DNA from: Bacteroidia bacterium
GTDB taxonomy: Bacteria; Bacteroidota; Bacteroidia; B-17B0; Aurantibacillaceae
Direction of reading: 5' to 3'
Length of the DNA stretch: 54,055 bases
NCBI GenBank assembly: GCA_021740825.1
Contig: JAIOZA010000020.1
Coordinates: forward strand, 1 to 54,055
A model generated the notes under the pieces. It did no database searches. It saw nothing but the letters and a program-made list of their open reading frames with translations, and was not told where the DNA came from. Below, one piece after another: positions 1 through 54,055 of the stretch. Made by a program: the position numbers and the translations under genes. How positions within the stretch are numbered: the first letter of the stretch is position 1; each line of letters opens with the position of its first letter.

Positions 1-151
1 GCTTTTCATTTTTCGTGGTAAATCATATTGCTAATTAGTTGCTCTCCAGCAGAGCTAATGTCCTCTTTTGACTTACAGGGCTAGTATAACAATTATTTTT
101 ATCAAAAGCACCAACTATTTTTTGCACCATTACCAAAAACAAGGCTATTTA

Positions 152-1036
152 TTAAGCGCTAACGCCCTTTAAAACAGCGGCCATTGTAATACCAATACTA
201 GCAGGGCTATCTACAACGTGTATGCCACACTCACGCATAATTTGCATTTTTGCCTGAGCTGTATCGTCATGTCCACCAACTATGGCGCCTGCGTGCCCCA
301 TGGTACGACCTTTAGGGGCAGTTTGCCCAGCTATGAAGCCAACAACAGGTTTTTTGTTTCCATTTGCTTTAATCCAACGAGCAGCATCTGCTTCGTAGCT
401 TCCACCAATTTCACCAATCATTACGATAGCGTCAGTTTCAGGATCATTCATCAATAATTCAACTGCATCGCGAGTTGGAGTGCCAATAATTGGATCTCCA
501 CCAATTCCAATTGCTGTACTAACTCCTAATCCAGCTTTAGCAACTTGATCAGCAGCTTCGTATGTTAAAGTCCCTGATTTAGAAACAATGCCTATGCGAC
601 CTTTCTTAAAAACAAATCCAGGCATAATACCAACTTTTGCTTCACCGGCAGTAATAACGCCCGGGCAGTTAGGACCGATTAAACGGCAAGCTTTACCTTT
701 CAAATACTCTTTTGTTGCAATCATGTCTTTTACAGGAATACCCTCTGTAATACAAATAATAACTTTAATTCCTGCCTCAGCAGCTTCCATAATAGCATCT
801 GCAGCAAAAGCGGCTGGAACAAAAATAATAGACGTATCGGCACCTGCTTTATCTACTGCATCTTTTACTGTATTAAAAACGGGTCTGTCTAAGTGAGTTG
901 TGCCGCCTTTACCAGGAGTTACTCCACCCACAACATTTGTTCCATATTCAATCATTTGTGTGGCATGAAAAGTTCCCTCTCCACCTGTAAAACCTTGAAC
1001 TATTACTTTTGAATTATTTCCTACTAAAACGCCCAT
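152..1036 (-). CDS. sucD: Succinyl-CoA synthetase (ADP/GDP-forming), alpha subunit
   Basis: Catalytic alpha subunit of succinate-CoA ligase, which interconverts succinyl-CoA and succinate with substrate-level phosphorylation in the TCA cycle; it works in the cytosol as a complex with SucB. The 294-residue length is normal for the family. A CoA-binding Rossmann domain fills roughly residues 1-125 and the ligase domain the rest. The phosphohistidine motif GHAGAIVGG is present with His248, matching the phosphorylated His of characterised enzymes, and the GPNCPG loop near residue 122 is intact. The ATG at 1036 is the first in frame and gives a standard N-terminus. sucB is not adjacent inside the window, as is common in Bacteroidota. 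Family assignment is very secure. Confidence 0.97.
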
Positions 1037-1222
1037 TATACTTAAAATTATTGAGTTTGATATTTTTTAAATTCGTGTGTTAAAATTTGATGCGCTAATT
1101 TAAACATAAATCTTTATTTTTTGACAACTATTTATGGTTTTATTAGTTGGCTCACAAAAATAGCTGAAAGCACTTTGGCAGGCATCAAAAAAAGTAATTG
1201 CTGAATAAGATGCTGTCTAAAA

Positions 1223-2473
1223 TTAAAGTGTATTCTTATGAGTCCTTAATTTAACAATCTTGCTGACACGGTAAACCAAATAAACTCCAATTAAGATTAA
1301 AGTGGTAATAATTACTCCTAGCGTATCGTAATTCTCCAGCGGACTAAATTTATTTTTTTGATATACAATCATTCCTCCTGTAGCTGCTGCAATACCACCA
1401 GCAATTTGCTGTAATGATGAATTAATACTCATAAATGCTCCTCTGTCTTGCATTTTTGGTAATGCGCTAACCAATGCCATTGATGGTACCATACGGCTCA
1501 TAATCCCCATCATTAATAAAACATTCAACGTTACGATGATGGAAAAATGAACAGGTTGTAAATTTGTGTATATCAACACAACAACTGTTAACCAAATTGA
1601 TGCTAAAGCGAATAAAATAAATTTATCTATTTTATCACTTAATTTACCTATAAATGGCATAACAATTAGAGTTCCAATTCCAGAAATCATAAATAGCAAT
1701 GGAAGCTGAGTTTCGGTAACATGTAAATTATTTATGGCAAATGCACTTCCCCATGGCATCATCAAAAATCCTCCTAAGGATAGCATTGCAGTTGCTGTAA
1801 AACCTGCACGGTATTCTTTTTGCAATAATGTATTCCATAAATGTTTAATAGGATTATGTTCGCTTTTTATAGAGAGATGGTCACTAACTGATTTCATTTT
1901 AAATAAAATGAGTAACCATATTATTGAAGATAAACCAACAATCATTAAGAACGGCATTTGCCAATTCCAAATTGTAGCCAAGTACAAACTAATTGGAATT
2001 CCTAAAACTTGGCTAGCGCCAAATCCCATTTGCATAAATCCCATCACTCTGCCACGTTGCTCAAGCAAAAATAAATCGGCTACAATTGCTAATGAAATTG
2101 AACCAATAACCCCGCCAAATAAACCAGTAACAATTCTGGCAGCAACTAATAATTCAAAATTTGGCGCCATACTACAAAATAAAGTACCCAAAATAAAACC
2201 TATATAAAAAAATTGTAATAATTTCTTTCGATCAAATCTATCTGCAAAACCTGCCGTTAGCAAGCCAGCAATTCCTGCACTAAAAGCATAACTCGATACT
2301 GTTAAACCAAATTGTTTTGTAGTCATATTAAATGACTTCATTAAAATGTCTCCCAATGGCGACATAACCATGAAATCAAGAACCACTGTAAATTGGGTCA
2401 GTGCCAATAAAATAATAACTAATATTTGATAGGATGTAAGTTTAACAGAAGCTGATTTAGTTTTTGTGGACAT
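1223..2473 (-). CDS. MFS transporter, DHA1-like drug/metabolite exporter
   Basis: Inner-membrane secondary transporter of the major facilitator superfamily, 416 residues with about twelve hydrophobic segments. The loop between helices 2 and 3 carries the MFS signature GFADRFDRKKLL (about residues 75-86), and the ARIVTGLFGG stretch near residue 111 resembles the conserved helix-4 region of DHA1 proton antiporters. Substrate cannot be read from sequence; exporters of this branch move sugars, small drugs or metabolites. It stands alone: sucD lies 186 bp downstream in the same orientation, and upstream is a decayed gene region. The start ATG at 2473 gives a short cytosolic N-terminal tail before helix 1. 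Confidence 0.88.
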   Translation of the reverse strand: MSTKTKSASVKLTSYQILVIILLALTQFTVVLDFMVMSPLGDILMKSFNMTTKQFGLTVSSYAFSAGIAGLLTAGFADRFDRKKLLQFFYIGFILGTLFCSMAPNFELLVAARIVTGLFGGVIGSISLAIVADLFLLEQRGRVMGFMQMGFGASQVLGIPISLYLATIWNWQMPFLMIVGLSSIIWLLILFKMKSVSDHLSIKSEHNPIKHLWNTLLQKEYRAGFTATAMLSLGGFLMMPWGSAFAINNLHVTETQLPLLFMISGIGTLIVMPFIGKLSDKIDKFILFALASIWLTVVVLIYTNLQPVHFSIIVTLNVLLMMGIMSRMVPSMALVSALPKMQDRGAFMSINSSLQQIAGGIAAATGGMIVYQKNKFSPLENYDTLGVIITTLILIGVYLVYRVSKIVKLRTHKNTL

Positions 2474-2585
2474 GTGAGAAAGCGGTATTTTTTTGATGGA
2501 AATTAAATAGGTAGCTCAAATATATAAATTATTAAATAGGACAAAACAAGATTATTTATTTGCATTATTTTGACAATATTATGTG

Positions 2586-2730
2586 CAAAATGGCTAAGAC
2601 TATTTTACCAAAATTATTCTTGCGTTAGTTCTGTAATTCTATTTGTATGATGAGGGAATACCTGAATTAGCATATTTCAGGTTTAATCACTTTTTATTTT
2701 ATGCAACGCCGAAAAATTTCCTGATTTAAT
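2586..2730 (-). pseudogene. Remnant of a DUF985 cupin gene
   Basis: Two blocks match the intact DUF985 gene at 5696-6199 in the same orientation. Block 1 (about 2586-2674) aligns with about 5671-5758, covering the 3' end including the stop codon, with only scattered substitutions. Block 2 (about 2676-2725) aligns with about 5985-6032 and encodes the same HFYY/LHKIKSDE region. The roughly 230 bp lying between those blocks in the intact gene are missing, and no similarity is seen upstream of block 2, so the copy lacks its N-terminal half and much of its core. It is a dead duplicate of the nearby gene rather than a short functional protein. Confidence 0.8.
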
Positions 2731-2734
2731 TTGC

Positions 2735-2842
2735 AGCCACTGGCGAACATAATGTTTGGCTAAAATATTATGGATATTCCTACGCAATTGGTAAAACTAT
2801 GACTGAAGTACTAATAGATAAAAGTGTATACTCTACATAAAT
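2735..2842 (+). pseudogene. Possible 3' end of an unidentified lost gene
   Basis: A frame beginning around 2735 reads a protein-like tail (ATGEHNVWLKYYGYSYAIGK...), with aromatic-rich, non-repetitive composition, and ends in TAA at about 2840. A stop lies just upstream in the same frame, and no start codon or longer frame exists. It may be the C-terminus of a gene broken when the DUF985 copy was deleted, but chance cannot be excluded. Family not recognised. Confidence 0.25.
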
Positions 2843-2991
2843 ATTGAGCTAATTTCAATTAAAAAGACTGATTTTGAGGTAGTTGCTTGCCTGTAAATTT
2901 AAATTTACACATTTTGTTTAATCTTTTTAATGAAAAGTTAAACAAAATAGAAATAGTTGTGTTTGTGTGATATAACCAAAATATTTTAATT

Positions 2992-5502
2992 ATGAAAAAA
3001 CAACTATTAACCATTGGAAGCGCTTTACTGCTAGGCTCAGTAGCAACTTCATTAAAAGCTCAAACAGCTTCAGTACAAGTTATTCACAACTGCGCAGATG
3101 CAGCTGCAACCACCGTTGATATTTATGCAGGAACTGCATTATTAATCGACGATTTACAATTTCGTTTTGCCTCCCAAACATTTACAAATATTCCTGCTGG
3201 CGTGCCAATTGTTATTGGTGTAGCTCCAGGAACATCAACTTCCTCAGCTCAATCACTAGCAACTTTTACAGTAAACTTTGCCAATGGATCAAGCAATATT
3301 GTGGTTGCTGATGGCATTGTTAGTCCAACTGGATATAACCCTGGAAATACAACTGCTGGTTTTACATTAAACACATTTACTACTGCATTATCTGCAGCTC
3401 CTAATGGAACAACTACTAGTGTTTTAGTTCATCACGGAAGCACGGATGCTCCAACGGTTGATATTGTTGCTCCATTTTCGGGAGCTAATCCATTTATCCC
3501 AAATGCTTTAATAAATAATGCTAGTTATGGGGCATTTGCTGGATATTTAAATTTACCAACCGCTGACTATAAAATTCAAGTTCGTGACCAATTTTCTGAA
3601 AATGTAGTAGCTGAATACAGTGCACCACTTCAAACTTTAAGTTTAGGTGGCGCAGCTTTAACGGTTATCGCGAGCGGTTTTTTAAATCCTGCAAATAATA
3701 GTACTGGACCAGCTTTTGGTTTATATGTTGCTACGCCTGCAGGAGGTGCTTTACTTGCGCTACCAAGCAGTACTGTATCTTCAACTCGCTTACAGACAAT
3801 TCATAACTGCGCCGACTTAGCTGCGGCTCAAGTTGATGTGTATGTTCAATCACCAACCTCTGGCGCAAATGCCATAAAATTAATTGATAATTTTGCATTC
3901 AGAACAGCCTCTTCATTTATTGATGTACCAGTTGGAGAAACAATTACTTTATCTATCGCCGTTCCAACAAGTACAAGTGCTGTTGCTGCATTAGCAACTT
4001 TTACATATAATTTATCTGCTGCTAACAAATATCAATTAATTGCTTCTGGTTTAGTAAGTGGTTCAGGATATACTCCAAATAGCACTGCAGCTCCTTTTAA
4101 TCTTGCAGCCTATGCAATGGCAAAAGAGCGTTCGTCTTCAACATCAATTACAGATGTTTTAGTTTACCATGGTTCTACAGATGCCCCAACAGTTGATGTA
4201 GTAGCTCCTTTTTCTGGCGCTAATCCTTTTATTCCAAATGCTTTAGTAAATAATGCTAGTTACGGTGCATTTGCTGGATATTTAAATTTACCAACCGCTG
4301 ATTATAAACTTCAAGTTCGTGACCAATTTTCTGAAAATGTAGTGGCTGAATACAGCGCGCCTTTACAAACTTTAAGTTTAGGTGGTGCTGCTTTAACAGT
4401 AGTAGCAAGTGGTTTCTTAAATCCTGCAAACAACAGTAATGGTCCTGCTTTTGGGTTATATGTTGCCTTGCCTTCTGGCGGTGCATTAATTGCTCTTCCA
4501 ACAAGTACTATTTCTTCAACACGTTTACAAGCAATTCATAACTGTGCTGATTTAGCTGCGGCTCAAGTTGATGTGTATGTTCAATCACCAACTTCTGGAC
4601 CTACCGCTATCAAATTAATTGATAATTTTGCATTCAGAACAGCCTCTTCATTTATTGATGTACCAGTTGGAGAAACAATTACTTTATCTATCGCCCTTCC
4701 AACAAGTACAAGTGCTGTTGGTGCATTAGCAACTTTTACATACAATTTATCTGCTGCTAACAAATATCAATTAATTGCTTCTGGTATAGTAAGCGGTTCT
4801 GGATATACTCCAAATAATATTGCTGCTCCTTTTAATCTTGTTGCGAATGCAGCAGTTAGAGAACGTGCTTTATTGTCAACAAACACGGATGTATTAGTTT
4901 TCCACGGATCAACGGATGCTCCAACGGTTGATGTTCAAGCACAGGGTGCTGGAACGGTTGTAAATGACGTTGCTTATGGTGCATATAATTCTACTGGTTA
5001 TTTACAATTACCGTCAAATACAGCAGCAGGAGACTATACACTTCATATTACTAATGCTGCTGGAACTTCAACTGTTGCAAGTTATTTAGCTCCGTTAAAT
5101 ACATTAGGATTATCAGGGAATGCTATTACTGTTTTAGCAAGTGGTTTTTTAAATCCAGCAACAAATAGTAATGGTTCTGCTTTTGGATTGTGGGCTGCAT
5201 TAGCTTCAGGTGGAAATTTAATACCGCTTCCTACTTATTCAGCTACTTCTATTGACGAAAGTAATTTATTATCAAGATTAATAAATGTTTATCCTAATCC
5301 GTTTAATGATCAGATTAAAATTAGTAATGAAACAAAGGTAAACTTAGATATTACTGTTTTAGATATTATGGGTAAAGTTATTTCAACTGAAAAATCAAAT
5401 TCTGATATCATCAACGTAAACACTTCAGAGTTACCACAAGGCATTTATTTAATAAATGTAAAAAGCGATGAGTTATCAGCTACATATAAAGTAGTAAAAT
5501 AG
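2992..5502 (+). CDS. Secreted DUF4397-repeat protein with T9SS sorting domain
   Basis: An 836-residue extracellular protein. A signal peptide (MKKQLLTIGSALLLGSVATS, cut after KAQ near residue 24) is followed by six DUF4397-type beta domains arranged as three alternating A-B pairs: A domains start near residues 26, 265 and 510 (IHNCAD motif) and B domains near 142, 387 and 632 (HGSTDAPTVD motif). The last ~75 residues, from NVYPNPF to the ..YKVVK end, are a type A Por/T9SS sorting domain, so the protein should be exported by the type IX system and released or anchored on the surface. DUF4397 domains have no assigned activity; an adhesive or structural role is inference. Units 3417-4151 and 4152-4886 are near-identical tandem copies at DNA level. 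A strong terminator follows the stop codon. Monocistronic. Confidence 0.9.
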   Translation: MKKQLLTIGSALLLGSVATSLKAQTASVQVIHNCADAAATTVDIYAGTALLIDDLQFRFASQTFTNIPAGVPIVIGVAPGTSTSSAQSLATFTVNFANGSSNIVVADGIVSPTGYNPGNTTAGFTLNTFTTALSAAPNGTTTSVLVHHGSTDAPTVDIVAPFSGANPFIPNALINNASYGAFAGYLNLPTADYKIQVRDQFSENVVAEYSAPLQTLSLGGAALTVIASGFLNPANNSTGPAFGLYVATPAGGALLALPSSTVSSTRLQTIHNCADLAAAQVDVYVQSPTSGANAIKLIDNFAFRTASSFIDVPVGETITLSIAVPTSTSAVAALATFTYNLSAANKYQLIASGLVSGSGYTPNSTAAPFNLAAYAMAKERSSSTSITDVLVYHGSTDAPTVDVVAPFSGANPFIPNALVNNASYGAFAGYLNLPTADYKLQVRDQFSENVVAEYSAPLQTLSLGGAALTVVASGFLNPANNSNGPAFGLYVALPSGGALIALPTSTISSTRLQAIHNCADLAAAQVDVYVQSPTSGPTAIKLIDNFAFRTASSFIDVPVGETITLSIALPTSTSAVGALATFTYNLSAANKYQLIASGIVSGSGYTPNNIAAPFNLVANAAVRERALLSTNTDVLVFHGSTDAPTVDVQAQGAGTVVNDVAYGAYNSTGYLQLPSNTAAGDYTLHITNAAGTSTVASYLAPLNTLGLSGNAITVLASGFLNPATNSNGSAFGLWAALASGGNLIPLPTYSATSIDESNLLSRLINVYPNPFNDQIKISNETKVNLDITVLDIMGKVISTEKSNSDIINVNTSELPQGIYLINVKSDELSATYKVVK
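3417..4886 (+). repeat. 735-bp tandem duplication inside the DUF4397 gene
   Basis: Two consecutive in-frame units (about 3417-4151 and 4152-4886), each coding for a B-A pair of 245 residues, are highly similar at nucleotide level. For instance the block around 3895-3960 reappears unchanged at 4630-4695. Unit boundaries are approximate. The preserved synonymous sites point to a recent duplication or ongoing gene conversion; the first A domain and last B domain are much more diverged. Confidence 0.9.
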
Positions 5503-5523
5503 TAAAACTCACATAATTATTTT

Positions 5524-5556
5524 AAGAGGCTTTCTAACAGAAAGCCTCTTTTTTTT
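5524..5556 (+). terminator. Intrinsic terminator after the DUF4397 gene
   Basis: A perfect 11-bp stem (AAGAGGCTTTC / GAAAGCCTCTT) with a 5-nt TAACA loop is followed by a run of T residues, 22 bp after the stop codon. It is a textbook rho-independent terminator for the upstream gene. Confidence 0.92.
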
Positions 5557-5695
5557 GATATAAATAATAAAAACAATCATAGTAAAGTTTAATGCCATTT
5601 CCGGCATGACGAATATATTTTTTGTACAGATACCGAATTATCAATTTCAGGTTGATAATCTTTCAATCAAAATGGCGAAGACTATTTTACCAAAA

Positions 5696-6199
5696 TTATT
5701 CTCGTGTTAGTTCTGTTATTATTTTGGTATGCTGCGGGAATAGCTGAATTAGTAAATGCCTATTTGCTAATTCAAAATCATTAAAATCAAAACCAGGATA
5801 AACTGTGCAGCCAACTAATGAAAAATTACCATGATTATACACGCGCGAACCAAACCATGTATTGGCTTTTACCGTATATTGAAAAGTTTCATCTTTTAAA
5901 ATAGTAGAACCAATTTTAGTAATATTCAAATTTCCATTTGCATCAATTTCAACAACTTCTAAAGCATCACCATAATAAAAATGCCAGGTTTCATCACTTT
6001 TTATTTTGTGCAATGCAGAAAAATTTCCTTTTTCAATTAAAAAATAAATGCCTGTTGCCATATTTCTATCACCATTAAAATTAGGTGATAAATAGGATTG
6101 TGGAATTTTTCCTTCCGAACGATAGGTTTCTTTATAGTAACCACCTTCAGGGTGAGGAAGCAAATGCAGTTCTTTAACTAAAGTATCAACTGTTATCAT
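5696..6199 (-). CDS. DUF985 family cupin protein
   Basis: A 167-residue cytosolic single-domain RmlC-like cupin of the DUF985 family (Pfam Cupin_5). The N-terminus (LHLLPHPEGGYYKETYRSEG) is the family signature, followed by IYFLIEKGNFSALHKIKSDE with the beta-strand His and ending in CTVYPGFDFNDFEL, all typical. Members have been crystallised but the substrate is unknown for most; a sugar or small-molecule epimerase/isomerase-like role is only suggested by the fold. Its stop is separated from nothing conserved downstream; the start lies 1 bp from the metH stop region, so it is probably cotranscribed behind metH (6201-9914). A truncated second copy lies 3.1 kb away at 2586-2730. Confidence 0.9.
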   Translation of the reverse strand: MITVDTLVKELHLLPHPEGGYYKETYRSEGKIPQSYLSPNFNGDRNMATGIYFLIEKGNFSALHKIKSDETWHFYYGDALEVVEIDANGNLNITKIGSTILKDETFQYTVKANTWFGSRVYNHGNFSLVGCTVYPGFDFNDFELANRHLLIQLFPQHTKIITELTRE

Positions 6200-6200
6200 A

Positions 6201-9200
6201 TTAATAAGCTAAAACACTACCTAACCAACGTTCTACTTCTTCTACTTGCATATTTTTACGTTTTGCGTAATCTTCTATTTGTTCTTTGTTTAGTTTACCG
6301 ATCCCAAAATAGTGAGATTGAGGATGTGAAACATATAATCCGCTCACCGCAGCTGTTGGAACCATTGCTAAACTCTCTGTTAAAATAATACCGGTGTTTT
6401 TTTCAACATCCAACAATTTCCAGATAGTATTTTTCTCGGTATGATCTGGTTGAGCAGGGTAGCCCGGAGCTGGGCGAATGCCAGCATATTCTTCCTTAAT
6501 TAAATCTTCATTTTTATAATTTTCATCTTTGGCATAGCCCCAAATTTCTGTACGAACTTTTTTATGCATTAATTCTGCAAAGGCTTCTGCTAATCTATCT
6601 GCCAATGCTTTCAACATAATTGCACTGTAATCATCATGATCTTTTTCCAACAGAGCAACGTGCGCATCTATGCCAATTCCTGTGGTTAGTGCAAATGAAC
6701 CAATGTAATCTTGCTTCTCGACTCCGCTCGAAGTGACAACTTTTGGTGCAATAAAATCGGATAAAGCTAAATTATATTGTCCTGCTGGTTTTTTGCTTTG
6801 TTGACGTAATGAATGGAATGTGGCGATTACATTTCCTTTTTCATCATACACTTCAGTGTCATCATGATTTACTGTGTTGGCGGGATAAATACCAATGACA
6901 GCATTTGCTTGTAGCCATTTCTCAGAAATGATTTTACTCAACATTGCTTGCGCATCATTAAATAATTTTGTGGCTTCTACACCACGACTTACATCCGTTA
7001 AAATTTTTGGATACGAACCTTTTAATTCCCAGCTATGAAAGAAAGGCGTCCAATCAATATATTCTGAAATTTCTTTTAAATTATAATTTTCAAATACTTT
7101 AGTTCCAATAAAATTTGGTTTAGCAATTTCTGTTTTATTCCAATCTATTGGAAATTTATTTTCTCTGGCTTCTGCCATCGAAATTAATTTATTTTGAGAC
7201 TGCGCATTTTTATTTTGTTCACGCACACGCTCGTAGTCTTTATTGATGTCTGCCATAAATGCATCACGTAGTTCGTTTGAAATTAAACTACTTGCTACAG
7301 GAACTGATTTACTGGCATCATTGACATGAATCACTGGACCAGAATAATTTTGTGCAATCTTAACTGCTGTATGCACTTTAGAAGTTGTTGCGCCGCCAAT
7401 CATTAATGGTAGTTTAAAATTTAAACGTTCCATTTCTTTGGCTACATGAACCATTTCATCTAATGATGGCGTAATCAAACCACTTAAACCAATAATATCA
7501 ACGTTGTGTTTTTTTGCTTCTTCTAAAATTTTATCACAAGATACCATCACACCTAAGTCGATGATTTCATAATTATTACAAGCCAAGACAACGCCTACAA
7601 TGTTTTTTCCAATATCGTGTACGTCGCCCTTTACAGTTGCCATTAAAATTTTACCTGCGTTTGTTCTACCGTCGCCAACAATACCAGCTTTAGCATTATC
7701 TTCTTTTTCTTTTAATAAATAAGGTTCTAAATAGGCAACCGCTTTTTTCATCACACGGGCGCTTTTCACAACTTGCGGTAAAAACATTTTCCCACTTCCA
7801 AATAAATCTCCAACCACATTCATACCATCCATTAAAGGACCTTCAATTACATGTAATGGTCTGCCTAATTTTAAGCGAGCTTCTTCAGTATCTGCATCAA
7901 TATGTTCTACTAAACCTTTTACTAAGGCATAACTTAAGCGCTCTTCAACTGTTCCTTTTCTCCATGCTTCGTCTTTTTCTGTTTTCTCCTTGGTAATTCC
8001 TTTTAAGGATTCAGCATGATCAACCAATCGTTCTGTTGCGTCATCTCTTCTGTTTAATAAAACATCTTCAACTAATTCTAACAATGTTTTTTCAATGTCG
8101 TCATACACTACTAATTGAGCTGGGTTTACAATTCCCATATCCATTCCGTTTTTAACAGCATGGTATAAAAAAGCAGAGTGTATGGCTTCACGCACATGGT
8201 CATTTCCTCTGAAAGAGAAAGAAACATTACTTACGCCGCCACTTACTTTTGCATATGGTAAATTTTCTTTAATCCATTTGGTAGAATTAAAAAAGTCTAA
8301 GGCGTTTAAGCGATGCTCTTCCATACCTGTTGCAACAGGAAAAATGTTTGGATCGAAAATAATATCTTGTGCAGGGAAATGAACTTTATCTACTAGCACA
8401 TCATAAGCGCGTTTACAAATTTCTTTTCTGCGTTCAAATGTATCTGCTTGTCCAACTTCATCAAAAGCCATTACAATAACTGCGGCGCCGTATTGTTTTA
8501 TTTTACGAGCTTGCTCTATAAATTTTTCTTCACCTTCTTTTAATGAAATTGAGTTAACAATTGCTTTTCCTTGAACGCATTTTAGACCGGCTTCAATCAC
8601 GCTCCATTTACTAGAATCGATCATAATAGGCACACGAGAAATATCAGGTTCAGAGGCAATTAAATTTAAGAATGTTGTCATGGCTTGCTCGCTATCCAAC
8701 ATACCTTCATCCATGTTTACATCAATGACTTGAGCGCCACCATCAACCTGGTCTTTAGCTATAGATAAAGCTTCTTCAAAATTTCCTTCTTTAATTAATC
8801 GTAAAAATTTTTTAGAGCCAGTTACATTTGTTCGCTCACCTACATTTAAAAAATTACTTTCAGGTGTTAGCGTGTAAGGTTCTAAACCACTTAAATGCAT
8901 TAAAGTATCAGGTTGAGGTTTTTTGCGAGGTTTCGCATCTTTGGCTATTTCAGCAATGCGTTTAATATGGGCAGGAGTTGTTCCACAGCATCCACCAACA
9001 ATATTTAAAAATCCTGCTTTTAAAAAATCTTCAATTTGATGCCCCATTTCATGAGCATCTTGGTCGTATTCTCCAAACTGATTTGGTAAACCAGCGTTTG
9101 GATAAGCACTTACGTAAAAAGGCGCTTTATTAGAAAGTTCTTCTAAATAGGGACGCATATCTTTAGCACCTAGGGCACAATTTAAACCTACGCTTAATAA

Positions 9201-9914
9201 ATCAACGTGGGAAACTGAATTTAAAAAGGCTTCGGTTGTTTGTCCTGATAAGGTTCTTCCACTGGCATCAGTAATGGTTCCTGATACCATCACTGGCATT
9301 TTTTTATCAATTTTTTCGCAATAGTTTTGTATAGCAAATAAGGCCGCTTTGGCATTAAGTGTATCAAAAACAGTTTCAATTAATAATAAATCGGCTCCAC
9401 CATCAATTAATCCGCGCACTTGTTCGGTGTAAGCTTCAACTAATTCATCAAATGTTATTGCTCTAAATCCAGGGTCGTTTACATTTGGTGATAAAGATAA
9501 AGTACGATTGGTTGGTCCGATTGCGCCTGCCACGAACTTTGGAATAGCGGCAAATTCAGGGAATTCTGTTTTAAATTCAGTAATGGCTTCTTTTGCAATT
9601 TTAGCCGATTCAAAATTTAATTCATACACAAACTCTTGCATATCATAATCCGCCATAGCAATGGTTGTATCGCTGAACGTATTCGTTTCAATAATGTCAG
9701 CGCCTGCTTTCAAATATTCTTTATGAATAGTTTTAATGATTATTGGCTGAGTAATTGATAGCAAGTCATTATTTCCCTGCAAATCTTTATGCCAATCGGC
9801 AAAACGTTTTCCTCTGAAGTCTTTTTCAGTTAATTTATATTGCTGTATCATGGAGCCCATTGCTCCATCAATCACTAATACTCTTTTTTCTAATTCTTGT
9901 CTAATTGTATTCAT
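6201..9914 (-). CDS. metH: Methionine synthase, cobalamin-dependent
   Basis: Transfers a methyl group from 5-methyltetrahydrofolate to homocysteine through methylcobalamin in the cytosol. All four modules are in one 1237-residue chain: homocysteine-binding barrel (about 1-325, zinc ligands in GLNCALG and GGCCGTT), pterin-binding barrel (about 350-620), cobalamin cap and Rossmann domain (about 650-890, with DVHDIGK and lower axial His766), and the C-terminal AdoMet-dependent reactivation domain (about 910-1237, with [15 protein letters not shown]). Length equals E. coli MetH. A SAM-I riboswitch and terminator lie directly upstream, so expression should fall when SAM is plentiful. The DUF985 gene follows at once. 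The organism must obtain or make B12; no cobalamin genes are in the window. Confidence 0.98.
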
Positions 9915-9929
9915 TTTTTTATAATAAAA

Positions 9930-9959
9930 AATCCCTTCTGTTTTGAGTCAGAAGGGATT
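9930..9959 (-). terminator. Riboswitch expression-platform terminator of metH
   Basis: On the minus strand an 11-bp stem (AATCCCTTCTG / CAGAAGGGATT) with an 8-nt loop is followed by TTTTTATTAT. It sits between the SAM-I aptamer and the metH ATG, only 15 nt from the start codon, and is the expected off-switch formed when SAM is bound. Confidence 0.9.
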
Positions 9960-9999
9960 AGTGTGTTTTTATATTATTTTATATTACTAATTGTTTCCG

Positions 10000-10167
10000 A
10001 CTTATTTTCCCTAATTTAGTTAGGACGAATTCCCACCTTCTTTAAAATTTAAGAAATAAGATTTAAGAAGTAAGAATTTTATATCTCACTTCAAACTTCC
10101 GACTTCTTATTTTCTAAGGGTTGGTAAAGCTTCATAGGGCGTATCCCTCGGCTTTTCTTAATAAGTG
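10000..10167 (-). promoter_or_regulatory. SAM-I (S-box) riboswitch upstream of metH
   Basis: Read on the minus strand: P1 5' strand ACTTATT, then GCCGAGGGATACGCCC-TATGAAGC, which is the conserved S-box core, then ACCAACC, a long P3 arm, the GAAGGTGGGAATTC segment, a P4 hairpin CCTAA/TTAGG, and GGGAAAATAAGT closing P1. Order, spacing and conserved bases agree with SAM-I riboswitches. The P3 arm is enlarged by an AAGTAAGAA-type simple sequence (about 10035-10110). With the terminator at 9930-9959 it should repress metH when S-adenosylmethionine is abundant. Confidence 0.93.
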
Positions 10168-10390
10168 TGTTAAAGAACTAGCAACAAATTTACTATATTT
10201 TTTAGTTATAATTTTAGTAATTAATCAAATTTATTAACAGAGCTTTAATGACGAACAATTTGTAAAAAAGTATTATTGATTTTTTGTTAAAGTTAATATG
10301 ATTTATAATATTTTCCAAAAAGCTCAATATAATATAATTTCTGATTTTTTAGGATTAAGAGAAGGAACTATAATTATTTATTATAATTGT
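10168..10390. other. AT-rich leader/intergenic sequence
   Basis: About 220 bp between the metH riboswitch and the stop of the next gene. Very AT-rich, with no gene or convincing hairpin. It should hold the metH promoter on the minus strand just above 10167; no clear TAnnTTTG element was confirmed. Confidence 0.5.
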
Positions 10391-11851
10391 TTAATATTTT
10401 ATTAAAATTAAATCATTATAATTTTCTTTCCAATACAATGGATTTCCAATTGATGGATAAGTTCTAAAACTAATATTTTTTCCATATATTTCAGTTACAA
10501 TTCCAAAAATGAATTCACCATATATTGTTTTATACTTTATCATGTCTCCAATTTTAGCTGATTCAATATCTTTATATTTTCCTTCAGTATATTTCTTTTC
10601 TATTAAAACTTTATCTATTAATAACTCATCGATGGTTTTTATAATTGGTTTTTGCACTTCTATTTTTTGATTTAAATCACTTTGACCTAAATTTTGGTTC
10701 CAAACGAATGAGTATTTTTCTTTTTTAATGGGTAAAATTATCTCTAATTTATCAGTCTTTTTATATTTAATATTTACATAACCATTTAATCTTTGATTTG
10801 GAAATATAGTATTGGTCTTTAAGTAACCTTGGTTAATAGATTCTAAAATTTGATACTGCTGATTAATGAATTTATTAACATTACTACTAGCATTTTGTCT
10901 TGCGTAATAATTAGCGGTAGCGTCATAAATATTAGTCGTTGTATTTGCAGAAAATTTAGAATAAGTTCGTACATTACTACTTACGCTGCCATATGTATTA
11001 CCGAAAAAACCTGATGAAAATCCATTCGATTGACTCTGACTAGAGTATTTTGTTTGTGAGTTTACTGATGAATAGCCTGCGTTATTCGCGTCACTATATT
11101 CACCAAGGGCAACGAAAAAGGTATTCCATGATTGCCTTCTATTTACTTTTTTAATGTATTGTTCAAAAGTTAAAACTGGTGCAATTGTATTTTCGTTTAC
11201 TAAAACTGATTGGATGCTCTCAGGGAAAAAGTCAAGTCGACTATTACTATAATTTTCAATGGAAATATATGATGTATAATATTGTCCATAATTACTTTCA
11301 ACTGAAAGGTGCATGGCGATAATTAAACCCTTATGAATATAGAATTGCACAACTTTACCTTCTTTGTAAAAAAAACCTTTTTCTTTTACAGGAGTTGTTT
11401 CCAGTAAATTAATATAATTTAACGAGTCGATTTCCTCAGTGTTTTTATTTAAAGTGATTCCATAAAAATTAAATAAATCTGTGCATAAGTCTATTTCTTT
11501 TGTATTAATTGGTATAGCACTAAATGTTAAAGAAAAATATAATACATCGTTTTCATTGTCAAATTCATGAAATGAAGGGCAATAAGGAATATTTACTGAA
11601 TTCAAAAGTTTATATTTATTTTTGATTGCAACATCTTTGATGAAGGATTCTTCTGATATACAAAGTTTTTTATTGGATTCAGATTTATGTACATATTTAA
11701 GAAAAACAAAAGTCATCGAATCAGTTAATGCTATTTGCATTATTTCACACTGAGGATTATCTGAACTTTTAAAATGAGGTCTGCGAAATTGAGCATAAGT
11801 CGAGGTAAAAATTAAAGTGAAAATTAAGAAGTATGTATTTTTAAGCAACAT
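10391..11851 (-). CDS. Hypothetical secreted protein, Ser/Asn-rich centre
   Basis: A 486-residue protein with a signal peptide (MLLKNTYFLIFTLIFTSTYA, cleaved before QF). No family recognised. Residues about 30-235 look like an ordered domain of mixed strands; residues about 250-320 are low-complexity and rich in Ser, Asn, Tyr and Gly (SSQSQSNGFSSGFFGNTYGS); residues about 420-486 (KYKDIESAKIGDMIKYKTIY...) resemble a small beta-barrel, SH3-like fold. No T9SS sorting domain or lipobox is present, so it is probably periplasmic or outer-membrane associated. It lies between metH and a diverged SAM-I-like element, whose orientation is right to lead into this gene 217 nt upstream. Codon use is AT-rich like the neighbours. 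Confidence 0.65.
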   Translation of the reverse strand: MLLKNTYFLIFTLIFTSTYAQFRRPHFKSSDNPQCEIMQIALTDSMTFVFLKYVHKSESNKKLCISEESFIKDVAIKNKYKLLNSVNIPYCPSFHEFDNENDVLYFSLTFSAIPINTKEIDLCTDLFNFYGITLNKNTEEIDSLNYINLLETTPVKEKGFFYKEGKVVQFYIHKGLIIAMHLSVESNYGQYYTSYISIENYSNSRLDFFPESIQSVLVNENTIAPVLTFEQYIKKVNRRQSWNTFFVALGEYSDANNAGYSSVNSQTKYSSQSQSNGFSSGFFGNTYGSVSSNVRTYSKFSANTTTNIYDATANYYARQNASSNVNKFINQQYQILESINQGYLKTNTIFPNQRLNGYVNIKYKKTDKLEIILPIKKEKYSFVWNQNLGQSDLNQKIEVQKPIIKTIDELLIDKVLIEKKYTEGKYKDIESAKIGDMIKYKTIYGEFIFGIVTEIYGKNISFRTYPSIGNPLYWKENYNDLILIKY

Positions 11852-12067
11852 GATTATTGATATTTATTAAATTTAAATAATGCTGAATTATAATTATTGT
11901 TTATTGAAAATTTAACCGAAGTGTAATACGCTAGAAAGTACAAGTAAAGATAAATATTAAAAGTTATAAACGCATTTAATTTATTATAGTAGTTTTATTT
12001 AACAGACCTGTAATTTTTAAACTGATAAAACTTGTACAAATTAACAGGTGCAAATGGCTTTATACTA

Positions 12068-12248
12068 CTAGTTTATTTCTGAGCATTTTTATTAAACCAA
12101 ATTGAATTCCCAATTTCTCATAAGTAACAAAGTGTAAAAACTACTATAGTTGAGAAAGTTGCTTAATATCCAAATATTTTAACAAACCAAGGATTAGTAA
12201 AACTTCACTGGGAACATTCCTCTGCTTTTTTTAAATAAGTGTTAAAGA
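12068..12248 (-). promoter_or_regulatory. Diverged second SAM-I riboswitch-like element
   Basis: On the minus strand this region parallels the metH riboswitch over its whole length: CTTTAACAC-ACTTATTT at the 5' end, AGCAGAGGAATGTTCCCAGTGAAG against GCCGAGGGATACGCCCTATGAAG, then TTTTACTAATCC against TTTACCAACC, and about 120 nt further AAATTGGGAATTC against AAGGTGGGAATTC, ending near GAAATAAACT against GAAAATAAGT. The GGG/CCC pairing has become GGAA/TTCC, so a hairpin is kept, but several normally invariant bases (GCCC, AACC, GGTG) are altered and P1 pairing is weakened. It is either a decayed copy or a variant that no longer binds SAM. No clear terminator follows, though ACCTGT/ACAGGT at about 12007-12049 could pair. 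Confidence 0.65.
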
Positions 12249-12331
12249 TCCGCGGAAGAAGATATAACTATTTATGTAAATTTATAGGATATTGTCAGGG
12301 TCTAATTATTAACATTTTTACTTTTTCTAAA

Positions 12332-12757
12332 ATGAAAAAACTATTGATTATTTATTGTTTGTTTTGCGGCTTAAGTCTTCTTGCTCAAAGGCAAAGTAAA
12401 GCCGTAAATCAAGTTTTAACAAATATAAAAACGCAAGAAGATTCATGGAATAAAGGCGATGTTAGAGGCTTTATGGATTATTATTGGAAAAACGATAGTT
12501 TAAAATTTATTGGTAGCAAAGGAATTACCTATGGTTGGCAAAAAACGTATGATAATTACATAAAAGGTTATCCCAATAAAGATGCTATGGGAGTATTAAT
12601 ATTTACCATTAAAGAAATTACTCAACTATCTAAAACAAGTATTTATGTTATTGGTCAATGGGAATTGAAAAAAGAAAAACCGGCTGGAGGGTATTTTACT
12701 TTGCTTTGGAAAAAAATAAAGGGACAATGGGTTATTGTTTCGGATCACACAAGTTAA
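12332..12757 (+). CDS. Secreted DUF4440/SnoaL-like (NTF2-fold) protein
   Basis: A 141-residue exported protein with a signal peptide (MKKLLIIYCLFCGLSLLAQ) and a single NTF2-like domain of the DUF4440/SnoaL type: the pattern QEDSWNKGDVRGFMDYYW ... SLKFIGSKGITYGWQKTYDNY ... GYFTLLWKKIKGQWVIVSDHTS is characteristic. Such cone-shaped domains bind small molecules or act as isomerase/ketosteroid-like scaffolds; function here is unknown and it is probably periplasmic. The longer frame from 12239 is rejected as start because it would run into the riboswitch-like element and because the ATG at 12332 begins a perfect signal peptide. Followed closely by the DUF1653 gene, likely in one transcript. Confidence 0.8.
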   Translation: MKKLLIIYCLFCGLSLLAQRQSKAVNQVLTNIKTQEDSWNKGDVRGFMDYYWKNDSLKFIGSKGITYGWQKTYDNYIKGYPNKDAMGVLIFTIKEITQLSKTSIYVIGQWELKKEKPAGGYFTLLWKKIKGQWVIVSDHTS

Positions 12758-12803
12758 ATGAGATAAGAGATTAAAGGGGTAGACAAGACAAAAAGAACAT
12801 ATA

Positions 12804-13016
12804 ATGAAATTAGAATCAGGATTATATAAACATTACAAAGGAGCTATTTACGAAGTTATTGGCATTGCTCGTCATAGCGAAACTTTAGAGGAATTGGTCG
12901 TATATAAAGCAACTTATCAATCAGATGGTGAAAATTTATGGGTGCGCCCTTTAGCTATGTTTAAAGAAACTATAATTATAGATGGAAGAGAAATGAAGCG
13001 GTTTGAAAAGGTATAA
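12804..13016 (+). CDS. DUF1653 family small protein
   Basis: A 70-residue cytosolic protein filling one DUF1653 domain: GLYKHYKGAIYEVIGIARHSETLEELVVYKA and ENLWVRPLAMFKE are the family hallmarks. The family is widespread and consists of short beta-rich proteins of unknown function, found alone or fused to other domains. It lies 46 bp after the DUF4440 gene on the same strand. The ATG at 12804 is the only reasonable start. Confidence 0.88.
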   Translation: MKLESGLYKHYKGAIYEVIGIARHSETLEELVVYKATYQSDGENLWVRPLAMFKETIIIDGREMKRFEKV

Positions 13017-13053
13017 ATTTGTTCTTGACCATGCTTGTGCTGACAGCATGCCT

Positions 13054-13740
13054 TTAAACACAAAACTTATAACCAACTCCTCTTATTGAAAGAAAATGAA
13101 CAGGCTCTTTTGGGTTGACTTCAAATAGTTTTCTAAAATTTAAAATATAATTGTCAATAGTTCGTGATGATGAGATTTCATCTTTCGTCCAAAGCATATT
13201 GAGGATTTCATCTCTAGAAACTACCTGATTCAAATTATCTGTCAATAATTTTAAAAGTGCCATTTCTCTTTTAGATAAATCTTCAGTTTTTCCATTCCTA
13301 CTGATTACTTGAAAATTAGAAAAATTAATTTCGCAATTATCAAATTTAAATATAGATACTTCATTTTTTTTTGGATAATTTCTTTTAAGCACATTTTGAA
13401 TTCGTAGAAGTAGCTCTTCCAAGTCAAAAGGTTTTGTGATATAATCATCGGCTCCTAGTTTTAAGCCTTCTATTTTATACTTTACATTATTTTTTGCTGT
13501 TAAAAAAATGACGGGTATGTTTATATTCAAATCTTTAAGCAATTTATAAATTTCTATCCCGCCTAATGCAGGAAGCATGATGTCTAATAATATTAAGTTT
13601 GGTTTAAAATTTTTAATAATAGAAATAGCATCTGCACCCGAATTGCATGTTTCGGTTTCATAGTTTTCCAACTCTAAATTTAATTTTAAAGTTTGTTGAA
13701 GTGTTAATTCGTCTTCTATTATTAATATTTTAAATGACAT
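13054..13740 (-). CDS. OmpR/PhoB-type response regulator, orphan
   Basis: A 228-residue two-component regulator. The receiver domain (about 1-118) has the acidic pocket Glu9/Asp10, phosphoacceptor Asp53 in LLLDIMLPALGG, the conserved Thr in FLTAK and the Lys in DDYITKPF. The C-terminal winged helix (about 130-228) has ISRNGKTEDLSKREMALLKL and ends SIRGVGYKF, as in OmpR/PhoB DNA-binding domains. No histidine kinase is adjacent on either side, so its partner must be elsewhere. It is 80 bp downstream of pdxJ and may be read through from that operon. Targets unknown. Confidence 0.92.
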   Translation of the reverse strand: MSFKILIIEDELTLQQTLKLNLELENYETETCNSGADAISIIKNFKPNLILLDIMLPALGGIEIYKLLKDLNINIPVIFLTAKNNVKYKIEGLKLGADDYITKPFDLEELLLRIQNVLKRNYPKKNEVSIFKFDNCEINFSNFQVISRNGKTEDLSKREMALLKLLTDNLNQVVSRDEILNMLWTKDEISSSRTIDNYILNFRKLFEVNPKEPVHFLSIRGVGYKFCV

Positions 13741-13820
13741 ATATTTTTAAAAAATAATTTAGCGATTATATTGTGAGCGTTATTTTTTGAGATACAATTT
13801 ACGCTTAAAAATTTAGTGTA

Positions 13821-14537
13821 TTATTTTAGTTGTTTTAAATAGAGTTGAATGGTGTTTTCTAAACCGAAATACAACGAATCGCTAATTAGTGCATGGCCAA
13901 TTGAAACCTCTAAAAGATTTTGGGTGTTGTTTTTAAAATAAGCTAAGTTTTCTAAATTTAAATCATGTCCGCCATTAACGCCTAATCCTAATTGATTTGC
14001 TAATTTAGTTGCGTTTGAAAATGGTATAATTACAGCTTCTTTATTAGTTGAATATTGTTTTGCGTATTCTTCCGTATATAATTCAATTCTATCAGTGCCA
14101 GTTGCTTTTGCACCTTCAATCATTTTTAAATCAGCATCAACAAATATAGAAGTACGAATGCCTGCTTGCTTAAATCTAGAAATAATCTCAGTTAAATAGT
14201 CTTTATTTGCAATAGTATCCCATCCATGATCAGAAGTTAATTGATTATCGCCATCAGGAACTAATGTGACTTGTTCCGGCTTTATATCTAATACTAAATC
14301 AACAAATTTTTGAATTTTAGGATTACCTTCAATATTAAATTCAGTTTTCAAAAGTGGTTTTAAATCATAAACATCCTGGTAACGAATATGTCTTTCATCT
14401 GGTCGGGGATGAACTGTTATTCCTTGTGCTCCAAAGCGTTCAGCATCTTGCGCAACCTGCAGTAAATTTGGAGTGTTCCCTCCGCGCGAATTACGTATGG
14501 TTGCTATTTTATTAATATTTACAGAAAGTTTAGTCAT
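13821..14537 (-). CDS. pdxJ: Pyridoxine 5'-phosphate synthase
   Basis: Condenses 3-amino-2-oxopropyl phosphate (1-amino-acetone 3-phosphate) with 1-deoxy-D-xylulose 5-phosphate to give pyridoxine 5'-phosphate in the DXP-dependent vitamin B6 pathway. The 238-residue TIM barrel starts [20 protein letters not shown], with [13 protein letters not shown] carrying the catalytic His/Arg/Glu region and the GVNGGHDLN loop near the end. The ATG at 14537 is preferred over an upstream ATG at 14630 because it gives the canonical N-terminus and avoids overlap with the DCC gene, which ends 29 bp upstream. Last gene but one of a minus-strand run. Confidence 0.95.
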
Positions 14538-14566
14538 AAGTTGTAAAAGTAATGTTTTAAAAAGTA

Positions 14567-14977
14567 CTATAAAAAACGTTTTCCAAATTCTTCGTCCGGC
14601 ATTGGGCAATGATCCATTTTCCCATACCATTTGTAACGATTTTTTGCAATAAAATCATAAACGGTATTACGTATGATAGCCGGGATAATAATAAAAGCAA
14701 AAGCAATAGGATAAGCTCCTTTTAAATATTTTGTTAACCTTAGTGCTGCTGTTGACTTAATGTATACCTTGTTTTTTTCTATTAGCACAAGGCTATTTAT
14801 TTTGTGTGGGTCAATTTTAAAATAATTTAAAATTTCAATACCACTATTTGATTGAAGCGAAGTAAAGTATATTTCAGATTTCTTTTCGTGTTTTAATATA
14901 AATTGAACTGAAGACTGACAAAGATTACAATAACCGTCAAATAACAAAATGGTTTTATTTTGAAAAAGTGGATTCAT
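14567..14977 (-). CDS. DCC family (DUF393) thiol-disulfide oxidoreductase-like protein
   Basis: A 136-residue protein beginning [10 protein letters not shown] with Asp14, Cys17 and Cys20, the D-x-x-C-x-x-C signature that names the DCC family. The rest ([47 protein letters not shown]) is typical, including the C-terminal Pro-rich segment. A thioredoxin-like redox role is suggested by the fold and motif but the substrate is unknown; a hydrophobic stretch near residues 95-115 suggests membrane association. Its start overlaps the stop of the upstream propeller gene by one base (TAATG), indicating translational coupling. Confidence 0.87.
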
Positions 14978-16428
14978 TATGGTCTAACGGCTACTGAGTA
15001 AGGATCTGATGCAACTTCAGTTTTTTTAGAGAGTAATTGCATAGTGTTAATATTAAAGTAGCTCACAAAACCATTTCTTCCGCAAACTCCAGTATGGTGC
15101 GGTGTAGGTCCATTGATTTGTATATTTCTGCTTGCCACAACTAAAATATTATTTGCTTCATCAATTCCCAAACCATGCGGTTGGTAGCCGACAGAAAAAT
15201 TTGTAGATTGTAAAGTAATCATATCTATTACGGTAACTGATCCTTTTGAATTTGTTGTCGTTCCAGGATCATCTTGACAAGAAACATATAGTTTATTTCT
15301 TGCATTACTTATTGCAAATTCAAGCGGATATTGGCCCGTGGAAATAATTTGTAACAGGTTATCTCCAGCTGTATTAAAAACTCGAACTTGGTTTGTATTT
15401 TGACAGGTAACAAAATATCTTAATCCATCTTGCGAAAAAATAATTTCATGAGGATTTAGCGACGAGGTTTGGTTTGGAGTATTTCCATCTAACGAAATTT
15501 CTTGAAATCCATTACTTAAATTTGAATCAATTTTATAAATGTAATTGCCTGTTTGTCGTGTTATGTATATGGTATCGTTATTTTTATTTAACGCCACACC
15601 ATGAGCATCAGTAAAATTTCCTCCTCCTACATTATGGAGCAATAACATATTCTCAATGTCAACTATTGCTAATCTGCTATTATTTGCTTGCCAACTGACG
15701 CAATAGGCTTTTTTGCTATCATTACTAATTGTGATGGTATTCCAGTTAATGTCTATTCCTAAAGCCACTTCGCCAACAAAGCTATCATCAGTTGTTCTGT
15801 ATTTTTGTAAAATATTATTTGCTACAAAAACAACGTACCAATATTTTCCGTCTGGCGAAACGCGAATCATATGAGGTGATTCTGGCGTATTTATTTTATT
15901 TCCAACCGTTATATATCTCATTGGAAGTTGCGTGTTAGCATCAAATACAGTAACAACATCACAACCTTGGTTTAAAACATAATATTTTTTCCTATTTGGA
16001 TTATCAGACCACATAATATTTCCGTTTTTGTCGGGTGCTCCAATATCAATCCAATCTTTTATTGTTTTAACTTCTTGTTTGCTTAAAACATTCCCGTTTA
16101 ATGGCATTGTTGGATTATTTATTGGTCCGTACTCTACATATGTATTTACGAAATAGCATAAAGAAGAAAAATCGCTTCGATATGGAATAACCGGTGAGCC
16201 ATTGCTTGACCCTTGAAAAAGAGTATTAAAGTCGGTTAAATTTAAATTCCCTGCAGCTTTGTAGCTAGCTTCATTATGGCAGCCAGAAGTTGCGCATTTA
16301 TTTGAAATAATTTTTCCAATCTCATCAGGATAATTATTTGCAGTGGGCAGTGATGGATCTTTTTTACAGGAAATTAAAATAATCAGTAAAATCGAAACAC
16401 TTGCAATTATTTGTTTTAAAGGAGTCAT
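14977..16428 (-). CDS. Lipoprotein with cytochrome c-like motif and YVTN beta-propeller
   Basis: A 483-residue lipoprotein: signal MTPLKQIIASVSILLIILIS with lipobox Cys21. Residues about 35-135 look like a small cytochrome c domain, with Cys45-x4-Cys50-His51 (CATSGCH) as the heme site and Met108 in NPTMPLNG as possible distal ligand, followed by KTIKDWIDIGAP, typical of this domain type. Residues about 150-480 form a YVTN/YncE-like seven-bladed propeller (VSPDGKYWYVVFVANN, DAHGVALNKNNDTIYITRQT, PHEIIFSQDGLRYFVTCQNT). Probably a periplasmic or surface electron-transfer or sensing protein; ligand unknown. The heme spacing is four residues instead of two. ATG 16428 is chosen because it begins the lipoprotein signal; a longer frame from 16497 would overlap the DUF1415 gene. 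Confidence 0.8.
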   Translation of the reverse strand: MTPLKQIIASVSILLIILISCKKDPSLPTANNYPDEIGKIISNKCATSGCHNEASYKAAGNLNLTDFNTLFQGSSNGSPVIPYRSDFSSLCYFVNTYVEYGPINNPTMPLNGNVLSKQEVKTIKDWIDIGAPDKNGNIMWSDNPNRKKYYVLNQGCDVVTVFDANTQLPMRYITVGNKINTPESPHMIRVSPDGKYWYVVFVANNILQKYRTTDDSFVGEVALGIDINWNTITISNDSKKAYCVSWQANNSRLAIVDIENMLLLHNVGGGNFTDAHGVALNKNNDTIYITRQTGNYIYKIDSNLSNGFQEISLDGNTPNQTSSLNPHEIIFSQDGLRYFVTCQNTNQVRVFNTAGDNLLQIISTGQYPLEFAISNARNKLYVSCQDDPGTTTNSKGSVTVIDMITLQSTNFSVGYQPHGLGIDEANNILVVASRNIQINGPTPHHTGVCGRNGFVSYFNINTMQLLSKKTEVASDPYSVAVRP

Positions 16429-16487
16429 TTTTGTAAAATAGGTTTTATAAAAATACAATACTCTATTGAAAAAATAAGTTAAAAAAA

Positions 16488-17033
16488 TTATAAGCATGCT
16501 AATCTTAACATTTGCATATACTGCACACCCTTTTTTCTTGCAAATTCAATATTGTGTTCTGGTATTTGTTCTGCATTTGGATATAAACTTATTGCTTTGG
16601 TTAAACTATCTTCTCTTAAAATATGTATCATCGGATAAATAGAACGGTTGGTATAGTTAGCAGCATCATCATCGTCCGCATCAGCAAAACAATAATTAGG
16701 ATGAAAGCTTGCAATTTGATAAATACCTTCGTAATTTTCTTTATATAAAATTTGTTCAGACTTCTTAATTAAATTGAGGTAATCGCCGAAGTCAGAAAAA
16801 TCTTGTGCAAAGATTATAAAGCTCGTTTCAATATCCGAATGAGTATCTAAATGAATTAATTCTTGTTTTAAAATAGCTAAGCTTTCTTTTAAATTTATTT
16901 CTTGAACAACATGGTAACGTATCTTTTTTTTGAGAATGGCACTAGCTGCAAAAGGACAAAAATTGCAGTCAATTACTACTGATTTAATCCAGTTTATGGT
17001 TTGTTCAATAATTTTTTCACTTGGCACTTGCAT
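16488..17033 (-). CDS. DUF1415 family protein
   Basis: A 181-residue cytosolic protein matching the DUF1415 family: TINWIKSVVIDCNFCPFAA (Cys23, Cys26) near the N-terminus, FIIFAQDFSDFGDYLNL, and the hallmark IASFHPNYCFADADDDDAANYTNRS in the middle, ending with AEQIPEHNIEFARKKG. The paired cysteines and the Asp-rich loop could bind a metal, but no activity is established. First gene of the minus-strand run that continues with the propeller lipoprotein, DCC protein and pdxJ; 59 bp separate it from the next start. Confidence 0.9.
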   Translation of the reverse strand: MQVPSEKIIEQTINWIKSVVIDCNFCPFAASAILKKKIRYHVVQEINLKESLAILKQELIHLDTHSDIETSFIIFAQDFSDFGDYLNLIKKSEQILYKENYEGIYQIASFHPNYCFADADDDDAANYTNRSIYPMIHILREDSLTKAISLYPNAEQIPEHNIEFARKKGVQYMQMLRLACL

Positions 17034-17170
17034 TATTTTGCAGTTATTTTTAAGCAGTAATGATTGTTTCTATAAATTAATCTAATAAAAGCGAAATTAA
17101 TTGTTCTTTTCAAAGCTAATTAAAATTTACAAATAAATGTTTATACCTTCATGCAGTAATTTTATTCCTA

Positions 17171-17641
17171 ATGGTCATGTTATTTGCCGAAGTATATACA
17201 GATGGTTCATGTCATACTCAAAAATGCAATGGTGCTTGGGCTTCAGTTATATTAATAGATAATCAAAAAATTATTTTGAGTGGAACAGAAATTGAAACTA
17301 CTCATAACAGAATGGAACTATTAGCAGTCATAAATTCTATTAAACATGTTACGCAAAATTTCCCTGCAATAAAAGATATAAAAGTCATTTCTGACAGCCA
17401 ATATGTAATTGGCTTAATTGATAGGAAATTTAAGTTTATTAAAAGTAATTATAAAACAAAAGCAGGTATTGATATCAGAAATGTGGATTTAGTAAAAGAA
17501 CTATTAGCACTTTTAACTTTTGTATCTGTTGCTTTTGTTAAAATTAAGGCGCATCAAAAGCCAAATTCCATAATCAATTATAATATTGAAGTGGATAAAT
17601 TGTCAAGACAGCTTGTTCGCGAAGGTTCAAATAAAAAGTAG
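17171..17641 (+). CDS. rnhA: Ribonuclease HI
   Basis: Degrades RNA in RNA-DNA hybrids during replication and repair. The 156-residue chain has the four catalytic carboxylates: Asp11 (YTDGS), Glu49 (NRMELLAV), Asp75 (ISDSQYV) and Asp142 (IEVDKLS), plus His128 in IKAHQK. N-terminal residue pattern VYTDGSC and the NGAW segment fit type 1 RNase H, though the basic handle region is short. Either the ATG at 17171 or the one at 17177 (MLFAEVYTDG) could be the start; the latter gives the usual N-terminus. A bidirectional hairpin terminator follows. Confidence 0.92.
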   Translation: MVMLFAEVYTDGSCHTQKCNGAWASVILIDNQKIILSGTEIETTHNRMELLAVINSIKHVTQNFPAIKDIKVISDSQYVIGLIDRKFKFIKSNYKTKAGIDIRNVDLVKELLALLTFVSVAFVKIKAHQKPNSIINYNIEVDKLSRQLVREGSNKK

Positions 17642-17670
17642 CAAAGCACCGAATTAAATCTATTAAATGA

Positions 17671-17702
17671 AAAAGCCCTTAAAAGTAAATTTAAGGGCTT
17701 TT
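17671..17702. terminator. Bidirectional terminator between rnhA and tRNA-Lys
   Basis: A perfect 12-bp stem AAAAGCCCTTAA / TTAAGGGCTTTT with an 8-nt loop. Read on the plus strand it ends rnhA with four Ts from the stem; read on the minus strand it follows tRNA-Lys by 23 nt and has five Ts. It probably serves both convergent transcripts. Confidence 0.85.
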
Positions 17703-17724
17703 GCCGAATTAATAATTATTCTTG

Positions 17725-17797
17725 TGATCCCGCTGGGACTCGAACCCAGGGCCCATACATTAAAAGTGTATTGCTCTACCAACTGAGCTACGGAATC
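17725..17797 (-). tRNA. tRNA-Lys (anticodon UUU)
   Basis: Folds as a 73-nt cloverleaf: acceptor GATTCCG/CGGGATC, TA linker, D stem GCTC/GAGC with AGTTGGTA loop, anticodon stem ATACA/TGTAT with loop CTTTTAA (anticodon TTT), 5-nt variable loop, T stem CTGGG/CCCAG with TTCGAGT loop, discriminator A. CCA is not encoded (CAA follows the discriminator). The UUU anticodon reads both Lys codons. Confidence 0.97.
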
Positions 17798-17831
17798 ATT
17801 AAATTAAGAACATTCTTTCCTTTTCGGGCTG

Positions 17832-17861
17832 CAAATATATAAACGATTTTTTAACTAACAA
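17832..17861 (-). promoter_or_regulatory. Bacteroidota-type promoter for tRNA-Lys
   Basis: On the minus strand TTG (17859-17861) is followed 19 nt later by TATATTTG (17832-17839), matching the phylum consensus TTG-N19-TAnnTTTG of the primary sigma factor. It lies about 35 nt upstream of the mature tRNA 5' end. Confidence 0.8.
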
Positions 17862-17939
17862 TTTTTTTTTAATTTTTTTTATAAATTATTTGTATTGTGT
17901 TGCTTTTACACGCTATTAGCCTTATTTTTATACATCTTT

Positions 17940-18401
17940 ATGAACTTTACACCTCAAATAAATTTATTAAAAGGATTTTGCACATTAAGTTTTGGTGTTT
18001 CTGCCGCTGATGCCGAGCTAGTTTTTGGAAAACCTGAAGAAATTCAAGTTTTAGATGATCCTATTTTAGAAACTTCTTGTACCGTTTATCACTACTGGGA
18101 ATTAGGTTTTTCGTTATTTTTTGATAATAAAAATGCCATGAAGTTTGGAAGTGTGGAGGTTGATAACAAAGACTCGCTATTATTTGGTAATAAATTATTT
18201 TCGCTAAATGAACAGCACTTAATTGATTTAATGAAACAACATCACTATACATTAACAGACACAGAAAAGCAAGATTGGGGCGAAAAACGACTAAGCTTTG
18301 ATGAGGCAGGTTTAGACTGTTACTTCGAAAATGGTAAATTATCCTCTATTAATTTTGGAGTGATTGATGAACCAAATAACTTTGAATTTTTACCAAACTA
18401 G
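17940..18401 (+). CDS. Hypothetical cytosolic protein
   Basis: A 153-residue protein with no signal peptide or membrane helix, not assigned to a family. It begins MNFTPQINLLKGFCTLSFG and has the repeated theme of short beta strands (VYHYWELGFSLFFDN, AGLDCYFENGKLSSINFG) suggestive of an SMI1-like or BamE-like small alpha/beta fold, but this is a guess. The pattern 'FGVSAADAELVFGKPEE' resembles the helix-turn 'lxxvxxxlGxP' of BamE/OmlA-like domains. The upstream extension from 17895 is hydrophobic (MCCFYTLLALFLYIF) but lacks a charged n-region or cleavage site, so the ATG at 17940 is preferred. Confidence 0.65.
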   Translation: MNFTPQINLLKGFCTLSFGVSAADAELVFGKPEEIQVLDDPILETSCTVYHYWELGFSLFFDNKNAMKFGSVEVDNKDSLLFGNKLFSLNEQHLIDLMKQHHYTLTDTEKQDWGEKRLSFDEAGLDCYFENGKLSSINFGVIDEPNNFEFLPN

Positions 18402-18494
18402 ACTAATTAGTTAATTCGACAATTTGATATTTCGATAATGCAATTACAAAATTTATAACAAAAACTAAGCACCAACAACTAATAACTTTTTAAA
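18402..18494. other. AT-rich spacer with simple-sequence character
   Basis: Contains TTAATTCGACAATTTGATATT and TTCGATAATG, variants of the low-complexity 'aattcgataattcgacaat' tracts often found between Bacteroidota genes. It separates the hypothetical gene from kdnA and should hold the kdn operon promoter, which was not pinpointed. Confidence 0.4.
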
Positions 18495-19703
18495 ATGCCA
18501 GGAACAGAATTATTTGGCGCCGAAGAGCGCAAAGAAATTGAAGATGTATTATCAACAGGAATTTTATTCCGTTTTAACCATGACGCACAACGTAACAATA
18601 TTTGGAAAGCAAAAGATTTTGAAGCAGAAGCTAAAAAAATAACTGGTGCAAAATATGCCTTAGCTGTATCTAATGGTTCAGCAGCTATATTAGCTGCTCT
18701 TGCGGCTAGTGGCATTGGAACTGGAGATGAAGTTATTTGTCCGCCATTTACCTATATTGCAACTGTCGAAGCGGTATTAATGCTTGGTGCTTTACCTGTA
18801 TTTGCTGAAATTGATGAAACACTTTGTTTAAGCGCCGAAGGAATTAAAAAAGCAATTACTCCTAAAACAAAAGCAGTTTGTTTAGTTCACATGTGCGGTG
18901 GTAATGCCAACATGGATGAAATTATGGCGGTTGTAAAACAACATAATTTAATTTTAGTAGAAGATGCAGGTCAGGCATTTGCGGCTTCTTACAAAGGAAC
19001 TGCTACTGGTTTATTTGGTAGTGCAGGCGCCTATTCTTTTGATTTCTTTAAAATTGCTACTGCCGGTGAAGGTGGTATTTTTGTAACTAATGATGAAAAT
19101 ATATACAAATTAGCAGATAGTTATTGTGATCATGGCCATGACCACATAGGCAATAATCGCGGTATGGAAAATCATCCAATTATTGGTTTCAATTATCGTA
19201 TTTCTGAATTGCATGCTGCCATTGGTGCTGCACAAACTCGTAAAGTACCTGCAATTCGTGAATCCAATCTAAAAAATAAAGCATTTTTACAGAAAGAATT
19301 ATCTAAAGTTGAAGGTATTAGTTTTTCTAAACTTGGCGATGATAACGGAGATTCTGGAACGTTCTTAAATATTTTAATGCCTGATACGGAGACGGCTAAA
19401 CGCACAATAGATGAGTTTAACAAAGCTGGTGTTGGTGGATTTAATTATTGGTTTACAAATATGTACCACTTTATTAACCAATGGGAACACATAAAGAATT
19501 TAAAAACTGCTGCTAAATTGCCAATTCAATTGCTAGGTGCACCACAAGATTATAATAATTTAGAATTACCTAAAACGCAAGAAGTTGTAGGGCGTTTAAT
19601 TTCATTTGGCGTTCGTTGCACTTGGACAGAGGAAGAATTAAAAACATTAGCTTCTAAAATTTCAGAATGTGCAGTAAAAGCTATGAAACCTGTAAACGCT
19701 TAA
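18495..19703 (+). CDS. kdnA: DegT/DnrJ/EryC1/StrS-type aminotransferase, likely Kdo 8-aminotransferase
   Basis: A 402-residue PLP-dependent enzyme of the sugar aminotransferase family. The PLP lysine is Lys186 in SFDFFKIATAGEGG, with the cofactor-binding EDAGQ (Asp157, Gln160), the SNGSAA phosphate loop near 59-64, and NYRISELHAAIG. Adjacent KdnB-like dehydrogenase and KdsA strongly suggest the role of KdnA: transfer of an amino group from glutamate to the C8 aldehyde of oxidised Kdo, giving 8-amino-3,8-dideoxy-Kdo (Kdo8N), as established for Shewanella KdnA/KdnB. The stop is 6 bp before the kdnB start. Without the neighbours it could be assigned only to the family, so the substrate is inference from context. 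Confidence 0.85.
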   Translation: MPGTELFGAEERKEIEDVLSTGILFRFNHDAQRNNIWKAKDFEAEAKKITGAKYALAVSNGSAAILAALAASGIGTGDEVICPPFTYIATVEAVLMLGALPVFAEIDETLCLSAEGIKKAITPKTKAVCLVHMCGGNANMDEIMAVVKQHNLILVEDAGQAFAASYKGTATGLFGSAGAYSFDFFKIATAGEGGIFVTNDENIYKLADSYCDHGHDHIGNNRGMENHPIIGFNYRISELHAAIGAAQTRKVPAIRESNLKNKAFLQKELSKVEGISFSKLGDDNGDSGTFLNILMPDTETAKRTIDEFNKAGVGGFNYWFTNMYHFINQWEHIKNLKTAAKLPIQLLGAPQDYNNLELPKTQEVVGRLISFGVRCTWTEEELKTLASKISECAVKAMKPVNA

Positions 19704-19709
19704 CAAAAC

Positions 19710-20792
19710 ATGCAACACAAAAATTTTAAAAACATTGATAAAGTAACTTACGGTCGTGGTTCTTTTACTCAATTAGCAGAAACGGTTGAATCTATTCGGA
19801 AAGAAAATAAAAACTACTTTGTTTACGTTGTCGATAATTATTTTAAAGGGAAACCTTTATCCAACAAATTGCAAAACAAACCAGAGGATTTAATTTATTA
19901 CATTGATGTTGATCCTCATGAGCCTAAAACGGACCAAATAGATGCATTACGTGACGAGATTTTAGCAAAGCAAGGTTTACCGAGTGGTGTTATCGGCATT
20001 GGTGGAGGAAGTATTATGGATATTGCGAAAGCTCTTTCATTAATGTTGACTAACGAAGGTTCATCAACTTTATACCAAGGATTGAACTTAATTAAGAAGC
20101 CAGGTATTTATCATTTGGGTGTTCCAACTATTTCAGGTACAGGTGCTGAAGTATCAATGACGGCAGTATTAACAGGTCCTGAAAAAAAATTAGGTTTAAA
20201 ATGTGATTGGACTGTTTTTAATCAAGTGATTTTAGATCCGGAATTAATTGCGTCTGTTCCAACAGATTGGTGGTTTTATACTGGCATGGATACATATATT
20301 CATTGCATTGAATCCGAAACGGGTATTCGTAATAATGCTTTTAGTTTAGCGTATGGTGAGCAATCGTTAAAGCTTTGCAGAGAGGTTTATTTGGGAGAAA
20401 ATGCAGGACGTACTCCAGAAAATGATGATAAATTAATGGTAGCTTCCTTAATGGGAGGATTAAGTTTAACGTACAGCGAAGTAGGCGTATGCCATGCGTT
20501 AAGCTATGGTTTATCAATGGTTTTAGGAACTCGTCACTGTTATGCTAACTGTTTAATATTTCAACACTTAGGTGATATCTACTTAAAAGGACATAGCGAG
20601 TTTATGCAAATGATTGAAAAGCATAACATTGTATTACCTCAAAACTTAAGTAAAGACTGGACAGAAGAACAAATTACAGCCATGGCACAAGTTTCTTATA
20701 ATTTACCATTTATGTGGAATCATGCATTTGGCGATAACTACAAGGAAATTGCAACGATGGATTATATTAAAGATTTATTTAGACGACTTTAA
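19710..20792 (+). CDS. kdnB: Iron-containing alcohol dehydrogenase, likely Kdo 8-oxidase
   Basis: A 360-residue group III dehydrogenase. It has the nucleotide-binding GGGS (98-101), SGTGAEVS (142-149) and all four metal ligands in canonical spacing: Asp194, His198 (GMDTYIHCIESETG), His262 (GVCHALSYGLS) and His276 (GTRHCYANC). Next to the aminotransferase and kdsA this fits KdnB, the 3-deoxy-D-manno-octulosonate 8-oxidase that converts the C8 alcohol of Kdo to an aldehyde. Product then goes to KdnA. The gene is 6 bp from kdnA and 100 bp from kdsA, the latter gap containing an inverted repeat. Family certain, substrate by context. Confidence 0.86.
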   Translation: MQHKNFKNIDKVTYGRGSFTQLAETVESIRKENKNYFVYVVDNYFKGKPLSNKLQNKPEDLIYYIDVDPHEPKTDQIDALRDEILAKQGLPSGVIGIGGGSIMDIAKALSLMLTNEGSSTLYQGLNLIKKPGIYHLGVPTISGTGAEVSMTAVLTGPEKKLGLKCDWTVFNQVILDPELIASVPTDWWFYTGMDTYIHCIESETGIRNNAFSLAYGEQSLKLCREVYLGENAGRTPENDDKLMVASLMGGLSLTYSEVGVCHALSYGLSMVLGTRHCYANCLIFQHLGDIYLKGHSEFMQMIEKHNIVLPQNLSKDWTEEQITAMAQVSYNLPFMWNHAFGDNYKEIATMDYIKDLFRRL

Positions 20793-20799
20793 AAATTTT

Positions 20800-20875
20800 C
20801 CCGCAGATCACGCAAATCTCACGGAATTAAATAATTAGAAAACAAACAATCAGCGCAATCTGCGAAATCAGCGGG
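20800..20875. repeat. Imperfect inverted repeat between kdnB and kdsA
   Basis: CCCGCAGATCACGCAAATCT at the left end is matched in inverse orientation by CAGCGCAATCTGCGAAATCAGCGGG at 20851-20875, about 25 nt apart by sequence arms with an AT-rich centre. It belongs to the 'cgcagatt' class of intergenic repeats in this phylum and could form a hairpin inside the operon mRNA. Confidence 0.65.
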
Positions 20876-20892
20876 AGCAAAAATAAAATAAC

Positions 20893-21726
20893 ATGAGCAA
20901 AAAAATAGTAAAAGTAGGAGATATTGAATGCGGAGGTAAAGAGTTATTCTTAATTTCTGGTCCTTGTGTCATAGAAGAAGAATCTATTATGATGAAAACC
21001 GCTGAAAAATTAAGAGAAGTTCAAGAGCGTTTAAACATCAAAATTATTTATAAATCATCTTTCATTAAAGATAATCGAAGTAGTTTAGCATACTATCAAG
21101 GACCTGGATTAATCAAAGGCGTTGAAATGCTTGGCAAAATTAAAAATCAATTTGGTTTTCCTGTTTTAACAGACATTCACTCACACGATCAAGCTGAAGC
21201 AGCTGGTGAGGTATGTGACGTCATTCAAATACCTGCTTACTTATGTATGCAAACATCTTTATTAGTAGCATCTTCAAAAACAGGACGAGTTATTAATATT
21301 AAACACGGTCAATTTTTAGCTCCTGACAATATGAAACATCCAGCACAAAAATGTGTGGATGCAGGTAATGATCAAATTATTTTAACTGAACGTGGTTATG
21401 CTTTTGGTTATAACGATTTAATTGTTGATCCTCGCGCATTTTACCATATGAATAACATTGGCTACCCAGTGGTATTTGACGTTACACATTGCGTTCGTAA
21501 ATACGGTATACCAAGTTCAGATAAAAAAGGTGGAGCTCGCGAGTTTTTACCAGTATTAGCAAGAGCAGGGGTTGCAAGCGGTATTGATGGAATGTTTATT
21601 GAAACACATCCTAATCCAGAAACTGCCTTATGTGATGCGGCGTCTCAATTATGCGTTACTGATTTAGAAGAGTTTTTAAAACCAATTATTGAACTTCATA
21701 ATGTTGAAGTCAAATACAGAGATTAA
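20893..21726 (+). CDS. kdsA: 3-deoxy-8-phosphooctulonate (KDO-8-P) synthase
   Basis: Condenses phosphoenolpyruvate with D-arabinose 5-phosphate to Kdo 8-phosphate, the first committed step of LPS inner-core sugar synthesis. The 277-residue TIM barrel has the PEP loop (SGPCVIEEE), KSSFIKDNRSS, and KHGQFLAP. Cys25, His199, Glu237 and Asp248 match the metal ligands of the metal-dependent class (non-metal enzymes have Asn in place of Cys). Located with kdnAB, so Kdo made here can be converted to Kdo8N by the two upstream genes; the phosphatase KdsC and CMP-Kdo synthase KdsB are not in the window. Confidence 0.97.
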   Translation: MSKKIVKVGDIECGGKELFLISGPCVIEEESIMMKTAEKLREVQERLNIKIIYKSSFIKDNRSSLAYYQGPGLIKGVEMLGKIKNQFGFPVLTDIHSHDQAEAAGEVCDVIQIPAYLCMQTSLLVASSKTGRVINIKHGQFLAPDNMKHPAQKCVDAGNDQIILTERGYAFGYNDLIVDPRAFYHMNNIGYPVVFDVTHCVRKYGIPSSDKKGGAREFLPVLARAGVASGIDGMFIETHPNPETALCDAASQLCVTDLEEFLKPIIELHNVEVKYRD

Positions 21727-22654
21727 GTATTATAATTCTAAGCTCAATATTTTGCAACCTATTAATTCATTTAAACTAATCATACTTGCTTTAGTAGTTT
21801 GCAGTAATGTATTTTCTCAAAGTAATATTTATAAATCCTTTCCTAATGGCAGTGCAATTTGGTATATGAGTAAACAGTCGGCGTCTGGGCTTAATTATTA
21901 TAATTATAAAATATCTGGTGATACATTAATTGGAGCTTATACCTATAAAAAAGTTTTATCTGCTTACAGTATAACACCAGGTCCATTTAATTTTAGTGCG
22001 TATACGTTTAATTTCGCATATAGAAATGATTCAATTAATAAAAAGGTTTATTACTTAGATGCAACAAGCGGTTTAAATAAAGATACACTATGGTATGATT
22101 TTAATTTAAATATAGGAGATACGGTGCCAAGTACATTTTCATATGGAAAACTACCTTATGATGGAACTTATTATCCTTTAGGTTTCGGACCACCTAACAA
22201 TAGAGTCGTTCAATCTATTGATAGCATATTGATTTGCGGTGTATATCATAAACGATTCAATTTTAATTGTATTGATTATGATTCTGGTTTAATTGAAGGA
22301 GCTGGTTATATGGACAATTTTATTCATACACAGCGCTTTAATGATTGTCTTTTTGAGCCATTCGATATTTACTCCTCAGGATTATCAACATGCTATTTTA
22401 CTTCTATTGCGGAATATTCCAAAGACAATGAAATTAAATTATATCCAAATCCAACTAGTACTGAATTAAAAATCAATTCATCCCTACAAATAAATGAATA
22501 TACAGTTGTAAATAATATTGGATCAGTCATTTTAAATGGTAATTTATCAGAATCACAATCTATAAATGTAGCTTCATTAAGTAATGGATTATACACCATT
22601 AAAATGCAAGATAAATCAGGTAATAATTATCAATCAAAATTTATAAAACAATAA
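21701..22654 (+). CDS. Secreted T9SS cargo protein of unknown function
   Basis: About 317 residues. A hydrophobic export segment (INSFKLIILALVVCSNVFSQ) lies unusually far from the ATG, and the ATG at 21701 overlaps the end of kdsA by 26 bp; a TTG at 21752 would give a normal signal peptide (MQPINSFKL...) and is a serious alternative. Residues about 45-235 form a beta-rich domain with no recognised family (GSAIWYMSKQ, NIGDTVPSTF, HKRFNFNCI). The C-terminal 75 residues (EIKLYPNPTSTELKINS ... SNGLYTIKMQDKSG) are a type A T9SS sorting domain. Likely released or anchored on the cell surface. Confidence 0.8.
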   Translation: MLKSNTEIKYYNSKLNILQPINSFKLIILALVVCSNVFSQSNIYKSFPNGSAIWYMSKQSASGLNYYNYKISGDTLIGAYTYKKVLSAYSITPGPFNFSAYTFNFAYRNDSINKKVYYLDATSGLNKDTLWYDFNLNIGDTVPSTFSYGKLPYDGTYYPLGFGPPNNRVVQSIDSILICGVYHKRFNFNCIDYDSGLIEGAGYMDNFIHTQRFNDCLFEPFDIYSSGLSTCYFTSIAEYSKDNEIKLYPNPTSTELKINSSLQINEYTVVNNIGSVILNGNLSESQSINVASLSNGLYTIKMQDKSGNNYQSKFIKQ

Positions 22655-22658
22655 AATC

Positions 22659-23063
22659 ATGAAAAAAGTAATTTTAATTCTCGTTGCTGGATTTTTATAC
22701 ACAACTACTTCGGCACAAAGCCTTTATATTAAAGGAAGTAAAAAAGGTGAAATTGAGTCTGATGGTGACGTATACATTGGAGGTTCTAAAAAAGGAAATA
22801 TCGAAAGTGATGGAGATGTTTATGTTGGCGGATCAAAAAAAGGTCAAATAGAATCGGATGGTGATATTTATTTCAACGGAAGTAAAGTTGGACAAATTGA
22901 AAGTGATGGTGACGTTTATAAAAATGGATCTAAGATTGGTCAAATCGAATCTGATGGTGATATTTATAAGAATGGTTCTAAAATAGGTGATTGTAAAGGA
23001 GTACGCAAAGAGTGGGTAGCAGCTGTTGTTTTCTTTTTCTTTATCGAAGATTTAGCTTACTAA
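22659..23063 (+). CDS. Secreted protein of 16-residue tandem repeats
   Basis: A 134-residue protein with a signal peptide (MKKVILILVAGFLYTTTSAQ). From about residue 27 it consists of five 16-residue repeats with consensus G-x-IESDGD-V/I-Y-xx-GSK-K/V/I, e.g. IESDGDVYIGGSKKGN and IESDGDIYKNGSKIGQ, followed by DCKGVRKEWVAAVVFFFFIEDLAY, a hydrophobic tail that may sit in a membrane. Such short strand-turn repeats usually build a beta-solenoid or stacked beta-sheet. No known function. It is 4 bp after the T9SS cargo gene's stop and 4 bp before folA, so it is in the same transcript as folA. Confidence 0.75.
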   Translation: MKKVILILVAGFLYTTTSAQSLYIKGSKKGEIESDGDVYIGGSKKGNIESDGDVYVGGSKKGQIESDGDIYFNGSKVGQIESDGDVYKNGSKIGQIESDGDIYKNGSKIGDCKGVRKEWVAAVVFFFFIEDLAY

Positions 23064-23067
23064 TAAA

Positions 23068-23562
23068 ATGACAGTTTCCATTATTGTTGCTACGTCTTTA
23101 AATCATGCTATTGGCAAAGACAATCAGTTGCTATGGCATTTGCCTGCAGATTTGAAATTTTTTAAAACAACCACTATGGGTTGCCCCGTGGTTATGGGGC
23201 GTAAAACATTTCAATCGATAGGCAGAACATTACCGGGAAGAAAAAATGTAGTCATTACCAGAGACAAAAACTTTAATTCAGATAATCAATTTGATATTTT
23301 AGTTGTTGGAAGTGTGGATGAAGCATTAGTAAAATTGCATTCAGAGAAAGAAGTATTTATTATTGGTGGTGGAGAAATTTATCAGCAATCTATGGATGCA
23401 GTGGATACTATTTATTTAACATTGGTTAATACAGTTATTGAGGCAGATGTTTATTTTTCGGAAATTGATAAAACTAAATTTGATTTAGTATGGGAAGAGA
23501 AACATGTAGCAGACGAAAAAAATAAATTTGATTATACATTTCAAAAATTTGATAGAAAATGA
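23068..23562 (+). CDS. folA: Dihydrofolate reductase
   Basis: Reduces dihydrofolate to tetrahydrofolate with NADPH, supplying one-carbon carriers for thymidylate, purines and methionine (MetH uses the methylated form). 164 residues with the classical elements: IVATSLNHAIGKDNQLLWHLPADLKFF (substrate/Met20-loop region), GCPVVMGRKTFQSIGRTLPGRKN, and FIIGGGEIYQQ for cofactor binding. The catalytic acidic residue Asp lies in LPADLKFF. The stop overlaps the next gene's start by 4 bp (ATGA). Confidence 0.97.
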   Translation: MTVSIIVATSLNHAIGKDNQLLWHLPADLKFFKTTTMGCPVVMGRKTFQSIGRTLPGRKNVVITRDKNFNSDNQFDILVVGSVDEALVKLHSEKEVFIIGGGEIYQQSMDAVDTIYLTLVNTVIEADVYFSEIDKTKFDLVWEEKHVADEKNKFDYTFQKFDRK

Positions 23563-24254
23563 GTGCAATTAAGTTAGAAAATATTTTATTTATTGATATT
23601 GAAACTGCGCCAATTCATTATCAATACAATTCGCTTTCAGAAACTGAAAAAGAATTATGGGATAAGAAAATGTTTTATGTTAAAGATTCTACTCCCGAGG
23701 AGCAATATGCTAAAGCTGGTATTTTTGCTGAATTTGCTAAAGTTGTTTGCATTGGATTAGGATTTATTGCTGGAGGAAAATTTAGAACAAAAGCAATTGC
23801 AGGAGAGAATGAGCAAGATATTTTAAGTGAGTTTTCTAAATTATTAGAATTACACTTTAATACTAAAGATCATTTTTTATGCGCGCACAATGGAAAAGAA
23901 TTTGATTACCCATTTTTATGTCGCAGAATGTTAGTTAATAAAATGTCACTACCAAAATTACTCCAAATGCAAGGATTTAAGCCTTGGGAGGTAAAGCATT
24001 TAGATACAATGGAAATGTGGCGTTTTGGAGATATAAAAAATTTTACGTCTTTAAATTTATTGGCGCATATATTTAATATACCTTCTCCAAAGGACGATAT
24101 TGACGGCAGTCAAATAGCACAAGTATTTTATGAAGAAAAAAACATTGAGCGAATTAAAACATATTGTATTAAAGATGTAGTTACGTTAGCGCGTATTTAT
24201 CAAGCTTTAAAAGGATTTGAGGTTTTACAGGATGCTGATATAGTTTATACATAA
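23559..24254 (+). CDS. Predicted PolB-like 3'-5' exonuclease
   Basis: A 231-residue DnaQ-fold exonuclease of the DNA_pol_B_exo2 family. The three exonuclease motifs are visible: ILFIDIETAP (ExoI, Asp and Glu), AHNGKEFDYPFL (ExoII, Asp) and KTYCIKDVVTLARIY (ExoIII, Asp). The DIETAP and KPWEVKHLDTMEMW segments are family markers. It probably trims DNA or RNA 3' ends in repair; partner polymerase unknown. Translationally coupled with folA through an ATGA overlap, a common arrangement in this phylum. The start ATG at 23559 is therefore secure. Confidence 0.88.
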   Translation: MSAIKLENILFIDIETAPIHYQYNSLSETEKELWDKKMFYVKDSTPEEQYAKAGIFAEFAKVVCIGLGFIAGGKFRTKAIAGENEQDILSEFSKLLELHFNTKDHFLCAHNGKEFDYPFLCRRMLVNKMSLPKLLQMQGFKPWEVKHLDTMEMWRFGDIKNFTSLNLLAHIFNIPSPKDDIDGSQIAQVFYEEKNIERIKTYCIKDVVTLARIYQALKGFEVLQDADIVYT

Positions 24255-24264
24255 AACTTAACAG

Positions 24265-24364
24265 CAAAGAACGCAAAGATTGATTGACAAAAAAGAAAGA
24301 ACGCAGAGAAAGAAATCGTAATTAATTCTCTTTACTCTCTGCGAAAAAACTCTTTACTCTCTGC
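24265..24364. repeat. Intergenic repeat region between exonuclease and gpsA
   Basis: Contains GCAAAGAACGCAAAG and GAACGCAGAGAAAG, and a 15-bp direct repeat CTCTTTACTCTCTGC at 24328-24342 and 24350-24364. GCAGAGAAAG near 24303 is complementary in part to the CTCTTTACTCTCTGC copies, giving an imperfect hairpin. It is the same style of 'cgcagag/ctctgcg' low-complexity element as at 20800. Confidence 0.7.
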
Positions 24365-24383
24365 CTTTAAAAAATAAATAAAA

Positions 24384-25382
24384 ATGACAAACGAAAAAAG
24401 AATAGCAGTAATTGGAAGTGGAAGTTGGGCAACCGCTATCGTTAAAATATTGAGTAATAATGCCAGTAAAGTCAATTGGTATTTTAGAAATCAATCGGAT
24501 ATCGACCACATGAATCAGCACGGTCATAACCCACGTTATTTAAGCTCTGTGCAATTTGATTTAAACAAGCTGCACATATCGTCTAATTTATCAGAAACTT
24601 TAATGCAAGCAGATATTATTATTTTAGCAGTTCCATCCGCCTTTATTAATAATACAATTAAAGATATTCCTTCAGATGTATTTAGCGGCAAAACAGTCTT
24701 TTCGGCTATTAAAGGTATTGTACCTGAGTACAATTTAATTGTTGGTGAATATTTAAATACCGTTTTTCAAGTTCCCTTAGATAATATTGGTGTGATTACA
24801 GGTCCTTGTCATGCGGAAGAGGTAGCTCTTGAAAAATTATCTTATTTAACTTTAGCTTCTAGAGATATTAATAAAGCAGATGAGTTATGCGATTACATGC
24901 GTTGTCGTTATATTAAATGTTCGAGTAGTGATGATATTTATGGGACAGAATTATCTGCAGTATTAAAAAATGTGATTGCAGTTGCTGGTGGTATTTGTCA
25001 TAGCTTGGGTTATGGTGATAATTTTTTATCTGTATTAGTAAGTAATGCTATTCAAGAAATAGATCGCTTTGTAGCAGCGGTTCATCCAATTGACAGAGAT
25101 ACCAAAGCTTCGGCTTACCTAGGAGATTTAATTGTAACGGCTTATTCGCAATTTAGCAGAAACAGAATGTTTGGAGCGATGTTAGGAAAAGGTTATAGTG
25201 TAAAAAATGCACAGTTAGAAATGAATATGATTGCTGAAGGCTATTATGCCGTGAAATGTGTTGCTGAGATCAATAAAAAATACAATGTTTATATGCCAAT
25301 TACAAATGCTGTAAATAACATTATCTATAATCATAAAGATGCCAAGCATGAAATGGAGTTGTTGGCTGATCAGTTAAGTTAA
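24384..25382 (+). CDS. gpsA: Glycerol-3-phosphate dehydrogenase (NAD(P)+)
   Basis: Reduces dihydroxyacetone phosphate to sn-glycerol 3-phosphate, the backbone of membrane phospholipids, in the cytosol. The 332-residue protein has the Rossmann GSGSWATAI (about 11-19), then AVPSAFIN, SAIKGI, and the catalytic Lys in LSAVLKNVIAVAGG, with GYGDNFLSVLVS in the C-terminal helical domain. GPCHAEEVALEKLSYLT replaces the GPNFAKEVA of enterobacterial enzymes, a form seen in the phylum. It ends 124 bp before the SDR gene. Confidence 0.94.
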   Translation: MTNEKRIAVIGSGSWATAIVKILSNNASKVNWYFRNQSDIDHMNQHGHNPRYLSSVQFDLNKLHISSNLSETLMQADIIILAVPSAFINNTIKDIPSDVFSGKTVFSAIKGIVPEYNLIVGEYLNTVFQVPLDNIGVITGPCHAEEVALEKLSYLTLASRDINKADELCDYMRCRYIKCSSSDDIYGTELSAVLKNVIAVAGGICHSLGYGDNFLSVLVSNAIQEIDRFVAAVHPIDRDTKASAYLGDLIVTAYSQFSRNRMFGAMLGKGYSVKNAQLEMNMIAEGYYAVKCVAEINKKYNVYMPITNAVNNIIYNHKDAKHEMELLADQLS

Positions 25383-25443
25383 GTCATACTTTTAGTAGTA
25401 AACTTAAACCGCCAATCCGTAAAAAGTATAGAAATAACATGAA

Positions 25444-25482
25444 TTTGTATTATCTAAAAATTAAATACGGAGACAACCTTTG
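25444..25482 (+). promoter_or_regulatory. Putative promoter of the SDR-AraC operon
   Basis: TTTG at 25444-25447 is followed 27 bp later by AACCTTTG at 25475-25482, resembling the Bacteroidota TAnnTTTG -7 element. The first base deviates from consensus and the spacing is a little long, so this is tentative. The start codon is 25 bp downstream. Confidence 0.4.
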
Positions 25483-25506
25483 CACCATAATTTTAAATTA
25501 AAATAA

Positions 25507-26322
25507 ATGGGTAAGACAATTTTCATCACAGGTGCTAGCAGTGGTATTGGAAAAGAAACTGCAAAATTATTTCAATCTAAGGGTTGGAATGTAATCGCTA
25601 CAATGCGAAATCCAGAAAAGGAAACGGAATTAAATCAATTAGATAATGTTTTAGTTGCCAAACTTGATGTTTTAGACTTGAATACTATTCAAAAAGCATT
25701 TCAGGATGGAATTCAAAAATTCGGAAAAATTGACATTCTTATAAATAATGCCGGATATGGAGCTTATGGGCCATTAGAGTCCTTTCCAAGAGAACGCGTA
25801 TTAAAGCAATTCAACACTAATGTTATTGGTTTGTTAGATGTTACCCGAACAATACTTCCACATTTTCGTTACAATAAAAGTGGAATTATAATCAATATTT
25901 CTTCTATGGGAGGTAAGATGACATTCCCCTTAGGCTCACTATACCATGGAACTAAATTCGCTGTGGAAGGAATTTCGGAATCATTGAGATATGAAGTCGA
26001 ACAATTCGGAGGTAAAGTAAAAATAGTTGAACCCGGCGCAATAGCAACGGATTTTGCAGGTCGTTCATTTGATTTCAATCATGATGAAAACCTAAAAGAA
26101 TACAATAACATTGTTACTAAAATCACCACTGTTTTTCCATTAATGATTAAAAACGCATCAACAACGGATGTGGTTACAAAAGTAATCTATGAAGCAGCAA
26201 CGGATGGTAAAAACAAACTGCGATATATGGCAGGAAAAGATGCGAAGATGTATAATTTCATGAACAAATTACTTGGTTATAATTTCATAGTAAGTATGAA
26301 TAAAAAGTTCTTCAAATTGTAA
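25507..26322 (+). CDS. Short-chain dehydrogenase/reductase (SDR)
   Basis: A 271-residue classical SDR oxidoreductase, cytosolic. TGASSGIG (8-15) binds the nucleotide, NNAG (80-83) stabilises the fold, and the catalytic set is Ser132/Ser133, Tyr146 and Lys150 (YHGTK). The Arg in ATMRNPEKE after strand 2 suggests NADPH preference. The length and the C-terminal region (FFKL end) resemble SDRs related to retinol/steroid-type dehydrogenases, but substrate is unknown. First of three genes; a membrane protein starts 4 bp later and an AraC regulator follows. Confidence 0.93.
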   Translation: MGKTIFITGASSGIGKETAKLFQSKGWNVIATMRNPEKETELNQLDNVLVAKLDVLDLNTIQKAFQDGIQKFGKIDILINNAGYGAYGPLESFPRERVLKQFNTNVIGLLDVTRTILPHFRYNKSGIIINISSMGGKMTFPLGSLYHGTKFAVEGISESLRYEVEQFGGKVKIVEPGAIATDFAGRSFDFNHDENLKEYNNIVTKITTVFPLMIKNASTTDVVTKVIYEAATDGKNKLRYMAGKDAKMYNFMNKLLGYNFIVSMNKKFFKL

Positions 26323-26325
26323 AAA

Positions 26326-26823
26326 ATGAATCCAGTTATTAAATATTTCAATGGCGAAAAAGCCGAAAGCTATATTTTCATTTTAATAGGTGTCATTGCT
26401 TTGGCAATGACTTTCTATTTTATATTTGTTCTCAAAACAGCATTCTGGAAAGGGGTAGCAATTCCATTTATTATTGTTGCCAGTCTTGAATTTATTGTAG
26501 GTTACACAATTGTTACAAGAAGCCCTAAAGACATTATACGAGTTGAAACATTTATTCAAAAAGAACCACTAAGTATAAAAACGCTTGAAATTCCTCGAAT
26601 GGAAAAAGTAATGAGTAATTTTATGGTTTTTAGATACGCTGAAATAGCCTTGATTATCTTAGGTATTGCTCTAATGTATAGTTCTATGAATGACACATTT
26701 TGGAGAGGAATTGGACTTGGTTTATTTATCCAAGCTAGTATTGTTTTGTGTTTAGATTTTTTTGCAGAACGACGTGGGTATACTTATTTAGAACATTTGA
26801 AAGAATTTGTTGCGAAAATATGA
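26326..26823 (+). CDS. Four-helix membrane protein of unknown function
   Basis: A 165-residue integral inner-membrane protein with four hydrophobic segments (about 17-35, 42-62, 101-120 and 125-145). No signal peptide, no catalytic motif and no recognised family. Cytosolic/periplasmic loops carry RSPKDIIRVETFIQKE and DFFAERRGYTYLEHLKEF. It sits between an SDR and an AraC-type regulator in a tightly packed run (4-bp gap upstream, ATGA overlap downstream), which suggests a shared job with the SDR. Confidence 0.75.
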   Translation: MNPVIKYFNGEKAESYIFILIGVIALAMTFYFIFVLKTAFWKGVAIPFIIVASLEFIVGYTIVTRSPKDIIRVETFIQKEPLSIKTLEIPRMEKVMSNFMVFRYAEIALIILGIALMYSSMNDTFWRGIGLGLFIQASIVLCLDFFAERRGYTYLEHLKEFVAKI

Positions 26824-27728
26824 AAGATTTAATACATCTTCAAACTATAACTGACTTACATAAGTTATTCAACTTAGGAAACAGTTTTCATCCATTGGTA
26901 ACTGTTTTAGATTTTAGCAAAGTTACAGAGCAAGTCAAACATAATTCTAAAATCACGACCGATTTTTATTCAATAATGTTCAAAAACTATTGTAAGAATC
27001 ATGTTAAGTATGGGAGAAAAGCAATAGATTTTCAAGAAGGAAACCTAATTTGTATAGCACCAAATCAAGTTGTAGAAATTGATAATGAGGTAGAAGAAAG
27101 AGAAGATAAAATGGGATGGGGTTTGTTTTTTCACCCAGACTTAATTCGCTCTACTTCGTTAAATGAAAAAATTAAAAATAATAGTTTTTTTCATTACGAA
27201 GTTTCAGAAGCCCTTCATCTTTCTGACAAGGAAAAAAATATTTTACTTGAATGTGTTCAAAAAATCCAAACCGAACTACAAGAAAATATTGATGTGCATA
27301 GCCAATACATAATTGTTTCAACGATAGAATTATTATTAAATTACTGTTCAAGATTTTATGGCAGACAATTGATAACAAGAGGCCAAAACAACAAGTCTAT
27401 AATATCGCAAATAGAAAACTTATTAACTCAATATTTTGCTGTAAATAAAATAAATGAACAAGGCTTGCCAACAGTTAAATATTTAGCCGACAAGGTTCAT
27501 TTATCGCCAAGTTATTTGAGTGATTTGCTAAAAAAAGAAACTGGCAAAAACGCACAAGAACACATTCATTTCTATCTTATAGAAGAAGCTAAGAATTTAC
27601 TTTTGAATTCAGAAAAGAATGTTAATGAAATTGCCTTTGATCTAGGATTTGAATATCCACAATATTTTAATAAACTATTCAAGAAAAAGACAGGTAAAAC
27701 ACCAATGGAATATAGAAACTTGAACTAA
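26820..27728 (+). CDS. AraC/XylS-family transcriptional regulator
   Basis: A 302-residue DNA-binding regulator. The C-terminal ~100 residues contain the two helix-turn-helix motifs of the family: PTVKYLADKVHLSPSYLSDL with KETGKNAQEHIHFYLIEEAK, then NVNEIAFDLGFEYPQYFNKL and FKKKTGKTPMEYR. The N-terminal ~190 residues form a cupin-like ligand or dimerisation domain without a clear metal site. ATG 26820, overlapping the previous stop by ATGA, is preferred over an upstream start that would extend into the membrane-protein gene. Probably controls its own operon; inducer unknown. Confidence 0.92.
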   Translation: MKDLIHLQTITDLHKLFNLGNSFHPLVTVLDFSKVTEQVKHNSKITTDFYSIMFKNYCKNHVKYGRKAIDFQEGNLICIAPNQVVEIDNEVEEREDKMGWGLFFHPDLIRSTSLNEKIKNNSFFHYEVSEALHLSDKEKNILLECVQKIQTELQENIDVHSQYIIVSTIELLLNYCSRFYGRQLITRGQNNKSIISQIENLLTQYFAVNKINEQGLPTVKYLADKVHLSPSYLSDLLKKETGKNAQEHIHFYLIEEAKNLLLNSEKNVNEIAFDLGFEYPQYFNKLFKKKTGKTPMEYRNLN

Positions 27729-27972
27729 TAAAACCTGCTGCTAATAGTAATTTTAATTTGGGCATTCGGTTTCGGTATTTGCAAACATAGCCGCTTCGCG
27801 AAAGACATTTATTTGTTCTTTGCAAATGTATAATAATATTATAGTTTTGTTGGTGGCATTTCTTTAGAAAGAGTTTCAAAACTAAATTTAGCTCCAAAAC
27901 GAACTTGTTTGGCTGCGCCGATTTTATAATTCAGTATCTCATGAGATCTTGAATCAAGTTCGGAATAATGAA
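27729..27972. other. Convergent intergenic region with inverted motifs
   Basis: Between the AraC gene (+) and the lipoprotein (-). GTATTTGCAAAC near 27774 and TTCTTTGCAAATG near 27816 form an inverted pair that could stem-loop, and TCTTGAATCAAGTTCGGA at 27947-27964 is a near copy of the palindrome at 39608. No gene seen. Confidence 0.5.
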
Positions 27973-28605
27973 TTACTTTTTAAGTTTCTTCTTCTCAATT
28001 CCCTTCCATTGAAAGGTTTGTATCATGTGTACAATATCTTTTCTTAAATAATCAACTACAATTTTCATCGAATCAATATTTGGAACTGCATTAAAGTACA
28101 AAGCACCGCGCATAAAATGGTGTGTACTATCTGTTAAATAAAATTGCACATTTGAAGCCGTGTTTCCTGCAATATCATACACTAAGCCGTACACTTGTGA
28201 GCTGTCTCTAACAATAATTGTTTCATCTATACCAGTAGATTTTACTTGATGCTTCACCACAAAATCTCTACATTCACCTAAAACAGTATCTAAATTATTG
28301 GTTATGATTTTATAACTTAAATGAATTTGTGCATTATACTTTGGGAAGTTTACATTTATCCAACATGGATCAGCGCCTTTATGTCTGTCATTTAGTATGT
28401 TTGCATAAGTTGGAATTTCAAAACTGTAAGGACAAAGACTGTCATATAATCTATACGTTTTTTCTGGAAAATAAATTCTTGGGTAACCTTTTGGTTTAGG
28501 AATAAACACTTCATCATCCTCATCATCTCCACATGAAGAAAATGAAACTATTGAAATACATATGATTAGTATTTTGAATACGGTTTTAAATGATAAATCT
28601 GTCAT
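27973..28605 (-). CDS. Lipoprotein of unknown function
   Basis: A 210-residue lipoprotein. The signal MTDLSFKTVFKILIICISIV ends at lipobox Cys25 (FSSC) and is followed by an acidic linker GDDEDDEVF. In Bacteroidota an acidic stretch after the Cys is the lipoprotein export signal to the cell surface, so surface exposure is likely. The rest (PRIYFPEKTYRLYDSLCPYS, ADPCWINVNFPKYNAQIHLS, GLVYDIAGNTASNVQFYLTD) resembles the gliding motility lipoprotein GldD, which is similar in size and Cys-Pro-containing motifs, and gldD often lies next to ssb in this phylum. GldD is a reasonable but not certain identification. Confidence 0.8.
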   Translation of the reverse strand: MTDLSFKTVFKILIICISIVSFSSCGDDEDDEVFIPKPKGYPRIYFPEKTYRLYDSLCPYSFEIPTYANILNDRHKGADPCWINVNFPKYNAQIHLSYKIITNNLDTVLGECRDFVVKHQVKSTGIDETIIVRDSSQVYGLVYDIAGNTASNVQFYLTDSTHHFMRGALYFNAVPNIDSMKIVVDYLRKDIVHMIQTFQWKGIEKKKLKK

Positions 28606-28786
28606 AATTACAAATTTAAGGAATTTAACCACATAGGAACATTGGCTTTTTAGAGTTTAAAAGAACTTAGATATAAATAATAAGTATTAAAGCATATATA
28701 GAAAGCATAGCTGTCTTATTCAGACTAGATTCAAATTTCGATACTTTATTTCTATGTGCCGATGTGGTTAAAAAAATGAGTTAAAA

Positions 28787-29203
28787 TTAAAACGGTAATA
28801 CGTCTTTTTTGCCTAAATCATCAAAGTTTACATTACTGTTATTTTCTGTTAGATTTGGATTCGTGTTATTTTCTTTCCGCTGCAAAACTAAAAATGACTC
28901 TCCAACTATTTCTGTAATATTACGTTTGATATTATCTTTATCTATCCATTGGCGGGTTTGCAATTTACCTTCAATATAAATTTGAGTCCCTTTTTTTAAT
29001 AATTTTTCAGCACTCTCTGCCATACTTCGCCATAATACAATATTGTGCCATTCGGTTTGTTCAACTTTATTACCACTTTTATCTTTATGAAATTCGCTAG
29101 TAGCTATACTAAAATTAGCGCGAGCAATATTTCCCTCTAAATATTTTAATTCAGGATCTTTGCCCAAATTTCCTATTAAAATTACTTTATTAACTCCAGC
29201 CAT
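28787..29203 (-). CDS. ssb: Single-stranded DNA-binding protein
   Basis: Binds and protects single-stranded DNA in replication and repair. The 138-residue chain has the OB-fold from [20 protein letters not shown] through [37 protein letters not shown] (about 1-108), a short disordered linker, and the C-terminal acidic tip [11 protein letters not shown] that recruits partner proteins. Located upstream of the GldD-like lipoprotein, with a 181-bp gap, an arrangement typical of the phylum. Confidence 0.97.
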
Positions 29204-29361
29204 ATTGATTTTATTATTTTATTATTAGTACGTGGCAAACAAAGGAAACTTTTTTCAATTTTACAAAAGTTATTATTCATAAATGTATGATTAATAACTT
29301 TATTTTAGTTTCAGTAGTTTATAAAATTTTAAAGTTCTCATCATTCAAACTCGCATAATGT

Positions 29362-29369
29362 GTACTTTT
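29362..29369 (+). promoter_or_regulatory. Putative -7 promoter element before the helicase gene
   Basis: TACTTTTG fits the phylum -7 consensus TAnnTTTG and ends 6 bp before the ATG at 29376. If used, the transcript would start at or just before that ATG, and the upstream ATG at 29358 could not be translated. Confidence 0.45.
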
Positions 29370-29375
29370 GTAGTA

Positions 29376-31805
29376 ATGAGTGATTATTTAAATGAACTAA
29401 ATCCTGTGCAGCGAATGGCTGCCGAAAATACTGAGGGTCCAGTAATGATTATTGCCGGTGCGGGTTCCGGTAAAACCAGAGTTTTAACGTATCGCATTGC
29501 TCATATAATGGCAAAAGGTGCTGATGCATTTAGTATTTTGTCATTAACATTTACTAATAAAGCAGCCCGAGAAATGAAAGAGCGAATTGGTAAAATTGTT
29601 GGTAGTAAAGAGGCAAAAAATATTTGGATGGGAACCTTTCACTCTATTTTTGCTAAAATATTGCGTTTTGAAGCAGAGAAGTTAGGTTACCCTTCCAACT
29701 TTACTATTTATGACACCGATGATAGCAAAGGCGTTATTAAGAGCATTTTAAAACAATTGAATTTAGATGAAAAAGTATATAAACCATCTTTGGTTTTAAA
29801 CAGAATTTCTTCCGCAAAAAATAGTTTAGTTTCTGCAAGTAATTACGCTAATAATCCAATAACTCAGGCAGAGGACAGGGCATCTAACAAACCTTTATTA
29901 GGACAAATATATTTAGCATATCAAAAACGTAATTTCCAATCGGGAGCTATGGATTTTGATGATTTGTTATATAACACCAATGTATTACTGCGCGATTTTC
30001 CGGAAGTTTTAATTAAATACCAAAGTAAGTTTAAGTATATTTTGGTAGATGAGTACCAGGATACAAACTTTTCGCAATACGTTATTGTAAAACAATTAGC
30101 GGCACGTTTTCAAAATATTTGTGTTGTAGGTGATGATGCGCAAAGTATTTATTCGTTTCGTGGAGCTAACATTCAAAATATTTTAAATTTTGAAAAAGAT
30201 TATCCAGATTTAAAAACATTTAAGCTCGAGCAAAATTACAGAAGCACTCAAACTATAGTAAAAGCAGCAAGCGCTGTTATTGCCATTAACAAAGATCAGT
30301 TTAAGAAAAATATTTTTACTGCCAACGAAGAAGGTGAGAAAATAAAAATTATTAAATCAAACACCGATAATGAGGAAGGTCAAAAAGTAGCTGCTTCAAT
30401 TTACGACACACATTATACTCAGCAAGCACATTTTAAGGATTTCGCTATTTTATACCGAACTAATGCTCAATCTCGTGCGTTTGAGGAATCGTTGCGTAAA
30501 TTAAATATTCCCTATAAAATTTATGGTGGTGTATCATTTTATCAGCGTAAAGAAATTAAAGATGTATTAGCCTATTTTCGTTTGTCAATTAATCATAATG
30601 ATGATGAATCGTTAAAACGTATCATTAATTATCCAACGCGTGGTATCGGACAAACAACAATTGATAAAGTAATGATTGCCGCCATGGAGCATGATATTAG
30701 TATGTGGCAGGTATTGGATAATTTAAAAGATTTTAATACGGGAATTAATAGCGGAACATCTGCAAAAATATCCGAATTTACCACGGCCATTAAAACCTTT
30801 TCGATGATGATTCCCTACAAAGATGCCTTTGAATGTGCTAATCATATTGCTGTAACAAGTGGAATTGTTAAAGATTTGTATCATGATAAAACCCCTGAAG
30901 GCGTTAGTCGTTACGAAAATATACAGGAATTGTTAAATGGTATTAAAGATTTTGTGGTGACTGACAGAACGCCTCAGGAGGAAGAACTAAAAGATGCTAT
31001 TTTTCAAAATACTGAAGTGAATCCGGTTGAGTTATTTGATGCAACTGAACAAAACGCAACTGTAAGAACGTTAGATGAATTTATGCAGGAAATTTCTTTA
31101 TTAACGGATGTTGACAAGGAAAAAGAAGATGATAAAAATGCTGATAAAGTGTCGATGATGACTATTCATGCTTCAAAAGGATTAGAGTTTCCGTATGTGC
31201 ACATTGTTGGTTTAGAAGAAAATTTATTTCCTTCTCAAATGGCATTGAACAGTCGTAGTGAATTAGAGGAAGAACGCCGTTTATTTTATGTTGCAATTAC
31301 AAGAGCAGAAAAGAAAGCAACTATTAGTTTTGCAACAACGCGTTACCGTTTTGGAAATATAATTTATTGTGAACCAAGTCGTTTTATTGATGAATTAGAT
31401 GAAAGTTGTGTAGATTTTCCTCAAGAGCCAGCTGCTAATAAATTCAGTGACGACACGTTTAATAAATATCGTAAACCAAGTTTTAATGATCCAATGAAAT
31501 CAATTGATTTCAGAACAAAAGAAGCGGGAGGATTTACGAAAACAGAACCAAAACAAATTAATTTTTCGCCACAAAAAAAACTAATTCCTTTAGCTAAGCG
31601 AATGGCCGAAACAAATACGCCAGCCGATAATAGTGCAAATGCTAGTTTAAGAGTTGGCAGTGTGGTAGAACACGAAAAGTTTGGTATTGGTGAAATTACG
31701 TTTATTGAAGGTGTTTATCCAAATGCAAAAGCAACTATTAAATTTAGAGATAGTGGAGAGAAAAATTTATTGCTAAAATATGCGAAATTAAAAGTGGTGA
31801 TGTAG
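29376..31805 (+). CDS. pcrA: UvrD/PcrA-type ATP-dependent DNA helicase
   Basis: An 809-residue superfamily 1A 3'-5' helicase used in repair and replication restart. Motifs: Q motif LNPVQRMAA, Walker A GAGSGKT (28-34), TFTNKAAREM (Ia), VDEYQDTN (II), GDDAQSIYSFRGA (III), LEQNYRST (IV), TIHASKGLEFPYVHIVGLEE (V) and YVAITRAEKK (VI). The C-terminal ~55 residues (RVGSVVEHEKFGIGEITFIEG) are the PcrA/UvrD tudor-like domain that contacts RNA polymerase. The ATG at 29376 (MSDYLNELNPVQ) is chosen over 29358 because it gives the normal N-terminus and the intervening TACTTTTG looks like a promoter. Stop is one base from the convergent djlA stop. Confidence 0.95.
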   Translation: MSDYLNELNPVQRMAAENTEGPVMIIAGAGSGKTRVLTYRIAHIMAKGADAFSILSLTFTNKAAREMKERIGKIVGSKEAKNIWMGTFHSIFAKILRFEAEKLGYPSNFTIYDTDDSKGVIKSILKQLNLDEKVYKPSLVLNRISSAKNSLVSASNYANNPITQAEDRASNKPLLGQIYLAYQKRNFQSGAMDFDDLLYNTNVLLRDFPEVLIKYQSKFKYILVDEYQDTNFSQYVIVKQLAARFQNICVVGDDAQSIYSFRGANIQNILNFEKDYPDLKTFKLEQNYRSTQTIVKAASAVIAINKDQFKKNIFTANEEGEKIKIIKSNTDNEEGQKVAASIYDTHYTQQAHFKDFAILYRTNAQSRAFEESLRKLNIPYKIYGGVSFYQRKEIKDVLAYFRLSINHNDDESLKRIINYPTRGIGQTTIDKVMIAAMEHDISMWQVLDNLKDFNTGINSGTSAKISEFTTAIKTFSMMIPYKDAFECANHIAVTSGIVKDLYHDKTPEGVSRYENIQELLNGIKDFVVTDRTPQEEELKDAIFQNTEVNPVELFDATEQNATVRTLDEFMQEISLLTDVDKEKEDDKNADKVSMMTIHASKGLEFPYVHIVGLEENLFPSQMALNSRSELEEERRLFYVAITRAEKKATISFATTRYRFGNIIYCEPSRFIDELDESCVDFPQEPAANKFSDDTFNKYRKPSFNDPMKSIDFRTKEAGGFTKTEPKQINFSPQKKLIPLAKRMAETNTPADNSANASLRVGSVVEHEKFGIGEITFIEGVYPNAKATIKFRDSGEKNLLLKYAKLKVVM

Positions 31806-31806
31806 C

Positions 31807-32571
31807 TTAATTAATTCCTCTTTGCTTTTTAATATTTTCGTAAGCTTCCTGTATTTTTTGAAATTTTTCTTGAGCACCTTTTTGATATTCTTCTCCCATT
31901 GCAGCTACTTTATCCGGATGATTGCGGATAGCCATTTGTCTGTAAGCTTTTTTAATTTCTTCTTCAGTAGCTGTGCTTTCAATTCCTAAAACTTTGTAAT
32001 CTGAATTTGTATCGCGGTAAAACATATTTTTCAAACTCTCAAAATCACTTTGTGGAACGCCCATTAAGTTAGCAATGCGGTTTAGTATTTGAATTTCAAC
32101 TTCAGCTACATGTCCGTCTGCTTTAGCAATACCAAACAAATAATGTAATAATTGTATTCGCACTTCAACCTGCGTTCGCAATTTAATATCGTTACAAATT
32201 TGTTCTAACGGAATTTCACCGCCATTTACATAATGTTTTAATGTTTGCAAATGTGAAACCGAAAAACTTGGTCCGAATTGTTGCGAAAAAAAAGATTTTA
32301 CATAATCTAACTCAGCTTTAATTACTTTACCATCTGCGCGCATGACTGCAGCTGATAATGCAATGAGCATGTTTGCAAAATCATTACTACCCGACGATGA
32401 TCGTTGTTGGTAATATTTAAATACATCATCTGCATTTCTACCTCCAGTAGCATCTTTTTTATTAGATGAGAAATTATCAATAAATGAGCCAGCAAAAAAA
32501 CCTAGAATAGCTCCCGTTACACTTCGTCCTAAAAAGAAAAAACCAATAAACGCACCAATAAACTTAAACAA
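31807..32571 (-). CDS. djlA: DjlA-like TerB-DnaJ co-chaperone
   Basis: A 254-residue membrane-anchored J-protein. An N-terminal glycine-rich transmembrane segment (FIGAFIGFFFLGRSVTGAIL, about 3-28) is followed by a TerB-like helical domain (about 55-175, NMLIALSAAVMRADGKVIKA) and a C-terminal J domain (about 193-254, YKVLGIESTATEEEIKKAYR) with the HPD motif at 218-220 that stimulates DnaK ATPase. Domain order and size match DjlA. Probably a membrane-linked DnaK partner under envelope stress. It ends one base from the convergent helicase gene with no terminator between. Confidence 0.92.
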   Translation of the reverse strand: MFKFIGAFIGFFFLGRSVTGAILGFFAGSFIDNFSSNKKDATGGRNADDVFKYYQQRSSSGSNDFANMLIALSAAVMRADGKVIKAELDYVKSFFSQQFGPSFSVSHLQTLKHYVNGGEIPLEQICNDIKLRTQVEVRIQLLHYLFGIAKADGHVAEVEIQILNRIANLMGVPQSDFESLKNMFYRDTNSDYKVLGIESTATEEEIKKAYRQMAIRNHPDKVAAMGEEYQKGAQEKFQKIQEAYENIKKQRGIN

Positions 32572-32667
32572 ACTATATTATTTTAAATGATTAATAAAGT
32601 ACGTAAATATACGATTTAGCTTTATTTTTCTAATAAAATTTTGTAAAGTGTTTTGTTGATTAAGTAT

Positions 32668-32893
32668 TTGGGCGTGCCCGCGAAAGGCGGTCAGGCTTTA
32701 CGTTGCATTTTTTTTGCAAGATGCAGGCATCCGCCAGCTGGCGGATCACTTCAATCCTTCACGCAAACAATTCAAGTAGGTGTAAATATTTCGTTTCTGT
32801 GAACTGCGAAAGGGATGCAAACGAAAATACTTTTTGAGGCACGAAAAAAGATTGTAGTGACAGCCCGGTCCGGCTTCTGCCGGATTTGCCCAA
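32668..32893. repeat. 226-bp GC-richer intergenic element bounded by TTGGGC/GCCCAA
   Basis: Starts TTGGGCGTGCCCGCGAAAGG and ends with GCCGGATTTGCCCAA, so its ends are 6-bp inverted repeats. Inside are a perfect 18-bp palindrome ATCCGCCAGCTGGCGGAT (32729-32746) and CCGGCTTCTGCCGG hairpin near 32870. It is much richer in GC than its surroundings and has no open frame. It resembles a type of dispersed 'TTGGGCGT...CCCTAACGCAA' intergenic repeat known to me from other Bacteroidota genomes, of unknown origin; structured RNA or miniature mobile element both remain possible. Confidence 0.75.
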
Positions 32894-32905
32894 ATAAAAA
32901 TAAAA

Positions 32906-33139
32906 TTAAGCCTGAGCTTCCTTCATTTGCATAAACATTTCATTAAAGCGCACTCGCACGGTTTCAATAAAACTATCGTTAATTAGTTTCTTTAAACCAT
33001 CAACCGATTTTACATCTTCAGTATAAAACTTAAATGCTTGTTCCATCGGACCAGCTTCAAATTTTACAATATATTTATCATTCATCTGAAAAATAGAAAT
33101 ACTAATAGATGGATGAGGAATGGAATCAATGATACGCAT
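32906..33139 (-). CDS. Small conserved-looking hypothetical protein
   Basis: A 77-residue cytosolic protein of strand-strand-strand-helix layout (SISISIFQMNDKYIVKFEAG, then an amphipathic C-terminal helix SVDGLKKLINDSFIETVRVR). No family is recognised. It has a normal start (ATG 33139) and coding-like composition, and lies 8 bp after the 25-residue-repeat gene on the same strand, so the two are cotranscribed. Probably a real small protein of the phylum. Confidence 0.65.
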   Translation of the reverse strand: MRIIDSIPHPSISISIFQMNDKYIVKFEAGPMEQAFKFYTEDVKSVDGLKKLINDSFIETVRVRFNEMFMQMKEAQA

Positions 33140-33147
33140 TTGACTAT

Positions 33148-33588
33148 TTATTTTTGAAAAGCTTTCTTAAAGTTTAACATGTTTTTAATAACTCCTGTTG
33201 GTGTGGTATTTCGATCTCCATCCTCGTGTATGCGTCCCAAAATTGCATGAGCAACCGCCACATAATGTAATTTACCGGCAGCTTTTAAGGCTTGCTCAGC
33301 TTTATCATCGCCATTAATAAAATTAGCACAAGCAGCCCAATCAAATGCTTTTGTGTCTATTAAAAATTTAAATGCTTTAGTATCATCCCAAATGGCATTT
33401 ACAAAAGCAGCTAACTCAAAATGCTTTCCATCAATTAAAAATTTAAAGGCTTTTTTATCATCCCTAATAGCATCCAATGTGGCAATTAATTCGTGGTAAT
33501 TATTTTCTATTAACCAATTAAAAGCTACTATATCGCCATGAATGTGTTTGCCGAAATTTTCAATAGCTAGTGCAGGATAGTGTTTCAT
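33148..33588 (-). CDS. Protein of 25-residue helical repeats
   Basis: A 146-residue cytosolic protein built of four tandem 25-residue units starting near residue 22: AFNWLIENNYHELIATLDAI, AFKFLIDGKHFELAAFVNAI, AFKFLIDTKAFDWAACANFI and a weaker AEQALKAAGKLHYVAVAHAI, each with two short amphipathic helices joined by D/N-rich turns. The period is shorter than ankyrin (33), TPR (34) or Sel1 (36), and no standard family fits. A protein-protein interaction scaffold is the natural inference. It precedes the 77-residue gene by 8 bp. Confidence 0.7.
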   Translation of the reverse strand: MKHYPALAIENFGKHIHGDIVAFNWLIENNYHELIATLDAIRDDKKAFKFLIDGKHFELAAFVNAIWDDTKAFKFLIDTKAFDWAACANFINGDDKAEQALKAAGKLHYVAVAHAILGRIHEDGDRNTTPTGVIKNMLNFKKAFQK

Positions 33589-33821
33589 TTATTTAATACT
33601 AATTATGTTATCGAGAAATTGAAATCTAAATATATATAACGCAAATCTGATAATAAAGTTAATGAAAACTTTTGAAGCAAATGATTTTTTTATCAATTTG
33701 ATTGTTTGTTATGCCATTCTGCATATTTTTATTAGTTATATTTGGCTGATTTGTTTTGCAAAAACAGTCATAAAAAAAGGAAATAGCCACTTTATATAAA
33801 GAAAAAAATAGATATCTAGAA

Positions 33822-34883
33822 ATGAAAAAAATACCCAATTGGATCATAATAATTTTTGTAATTGCTTTAGTGATCTCTTCTAAATTCATTTTCTTTGCTA
33901 AAAAAGAAGATTCAGCATCTCCTGCTAAAGGAAAAAATAAAGGTCCTGTAGCAGTTAATTATTTTGTTGTAAAATCAACCGTATTTAATAATGATGTTTT
34001 TGCAACCGGAAAAGTTGGCGCTTTAAATCAAATAGATATTGTTCCCGAAGTAAGCGGGAAGGTGATGGCAATTTATTTTAAAGAAGGTGAAACTGTTGCA
34101 AAAGGTGGTGTATTAGTAAAATTAAATGATGCTGATTTACAAGCACAATTATTAAAATCTAAATCACAAATTACTTTATCAGAACAAAAGTTGGAACGCG
34201 TAAAAAAACTAATTGAAATTAAAGGTATTAGTCAAGAAGAATTTGATATGCAGCAAAACGAATTAAATTCTTTAAAAGCAGATCAAGCATATATTTTAGC
34301 ACAATTAGCAAAAACATCCATTGTAGCCCCTTTTACAGGTGTTATAGGGTTAAAAAATATAAGCGAAGGTTCATTTGTAAATTCAAACTCCTCTATTGCT
34401 TCGTTAGTCCAGGTTAAACCATTGTATGTTGAATTTTCTGTTCCTGAAAAATACAGTAGTTTATTTAAAAAAGGTATTAAAATTAATTTTTCGGGAGAGA
34501 GTAGTAAGGAGTTACATCAAGCTACTATTTATGCTATAGAACCTATTGTTGATGAATTAACCAAAACAATTAAAGCAAGGGCAATGTACGATGGTAGTCA
34601 TATTTTTTACCCGGGTAGTTATGTAAAAGTGTTTGCTAATTTAGGAGAAACTGAAAACGCATTAATGGTTCCAACGCAATGTGTTATTTCAACTTTAAAA
34701 GGGCAAAAACTGTTTATTAGCAAAAATGGCATTGCAGCAGAAGTGCCTGTTACAATTGGTGTAAGAACAGATGATTTAATTCAGATTATAGATGGTGTGA
34801 AGGTTGGCGATACTGTTATTACCACCGGATTATTGTCTATTAAAAAAGAGTCTGAATTGAAATTATTAAAATCAGGTAACTAA
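33822..34883 (+). CDS. RND efflux periplasmic adaptor (membrane fusion protein)
   Basis: A 353-residue HlyD/AcrA-type adaptor. An N-terminal membrane anchor (WIIIIFVIALVISSKFIFF) is followed by beta-barrel, lipoyl and hairpin regions: ATGKVGALNQIDIVPEVSGK and IYFKEGETVAKGGVLVKLND form the first lipoyl half, a coiled hairpin spans about 95-150, and KTSIVAPFTGVIGLKNISEG is the second half. It bridges the pump and the outer-membrane factor encoded next. The stop abuts the pump ATG (no gap), indicating coupling. No lipobox, so anchored by its N-terminal helix. ATG 33822 is the start; drug or metabolite specificity is unknown. Confidence 0.95.
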   Translation: MKKIPNWIIIIFVIALVISSKFIFFAKKEDSASPAKGKNKGPVAVNYFVVKSTVFNNDVFATGKVGALNQIDIVPEVSGKVMAIYFKEGETVAKGGVLVKLNDADLQAQLLKSKSQITLSEQKLERVKKLIEIKGISQEEFDMQQNELNSLKADQAYILAQLAKTSIVAPFTGVIGLKNISEGSFVNSNSSIASLVQVKPLYVEFSVPEKYSSLFKKGIKINFSGESSKELHQATIYAIEPIVDELTKTIKARAMYDGSHIFYPGSYVKVFANLGETENALMVPTQCVISTLKGQKLFISKNGIAAEVPVTIGVRTDDLIQIIDGVKVGDTVITTGLLSIKKESELKLLKSGN

Positions 34884-37800
34884 ATGGATTTAGCCGAATT
34901 AAGTGTCAAACGACCTGTATTAGTAACTGTATTTTCAATCATCATTGTTTTATTTGGTGTTATTGGATTCAACTATTTAGGAGTTCGAGAGTTTCCTTCT
35001 GTTGATCCTCCTGTAATTACTGTTCGCACAAGTTATACTGGTGCCAATGCGGATGTTATTCAGTCGCAAATTACCGAACCGTTAGAGAAAGCCATTAATG
35101 GTATTGATGGAATAAGAACTTTATCTTCTTCCTCCAATCAAGGTTCAAGTATAATTACCGTTGAGTTTAATTTAAGCTCTAATTTAGAAGCAGCTGCTAA
35201 TGATGTGCGCGATAAAGTTTCGCAAGCAGTTAAGCAATTGCCTCAGGATATTGATGCACCGCCTGTAGTTTCTAAAGCAGATGCCAATTCTGATCCAATT
35301 ATTTCAATGACTTTAGTAAGTGATACACGTTCGTTATTGGAAGTAAGTGATTATGCTGAGAATGTGCTATCTCAAAATTTACAAACTATTTCTGGTGTAA
35401 GTGCAGTGCAAATTTGGGGACAGCGCCGTTATTCAATGAGGATACGTTTGCAACCAGATCGATTAGCGGCCTATAATTTGACGCCGTTAGATGTGAAATT
35501 AGCGTTGGATAGAGAAAATGTAGATTTACCTTCCGGTAAGATTGAAGGAAATAAAACGGAGCTAACCGTTAATACAATTGGTCGCCTATCAACAGTTAGC
35601 GAATTTGAAACCATGATTGTTAAAGAAAGCAATAATAGTATTGTTCGATTAAGAGACGTGGCAAAAGTTGAATTGGGTGCCGAGAATGAATCTACTGTTT
35701 TAAAAGAGTCTGGTATACCAATGGTAGGATTAGCATTAGTGCCATTGCCAGGTGCAAATTATATTGATATTTCGGATGAGTTTTATAAACGATATGAAGT
35801 ATTAAAAAAAGAATTACCAAAAGATTATACCATCAATATTGCGCTAGATAATACGCGTTTTATTAAAAAGTCAGTGACTGAAGTAGGGGAGACTTTAATT
35901 ATTGCTTTACTACTCGTAATCTTAATTATCTATTTATTTTTTAGAGATTGGTTAATTGCGTTTCGTCCTTTAATTGATATTCCAGTGTCATTAATTGGTG
36001 CTTTTTTTATTATGTATTTAATGGATTATTCTATTAATGTGTTAACCTTATTAGCTATTGTATTGGCAACCGGATTAGTTGTTGATGATGGCATTGTGGT
36101 TACTGAAAATATTTTCAAGAAATTAGAAAAAGGCTTGTCGCCAAAAATGGCAGCCATAGAAGGAACTCGAGAGATTTATACTGCTGTTATAATTACCTCG
36201 TTAACTTTAGCAGCCGTTTTTATGCCAGTAATTTTTTTAGAAGGATTTGTAGGTCGTTTGTTTAGGGAGTTTGGAGTGGTGATTGCTGGAGCTGTTTTAA
36301 TTTCGGCTTTTGTATCGTTAACCTTAACTCCTATGTTAAATGCTAAATTGGTTAGAAAAGATCCTAATAATCGCAGTAAGTTTTATGTTTGGTCGGAGCC
36401 ATTTTTTGTAGGCTTAGATGCATGGTTTAAAAACTCAGTGACTAATTTTTTACAAAAGCGTTGGTGGTCGTTAGTTATTTTAGCTGTTTCTACCGGATCA
36501 ATATTTTACTTTGGCTCCCAATTAAAATCAGAATTATCTCCTTTAGAAGATAGGAATTGGTTGCGGATGTTAGTGACTATGCCCGAGGGAACTTCCTTTG
36601 AATCTACAGATGCGTTAATGGATAGAATCTCTAATTTTGTTGGCGATTCAGTTGCAGAAAAAGCAGTTTGCTTAACTGTTACGGCTCCAGGCTTTGCTGG
36701 TTCTGGTGCAGTTAATACTGGTTTTGTTAGATTAGCCTTAACGCAATCTGAAGATAGAAAACGTCCTCAAAATGAAATCGCAAATTACATTACAAAAAAC
36801 TTAGCTCAATTTCCAGAAGGAAAAGTATTTGTTATACAAGAGCAATCCATTTCATCAGGTGGTGGACCAAAAGGTGCTTTGCCAGTTCAATTTGTTTTGC
36901 AAACTAATGATTTTAATAAGCTCAGAGAAAAGTTACCTAAGTTTTTAGAAGCAGCAAATAAGAATCCAATTTTTCAGGGCGTTGATGTGAATTTGAAATT
37001 TAATAAGCCTGAGTTAGTGATTGAAATTGATAGAGATAAAGCTAAAACAATGGGTGTGAGTATTGCAGATGTGGCGCAAACTATTCAATTGGCATTAAGC
37101 GGACAACGGTTTGGTTATTATATAAAAGCTGATAAACAATATCAAGTTATTGGTCAAGTAAACAGAGAAAACAGAGATAACCCAGATGATATTAAGGATT
37201 TATTTGTGAGAAATGCTAAAGGCGAAATGATACAATTAGATAATATTATTTCCATAGTTGAAAGAAGTAGTCCGCCACAATTATATCATTACAATCGTTA
37301 TCAATCAGCAACTATCCAAGCAGGTTTAGCACCTGGTAAAACAATTGGTGATGGAATTGCAGCCATGAACGACATTTCGAAACAAGTATTAGATGATAGT
37401 TTCACAACTTCATTAACTGGTGCCTCAAGAGATTTTCAAGAAAGTTCTTCTAATATTTTATTTGCCTTTGTATTAGCTTTAGTTTTAATTTATTTATTGT
37501 TAGCCGCTCAATTTGAAAGTTTTGTTGAACCTTTTATAATTATGTTAACGGTTCCAATGGCTTTATCGGGTGCGCTATTTTCATTATGGTATTTTAATGA
37601 AACCTTAAACATATTTAGCCAAATTGGAATGATTATGTTGATTGGCTTAGTAACTAAAAATGGTATTTTAATTATTGAATTTGCTAATCAATTGCGTAAA
37701 AAAGGATTGAATGTAAAACAAGCTTTAATTGAAGCATCAACAGCGCGATTACGTCCAATTTTAATGACAAGCTTAGCAACTATGTTAGGAGCTTTACCTA

Positions 37801-37958
37801 TTGCAATGGCTTTGGGTGCTGGCGCAAAAAGTAGAATGGGAATGGGAATTGTTATTATTGGAGGATTATTATTATCAATGGTGTTAACGCTATTTGTTAT
37901 TCCTGCTATCTATTCTTATTTAGTAAAAGATAAAAAACATGATAAAGATGCTTTATAA
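34884..37958 (+). CDS. RND-family efflux pump, inner-membrane subunit
   Basis: A 1024-residue AcrB/MexB-type (HAE-1-like) proton-driven exporter. Two halves each hold six membrane helices and a large periplasmic loop; the proton relay is seen as GLVVDDGIVVTENIF in helix 4, and the second half has VTKNGILIIEFANQLRKKG. The N-terminus (LAELSVKRPVLVTVFSIIIV) and porter motifs (GVREFPSVDPPVITVRTSYTG) are diagnostic. Works with the adjacent adaptor and OMF as a tripartite complex across the envelope, exporting drugs, detergents or metabolites. Starts directly after the adaptor stop; overlaps the next gene by up to 20 bp. Confidence 0.97.
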   Translation: MDLAELSVKRPVLVTVFSIIIVLFGVIGFNYLGVREFPSVDPPVITVRTSYTGANADVIQSQITEPLEKAINGIDGIRTLSSSSNQGSSIITVEFNLSSNLEAAANDVRDKVSQAVKQLPQDIDAPPVVSKADANSDPIISMTLVSDTRSLLEVSDYAENVLSQNLQTISGVSAVQIWGQRRYSMRIRLQPDRLAAYNLTPLDVKLALDRENVDLPSGKIEGNKTELTVNTIGRLSTVSEFETMIVKESNNSIVRLRDVAKVELGAENESTVLKESGIPMVGLALVPLPGANYIDISDEFYKRYEVLKKELPKDYTINIALDNTRFIKKSVTEVGETLIIALLLVILIIYLFFRDWLIAFRPLIDIPVSLIGAFFIMYLMDYSINVLTLLAIVLATGLVVDDGIVVTENIFKKLEKGLSPKMAAIEGTREIYTAVIITSLTLAAVFMPVIFLEGFVGRLFREFGVVIAGAVLISAFVSLTLTPMLNAKLVRKDPNNRSKFYVWSEPFFVGLDAWFKNSVTNFLQKRWWSLVILAVSTGSIFYFGSQLKSELSPLEDRNWLRMLVTMPEGTSFESTDALMDRISNFVGDSVAEKAVCLTVTAPGFAGSGAVNTGFVRLALTQSEDRKRPQNEIANYITKNLAQFPEGKVFVIQEQSISSGGGPKGALPVQFVLQTNDFNKLREKLPKFLEAANKNPIFQGVDVNLKFNKPELVIEIDRDKAKTMGVSIADVAQTIQLALSGQRFGYYIKADKQYQVIGQVNRENRDNPDDIKDLFVRNAKGEMIQLDNIISIVERSSPPQLYHYNRYQSATIQAGLAPGKTIGDGIAAMNDISKQVLDDSFTTSLTGASRDFQESSSNILFAFVLALVLIYLLLAAQFESFVEPFIIMLTVPMALSGALFSLWYFNETLNIFSQIGMIMLIGLVTKNGILIIEFANQLRKKGLNVKQALIEASTARLRPILMTSLATMLGALPIAMALGAGAKSRMGMGIVIIGGLLLSMVLTLFVIPAIYSYLVKDKKHDKDAL

Positions 37959-39246
37959 ATTTATAGTTCTATTATTTACTTTAAGTTCTGGATTATTTGC
38001 TCAATCTGTATTAACGATTGAAGAAGCTATTAAAACAGGTCTTGAAAAAAACTTCTCTGTATTGATTGTAAAAAATGAGCAAGAAATTAGTAAGCTTCAA
38101 AATAATTTTGGTAGTGCTGGCATGTCGCCAACTGTTAGTGTAAATGGTAATTTAAATTTAGCAACTGTAAATTCGTACCAAGAGTTTAGTACAGGAACTA
38201 TTCAGGAAAGAAATGCTGCGCAATCTAATAATACTGCAGCTTCTTTAAATGTTGGATGGTTAGTATTTGACGGATTGAAAATGTTTGCGATAAAAAAACG
38301 TTTAAATCAAAACGAAAAATTGTCGGCATTGCAATTAAAACAGCAAATGGAAAGTACCGTTTATGATATTATTGCATCATATTATTTAGTTGTAAAAACT
38401 ACCGAATTAATAAAAGCTGCAAAACAAAATTTAAGTATTTATGAGGAACGTAAAAAAATAGCCAAACTAAAATTAGAAATTGGTGCTGATTCAAAGGTTG
38501 ATTATTTACTCTCTCAATCTGATGAAAATAAAGGGAAGAGTGCCATTATTCAATTGGAGCTTCAATTATTAAATACTAAAACAAAACTCAATACTTTATT
38601 ATCAAAACCAGTAGACGCTGATTTTATTACTACCGATTCGATTGTTATTAATTATAATCCAAATATTGATGAGTTAAAAAAGAGTGTATCAAAATCAAAT
38701 GCATCTATTTTAATTTCTAAGCAAAACGAATTGATTTTTGAGCAAACCATTAAAGAAGCGCGTGCTGCTAATTTACCATTTCTGCAATTAAATGCCGCTT
38801 ATAACATCACACGAAATCAAAATCAGGCTGGATTTGTTTTTTTAAATAAGCAAGCAGGTTTAAACGCTGGCGTTAGCGCTGGTTGGTTATTATTTAATGG
38901 CACAAAAAACAATAAATTAGTTAAAGAAAAAAATATCTTATTTCTAAATCAAAAATATTTGACCGAACAAATTCAACAGCAAGTTGACGGGCAAGTTTAT
39001 AATAGCTATAAAACCTATTTATTAAATAAAGAAATTTTAGAACTGGAAAAACAAAATTTATCAGATTCTAAAGAAGTTTTAAGCATTTCTATGGAAAGGT
39101 ATAAAGTTGGAAAAGCTAATTTATTAGAAACAATTGAAACTCAAAAAAATTTAGAGGATGCTCAAGTAAGATACATTGAAGCTTTATTTGCAATAAAAAT
39201 GTCGGAGACAGATTTATTAAAAGCGAATGGAAGTTTAATTAAATAA
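37939..39246 (+). CDS. TolC-family outer-membrane factor
   Basis: The 435-residue outer-membrane channel of the RND system. Signal peptide (MLYKFIVLLFTLSSGLFAQ) precedes two OEP repeats, each with long coiled-coil helices forming the periplasmic tunnel; LETIETQKNLEDAQVRYIEA near the C-terminus is typical. The reading frame opens at ATG 37939 (MIKMLYKF) and again at 37948; either start overlaps the pump gene (20 or 11 bp), consistent with coupling. Third gene of a complete adaptor-pump-OMF operon. No dedicated regulator is adjacent. Confidence 0.93.
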   Translation: MIKMLYKFIVLLFTLSSGLFAQSVLTIEEAIKTGLEKNFSVLIVKNEQEISKLQNNFGSAGMSPTVSVNGNLNLATVNSYQEFSTGTIQERNAAQSNNTAASLNVGWLVFDGLKMFAIKKRLNQNEKLSALQLKQQMESTVYDIIASYYLVVKTTELIKAAKQNLSIYEERKKIAKLKLEIGADSKVDYLLSQSDENKGKSAIIQLELQLLNTKTKLNTLLSKPVDADFITTDSIVINYNPNIDELKKSVSKSNASILISKQNELIFEQTIKEARAANLPFLQLNAAYNITRNQNQAGFVFLNKQAGLNAGVSAGWLLFNGTKNNKLVKEKNILFLNQKYLTEQIQQQVDGQVYNSYKTYLLNKEILELEKQNLSDSKEVLSISMERYKVGKANLLETIETQKNLEDAQVRYIEALFAIKMSETDLLKANGSLIK

Positions 39247-39661
39247 TCGTGAAGTGTGCACTAGCGCTTTCGTAGTTTGCTTTTGTTAATTTATATTTTA
39301 TTTCATTTTTAAGATAAACTTGAATTGACTAGAAAAAGTAAAAGAACCTCAATTTTGTAATGATTTATCAATCACCTGCTACATAATTCTATTTTCAAAG
39401 TAATGCAGAATATATTATTGGGTGAAACACTATTAATACTTAGTTAGCTGCCATATATGTTTAGTTTAATTACTGATAATTCTCTAAAAATACATTAGTA
39501 TTACAATCAGAATTTTTATGAAATAGTATCGTATTGTAATTAATCAGTATAATCAATTACATGACCGTTTTTAACCAAACAAAAATGAATGTAAAGTGGC
39601 TTAACCATCCCGAATCAAGTTCGGGACAAGTTATGACAATTAAAAAAATAAAAATATACAA
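39247..39661. other. Intergenic region with a 19-bp palindrome
   Basis: A 415-bp gap between the efflux operon and the next T9SS cargo gene. It is AT-rich and has no gene. Its only clear structure is TCCCGAATCAAGTTCGGGA at 39608-39626, a 7-bp stem with 5-nt loop belonging to the 'cccgaac...gttcggg' family of intergenic palindromes; it ends 35 bp before the next ATG. Confidence 0.6.
39608..39626. repeat. Intergenic palindrome TCCCGAA-TCAAG-TTCGGGA
   Basis: A perfect 7-bp inverted repeat with a TCAAG centre. A degraded second copy is at 27947-27964 (TCTTGAATCAAGTTCGGA). Such sequences recur in Bacteroidota intergenic DNA; function not known. Confidence 0.7.
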
Positions 39662-41371
39662 ATGAAATTGAAATTAGTAGTAAGTTTAGCTATATTCTTA
39701 GCCGTAAATGTTTTAAATGCTCAAGTGAATTCTTTGAATTTACTGTATAACTCAGTGCCCGGAATCGGTTGTCACTCTAATATGTCAGTCTGTTTAACAA
39801 CTGGTGCACTTGCCGAATCTGGCGCTCAAATTATTGTTGATTGGACTGATGGTGATTTAGATACTTTGGTGGTTTTTTCGGCACCAAATTCACAAAATTG
39901 TTATCTGTTTGAGCATGATTATTCTCAAGTTGGAGTTTATAACGCTGTAACAGAGGTAACAAGTGGAACGTTAGGTGGCCAGCTTGTTGGAACTCAAACT
40001 ATAGAATGGGTAATTACTAGCACTAACAATTGTGGATTCTTCAATATCATATCATTGTTGAATCCATCAGCAACTTTCTTATCAAATGTACCGTACGATG
40101 TTACAGATAATCTTGGTGTAACAACTACCATCTATCCAAAAAACTCATTTGGCAATCAATATTATTCAGAATTAGATGTTGCTGCTAATTATACTGTGGG
40201 TATAAATAGTAATTGGTTGCTAAACAATGGATATACCCAGATATCACCAAACTTTGTTATAAATTCATTTGACTTAACAGGTAGAGCTGAAAATGTACCA
40301 ATGAATATGACTATACAGTGCAATGGAACTGGAATTATTCCAGACTTAGAAATTACTTCAGCATCAGCTTTTCAATTTTTAGCACCAATTCAGAGTGGTT
40401 TTGTTTCAATTGGAATTTGTAATATTTCATGTGGTAATTATGCAAATAGTATAATTAAAATTGCTATGCCAGCTGGTATTACGCCGATATTAACCAATTC
40501 ACCAAATTCTTCCTTTTTAAATGACACAGTTACGGTTTTAATTCCATACTTGAATGGAACAACATCAGTTTCCTTTCCTTGTTCTTTTAGCGGAAGCACG
40601 CCAGCCGGAACTATACTCAATTTTTCAGTCAGTGTTTCAGCAATCGGAGAACAAGATTTTAATTATAATAATTCATCATTCTCGACGATTGTTTTAAATT
40701 CTTATGATCCAAATGATAAGAATTGTAATTTACCGAGATATATAAATCCAAATTTAAAAGAGATTTTACAATACACTATTCGTTTTCAGAATGATGGAAA
40801 TTATCCTGCTTTGAATGTGGTTATTAAAGATACTATTTCATCGTATTTAGATTTATCTACTCTTAGATTTATTGGTTCAAGTCATCCAGTGTCCTATACT
40901 ATTAATTCGGCAACAAGAGAAGTAGCATTTAGATTTAGTGGAATTAATTTAGCACCATCTAGTAGTAATTTAGATGATAGTCAGGGATATTTTACTTATA
41001 CTATTGATGAGTTACCCAATTTGATTTTAGATTCTGAAATTAAAAATACAGCATACATCTACTTTGATTTTAATCCACCGATAGTAACAAACACAACAAT
41101 AAACACTAACAGTTATTTGACCTCAGGTATTAACGATATAAATAATGAATTTAAATTAAATATCTTTCCAAATCCTACCAATGGTAAATTCACTTTAAAT
41201 TTATCTGAAAATGCAACGGTGAAAATTTATTCGCTAATTGGATCTTTAATATTTTATCAAGAGTTTCATAAAGGACAAATTTTAGATTTGACAAACTTTC
41301 AAAAAGGAATTTACAACCTACAGGTAAAAACACCAAAACGTATTTATTCTCAAAAATTAATTTTACAATAA
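39662..41371 (+). CDS. Secreted T9SS cargo protein with DUF7619-like domain
   Basis: A 569-residue extracellular protein. Signal peptide (MKLKLVVSLAIFLAVNVLNA) precedes several beta-sandwich domains (about 25-330, including a PKD-like VDWTDGDLDTLVVFS... EHDYSQVGVYNAVTEV), then a domain beginning SYDPNDKNCNLPRYINPNLK (about 345-480) that is common in T9SS substrates (DUF7619/DUF11-like: IRFQNDGNYPALNVVIKDTI, NTAYIYFDFNPPIVTNT). The C-terminal ~70 residues, NIFPNPTNGKFTLNLSENAT onwards, are the type A sorting domain. Role is presumably adhesion or surface structure. Convergent with the TonB receptor gene downstream. Confidence 0.88.
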   Translation: MKLKLVVSLAIFLAVNVLNAQVNSLNLLYNSVPGIGCHSNMSVCLTTGALAESGAQIIVDWTDGDLDTLVVFSAPNSQNCYLFEHDYSQVGVYNAVTEVTSGTLGGQLVGTQTIEWVITSTNNCGFFNIISLLNPSATFLSNVPYDVTDNLGVTTTIYPKNSFGNQYYSELDVAANYTVGINSNWLLNNGYTQISPNFVINSFDLTGRAENVPMNMTIQCNGTGIIPDLEITSASAFQFLAPIQSGFVSIGICNISCGNYANSIIKIAMPAGITPILTNSPNSSFLNDTVTVLIPYLNGTTSVSFPCSFSGSTPAGTILNFSVSVSAIGEQDFNYNNSSFSTIVLNSYDPNDKNCNLPRYINPNLKEILQYTIRFQNDGNYPALNVVIKDTISSYLDLSTLRFIGSSHPVSYTINSATREVAFRFSGINLAPSSSNLDDSQGYFTYTIDELPNLILDSEIKNTAYIYFDFNPPIVTNTTINTNSYLTSGINDINNEFKLNIFPNPTNGKFTLNLSENATVKIYSLIGSLIFYQEFHKGQILDLTNFQKGIYNLQVKTPKRIYSQKLILQ

Positions 41372-41451
41372 ATTATAGGAGAGTAATTTGGGCTGCGTTG
41401 CAGGAATAGTTAATTATTGATCTTCGTTTTTGTTTTACCTATGTTGACAAA

Positions 41452-43647
41452 TTAAAATGCTGCTCCTATACTTACAAAAACAGTTCTACCGTTTCCTGGC
41501 ATAAGTCCTGGACCTGGATATCCACCTGCTCTTCGCGTAGCGTATTTGGTATCAGCTAAATTGTTTACACCGGCTTTTAAATTATAGCGTTCTAAAAATT
41601 TGTAAGAAAATGAGGCGTCCATTACCCGATAGCCTGAAATTTTCCCAATAGTTCCAGTTGAATTTGGTGTTTCGGTATTTGCTGCATCAGTATACACATC
41701 TCCAACAGTGCTTGATTGAAATGTTAAAGAAAATCCTTTTAGATAATACGTTGCTCCAAAGCGGTGAATTTGCTGTGGGGCATTTTCTACACGCTTATTT
41801 TCTATTGATTTTGCTGGGTCACTAGCAATGGCAGGGTTATTCCATTTTACATATTTCGCATCAATAAATGAGTTAGAAGCAAAAAAGCTGATGCTACCAA
41901 ATTTGAAGTTATCTGTGAAAATTTTAATCGGATTTATTTCTATATAAGATTCAATACCTTTGCTTACAGAATTACCAATATTTGTCTTAAATGGTGAACC
42001 ATTTTGCGTTAATGTCCCAATTCGGTTGTCGTATTGCAGGTAAAAAAGTCCGACGTCAAAAGTTAAATAGTTTTTTACGGACCCTCTAAATCCAAAGTCA
42101 GCATTGAAACCACTTGCGTCTTTTAAATTTGGATCGATGATTTCAGTAGTAGCAGATGGTGTTAATTCTGAAAAAGTAACAGGGCGATATGCCAATGAGT
42201 AGTTACCATAAATAGTTGTTTTTTCGGTAATCATCAATTCGCTTCCAATGCCGTAGAGTATAATTTGACGCGTTTTTTTATTTGGATTTAATGTTCCTGC
42301 TTGCGTGGTATTGATGTATCCCTCCATTTTATTTTCAATATAATCAAAACGAATACCTGGCACTATCTTCAATCGTTTACCAATCTGAAAAATATTTTCG
42401 GCAAAGGCAGCATAGTTTGTTGTTTCAAATTCTAATGAGCGTCCGTATTGCATATTAGTGAGTGTTAAATCAAAATCATCGCCAGTTGTTCCTGTTCCAA
42501 GTTGATTTCTCTTTGTGCTGCCACTATATGCTCTCAATCCTCCCGCAAAAATATTTTCTTTTCCAAAAAACTTGTATTTAACAGATACTCGCACCTCTGT
42601 TCCATAATTTTTGTAATTATCTCTGTCCACTTGCCGAGGATTGTATTGCAGGCTTGTTGGATTTATAGTGTCTTTTGTAGTGATAGATTTTGTGAACCCA
42701 ACACTGTTTCGTTCGGCAATGGTTGCAAAAGATTTGATTTGTAAGTTTACAGATTGTGAAATATCGTATTTAATTGTAAGAGATGCTACACTGAAAGGAG
42801 CGCTAAACCAATTTCTTTCTCTAAATGATTGACGGTGATTGTCTGCAAACTGAGTATCGGTAAGACCGCCCGGTTGTTGGCTTTTGTAATTCATGTTAGT
42901 ATATTCTCCTTCAATTTTTATTTTTTTTGTTAGCTGATAGTTTGCTGAAAAATATCCTGTGTAAATAGTGTATTCACTATTTTTGCGCCATCCTTCGGCC
43001 GCTCTGTGATGTAAGAAGCCATAATAAGATAACTTTTTGTAAGTTCCCCCAATTGCATTATAGGTATTGAATAAACCATAAGATCCAACGGTTTGTTGCG
43101 TTTCAAAAGATAGTGGTTTGTTTGGATTTCCTTTCTTAATTTGATAATTGATTACTCCACCAAATTGTGGTCCATATTGCAAGGATGCTGAACCACGTAT
43201 CACTTCAATTTTTCTCAAAGCTTCCATCGGAGGCGTATAATAGGTTTCAGGGTATCCAAAAACTTCCGAGCTAATATCATATCCATTTTGCCGAACATTA
43301 AATTCCCAAGAACGGTTAGGACTTAATCCTCTTGATGCTATTCCCGCCTGAATTCCAGAACCATCATTTTCCCAAATACTAATTCCAGGAACTTTCGCAA
43401 AAACCTGTCGTGTATTATTTGTGCTTAGGTCTGCATTTATTTTATCCAATTGTATGACTTCTGTTTTTTTTCCTGCATAAATTACATTTTCCTTCATATC
43501 AGGCATACGATCTATTTCTGTTGAAAAATTATTTTCCTTTATTACAACTTCTTCAAGAGAAATTACCTTTGCTGTATCATCTTGTTGCGAATATGATTTC
43601 ATAAATGCCAAAGTACATAAGGTAATATATAGGAATGATTTTTTCAT
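41452..43647 (-). CDS. TonB-dependent outer-membrane receptor, FecA-like
   Basis: A 731-residue TonB-dependent transporter. Signal peptide (MKKSFLYITLCTLAFMKSYS), a TonB box-like EEVVI near residue 32, a plug domain (about 55-170, IASRGLSPNRSWEFNVRQNG and EVIRGSASLQYGPQFGGVIN), and a 22-strand barrel ending FVSIGAAF. The segment HHRAAEGWRKNSEYTIYTGY and PGGLTDTQFADNHRQSFRER resembles FecA-type ferric citrate/dicitrate receptors, so iron-chelate import is the best guess. Unlike many Bacteroidota receptors it lacks an N-terminal carboxypeptidase-like domain. No partner lipoprotein or regulator is adjacent; a Fur site was not confirmed upstream. Confidence 0.92.
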   Translation of the reverse strand: MKKSFLYITLCTLAFMKSYSQQDDTAKVISLEEVVIKENNFSTEIDRMPDMKENVIYAGKKTEVIQLDKINADLSTNNTRQVFAKVPGISIWENDGSGIQAGIASRGLSPNRSWEFNVRQNGYDISSEVFGYPETYYTPPMEALRKIEVIRGSASLQYGPQFGGVINYQIKKGNPNKPLSFETQQTVGSYGLFNTYNAIGGTYKKLSYYGFLHHRAAEGWRKNSEYTIYTGYFSANYQLTKKIKIEGEYTNMNYKSQQPGGLTDTQFADNHRQSFRERNWFSAPFSVASLTIKYDISQSVNLQIKSFATIAERNSVGFTKSITTKDTINPTSLQYNPRQVDRDNYKNYGTEVRVSVKYKFFGKENIFAGGLRAYSGSTKRNQLGTGTTGDDFDLTLTNMQYGRSLEFETTNYAAFAENIFQIGKRLKIVPGIRFDYIENKMEGYINTTQAGTLNPNKKTRQIILYGIGSELMITEKTTIYGNYSLAYRPVTFSELTPSATTEIIDPNLKDASGFNADFGFRGSVKNYLTFDVGLFYLQYDNRIGTLTQNGSPFKTNIGNSVSKGIESYIEINPIKIFTDNFKFGSISFFASNSFIDAKYVKWNNPAIASDPAKSIENKRVENAPQQIHRFGATYYLKGFSLTFQSSTVGDVYTDAANTETPNSTGTIGKISGYRVMDASFSYKFLERYNLKAGVNNLADTKYATRRAGGYPGPGLMPGNGRTVFVSIGAAF

Positions 43648-43812
43648 TGATAAGTATTAAATGGAAATTATTATTGCAAATTTTGTTGCGCAAAGAAACG
43701 TTACAATTAAAAACTTCACAATACCTAAAAAGTGGTATTTAGAATTATTCTAAGTAAATAAGGCGCTTATTTAAATGCCTTTGCAAATTGTTTTAGGAAT
43801 GTAGTATTTATG

Positions 43813-44280
43813 CTAGAGTTTTTCAATTCGAATTGTAACTCGTCTATTTGCATAACGAATATCTTTAAGTTTTTTAGAGATAGCAATTTTTCTTGTTTCA
43901 GGTTGAGATTTGCCATGCCAAGAAATTTTTATGTTGCTTTCGTTGAAGCCTTTACTTTTTATGTAGTCAGCAACTGCTTGAACTCTTTTTTGTGAAAGTT
44001 GCATATTATAATCAGAATCACCCACATCATCTGTGTGTCCTTCAATATAGATTATGAGATTTGGTGGGTTTGGTTTTTGAATTTTTTGGATAACATATGA
44101 ATCTAGAAATTCAGTGTTTTCATTTGTTAATTCCCATTTTGCCGCTGGATAATATAAACTGTAAATGGGCGCATACAATTCTCCTTTCTCAATACTCTGC
44201 ACTTGCGTGTTTAATATCTGCTGTGAGTAACAGAAATTAAAATTAATTAAGGGTACTAGGAGAATTATCGGTGTCTTCAT
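43813..44280 (-). CDS. OmpA-family peptidoglycan-binding protein
   Basis: A 155-residue envelope protein. Signal peptide (MKTPIILLVPLINFNFCYSQ) is followed by an OmpA/MotB-type domain (about 45-150): LIIYIEGHTDDVGDSDYNMQ, LSQKRVQAVADYIKSKGFNE, IKISWHGKSQPE and DIRYANRRVTIRIEKL include the DAP-binding Asp and Arg pattern. It tethers or senses the cell wall in the periplasm. ATG 44280 is preferred because it overlaps the preceding stop as ATGA; a GTG at 44289 is a weaker alternative. Confidence 0.88.
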   Translation of the reverse strand: MKTPIILLVPLINFNFCYSQQILNTQVQSIEKGELYAPIYSLYYPAAKWELTNENTEFLDSYVIQKIQKPNPPNLIIYIEGHTDDVGDSDYNMQLSQKRVQAVADYIKSKGFNESNIKISWHGKSQPETRKIAISKKLKDIRYANRRVTIRIEKL

Positions 44281-44651
44281 AACATGCACACTAAATTTTT
44301 CTTATAGAGTATTATTTGAATAATAAGTTCTTTTGGCAAAGGCTTGTTCAATGGGAATTGAATAGATGCTTTACCTATTGAATAATTAGCAAGTTGGTGT
44401 TCAAAGTTATTTACGATATTGTTGCCTACATAAAATCCAACAAATGTTTTGTAACCTGCAATCATAATTTGTTTGTCTCGTTTTCCACCTTTTATTAGCG
44501 GGTAAGCTGGCATTTCATAATTCAACAGTTCCTCACTTTCTGGTAGAGTTTCTTGAATAATGGACCGTAAAGCAAATAGTACTTTGAGTGTAACTGCCGA
44601 TTGGCTATCAAAATAATCTTTTACAGATTTAAATTTGGATAACTTTACCAT
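44277..44651 (-). CDS. DUF1801 family protein
   Basis: A 124-residue cytosolic protein of the DUF1801 (YdhG-like) family: VKDYFDSQSAVTLKVLFALR, IIQETLPESEELLNYEMPAY and the Gly-rich MIAGYKTFVGFYVG are typical, with KASIQFPLNKPLPKELIIQI closing the domain. The family has a small alpha/beta fold sometimes proposed to bind iron or ligands; function unproven. It is translationally coupled with the OmpA-like gene downstream. Confidence 0.85.
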   Translation of the reverse strand: MVKLSKFKSVKDYFDSQSAVTLKVLFALRSIIQETLPESEELLNYEMPAYPLIKGGKRDKQIMIAGYKTFVGFYVGNNIVNNFEHQLANYSIGKASIQFPLNKPLPKELIIQIILYKKNLVCML

Positions 44652-44714
44652 ATTACTTATTCAGTTTTTTCTTTCAATTTTCGATAAATTGATTTTGTGT
44701 GTGCTTGTCCTAAT

Positions 44715-45626
44715 TCAAACTCCTCTTTTTAATAACAGTTTATTTTCATTAAGTAAATGCAAATTATAAATTTCAACCGCTTTTTTTATACACTTTTCTT
44801 TGTACTCAGCTGGACGAAGGTATCTTGATCCAATAATAAAAACACTTGCCGCTCCAAAAAAAGGAGTAGACTTATCTGTTAAACCAAACGGAGGATTATC
44901 GGCAATAGATACCACCACAATAGATGCAAGAGCTATGCCTACTAAGTTTAATGCAGTTCTACTAACATATTTAAACCGATATCTTTTAATGTACTTTACA
45001 GCTTCTTTATCATTATTTAATGCTCTTTTTAAATTACGTAACATAAACCCTGTAGAATAAAAAGGAGAGTTTCCGTAAGTAAAATGAGATTTAAATTGAC
45101 TGCCATAAGTTGAAGTTGAAATTAATGTTTCATTATTAGTATGTGTTGTGGTGTTTTCAATAAATAACGTTTTTGAATTTATAAATTGTTTTGTTTTAAG
45201 CATTTCTTTCGTTGGTCCTTTTTTTATTTCTTTTTTTGAGTACAAGTTGTATTTATGAAGATAATTAGAGATGTTTTCAATTTTAAATGAACTAGCACTT
45301 GCGTCATTATAGCACCTAACAATGTTTTTCAAGTAACTAAAATCTTCGTAATTATTAACTAGCTTCAGATTTTTCTTTACATAGTGACGTAATTCCGGAA
45401 AAGAACTTAGGTTTTTAATGAGCCTTCCCTTTATTACACCGTTGTCATTTGCCACATATGTTTTTTGAGTTCCTAATAATAAATAATGGTTTTGAAAACC
45501 CGTTTCCCTTGTTTCTGTATAAAGCGTTAAAGTATCTTGAGACTGAGCATAAACAATCTGATGAACTAAAGTAAAATAGAAAAGTAGTTTTTGAGAAAAT
45601 TTAAAAATTCCGGTCCTGTGCTTCAT
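44715..45626 (-). CDS. Hypothetical exported protein with C-terminal membrane segment
   Basis: A 303-residue protein. An N-terminal hydrophobic segment (about residues 10-27, KLLFYFTLVHQIVYAQ) looks like a cleavable signal; the middle holds Lys-, Asn- and Tyr-rich sequence without a known domain; residues about 230-260 (TALNLVGIALASIVVVSIAD) and about 268-285 are hydrophobic and could span the membrane. No family recognised and no T9SS sorting domain. It lies 63 bp upstream of the DUF1801 gene on the same strand. Confidence 0.6.
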   Translation of the reverse strand: MKHRTGIFKFSQKLLFYFTLVHQIVYAQSQDTLTLYTETRETGFQNHYLLLGTQKTYVANDNGVIKGRLIKNLSSFPELRHYVKKNLKLVNNYEDFSYLKNIVRCYNDASASSFKIENISNYLHKYNLYSKKEIKKGPTKEMLKTKQFINSKTLFIENTTTHTNNETLISTSTYGSQFKSHFTYGNSPFYSTGFMLRNLKRALNNDKEAVKYIKRYRFKYVSRTALNLVGIALASIVVVSIADNPPFGLTDKSTPFFGAASVFIIGSRYLRPAEYKEKCIKKAVEIYNLHLLNENKLLLKRGV

Positions 45627-45866
45627 ATTTTTTTTATTTTTTGATTTCTGTTTTAATAGTATAAATGTAACGTAAAATTTATCTGTTTTGAAGACTTATT
45701 ATGATGCTAGAATCTACTATTAAAAATAGGATATAGCTCGGCATTTGCAAACAATAAGTAAAATAATTACTTATTTACTTTTTCAACGCTAAGCCAAATC
45801 CCAATTAAATTAATTGGATTCTATTTTTTTGCCTACAAGGTGCTAATTATTTGTGTATATAAAGCT
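45627..45866. other. AT-rich intergenic region
   Basis: A 240-bp gap with no open frame. It contains CTCGGCATTTGCAAAC near 45740, sharing GCATTTGCAAA with the repeats at 47875 and 52293, and an AT-rich inverted pair (AAGTAAAATAATTACTT). No terminator is obvious. Confidence 0.4.
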
Positions 45867-46340
45867 TTATTTTGCAAGGTGGGGAGTTTTAAATTCTAAT
45901 TTTTCTAACTCAAATTTTTTAAGTGTGCTACTATATTTATAATTAATAAAATAATCGTACTGATGAACGAAGCCATTTGAAAAAACAACAAAAATAAATT
46001 CAGCATTTTCTTTATCCAACCAACCCATTAAATTTATATACACGCTAGATTTTGTTTGTTTCTGTTTAGCAGCTCCAACCATTGTTGTTACAACTCTTAT
46101 TTGCACATTTTCTATTGTTTTTGGTAAGTTTATATTTGGAAAGTCGCTTGGTTCTCCGTTAATATGCTTTCCAAAAAACAATGTATCGAAGTTGGATTTA
46201 TTTTTTTTGTTTGCTGCTTTTACAAAGTCTGTAATAGCTTGAATGTAAATTTTTGAAAGGTCAGTTTTTGTTTGAATTTTAGCTGCTTGTCCGAGTGTGA
46301 ATAATGGTATTATGAATAAGAAAATTAATTGTTTAGTCAT
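45867..46340 (-). CDS. Hypothetical exported protein
   Basis: A 157-residue protein with a signal peptide (MTKQLIFLFIIPLFTLGQ, cut before AA). The mature part has alternating strands and a helix near its start (YIQAITDFVKAANKKNKSNF) in a mixed alpha/beta layout (VVTTMVGAAKQKQTKSSVYI, FIFVVFSNGFVHQYDYFINY). No family recognised. No membrane helix, so probably periplasmic. Stands alone between long gaps. Confidence 0.6.
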   Translation of the reverse strand: MTKQLIFLFIIPLFTLGQAAKIQTKTDLSKIYIQAITDFVKAANKKNKSNFDTLFFGKHINGEPSDFPNINLPKTIENVQIRVVTTMVGAAKQKQTKSSVYINLMGWLDKENAEFIFVVFSNGFVHQYDYFINYKYSSTLKKFELEKLEFKTPHLAK

Positions 46341-46508
46341 TTTTTTTCATCTTATAAATTTATTTGATGCCCGATAAATCATTTATGAAGATTTTCAGTT
46401 CTAATCATCTATATCGCTTTACAGCTGTACGAAGTTGGCGATTTCTGTTCAAAAATGTCTGATAAATTGTTTCAGTTTTTGTTACCTCAATCATATTTAT
46501 TTCGCTCT

Positions 46509-47780
46509 TCATTGTTTATTCAAGTCGTCAAACTTTGATTTCATGGTTGGGTTGTTATGCGTTAATTTTTTAATAGTTAAGTCTTCTGTTTTTTCGTTAG
46601 CAAGTCGAAGGTTATTTTCAGAAGATACCAACGCTGCTTTCGTTTTTTCTAGTTCTTTTATTGTTTTGTCAATACCATCAATTGCATCTTTAAATTTCCG
46701 GCTTGCTAAGTCATAATTTCTGGCAAAACCATCTTTAAAATTATTCATCTTTTCTTCAAAATTAGTGATGTCAATATTTTGACTTCGAACCAATGCAAGT
46801 TCTGCCTTATATTGGATGGAGTTCATTGCAGCATTGCGCAGTAAAGTAATAATTGGAATAAAAAATTGAGGTCGTACAACATACATTTTACTGTATTTGT
46901 GCGATACATCAACAATTCCAGAATCGTAGTATTCACTTGCAGTTTCTAATAATGAAACAAGAACCGCGTATTCACATTTTTTTTCGTTTCTGTCTTTGTC
47001 AAGTTCTTTGAAAAAATCTTCATTTTTCTTTTTTGTTGCTGTTTCATCTCCCTCATTTTTCATTTCAAACATGATTGAAACAATTTCATTACCTGCCTCG
47101 TCTGTTTCTCTGTAAATGAAATCTCCTTTGCTGCCTGATTTAGAGTCATTATCCTTTTCAAAATAGGCTTTTTGAAAAGCGGTAGACCTAAGTTTATTAA
47201 ATTCGGTCTCACAATGTTGCTCAAGAGTTTCGCCTAACATTTTAGTTGAAAGTTTTAACTTCATGTCTTTTACTCGGGCTATTTCCTCGTCTTTGTATTT
47301 TATTATGACATCTTTATTTTGCAATTCCGATGAAAATTGTTGCTTTAAAGAATTTGCTAGATTTTGTTTTTCTAGCTCTTTTGTCTTTAAGTCATTTTCA
47401 AGATTATCTCTTTCTTTCTGCACTTTTTGCACAGCCTCATTCACAGCAAGTTTTTTAGCTACTTCTGTATTGTCAATTTTTGCTTTAAGCTGTAATAACT
47501 CATTTTCTTTTTGAGATAGTTTTTGAGATAATTCAATTTCTTTTTTGGCTTTGAGTTCAGCCAATTCTTGATCTTTTTTAGCAAGTTGTTCTTGTAACGA
47601 ATTTTTAATAGTAGCTTCAGCTAATTTTATTGCGCTTTCCTTATCTTTTTCGGCAAGTGCAAGTCTGCTTTGAATTTCTTCTTCAAATTGGTGATCACGA
47701 ACTTGTTTTAAAATATCAGCAAAGCCTGCTTCATCAACTTTAAATTCTTTTTTACAATTAGGGCAAATTAATTCGTTCAT
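46509..47780 (-). CDS. DUF2130 domain coiled-coil protein
   Basis: A 423-residue cytosolic protein. It opens with a CPNCKKEF zinc-ribbon-like site (Cys6, Cys9) but lacks a second Cys pair, then a long Lys/Glu-rich coiled coil (about 30-165, e.g. KKDQELAELKAKKEIELSQK), then the DUF2130 domain (about 170-345: GETLEQHCETEFNKLRSTAF, SKGDFIYRETDEAGNEIVSI, ECAVLV-like KCEYAVLVSLLE), and a second coiled coil (about 350-420). The domain resembles a restriction-endonuclease/nuclease fold (GDFIYRE, and a later E-x-K type EMKNEG). Biological role unknown; these genes are often scattered in accessory regions and sometimes near defence genes. Confidence 0.88.
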   Translation of the reverse strand: MNELICPNCKKEFKVDEAGFADILKQVRDHQFEEEIQSRLALAEKDKESAIKLAEATIKNSLQEQLAKKDQELAELKAKKEIELSQKLSQKENELLQLKAKIDNTEVAKKLAVNEAVQKVQKERDNLENDLKTKELEKQNLANSLKQQFSSELQNKDVIIKYKDEEIARVKDMKLKLSTKMLGETLEQHCETEFNKLRSTAFQKAYFEKDNDSKSGSKGDFIYRETDEAGNEIVSIMFEMKNEGDETATKKKNEDFFKELDKDRNEKKCEYAVLVSLLETASEYYDSGIVDVSHKYSKMYVVRPQFFIPIITLLRNAAMNSIQYKAELALVRSQNIDITNFEEKMNNFKDGFARNYDLASRKFKDAIDGIDKTIKELEKTKAALVSSENNLRLANEKTEDLTIKKLTHNNPTMKSKFDDLNKQ

Positions 47781-47874
47781 ACTTTATATTTTATTGTTGG
47801 TAGTTTAGGTTAAGAATGAGTACTAACGGTTTCGGACTCTACTTCAGTGTGGGTTTTGAAATCGTTGTTTTCCA

Positions 47875-47917
47875 AAACGTTTCTCTAAATATACTATGTT
47901 GCTAAGCATTTGCAAAG
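47875..47917. repeat. Intergenic repeat copy 1 (43 bp)
   Basis: AAACGTTT ... AAATATACTATGTT ... GCATTTGCAAAG; 38 of 43 positions match 52293-52335 with no gaps. It lies between the divergent DUF2130 (-) and anchor-L (+) genes, where promoters would be expected. Confidence 0.8.
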
Positions 47918-48059
47918 AAAATATAGAAAAAGTTTCTACCGTTTTTGTAATTCCTTTACTTTCTCGTAAGTTGAATAAAACCATAGTGATTTTTTATTGC
48001 GTAATTTTATTTAGTATTTTTACGATATCATCTTCCAACTTAAATAATAAAATTGTATA

Positions 48060-49706
48060 GTGAAAAATGTTTTTATTTTTCTTGTATTATTGTTGTCAAG
48101 GAGTGTTTATGCTCAGCTTGCGGTTACAAGTGCTTTAACACCAACGCAGCTTGTGAACAATGTATTACTTGGGCCAGGAGTTGTTGCATTTAATATTCAA
48201 TATACCGGCGCCTCACAGGCACTTGGTTTTTTTAATGGAGTAAACTCTAATATAGGTTTAGATAGCGGTGTTATAATATCAACAGGTAAAGTTATAAATG
48301 CAATAGGGCCGAATAATACCACATCAATTACAACAATTAATAATACTCCTGGTAATTCTCAACTCACGCAATTAGCTGGTCAACCCACCAGGGATGCCGC
48401 CATTTTAGAGTTTGATTTTATACCTTCCGCTGATTCAGTTCGATTTAGGTACGTATTCGCTTCAGATGAATATTATGAGGGTGTGTGCACACCTTATAAT
48501 GATATTTTTGCATTTTTAATGAATGGTCCAGGAATAACAGGTACAGTTAATATCGCTCTTGTGCCCGGAACTGCAACGCCTGTTAGTATTAGCTCCGTTA
48601 ATGGAGGAGTATTAGGAGATCCGATTTACGGACCAAGCACCAGTTACACTTATTGCGTTTTAACTAATACGGTTTTTTATGTAGATAACACTTCGGCAAC
48701 AGGCTTAAGTGTTCAATACGATGGATTTACAAAAGTGTTTAGTGCAAAATCCAAAGTTATTCCTTGTCAAACGTATCATATAAAATTAGCGATTGCGGAC
48801 GGTGGAAATGATAATACCTGGGACTCATCAGTCTTTTTAGAAGCTGGTAGTTTTAATACTCAATATTTAAGTGTAAGTAGTCAGCCAAAATATACGGGTG
48901 GTTTTTTAGATTCATCTGCAATTGAAGGATGCGGCCAAGCAATTATTACATTTAAAAGATATGATTCTATTCCCTATCCCCGTCATGTAGATTATATTCT
49001 CTCTGGCACAGCTTCGCCTTCGGATTATTTAATTAGTGCACCAAATATATATTTTGCTCCAGGTAGGGACACGGTTAATATAAGTATTAAGCCTTTATTT
49101 GATAATTTACAAGAAGGTATTGAAACTTTATCGTTAACCATAGTGCCAGATTTTATTGTTTGCAATGGTTGGACTATTCCGGGCGGCTCAGTTAAGTTTA
49201 TAGACGACCCGAAAATTGATATTTCTATTTCAAAAAACATACCTCCTTGTCCTTACGATAGCATTAGCTTGACAGTTAATTTGTCAAATGTGGTGTCTAG
49301 TAACTCTTATTCTTTATCTTGGGCATCAAACTCAGGAAACACTTATTATTCTAATCCCATTTCTGTTTTTCCTAGTAAGGGCTTAATTTTTACCGCAAAT
49401 GTTATTGATAATTGTGGTCAAAAAGCTTCTATGCCCGTTACGTTAGATTATGATTGCCCAATTATTATTCCAAATGTAATTACGCCAAATGGAGATCATG
49501 TAAATGATAAATTTATTATTGATGGTATAGAGCATATTGGTACAATTAATTTATATGTATTTAATCGTTGGGGCACTTTAATTTATGAAATGAATAATTA
49601 TGATAATGCTTGGAGCCCAATAAATGAGGCTGATGGTGTTTATTTTTATGTAATTGAAACTATGGATGAGCAAAAATTTAAAGGGCATTTAACTATATTT
49701 AAATAA
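48060..49706 (+). CDS. Choice-of-anchor L protein with gliding-type (type B) T9SS domain
   Basis: A 548-residue extracellular protein. GTG start (48060) gives the signal peptide MKNVFIFLVLLLSRSVYAQ; the same base run reads TAG-TGA in other frames. Residues about 30-245 form a choice-of-anchor L domain (GLDSGVIISTGKVINAIGPN, RYVFASDEYYEGVCTPYND), followed by two or three beta-sandwich domains and, at the C-terminus (about 465-548), NVITPNGDHVNDKFIIDGIE ... NRWGTLIYE, the 'gliding motility-associated C-terminal domain' (type B) which sends proteins through T9SS to large surface assemblies such as SprB. A surface adhesin is the likely role. Confidence 0.9.
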   Translation: MKNVFIFLVLLLSRSVYAQLAVTSALTPTQLVNNVLLGPGVVAFNIQYTGASQALGFFNGVNSNIGLDSGVIISTGKVINAIGPNNTTSITTINNTPGNSQLTQLAGQPTRDAAILEFDFIPSADSVRFRYVFASDEYYEGVCTPYNDIFAFLMNGPGITGTVNIALVPGTATPVSISSVNGGVLGDPIYGPSTSYTYCVLTNTVFYVDNTSATGLSVQYDGFTKVFSAKSKVIPCQTYHIKLAIADGGNDNTWDSSVFLEAGSFNTQYLSVSSQPKYTGGFLDSSAIEGCGQAIITFKRYDSIPYPRHVDYILSGTASPSDYLISAPNIYFAPGRDTVNISIKPLFDNLQEGIETLSLTIVPDFIVCNGWTIPGGSVKFIDDPKIDISISKNIPPCPYDSISLTVNLSNVVSSNSYSLSWASNSGNTYYSNPISVFPSKGLIFTANVIDNCGQKASMPVTLDYDCPIIIPNVITPNGDHVNDKFIIDGIEHIGTINLYVFNRWGTLIYEMNNYDNAWSPINEADGVYFYVIETMDEQKFKGHLTIFK

Positions 49707-49759
49707 CCTAGTGGCTGTTGAAAATTTCATTCGAAAATAGTGTTTTAAGAAAAGTTTTT

Positions 49760-49926
49760 TTGTGCGGTTTTGTGTTTTGAAACTAAGTTTTGTTTGGAAT
49801 TTAAAACTATGTCTTCTATATACTAATAAAAAAGACAACTATTTAATGGACTTTTGAAACCTGAAAATAATTGTCTTTCAACTAGCTAGAGAGGGCTTCT
49901 GCAAAAGCGTTGTTGTCTGCCAAACT
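49760..49926. repeat. Intergenic repeat copy 2, modular
   Basis: Shares three modules, in the same order, with 52265-52395: TTGTGCGGTTTTG (49760-49772), GAAAATAATTGTC (49863-49875) and CTTYTGCAAAWGC-TTG-TCTGCCAAACT (about 49896-49926). The hairpin-like part between the last two differs in sequence. A short stem AAACTCTTT/AAAGAGTTT follows (49922-49943). Confidence 0.75.
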
Positions 49927-49987
49927 CTTTGCTTAAAGAGTTTTAGCTGTTGCCACTTCTTTAGTTTATTCCTTTGAGTCTTTTAAT

Positions 49988-51127
49988 TTAATTTTCATAT
50001 TGAGAAAATGTCGTAAAATTTTTACCGTCATAACGGCTTAGCCCAAACCATTTCGTTCCAAACCATAAGTTGCCTTCTTTGTCTTCTAAAACAGTCATTA
50101 CTGCATTGTTTATTAGTCCGTCCTTTTCATTAAAGTTTTTAATAGTCTTGCCATCATAACACCATACTCCATCCTCTTCGGTCGTGAACCAAAGATTACC
50201 TTTTTGATCTTCCAAAATAGCATATGCGTTTCCGCTTAAAAATCCTTCCTTAGTTCCAAAGCGCGTAAATATTTTGCCATCATAGCGGCAAGCTCCGTGG
50301 TTTCTTGTAGCAAACCAAACATTTCCTGCTTTATCTTCCATCATTGAAAAAATCATATCATCAGAAATATAATCTTGTGATTGAATAAAAGGGTTGTTTT
50401 CCGGGAAAATATATGAGGAATTTTGAGTATTGCCAGTTCTTCTTTTGTCTTGGTTTGTTTTATAATAGTCTAAAGATGGAAGATAGTGCTTAAAATTTTT
50501 TCCGTCATATTTACATACGCCACCGCCATTCCACGAACTAAACCAAATGTTTCCACTTTTATCTTGTATAATATCACTAATAAATTTCTCGCGCTTTTCA
50601 CCAAAGAATGGATGCTCGTACTTATAAAGAAAGTTAGTGAGATTAGTTCCATCATACCTATAAATCCCTTTATTCATCGCGCCAAACCATAAGTTTCCAT
50701 CTTTGTCTTCTAACATACATGTAATGCTTAATGTGTCGGGCACAGGATATTTTGTAAATTTATCACCGTCATACTTGCATATTCCATTTTTCGTCCCAAG
50801 TATAATATTTCCTGATCTGTCCTGAATAATTGCAACTACATCGTTGTTGCACAAACCGTCTTTGGTAGTAAAATTGATAAATGATTTTCCATTATAACGA
50901 TAAGCACCTTCTCCACGAATGCTAAACCATAAGTTGCCTTCTTTGTCAACAAGTTGGCAAACTACATTCTCGTGCTGTGTTCCAAAAGTTCGAACAATTT
51001 TTGGGAAATCACCTTCGATTGGTGTTTGTTGATTTATAATGGCTTGGGGTGAGTCTGTTTTTATTTGGCCATTGCAGGAAGTGATAAAAACTAATAGCAA
51101 AAGCAAGTAATTGATTGACTTTGTCAT
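49988..51127 (-). CDS. Lipoprotein with two-component-type Reg_prop beta-propeller
   Basis: A 379-residue lipoprotein with signal MTKSINYLLLLLVFITS and lipobox Cys18. The mature part is about seven Reg_prop repeats of ~42 residues (DKEGNLWFSIRGEGAYRYNG, DRSGNIILGTKNGICKYDG, DKDGNLWFGAMNKGIYRYDG and so on), the seven-bladed propeller found as sensor in hybrid two-component systems. Here it is free of kinase, so it may act as a surface or periplasmic ligand binder. The blade at about 220-260 is interrupted by a longer loop (SSYIFPENNPFIQSQDY). Family certain, role unknown. Confidence 0.9.
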   Translation of the reverse strand: MTKSINYLLLLLVFITSCNGQIKTDSPQAIINQQTPIEGDFPKIVRTFGTQHENVVCQLVDKEGNLWFSIRGEGAYRYNGKSFINFTTKDGLCNNDVVAIIQDRSGNIILGTKNGICKYDGDKFTKYPVPDTLSITCMLEDKDGNLWFGAMNKGIYRYDGTNLTNFLYKYEHPFFGEKREKFISDIIQDKSGNIWFSSWNGGGVCKYDGKNFKHYLPSLDYYKTNQDKRRTGNTQNSSYIFPENNPFIQSQDYISDDMIFSMMEDKAGNVWFATRNHGACRYDGKIFTRFGTKEGFLSGNAYAILEDQKGNLWFTTEEDGVWCYDGKTIKNFNEKDGLINNAVMTVLEDKEGNLWFGTKWFGLSRYDGKNFTTFSQYEN

Positions 51128-51421
51128 AATTAAAAATTTACGAGCAAAAGTAGTTTTAATTTAGAAAGTAACTTGTTATTGAGTTGTAATTGTTTTGTTG
51201 CTTCATTCTTGCACGTTAAGAGGTCTTAAATTGTTGCAGCTAGTGTTTTGCAGCTGCAAGAGGTTAGGGACTTTTACTACAAAATTTGATTTAAAAAACT
51301 AATGTTTCAATAACCACAAAACCGTATTTGGAACACGAAACTCCTCCTTTTGTTAGGTTCTGTGATAAAACGGTCAAATAATATTATTAAAAATAAAAAT
51401 TCAACCACTAAAATTCAATAC
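51128..51421. other. AT-rich intergenic region
   Basis: A 294-bp gap with no gene. It contains GCAGCTAGTGTTTTGCAGCTGC, a small hairpin near 51238-51260, and a CCGTATTTGGAACACGAAAC stretch around 51332 that recalls GGTTTTGGAACAC in the 52.3-kb repeat. Not enough for a firm call. Confidence 0.4.
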
Positions 51422-52201
51422 TTATGGCTCTTTATTGTTTTTGTTAAATGAGTAGTTTAAACTAACAAAGATAAAATGAAGTTGAATAAAATTATATCGA
51501 TACGTGCCGTTTGCTCCACCTTCTAGCAGTCTATAGCCAATGTTTCCTTGTAGGTTTTTAGAGAAACGGTATCTTCCAGATAATGAAAGGTCAATTGCTC
51601 TGCCTTTAGTTGCAGCTATACCTTCTCCAAAAAAATCAACGCCCATTTTTTGAGATATTTCCCAATTGGCTATTAGGTTGATAAGAGGAGCGAACCCAAT
51701 ACTAAAATTTTCACGTAAATGTTCACTATTCTTCAACGATACTCCTGCATCTCTTATTTTTGCAGACAAACCAAGACCAAATTTAAAATTGTTTTTAATT
51801 ATTATTCTTCGATTATAGGTAAAGCGATAAGAATTAAACTTGTAAATAACTTCTATCGGTATGTTAGCTTTAAAGTTTTTTCCATCAAATAGTATATCCT
51901 CTGGTATTGTTCCAGTTTCTGCAATTTTTAAAGGAGCATAAAGAAATGAAAAATGATTTTTCCCATTTAATAAATAACCAGCGCGCAACCTCAAAAATGG
52001 AATTACTGGAGTTTGAAAATCATTTTTCAGAGAAAATAAGGTCCCATTATTGCCGTTGCGAATATCATTCATATCTGTAAAGCATGCTCCTGATTCAAGA
52101 TTAACGAAAGGCTGAGCATTCGTAGTCAAATTGGAATTCAAACAAATAAAAATAATCCAATATCTAGACTGGAAAGCAAGCTTAGAAATCAAGTGATTCA
52201 T
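51422..52201 (-). CDS. Predicted outer-membrane beta-barrel protein
   Basis: A 259-residue exported protein: signal near residues 1-30 (LAFQSRYWIIFICLNSNLTTNA), then many short amphipathic strands alternating with polar turns (LRLRAGYLLNGKNHFSFLYA, VIYKFNSYRFTYNRRIIIKN, FGLGLSAKIRDAGVSL, FSKNLQGNIGYRLLEGGANG) ending in an aromatic-rich C-terminus (FVSLNYSFNKNNKEP). This fits an 8- to 10-strand porin-like barrel. No specific family recognised; probably a small outer-membrane protein. Confidence 0.7.
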   Translation of the reverse strand: MNHLISKLAFQSRYWIIFICLNSNLTTNAQPFVNLESGACFTDMNDIRNGNNGTLFSLKNDFQTPVIPFLRLRAGYLLNGKNHFSFLYAPLKIAETGTIPEDILFDGKNFKANIPIEVIYKFNSYRFTYNRRIIIKNNFKFGLGLSAKIRDAGVSLKNSEHLRENFSIGFAPLINLIANWEISQKMGVDFFGEGIAATKGRAIDLSLSGRYRFSKNLQGNIGYRLLEGGANGTYRYNFIQLHFIFVSLNYSFNKNNKEP

Positions 52202-52264
52202 ATTGAGTTCTTATTTTTATAAAGTATGTTGTTTAATCCTTTATAACGTTTTGCATGCATAACT

Positions 52265-52395
52265 TGTGCGGTTTTGGAACACTCGTCTACCGAAACGTTT
52301 AAATAAATATACTATGTTTCTATGCATTTGCAAAGCGAAAATAATTGTCCCAGCGGAGCGACCGCTTTTGCAAATGCTTTGATTTCTGCCAAACT
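52265..52395. repeat. Intergenic repeat copy 3, most complete
   Basis: Holds the AAACGTTT..GCATTTGCAAAG block (52293-52335) shared with 47875, and the TTGTGCGGTTTTG, GAAAATAATTGTC and TCTGCCAAACT modules shared with 49760-49926. CATAACTTGTG (left) and GCGTCTGTTATG (right, near 52405) are inverted at the edges. It contains GCATTTGCAAAG / CTTTTGCAAATGC, an inverted pair at 52324-52335 and 52365-52377 which would form a long stem. Confidence 0.75.
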
Positions 52396-52430
52396 GTTGC
52401 CTTAGCGTCTGTTATGTTCAGTAATTTTTT

Positions 52431-52856
52431 TCACGCTTTATTAACGTTATTGAAAATTACAATAAAATAAGGTATAGTAAGCGCCAAAGATATTCCAAAG
52501 AAAATAATAGCATCCGTTAAAAGAAATAGCCATGAATCGACAGCACAAATTCTTTTACCATTCTTTTTTTCAAGATAAACAATAGGAACTTTTCCAAATG
52601 GATAATCAATACTTGAATTTAAACAGTCATAGATAAATGTATTATTCTCTGCTTTAACTTCAATTACTAGTGCATTGCTGTACTGTCCATATTTGTCTTT
52701 ACCTTGTAAACGTCTTACTTGAATAACTTTCCCAAACGCTTTTTTGCCTTTCTTTTTTAATAATATTGCTTTATATACGTCCTTTAAAACTAAAAAAATA
52801 AAAACAATAGCACTTAGTGCTAAAAAAACGTAACCTATAGCTTCGCGCTTATCCAT
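52431..52856 (-). CDS. DUF3592-like membrane protein
   Basis: A 141-residue protein with one helix near the N-terminus (about 8-24, YVFLALSAIVFIFLVLK), a soluble beta-rich middle (FGKVIQVRRLQGKDKYGQYS ... NALVIEVKAENNTFIYDCLN, VPIVYLEKKNGKRICAV) and one or two helices at the C-terminus (about 110-133). This layout matches DUF3592. Function unknown. It lies 12 bp downstream of the secreted-protein gene at 52869, so likely cotranscribed. Confidence 0.75.
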   Translation of the reverse strand: MDKREAIGYVFLALSAIVFIFLVLKDVYKAILLKKKGKKAFGKVIQVRRLQGKDKYGQYSNALVIEVKAENNTFIYDCLNSSIDYPFGKVPIVYLEKKNGKRICAVDSWLFLLTDAIIFFGISLALTIPYFIVIFNNVNKA

Positions 52857-52868
52857 CGTATATGCCTT

Positions 52869-53888
52869 TTATTCACAAGTACAAGCTGTATATTCATACG
52901 TGTCTACTTTCCAATCTGCATACTTTCCATTTCCCAGATAAATAGATTTCATAGTTACTCCAGTATATCCGCAATTACCTTTTGGTCCTTGAATATAAAC
53001 GTTAATAAAAAACCATTTATATTTAGGAATACCGTTCAATTCTTTCTCTACCTCAATTTCATTACTGCTCTTACTTATTTTGAGAACCTTATATTTACTT
53101 TCACCAAAATGGTCAGATAGAACTTTTGAAGCAAGCTCTCTAGAAATTTCATTACCAATGCCATTAAAGTTGTCTAGTTTGTAACTTTGGGGTGCGGGAG
53201 TAACATTTGCAAGTTCTTTATACAATTTTTCTTTTTTCAATTTTATTTCATTTTCAATTTTAGAACTTATTTGATCAAATGGGTAATTTGATTCGCAATT
53301 TATCTTGAGGGTAGGATATTTTTTAATTTCAAAAGAAGTACCAATATTAACAAATTGTTTAAAGCGTTCTAAGTCTTCTTGAAATACACCAAAATCCATA
53401 GTTACTTGTTGTCTTTTTATTATATCATAAACCCTAATCGAATATTTTTCAATGTGCAATTTTAAATTACCTCCATTCTGACTTTTTAAGCGCTCGATTA
53501 TTCTGTAATTAAATTCATTGTTATAAATAGTATTAACTTCTATAGAAGAGCTACTTGAATTTGGCAATAAAATACTTTCTCCAACAATTAGGTTTTTATC
53601 ATCCTGTTTAGCTAAAATGCATATTTCTTCAAACGAACTCGGTTCATCATAAAAATTAAATTCAACCATTAAAACTTCAGAAGGTTTAAGTGCTATTTTT
53701 TGTATTCCTCCTATCGAGAAGTTTAAGAAAATGTCTTTATTAGTTGTTGCAGCAGAAAGGTTTTTGATAACATCACAATTTTCTTTGCAAGATTGGTCGG
53801 TAAATTTAATTACAGTTTGAGCTGAAGTTTTAGAATTTGTTAGGATTAGAGCTGCTCCTAATATGAAAGTTAAGTATTGACGTTTCAT
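52869..53888 (-). CDS. Hypothetical exported protein
   Basis: A 339-residue protein with a signal peptide (MKRQYLTFILGAALILTNSK, cleaved near SAQT). No family recognised. It has a beta-rich N-terminal half (FLNFSIGGIQKIALKPSEVL, MVEFNFYDEPSSFEEICILA) and an alpha/beta C-terminal half (NGIGNEISRELASKVLSDHF, YKWFFINVYIQGPKGNCGYT) ending in a Cys-rich tip ACTCE with CxC. Cysteines at about 35, 39, 72, 201, 312, 335, 337 could form disulfides in the periplasm. First gene of the pair with the DUF3592 gene; the promoter would be in 53889-53950. Confidence 0.65.
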   Translation of the reverse strand: MKRQYLTFILGAALILTNSKTSAQTVIKFTDQSCKENCDVIKNLSAATTNKDIFLNFSIGGIQKIALKPSEVLMVEFNFYDEPSSFEEICILAKQDDKNLIVGESILLPNSSSSSIEVNTIYNNEFNYRIIERLKSQNGGNLKLHIEKYSIRVYDIIKRQQVTMDFGVFQEDLERFKQFVNIGTSFEIKKYPTLKINCESNYPFDQISSKIENEIKLKKEKLYKELANVTPAPQSYKLDNFNGIGNEISRELASKVLSDHFGESKYKVLKISKSSNEIEVEKELNGIPKYKWFFINVYIQGPKGNCGYTGVTMKSIYLGNGKYADWKVDTYEYTACTCE

Positions 53889-54055
53889 AATTATTTATAT
53901 TTTTTGTTTATATTTCTGTCTCTTCCTGAAAATGGTTGACATGTTTTTATGATTTAAAATTAATATTATTTTGTGTAGCTTTTTCTTTTTTGCTTCTTTT
54001 TTCTTTTGTTAATATGTGTTTATTTGTTAGTAACCTAGAGTAGAATTTAGGCTTG

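Follow-up and report, generated by a model that had tools for sequence, protein, structure and literature searches.

Leader A, the minus-strand segment at 12068-12248, is homologous to the SAM-I (S-box) riboswitch leader. It is very probably the original leader of the methionine synthase gene metH, stranded at its old place as a riboswitch relic, presumably inactive and not regulating the orphan protein gene that now lies downstream. The window, by which we mean the whole stretch of DNA analysed (G000:C35:1-54055, 54,055 nucleotides), belongs to a draft genome of 2.95 Mb in 58 contigs that is 87.6% complete. It holds a second and intact leader, B, which is the sole RF00162 match reported in this genome.

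Cis-regulatory RNAs can leave pseudogene-like relics, in which constraint is lost after the regulated gene has been lost, and leader A resembles them in appearing to have lost its constraint after the loss of its gene. It provides a clean riboswitch fossil, with a seemingly dead and a living leader of one gene lying close together in one genome. The leaders of 26 relatives polarise its changes, so that the parts which fail after gene loss become visible. It also illustrates that a leader-like sequence next to a new gene does not necessarily control it, and A itself gives no hint of being a novel type of riboswitch. A limited literature search found no particular published riboswitch relic with which A could be compared; a claim that such relics are unreported is not supported by that search.

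Layout of the locus

The features of the locus are collected in Table 1, with genomes of the relatives denoted by G numbers. The metH leader of relatives adjoins the same DUF4440-like gene that lies upstream of A. At 10050-10115 of leader B lies the distal P3, a part that is mostly long, A+T-rich and freely variable across species in the family's metH S-boxes; the metH leaders of G014, G018 and G055 have a short one.

Table 1. Leaders, promoter elements and genes between metH and the DUF4440-like gene (positions in the window).
Feature	Position	Strand	Content or basis
Leader A, 5' half	12189..12248	minus	P1 5' strand, J1/2, P2, P2b, P3 5' side
Leader A, distal P3	12125..12188	minus	alignment; closest G002 (63%), G003 (62%)
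Leader A, 3' half	12068..12124	minus	P3 3' strand, GGGAATTC block, P1 3' strand; hand alignment
Ancestral promoter flank of metH leader (beside A)	12249..12333	minus	alignment with relatives
-7 box of A (TATCTTTG here reads TATCTTCT)	12264-12257	minus	
Leader B, intact SAM-I (S-box) riboswitch adjoining metH	9999..10167	minus	Rfam, 57.4 bits
Intrinsic-terminator-like site of B, ahead of metH (expression platform)	9930..9959	minus	terminator scan
Promoter flank of B	10177..10266	minus	exact TAnnTTTG at 10192-10185
Orphan protein gene between A and B, 486 aa	10391..11851	minus	
metH, B12-dependent methionine synthase	6201..9914	minus	
DUF4440-like gene	12332..12757	+	24.0 bits, just below the Pfam cut-off of 25.2

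By eye, the orphan protein has a signal-peptide-like start and a middle rich in Ser, Asn and Tyr. Proteins similar to its N-terminal part (to about residue 147) occur in 7 of the 99 other genomes that were searched, and the window's genome has a further, weak match at C24:3582-3917. The orphan gave nothing over the cut-off in Pfam and no match in NCBIfam or among PDB sequences. A role as carrier of a mobile element was considered and set aside, as no relative was found in viral contigs or genome contigs in a search able to detect close relatives only. Downstream of A, TATCTTTA at 11952-11945 is a possible start signal for an orphan transcript.

Homology of leader A to the S-box

The earlier note had described A as following the metH S-box along its full length on the minus strand, and this is borne out. 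Leaders A and B can be aligned end to end, with a global score of 60 against a shuffled mean of -8.9 and none of 1000 dinucleotide shuffles as good; the local alignment has a z of 9.5, and its score is reached by none of 1000 dinucleotide shuffles of A. In a proper alignment the similarity is therefore beyond chance. The lead CTTTAACAC, the GAGG..CCC..TGAAG core and the GGGAATTC block all lie where the note had placed them. Its proposal that the GGG/CCC stem has become GGAA/TTCC holds only in part: full pairing would leave a loop of just two bases (TG), so that at most GGA/TCC can pair, and alignment to the model R1 in the homologous register leaves two of the three P2b pairs intact.

R1 is a covariance model of the 5' half of the leader (60 positions), built from the leaders of 18 relatives and from no sequence of the window. 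On the window it gives 89 bits to leader B and 44.2 bits to leader A (E 1.3e-7); the next-best place scores 13.9 bits there and 20 bits in the whole genome. The score alone is no proof of homology, since a place in G020 that we judge to be a different element reaches 35.8 bits as a control. Homology of A is confirmed by the R1 score together with synteny and promoter flank, which carry the rest.

A search of 9800-12700 returned no match of the Rfam SAM model to A at E<=10, so that A stays below the RF00162 gathering cut-off, which B exceeds. This failure is a weak test, as the metH leader of G015 also falls under the cut-off (39 bits, the weaker of that genome's RF00162 matches). Other Rfam matches in the same stretch (three microRNA families, the rnk leader and ncr1175) were far under their cut-offs and were discarded. 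Judged by eye in the alignment, the homology of A reaches further than noted at both ends: on the upstream side it spans the promoter flank as far as the DUF4440 gene (about 12332), and on the downstream side it continues to about 12050.

Leader A occupies the ancestral place

An RF00162 match that exceeds the cut-off is present in every one of the 20 genomes of the genus sample, the window's own included. Among the 19 others, 17 have a single S-box directly between DUF4440 and metH, and these 17 are all the genomes in which one contig can be followed from DUF4440 to metH. The exceptions are G019, whose contig starts in the leader flank, and G008, where a 354-aa gene separates DUF4440 from the only S-box and the contig ends just inside metH. 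Because G008 also has an inserted gene there, the gap between DUF4440 and the S-box must have been entered at least twice in the genus. The G008 gene (L064, 390-1454 minus of G008:C323) has what we take to be a helix-turn-helix-like start and a Fic-type motif. None of the 18 other genomes in which the interval from DUF4440 to the leader is visible has an orphan gene between two leaders. A second SAM-I match is present in 14 of the 20 genomes; the window's genome and five others have a single match, perhaps because they are incomplete.

The promoter flanks were compared in an alignment of A, B and the leaders of 26 relatives (28 loci were listed, and G008 and G047 were dropped since no metH start was matched). 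The flank of A is 67-81% identical to those of G017, G004, G012 and G003, which are 74-85% identical to one another; over 85 columns the values are 78-81% to the first three and 69% to G003. The flank of B, in contrast, is only 41-46% identical to these four and 74% identical to G009, G005 and G019. Mean identity to the latter three versus the former four is 71% versus 38% over the 60 nt at 10266-10207 and 86% versus 48% over those at 10236-10177. As far as about 10030, leader B itself resembles the G009 type; behind that point it is equally like both types. The distal P3 follows the same division, that of A being closest to G002 and G003 and that of B to G011 and G009. Across 15 segments of metH (starts 6000-9500), identity is 82-91% to G003, with G012, G004 and G017 similar, and 79-87% to G009. 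metH is not cleanly of one clade, and in some segments G011 and G015 are as close as G003 or closer.

Leader A thus stands at the ancestral place with the ancestral promoter flank, B has a flank of another lineage, and the orphan gene lies between them; for these reasons we regard A as the stranded original leader and not as a fresh copy of B. The earlier note had offered a duplicated, decaying metH leader as one reading, and the decaying metH leader survives in our account. The duplicate does not fare as well: that A arose as a copy of B by tandem duplication and has been decaying since is unlikely. The two are clearly homologous, as such a copy would be, but the flank and distal P3 of A are of a different lineage type from those of B, and the ancestral neighbour DUF4440 adjoins A and not B. 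An old duplication followed by gene conversion is a possible origin of the pair. By eye, the alignment had suggested that a trace of the start of DUF4440 survives upstream of B; this was not substantiated, as 10250-10749 gave no match.

How the two leaders may have come about

For the stranding of the original leader we propose the following order of events, which we infer from the comparison of the loci. The ancestor would have had DUF4440 and metH as divergent neighbours with one S-box ahead of metH. In the lineage of the window, the orphan gene, a second promoter and S-box B would have come between the old leader and metH. In the simplest history the insert would consist of the orphan and the upstream part of B, and one of its junctions would fall within leader B or close to the metH start. 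It probably arrived by recombination with a related lineage bearing the flank type of G009, G005 and G019. Leader B, with its promoter and terminator, would now serve metH. Leader A would have lost its terminator and its gene; its -7 box, P1, the base of P3, P4 and two SAM-contacting bases have changed. The inserted stretch has no clear terminal repeats; a 16-nt repeat (D11, 10234-10249 and 11999-12014, 88%) lies near both of its ends.

The order leader-orphan-leader could instead be an artefact of joining two strains in assembly, a prospect raised by the draft state of the genome, by two promoter flanks of two lineage types and by the low G+C content (0.21-0.31) between about 10000 and 12250. 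We consider this very unlikely, for if two working leaders had been wrongly joined, the changes in A of letters that are otherwise invariant would be left unexplained.

Decay of the conserved core and of the helices

Leader A shares with SAM-I riboswitches (RF00162) their common ancestry and the place beside DUF4440 held by the metH S-box of relatives, and its P1 5' strand, P2, parts of P2b and the GGGAATTC block can still be recognised. It differs from them in lacking an Rfam match, in the damage to P1, P3 and P4, in two altered SAM-contacting positions, in having no terminator that could be found and in no longer being followed by metH. Over the 52 columns of the 5' half that are gap-free in the 26 relatives and B, A is changed at 8 of the 42 core columns invariant in all of these sequences, and of the 10 variable columns just one sets it apart from its clade. 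It departs from the majority at 9 columns, compared with 0-5 in the relatives and B. Two further differences lie outside these counts, namely one extra U in J1/2 and two bases fewer ahead of P1.

The substitutions include G11 to A in J1/2 and two on the 5' side of P3 (model C45 to U and model C48 to U). The residues in contact with SAM we take to be G11, C44, A45, A46, U57 and G58 in crystal numbering. By hand mapping, G11 is A and C44 is U in leader A and the other four are unchanged. On the 3' side, GG has become AU in P3 with the loss of two pairs, and the nine columns compared in the 3' strand of P1 show one deletion and two substitutions.

Altogether there are 14 changes over 78 compared columns (18%), one of them a gap, and 9 fall in the 44 paired columns. 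With P4 excluded and the 3' pieces aligned by hand, 17 of 22 pairs are kept. The same changes dealt at random keep 18.3 on average and at least 17 with a probability of 0.95 (20,000 trials); when the simulation is given more freedom, the mean falls to 16.1 pairs, and 42% of cases reach 17 or more. Nothing in the helix pairs of A points to selection for pairing. Divided by hand among the helices, the kept pairs are 5 of 7 in P1 (with the deletion), 5 of 5 in P2, 2 of 3 in P2b and 5 of 7 in P3. P4 is not recognisable in the alignment with relatives, and the four-way junction of P1, P2/P2b, P3 and P4 is not preserved in A.

Folding as a single strand, which the earlier note had suggested as a check, gives A a z of +1.39 (188 of 200 shuffles as good) and B a z of -3.25 (2 of 200). 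For the -7 box we take TAnnTTTG as the consensus; it is exact in B and in 19 of the 26 relatives, has one mismatch in the remaining 7 and two in A. A terminator scan of the minus strand, confined to loops of 3-8, detected that of B and none behind A, and hence no terminator-type expression platform ahead of a regulated gene. The inverted repeat at 11996-12056 was rejected as a terminator, as it has no run of U and the stretch folds like its shuffles (z +0.49).

Does leader A still act?

Some observations speak for residual constraint. Fourfold sites of metH differ by 0.47-0.52 from the four members of the clade, against 18% for the core of A, from which it follows that A either began to decay only late on the branch or is even now under some weak constraint. 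All pairs of P2 are present, and two bases of the SAM triple have altered together (model C45 to U and G11 to A). This mild divergence, the intact P2 and the joint change are the main arguments for a live variant.

The earlier note had also proposed that A is a ligand-variant aptamer that now controls the secreted orphan. A precedent is the spermidine riboswitch, described as a ligand variant of SAM-I with 13 representatives near polyamine genes, altered in J1/2 and the P3 loop and equipped with a terminator in the tested ldcC example (PMC10853860). Ligand variants of SAM-I are characterised as keeping the architecture and global fold (PMC10853860). Leader A shares the strand of the orphan and is located on its 5' side, and its changes in J1/2 and the internal loop of P3 recall the spermidine variants; the likeness is confined to these changes (PMC10853860). 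The joint change in the triple and the intact P2 would likewise suit a new ligand. However, A is a single case with broken helices and no terminator found, whereas the spermidine class, as there described, recurs with its fold kept (PMC10853860). Retention of pairs at the random level and a fold no better than shuffles do not give the picture of a kept architecture around a changed binding core. P1 has lost 2 of its 7 pairs with a deletion, two P3 pairs are gone and P4 is unrecognisable, and the two-mismatch -7 box and the empty terminator scan also weigh against control of the orphan. That A is such a ligand variant is accordingly highly improbable.

A related proposal is likewise highly improbable: A would be an aptamer peculiar to this lineage and of new specificity, its SAM triple jointly turned from G-C to A-U and its P1 paired in a shifted register, and it would regulate the secreted orphan. 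A candidate for such a shifted P1 can be drawn (UUAUUU with AAAUAA at 12078-12073).

Leaders of the same kind in the family

A ligand variant might be expected to recur, and the earlier note had looked to relatives for covariation. R1 was run on 87 family genomes, the window's own included, with stricter filters that may miss weak copies, and it matched in 76. No variant like A was found among the weak matches in the 86 other genomes. Besides A, four matches lie below 50 bits, and three of these, in G044, G107 and G028, are ordinary SAM-I riboswitches with 92.2, 73.9 and 72.8 bits in Rfam; the fourth, in G020, is most likely unrelated. The letters examined among all family matches were those of these four and of the metH leaders of the 26 relatives, and neither recurrence nor covariation of A emerged from them.

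The place in G020 (L133, G020:C2:44089-44289) was considered as a second decayed S-box and rejected. Its relatives in G035 and G044 (L134 and L135) share spaced ACCACTTA-like repeats and lack an S-box core, and none of the three places has an Rfam match; it is for this reason most likely another element. These upstream regions carry the repeats about 21 nt apart, three in G020, three in G035 (one with a changed base) and two in G044, and the array looks like a set of binding sites for a regulator. Behind the repeats come a TAnnTTTA-like site and ACGTTCTTT; G020 and G035 then show, by eye, a stem resembling a terminator.
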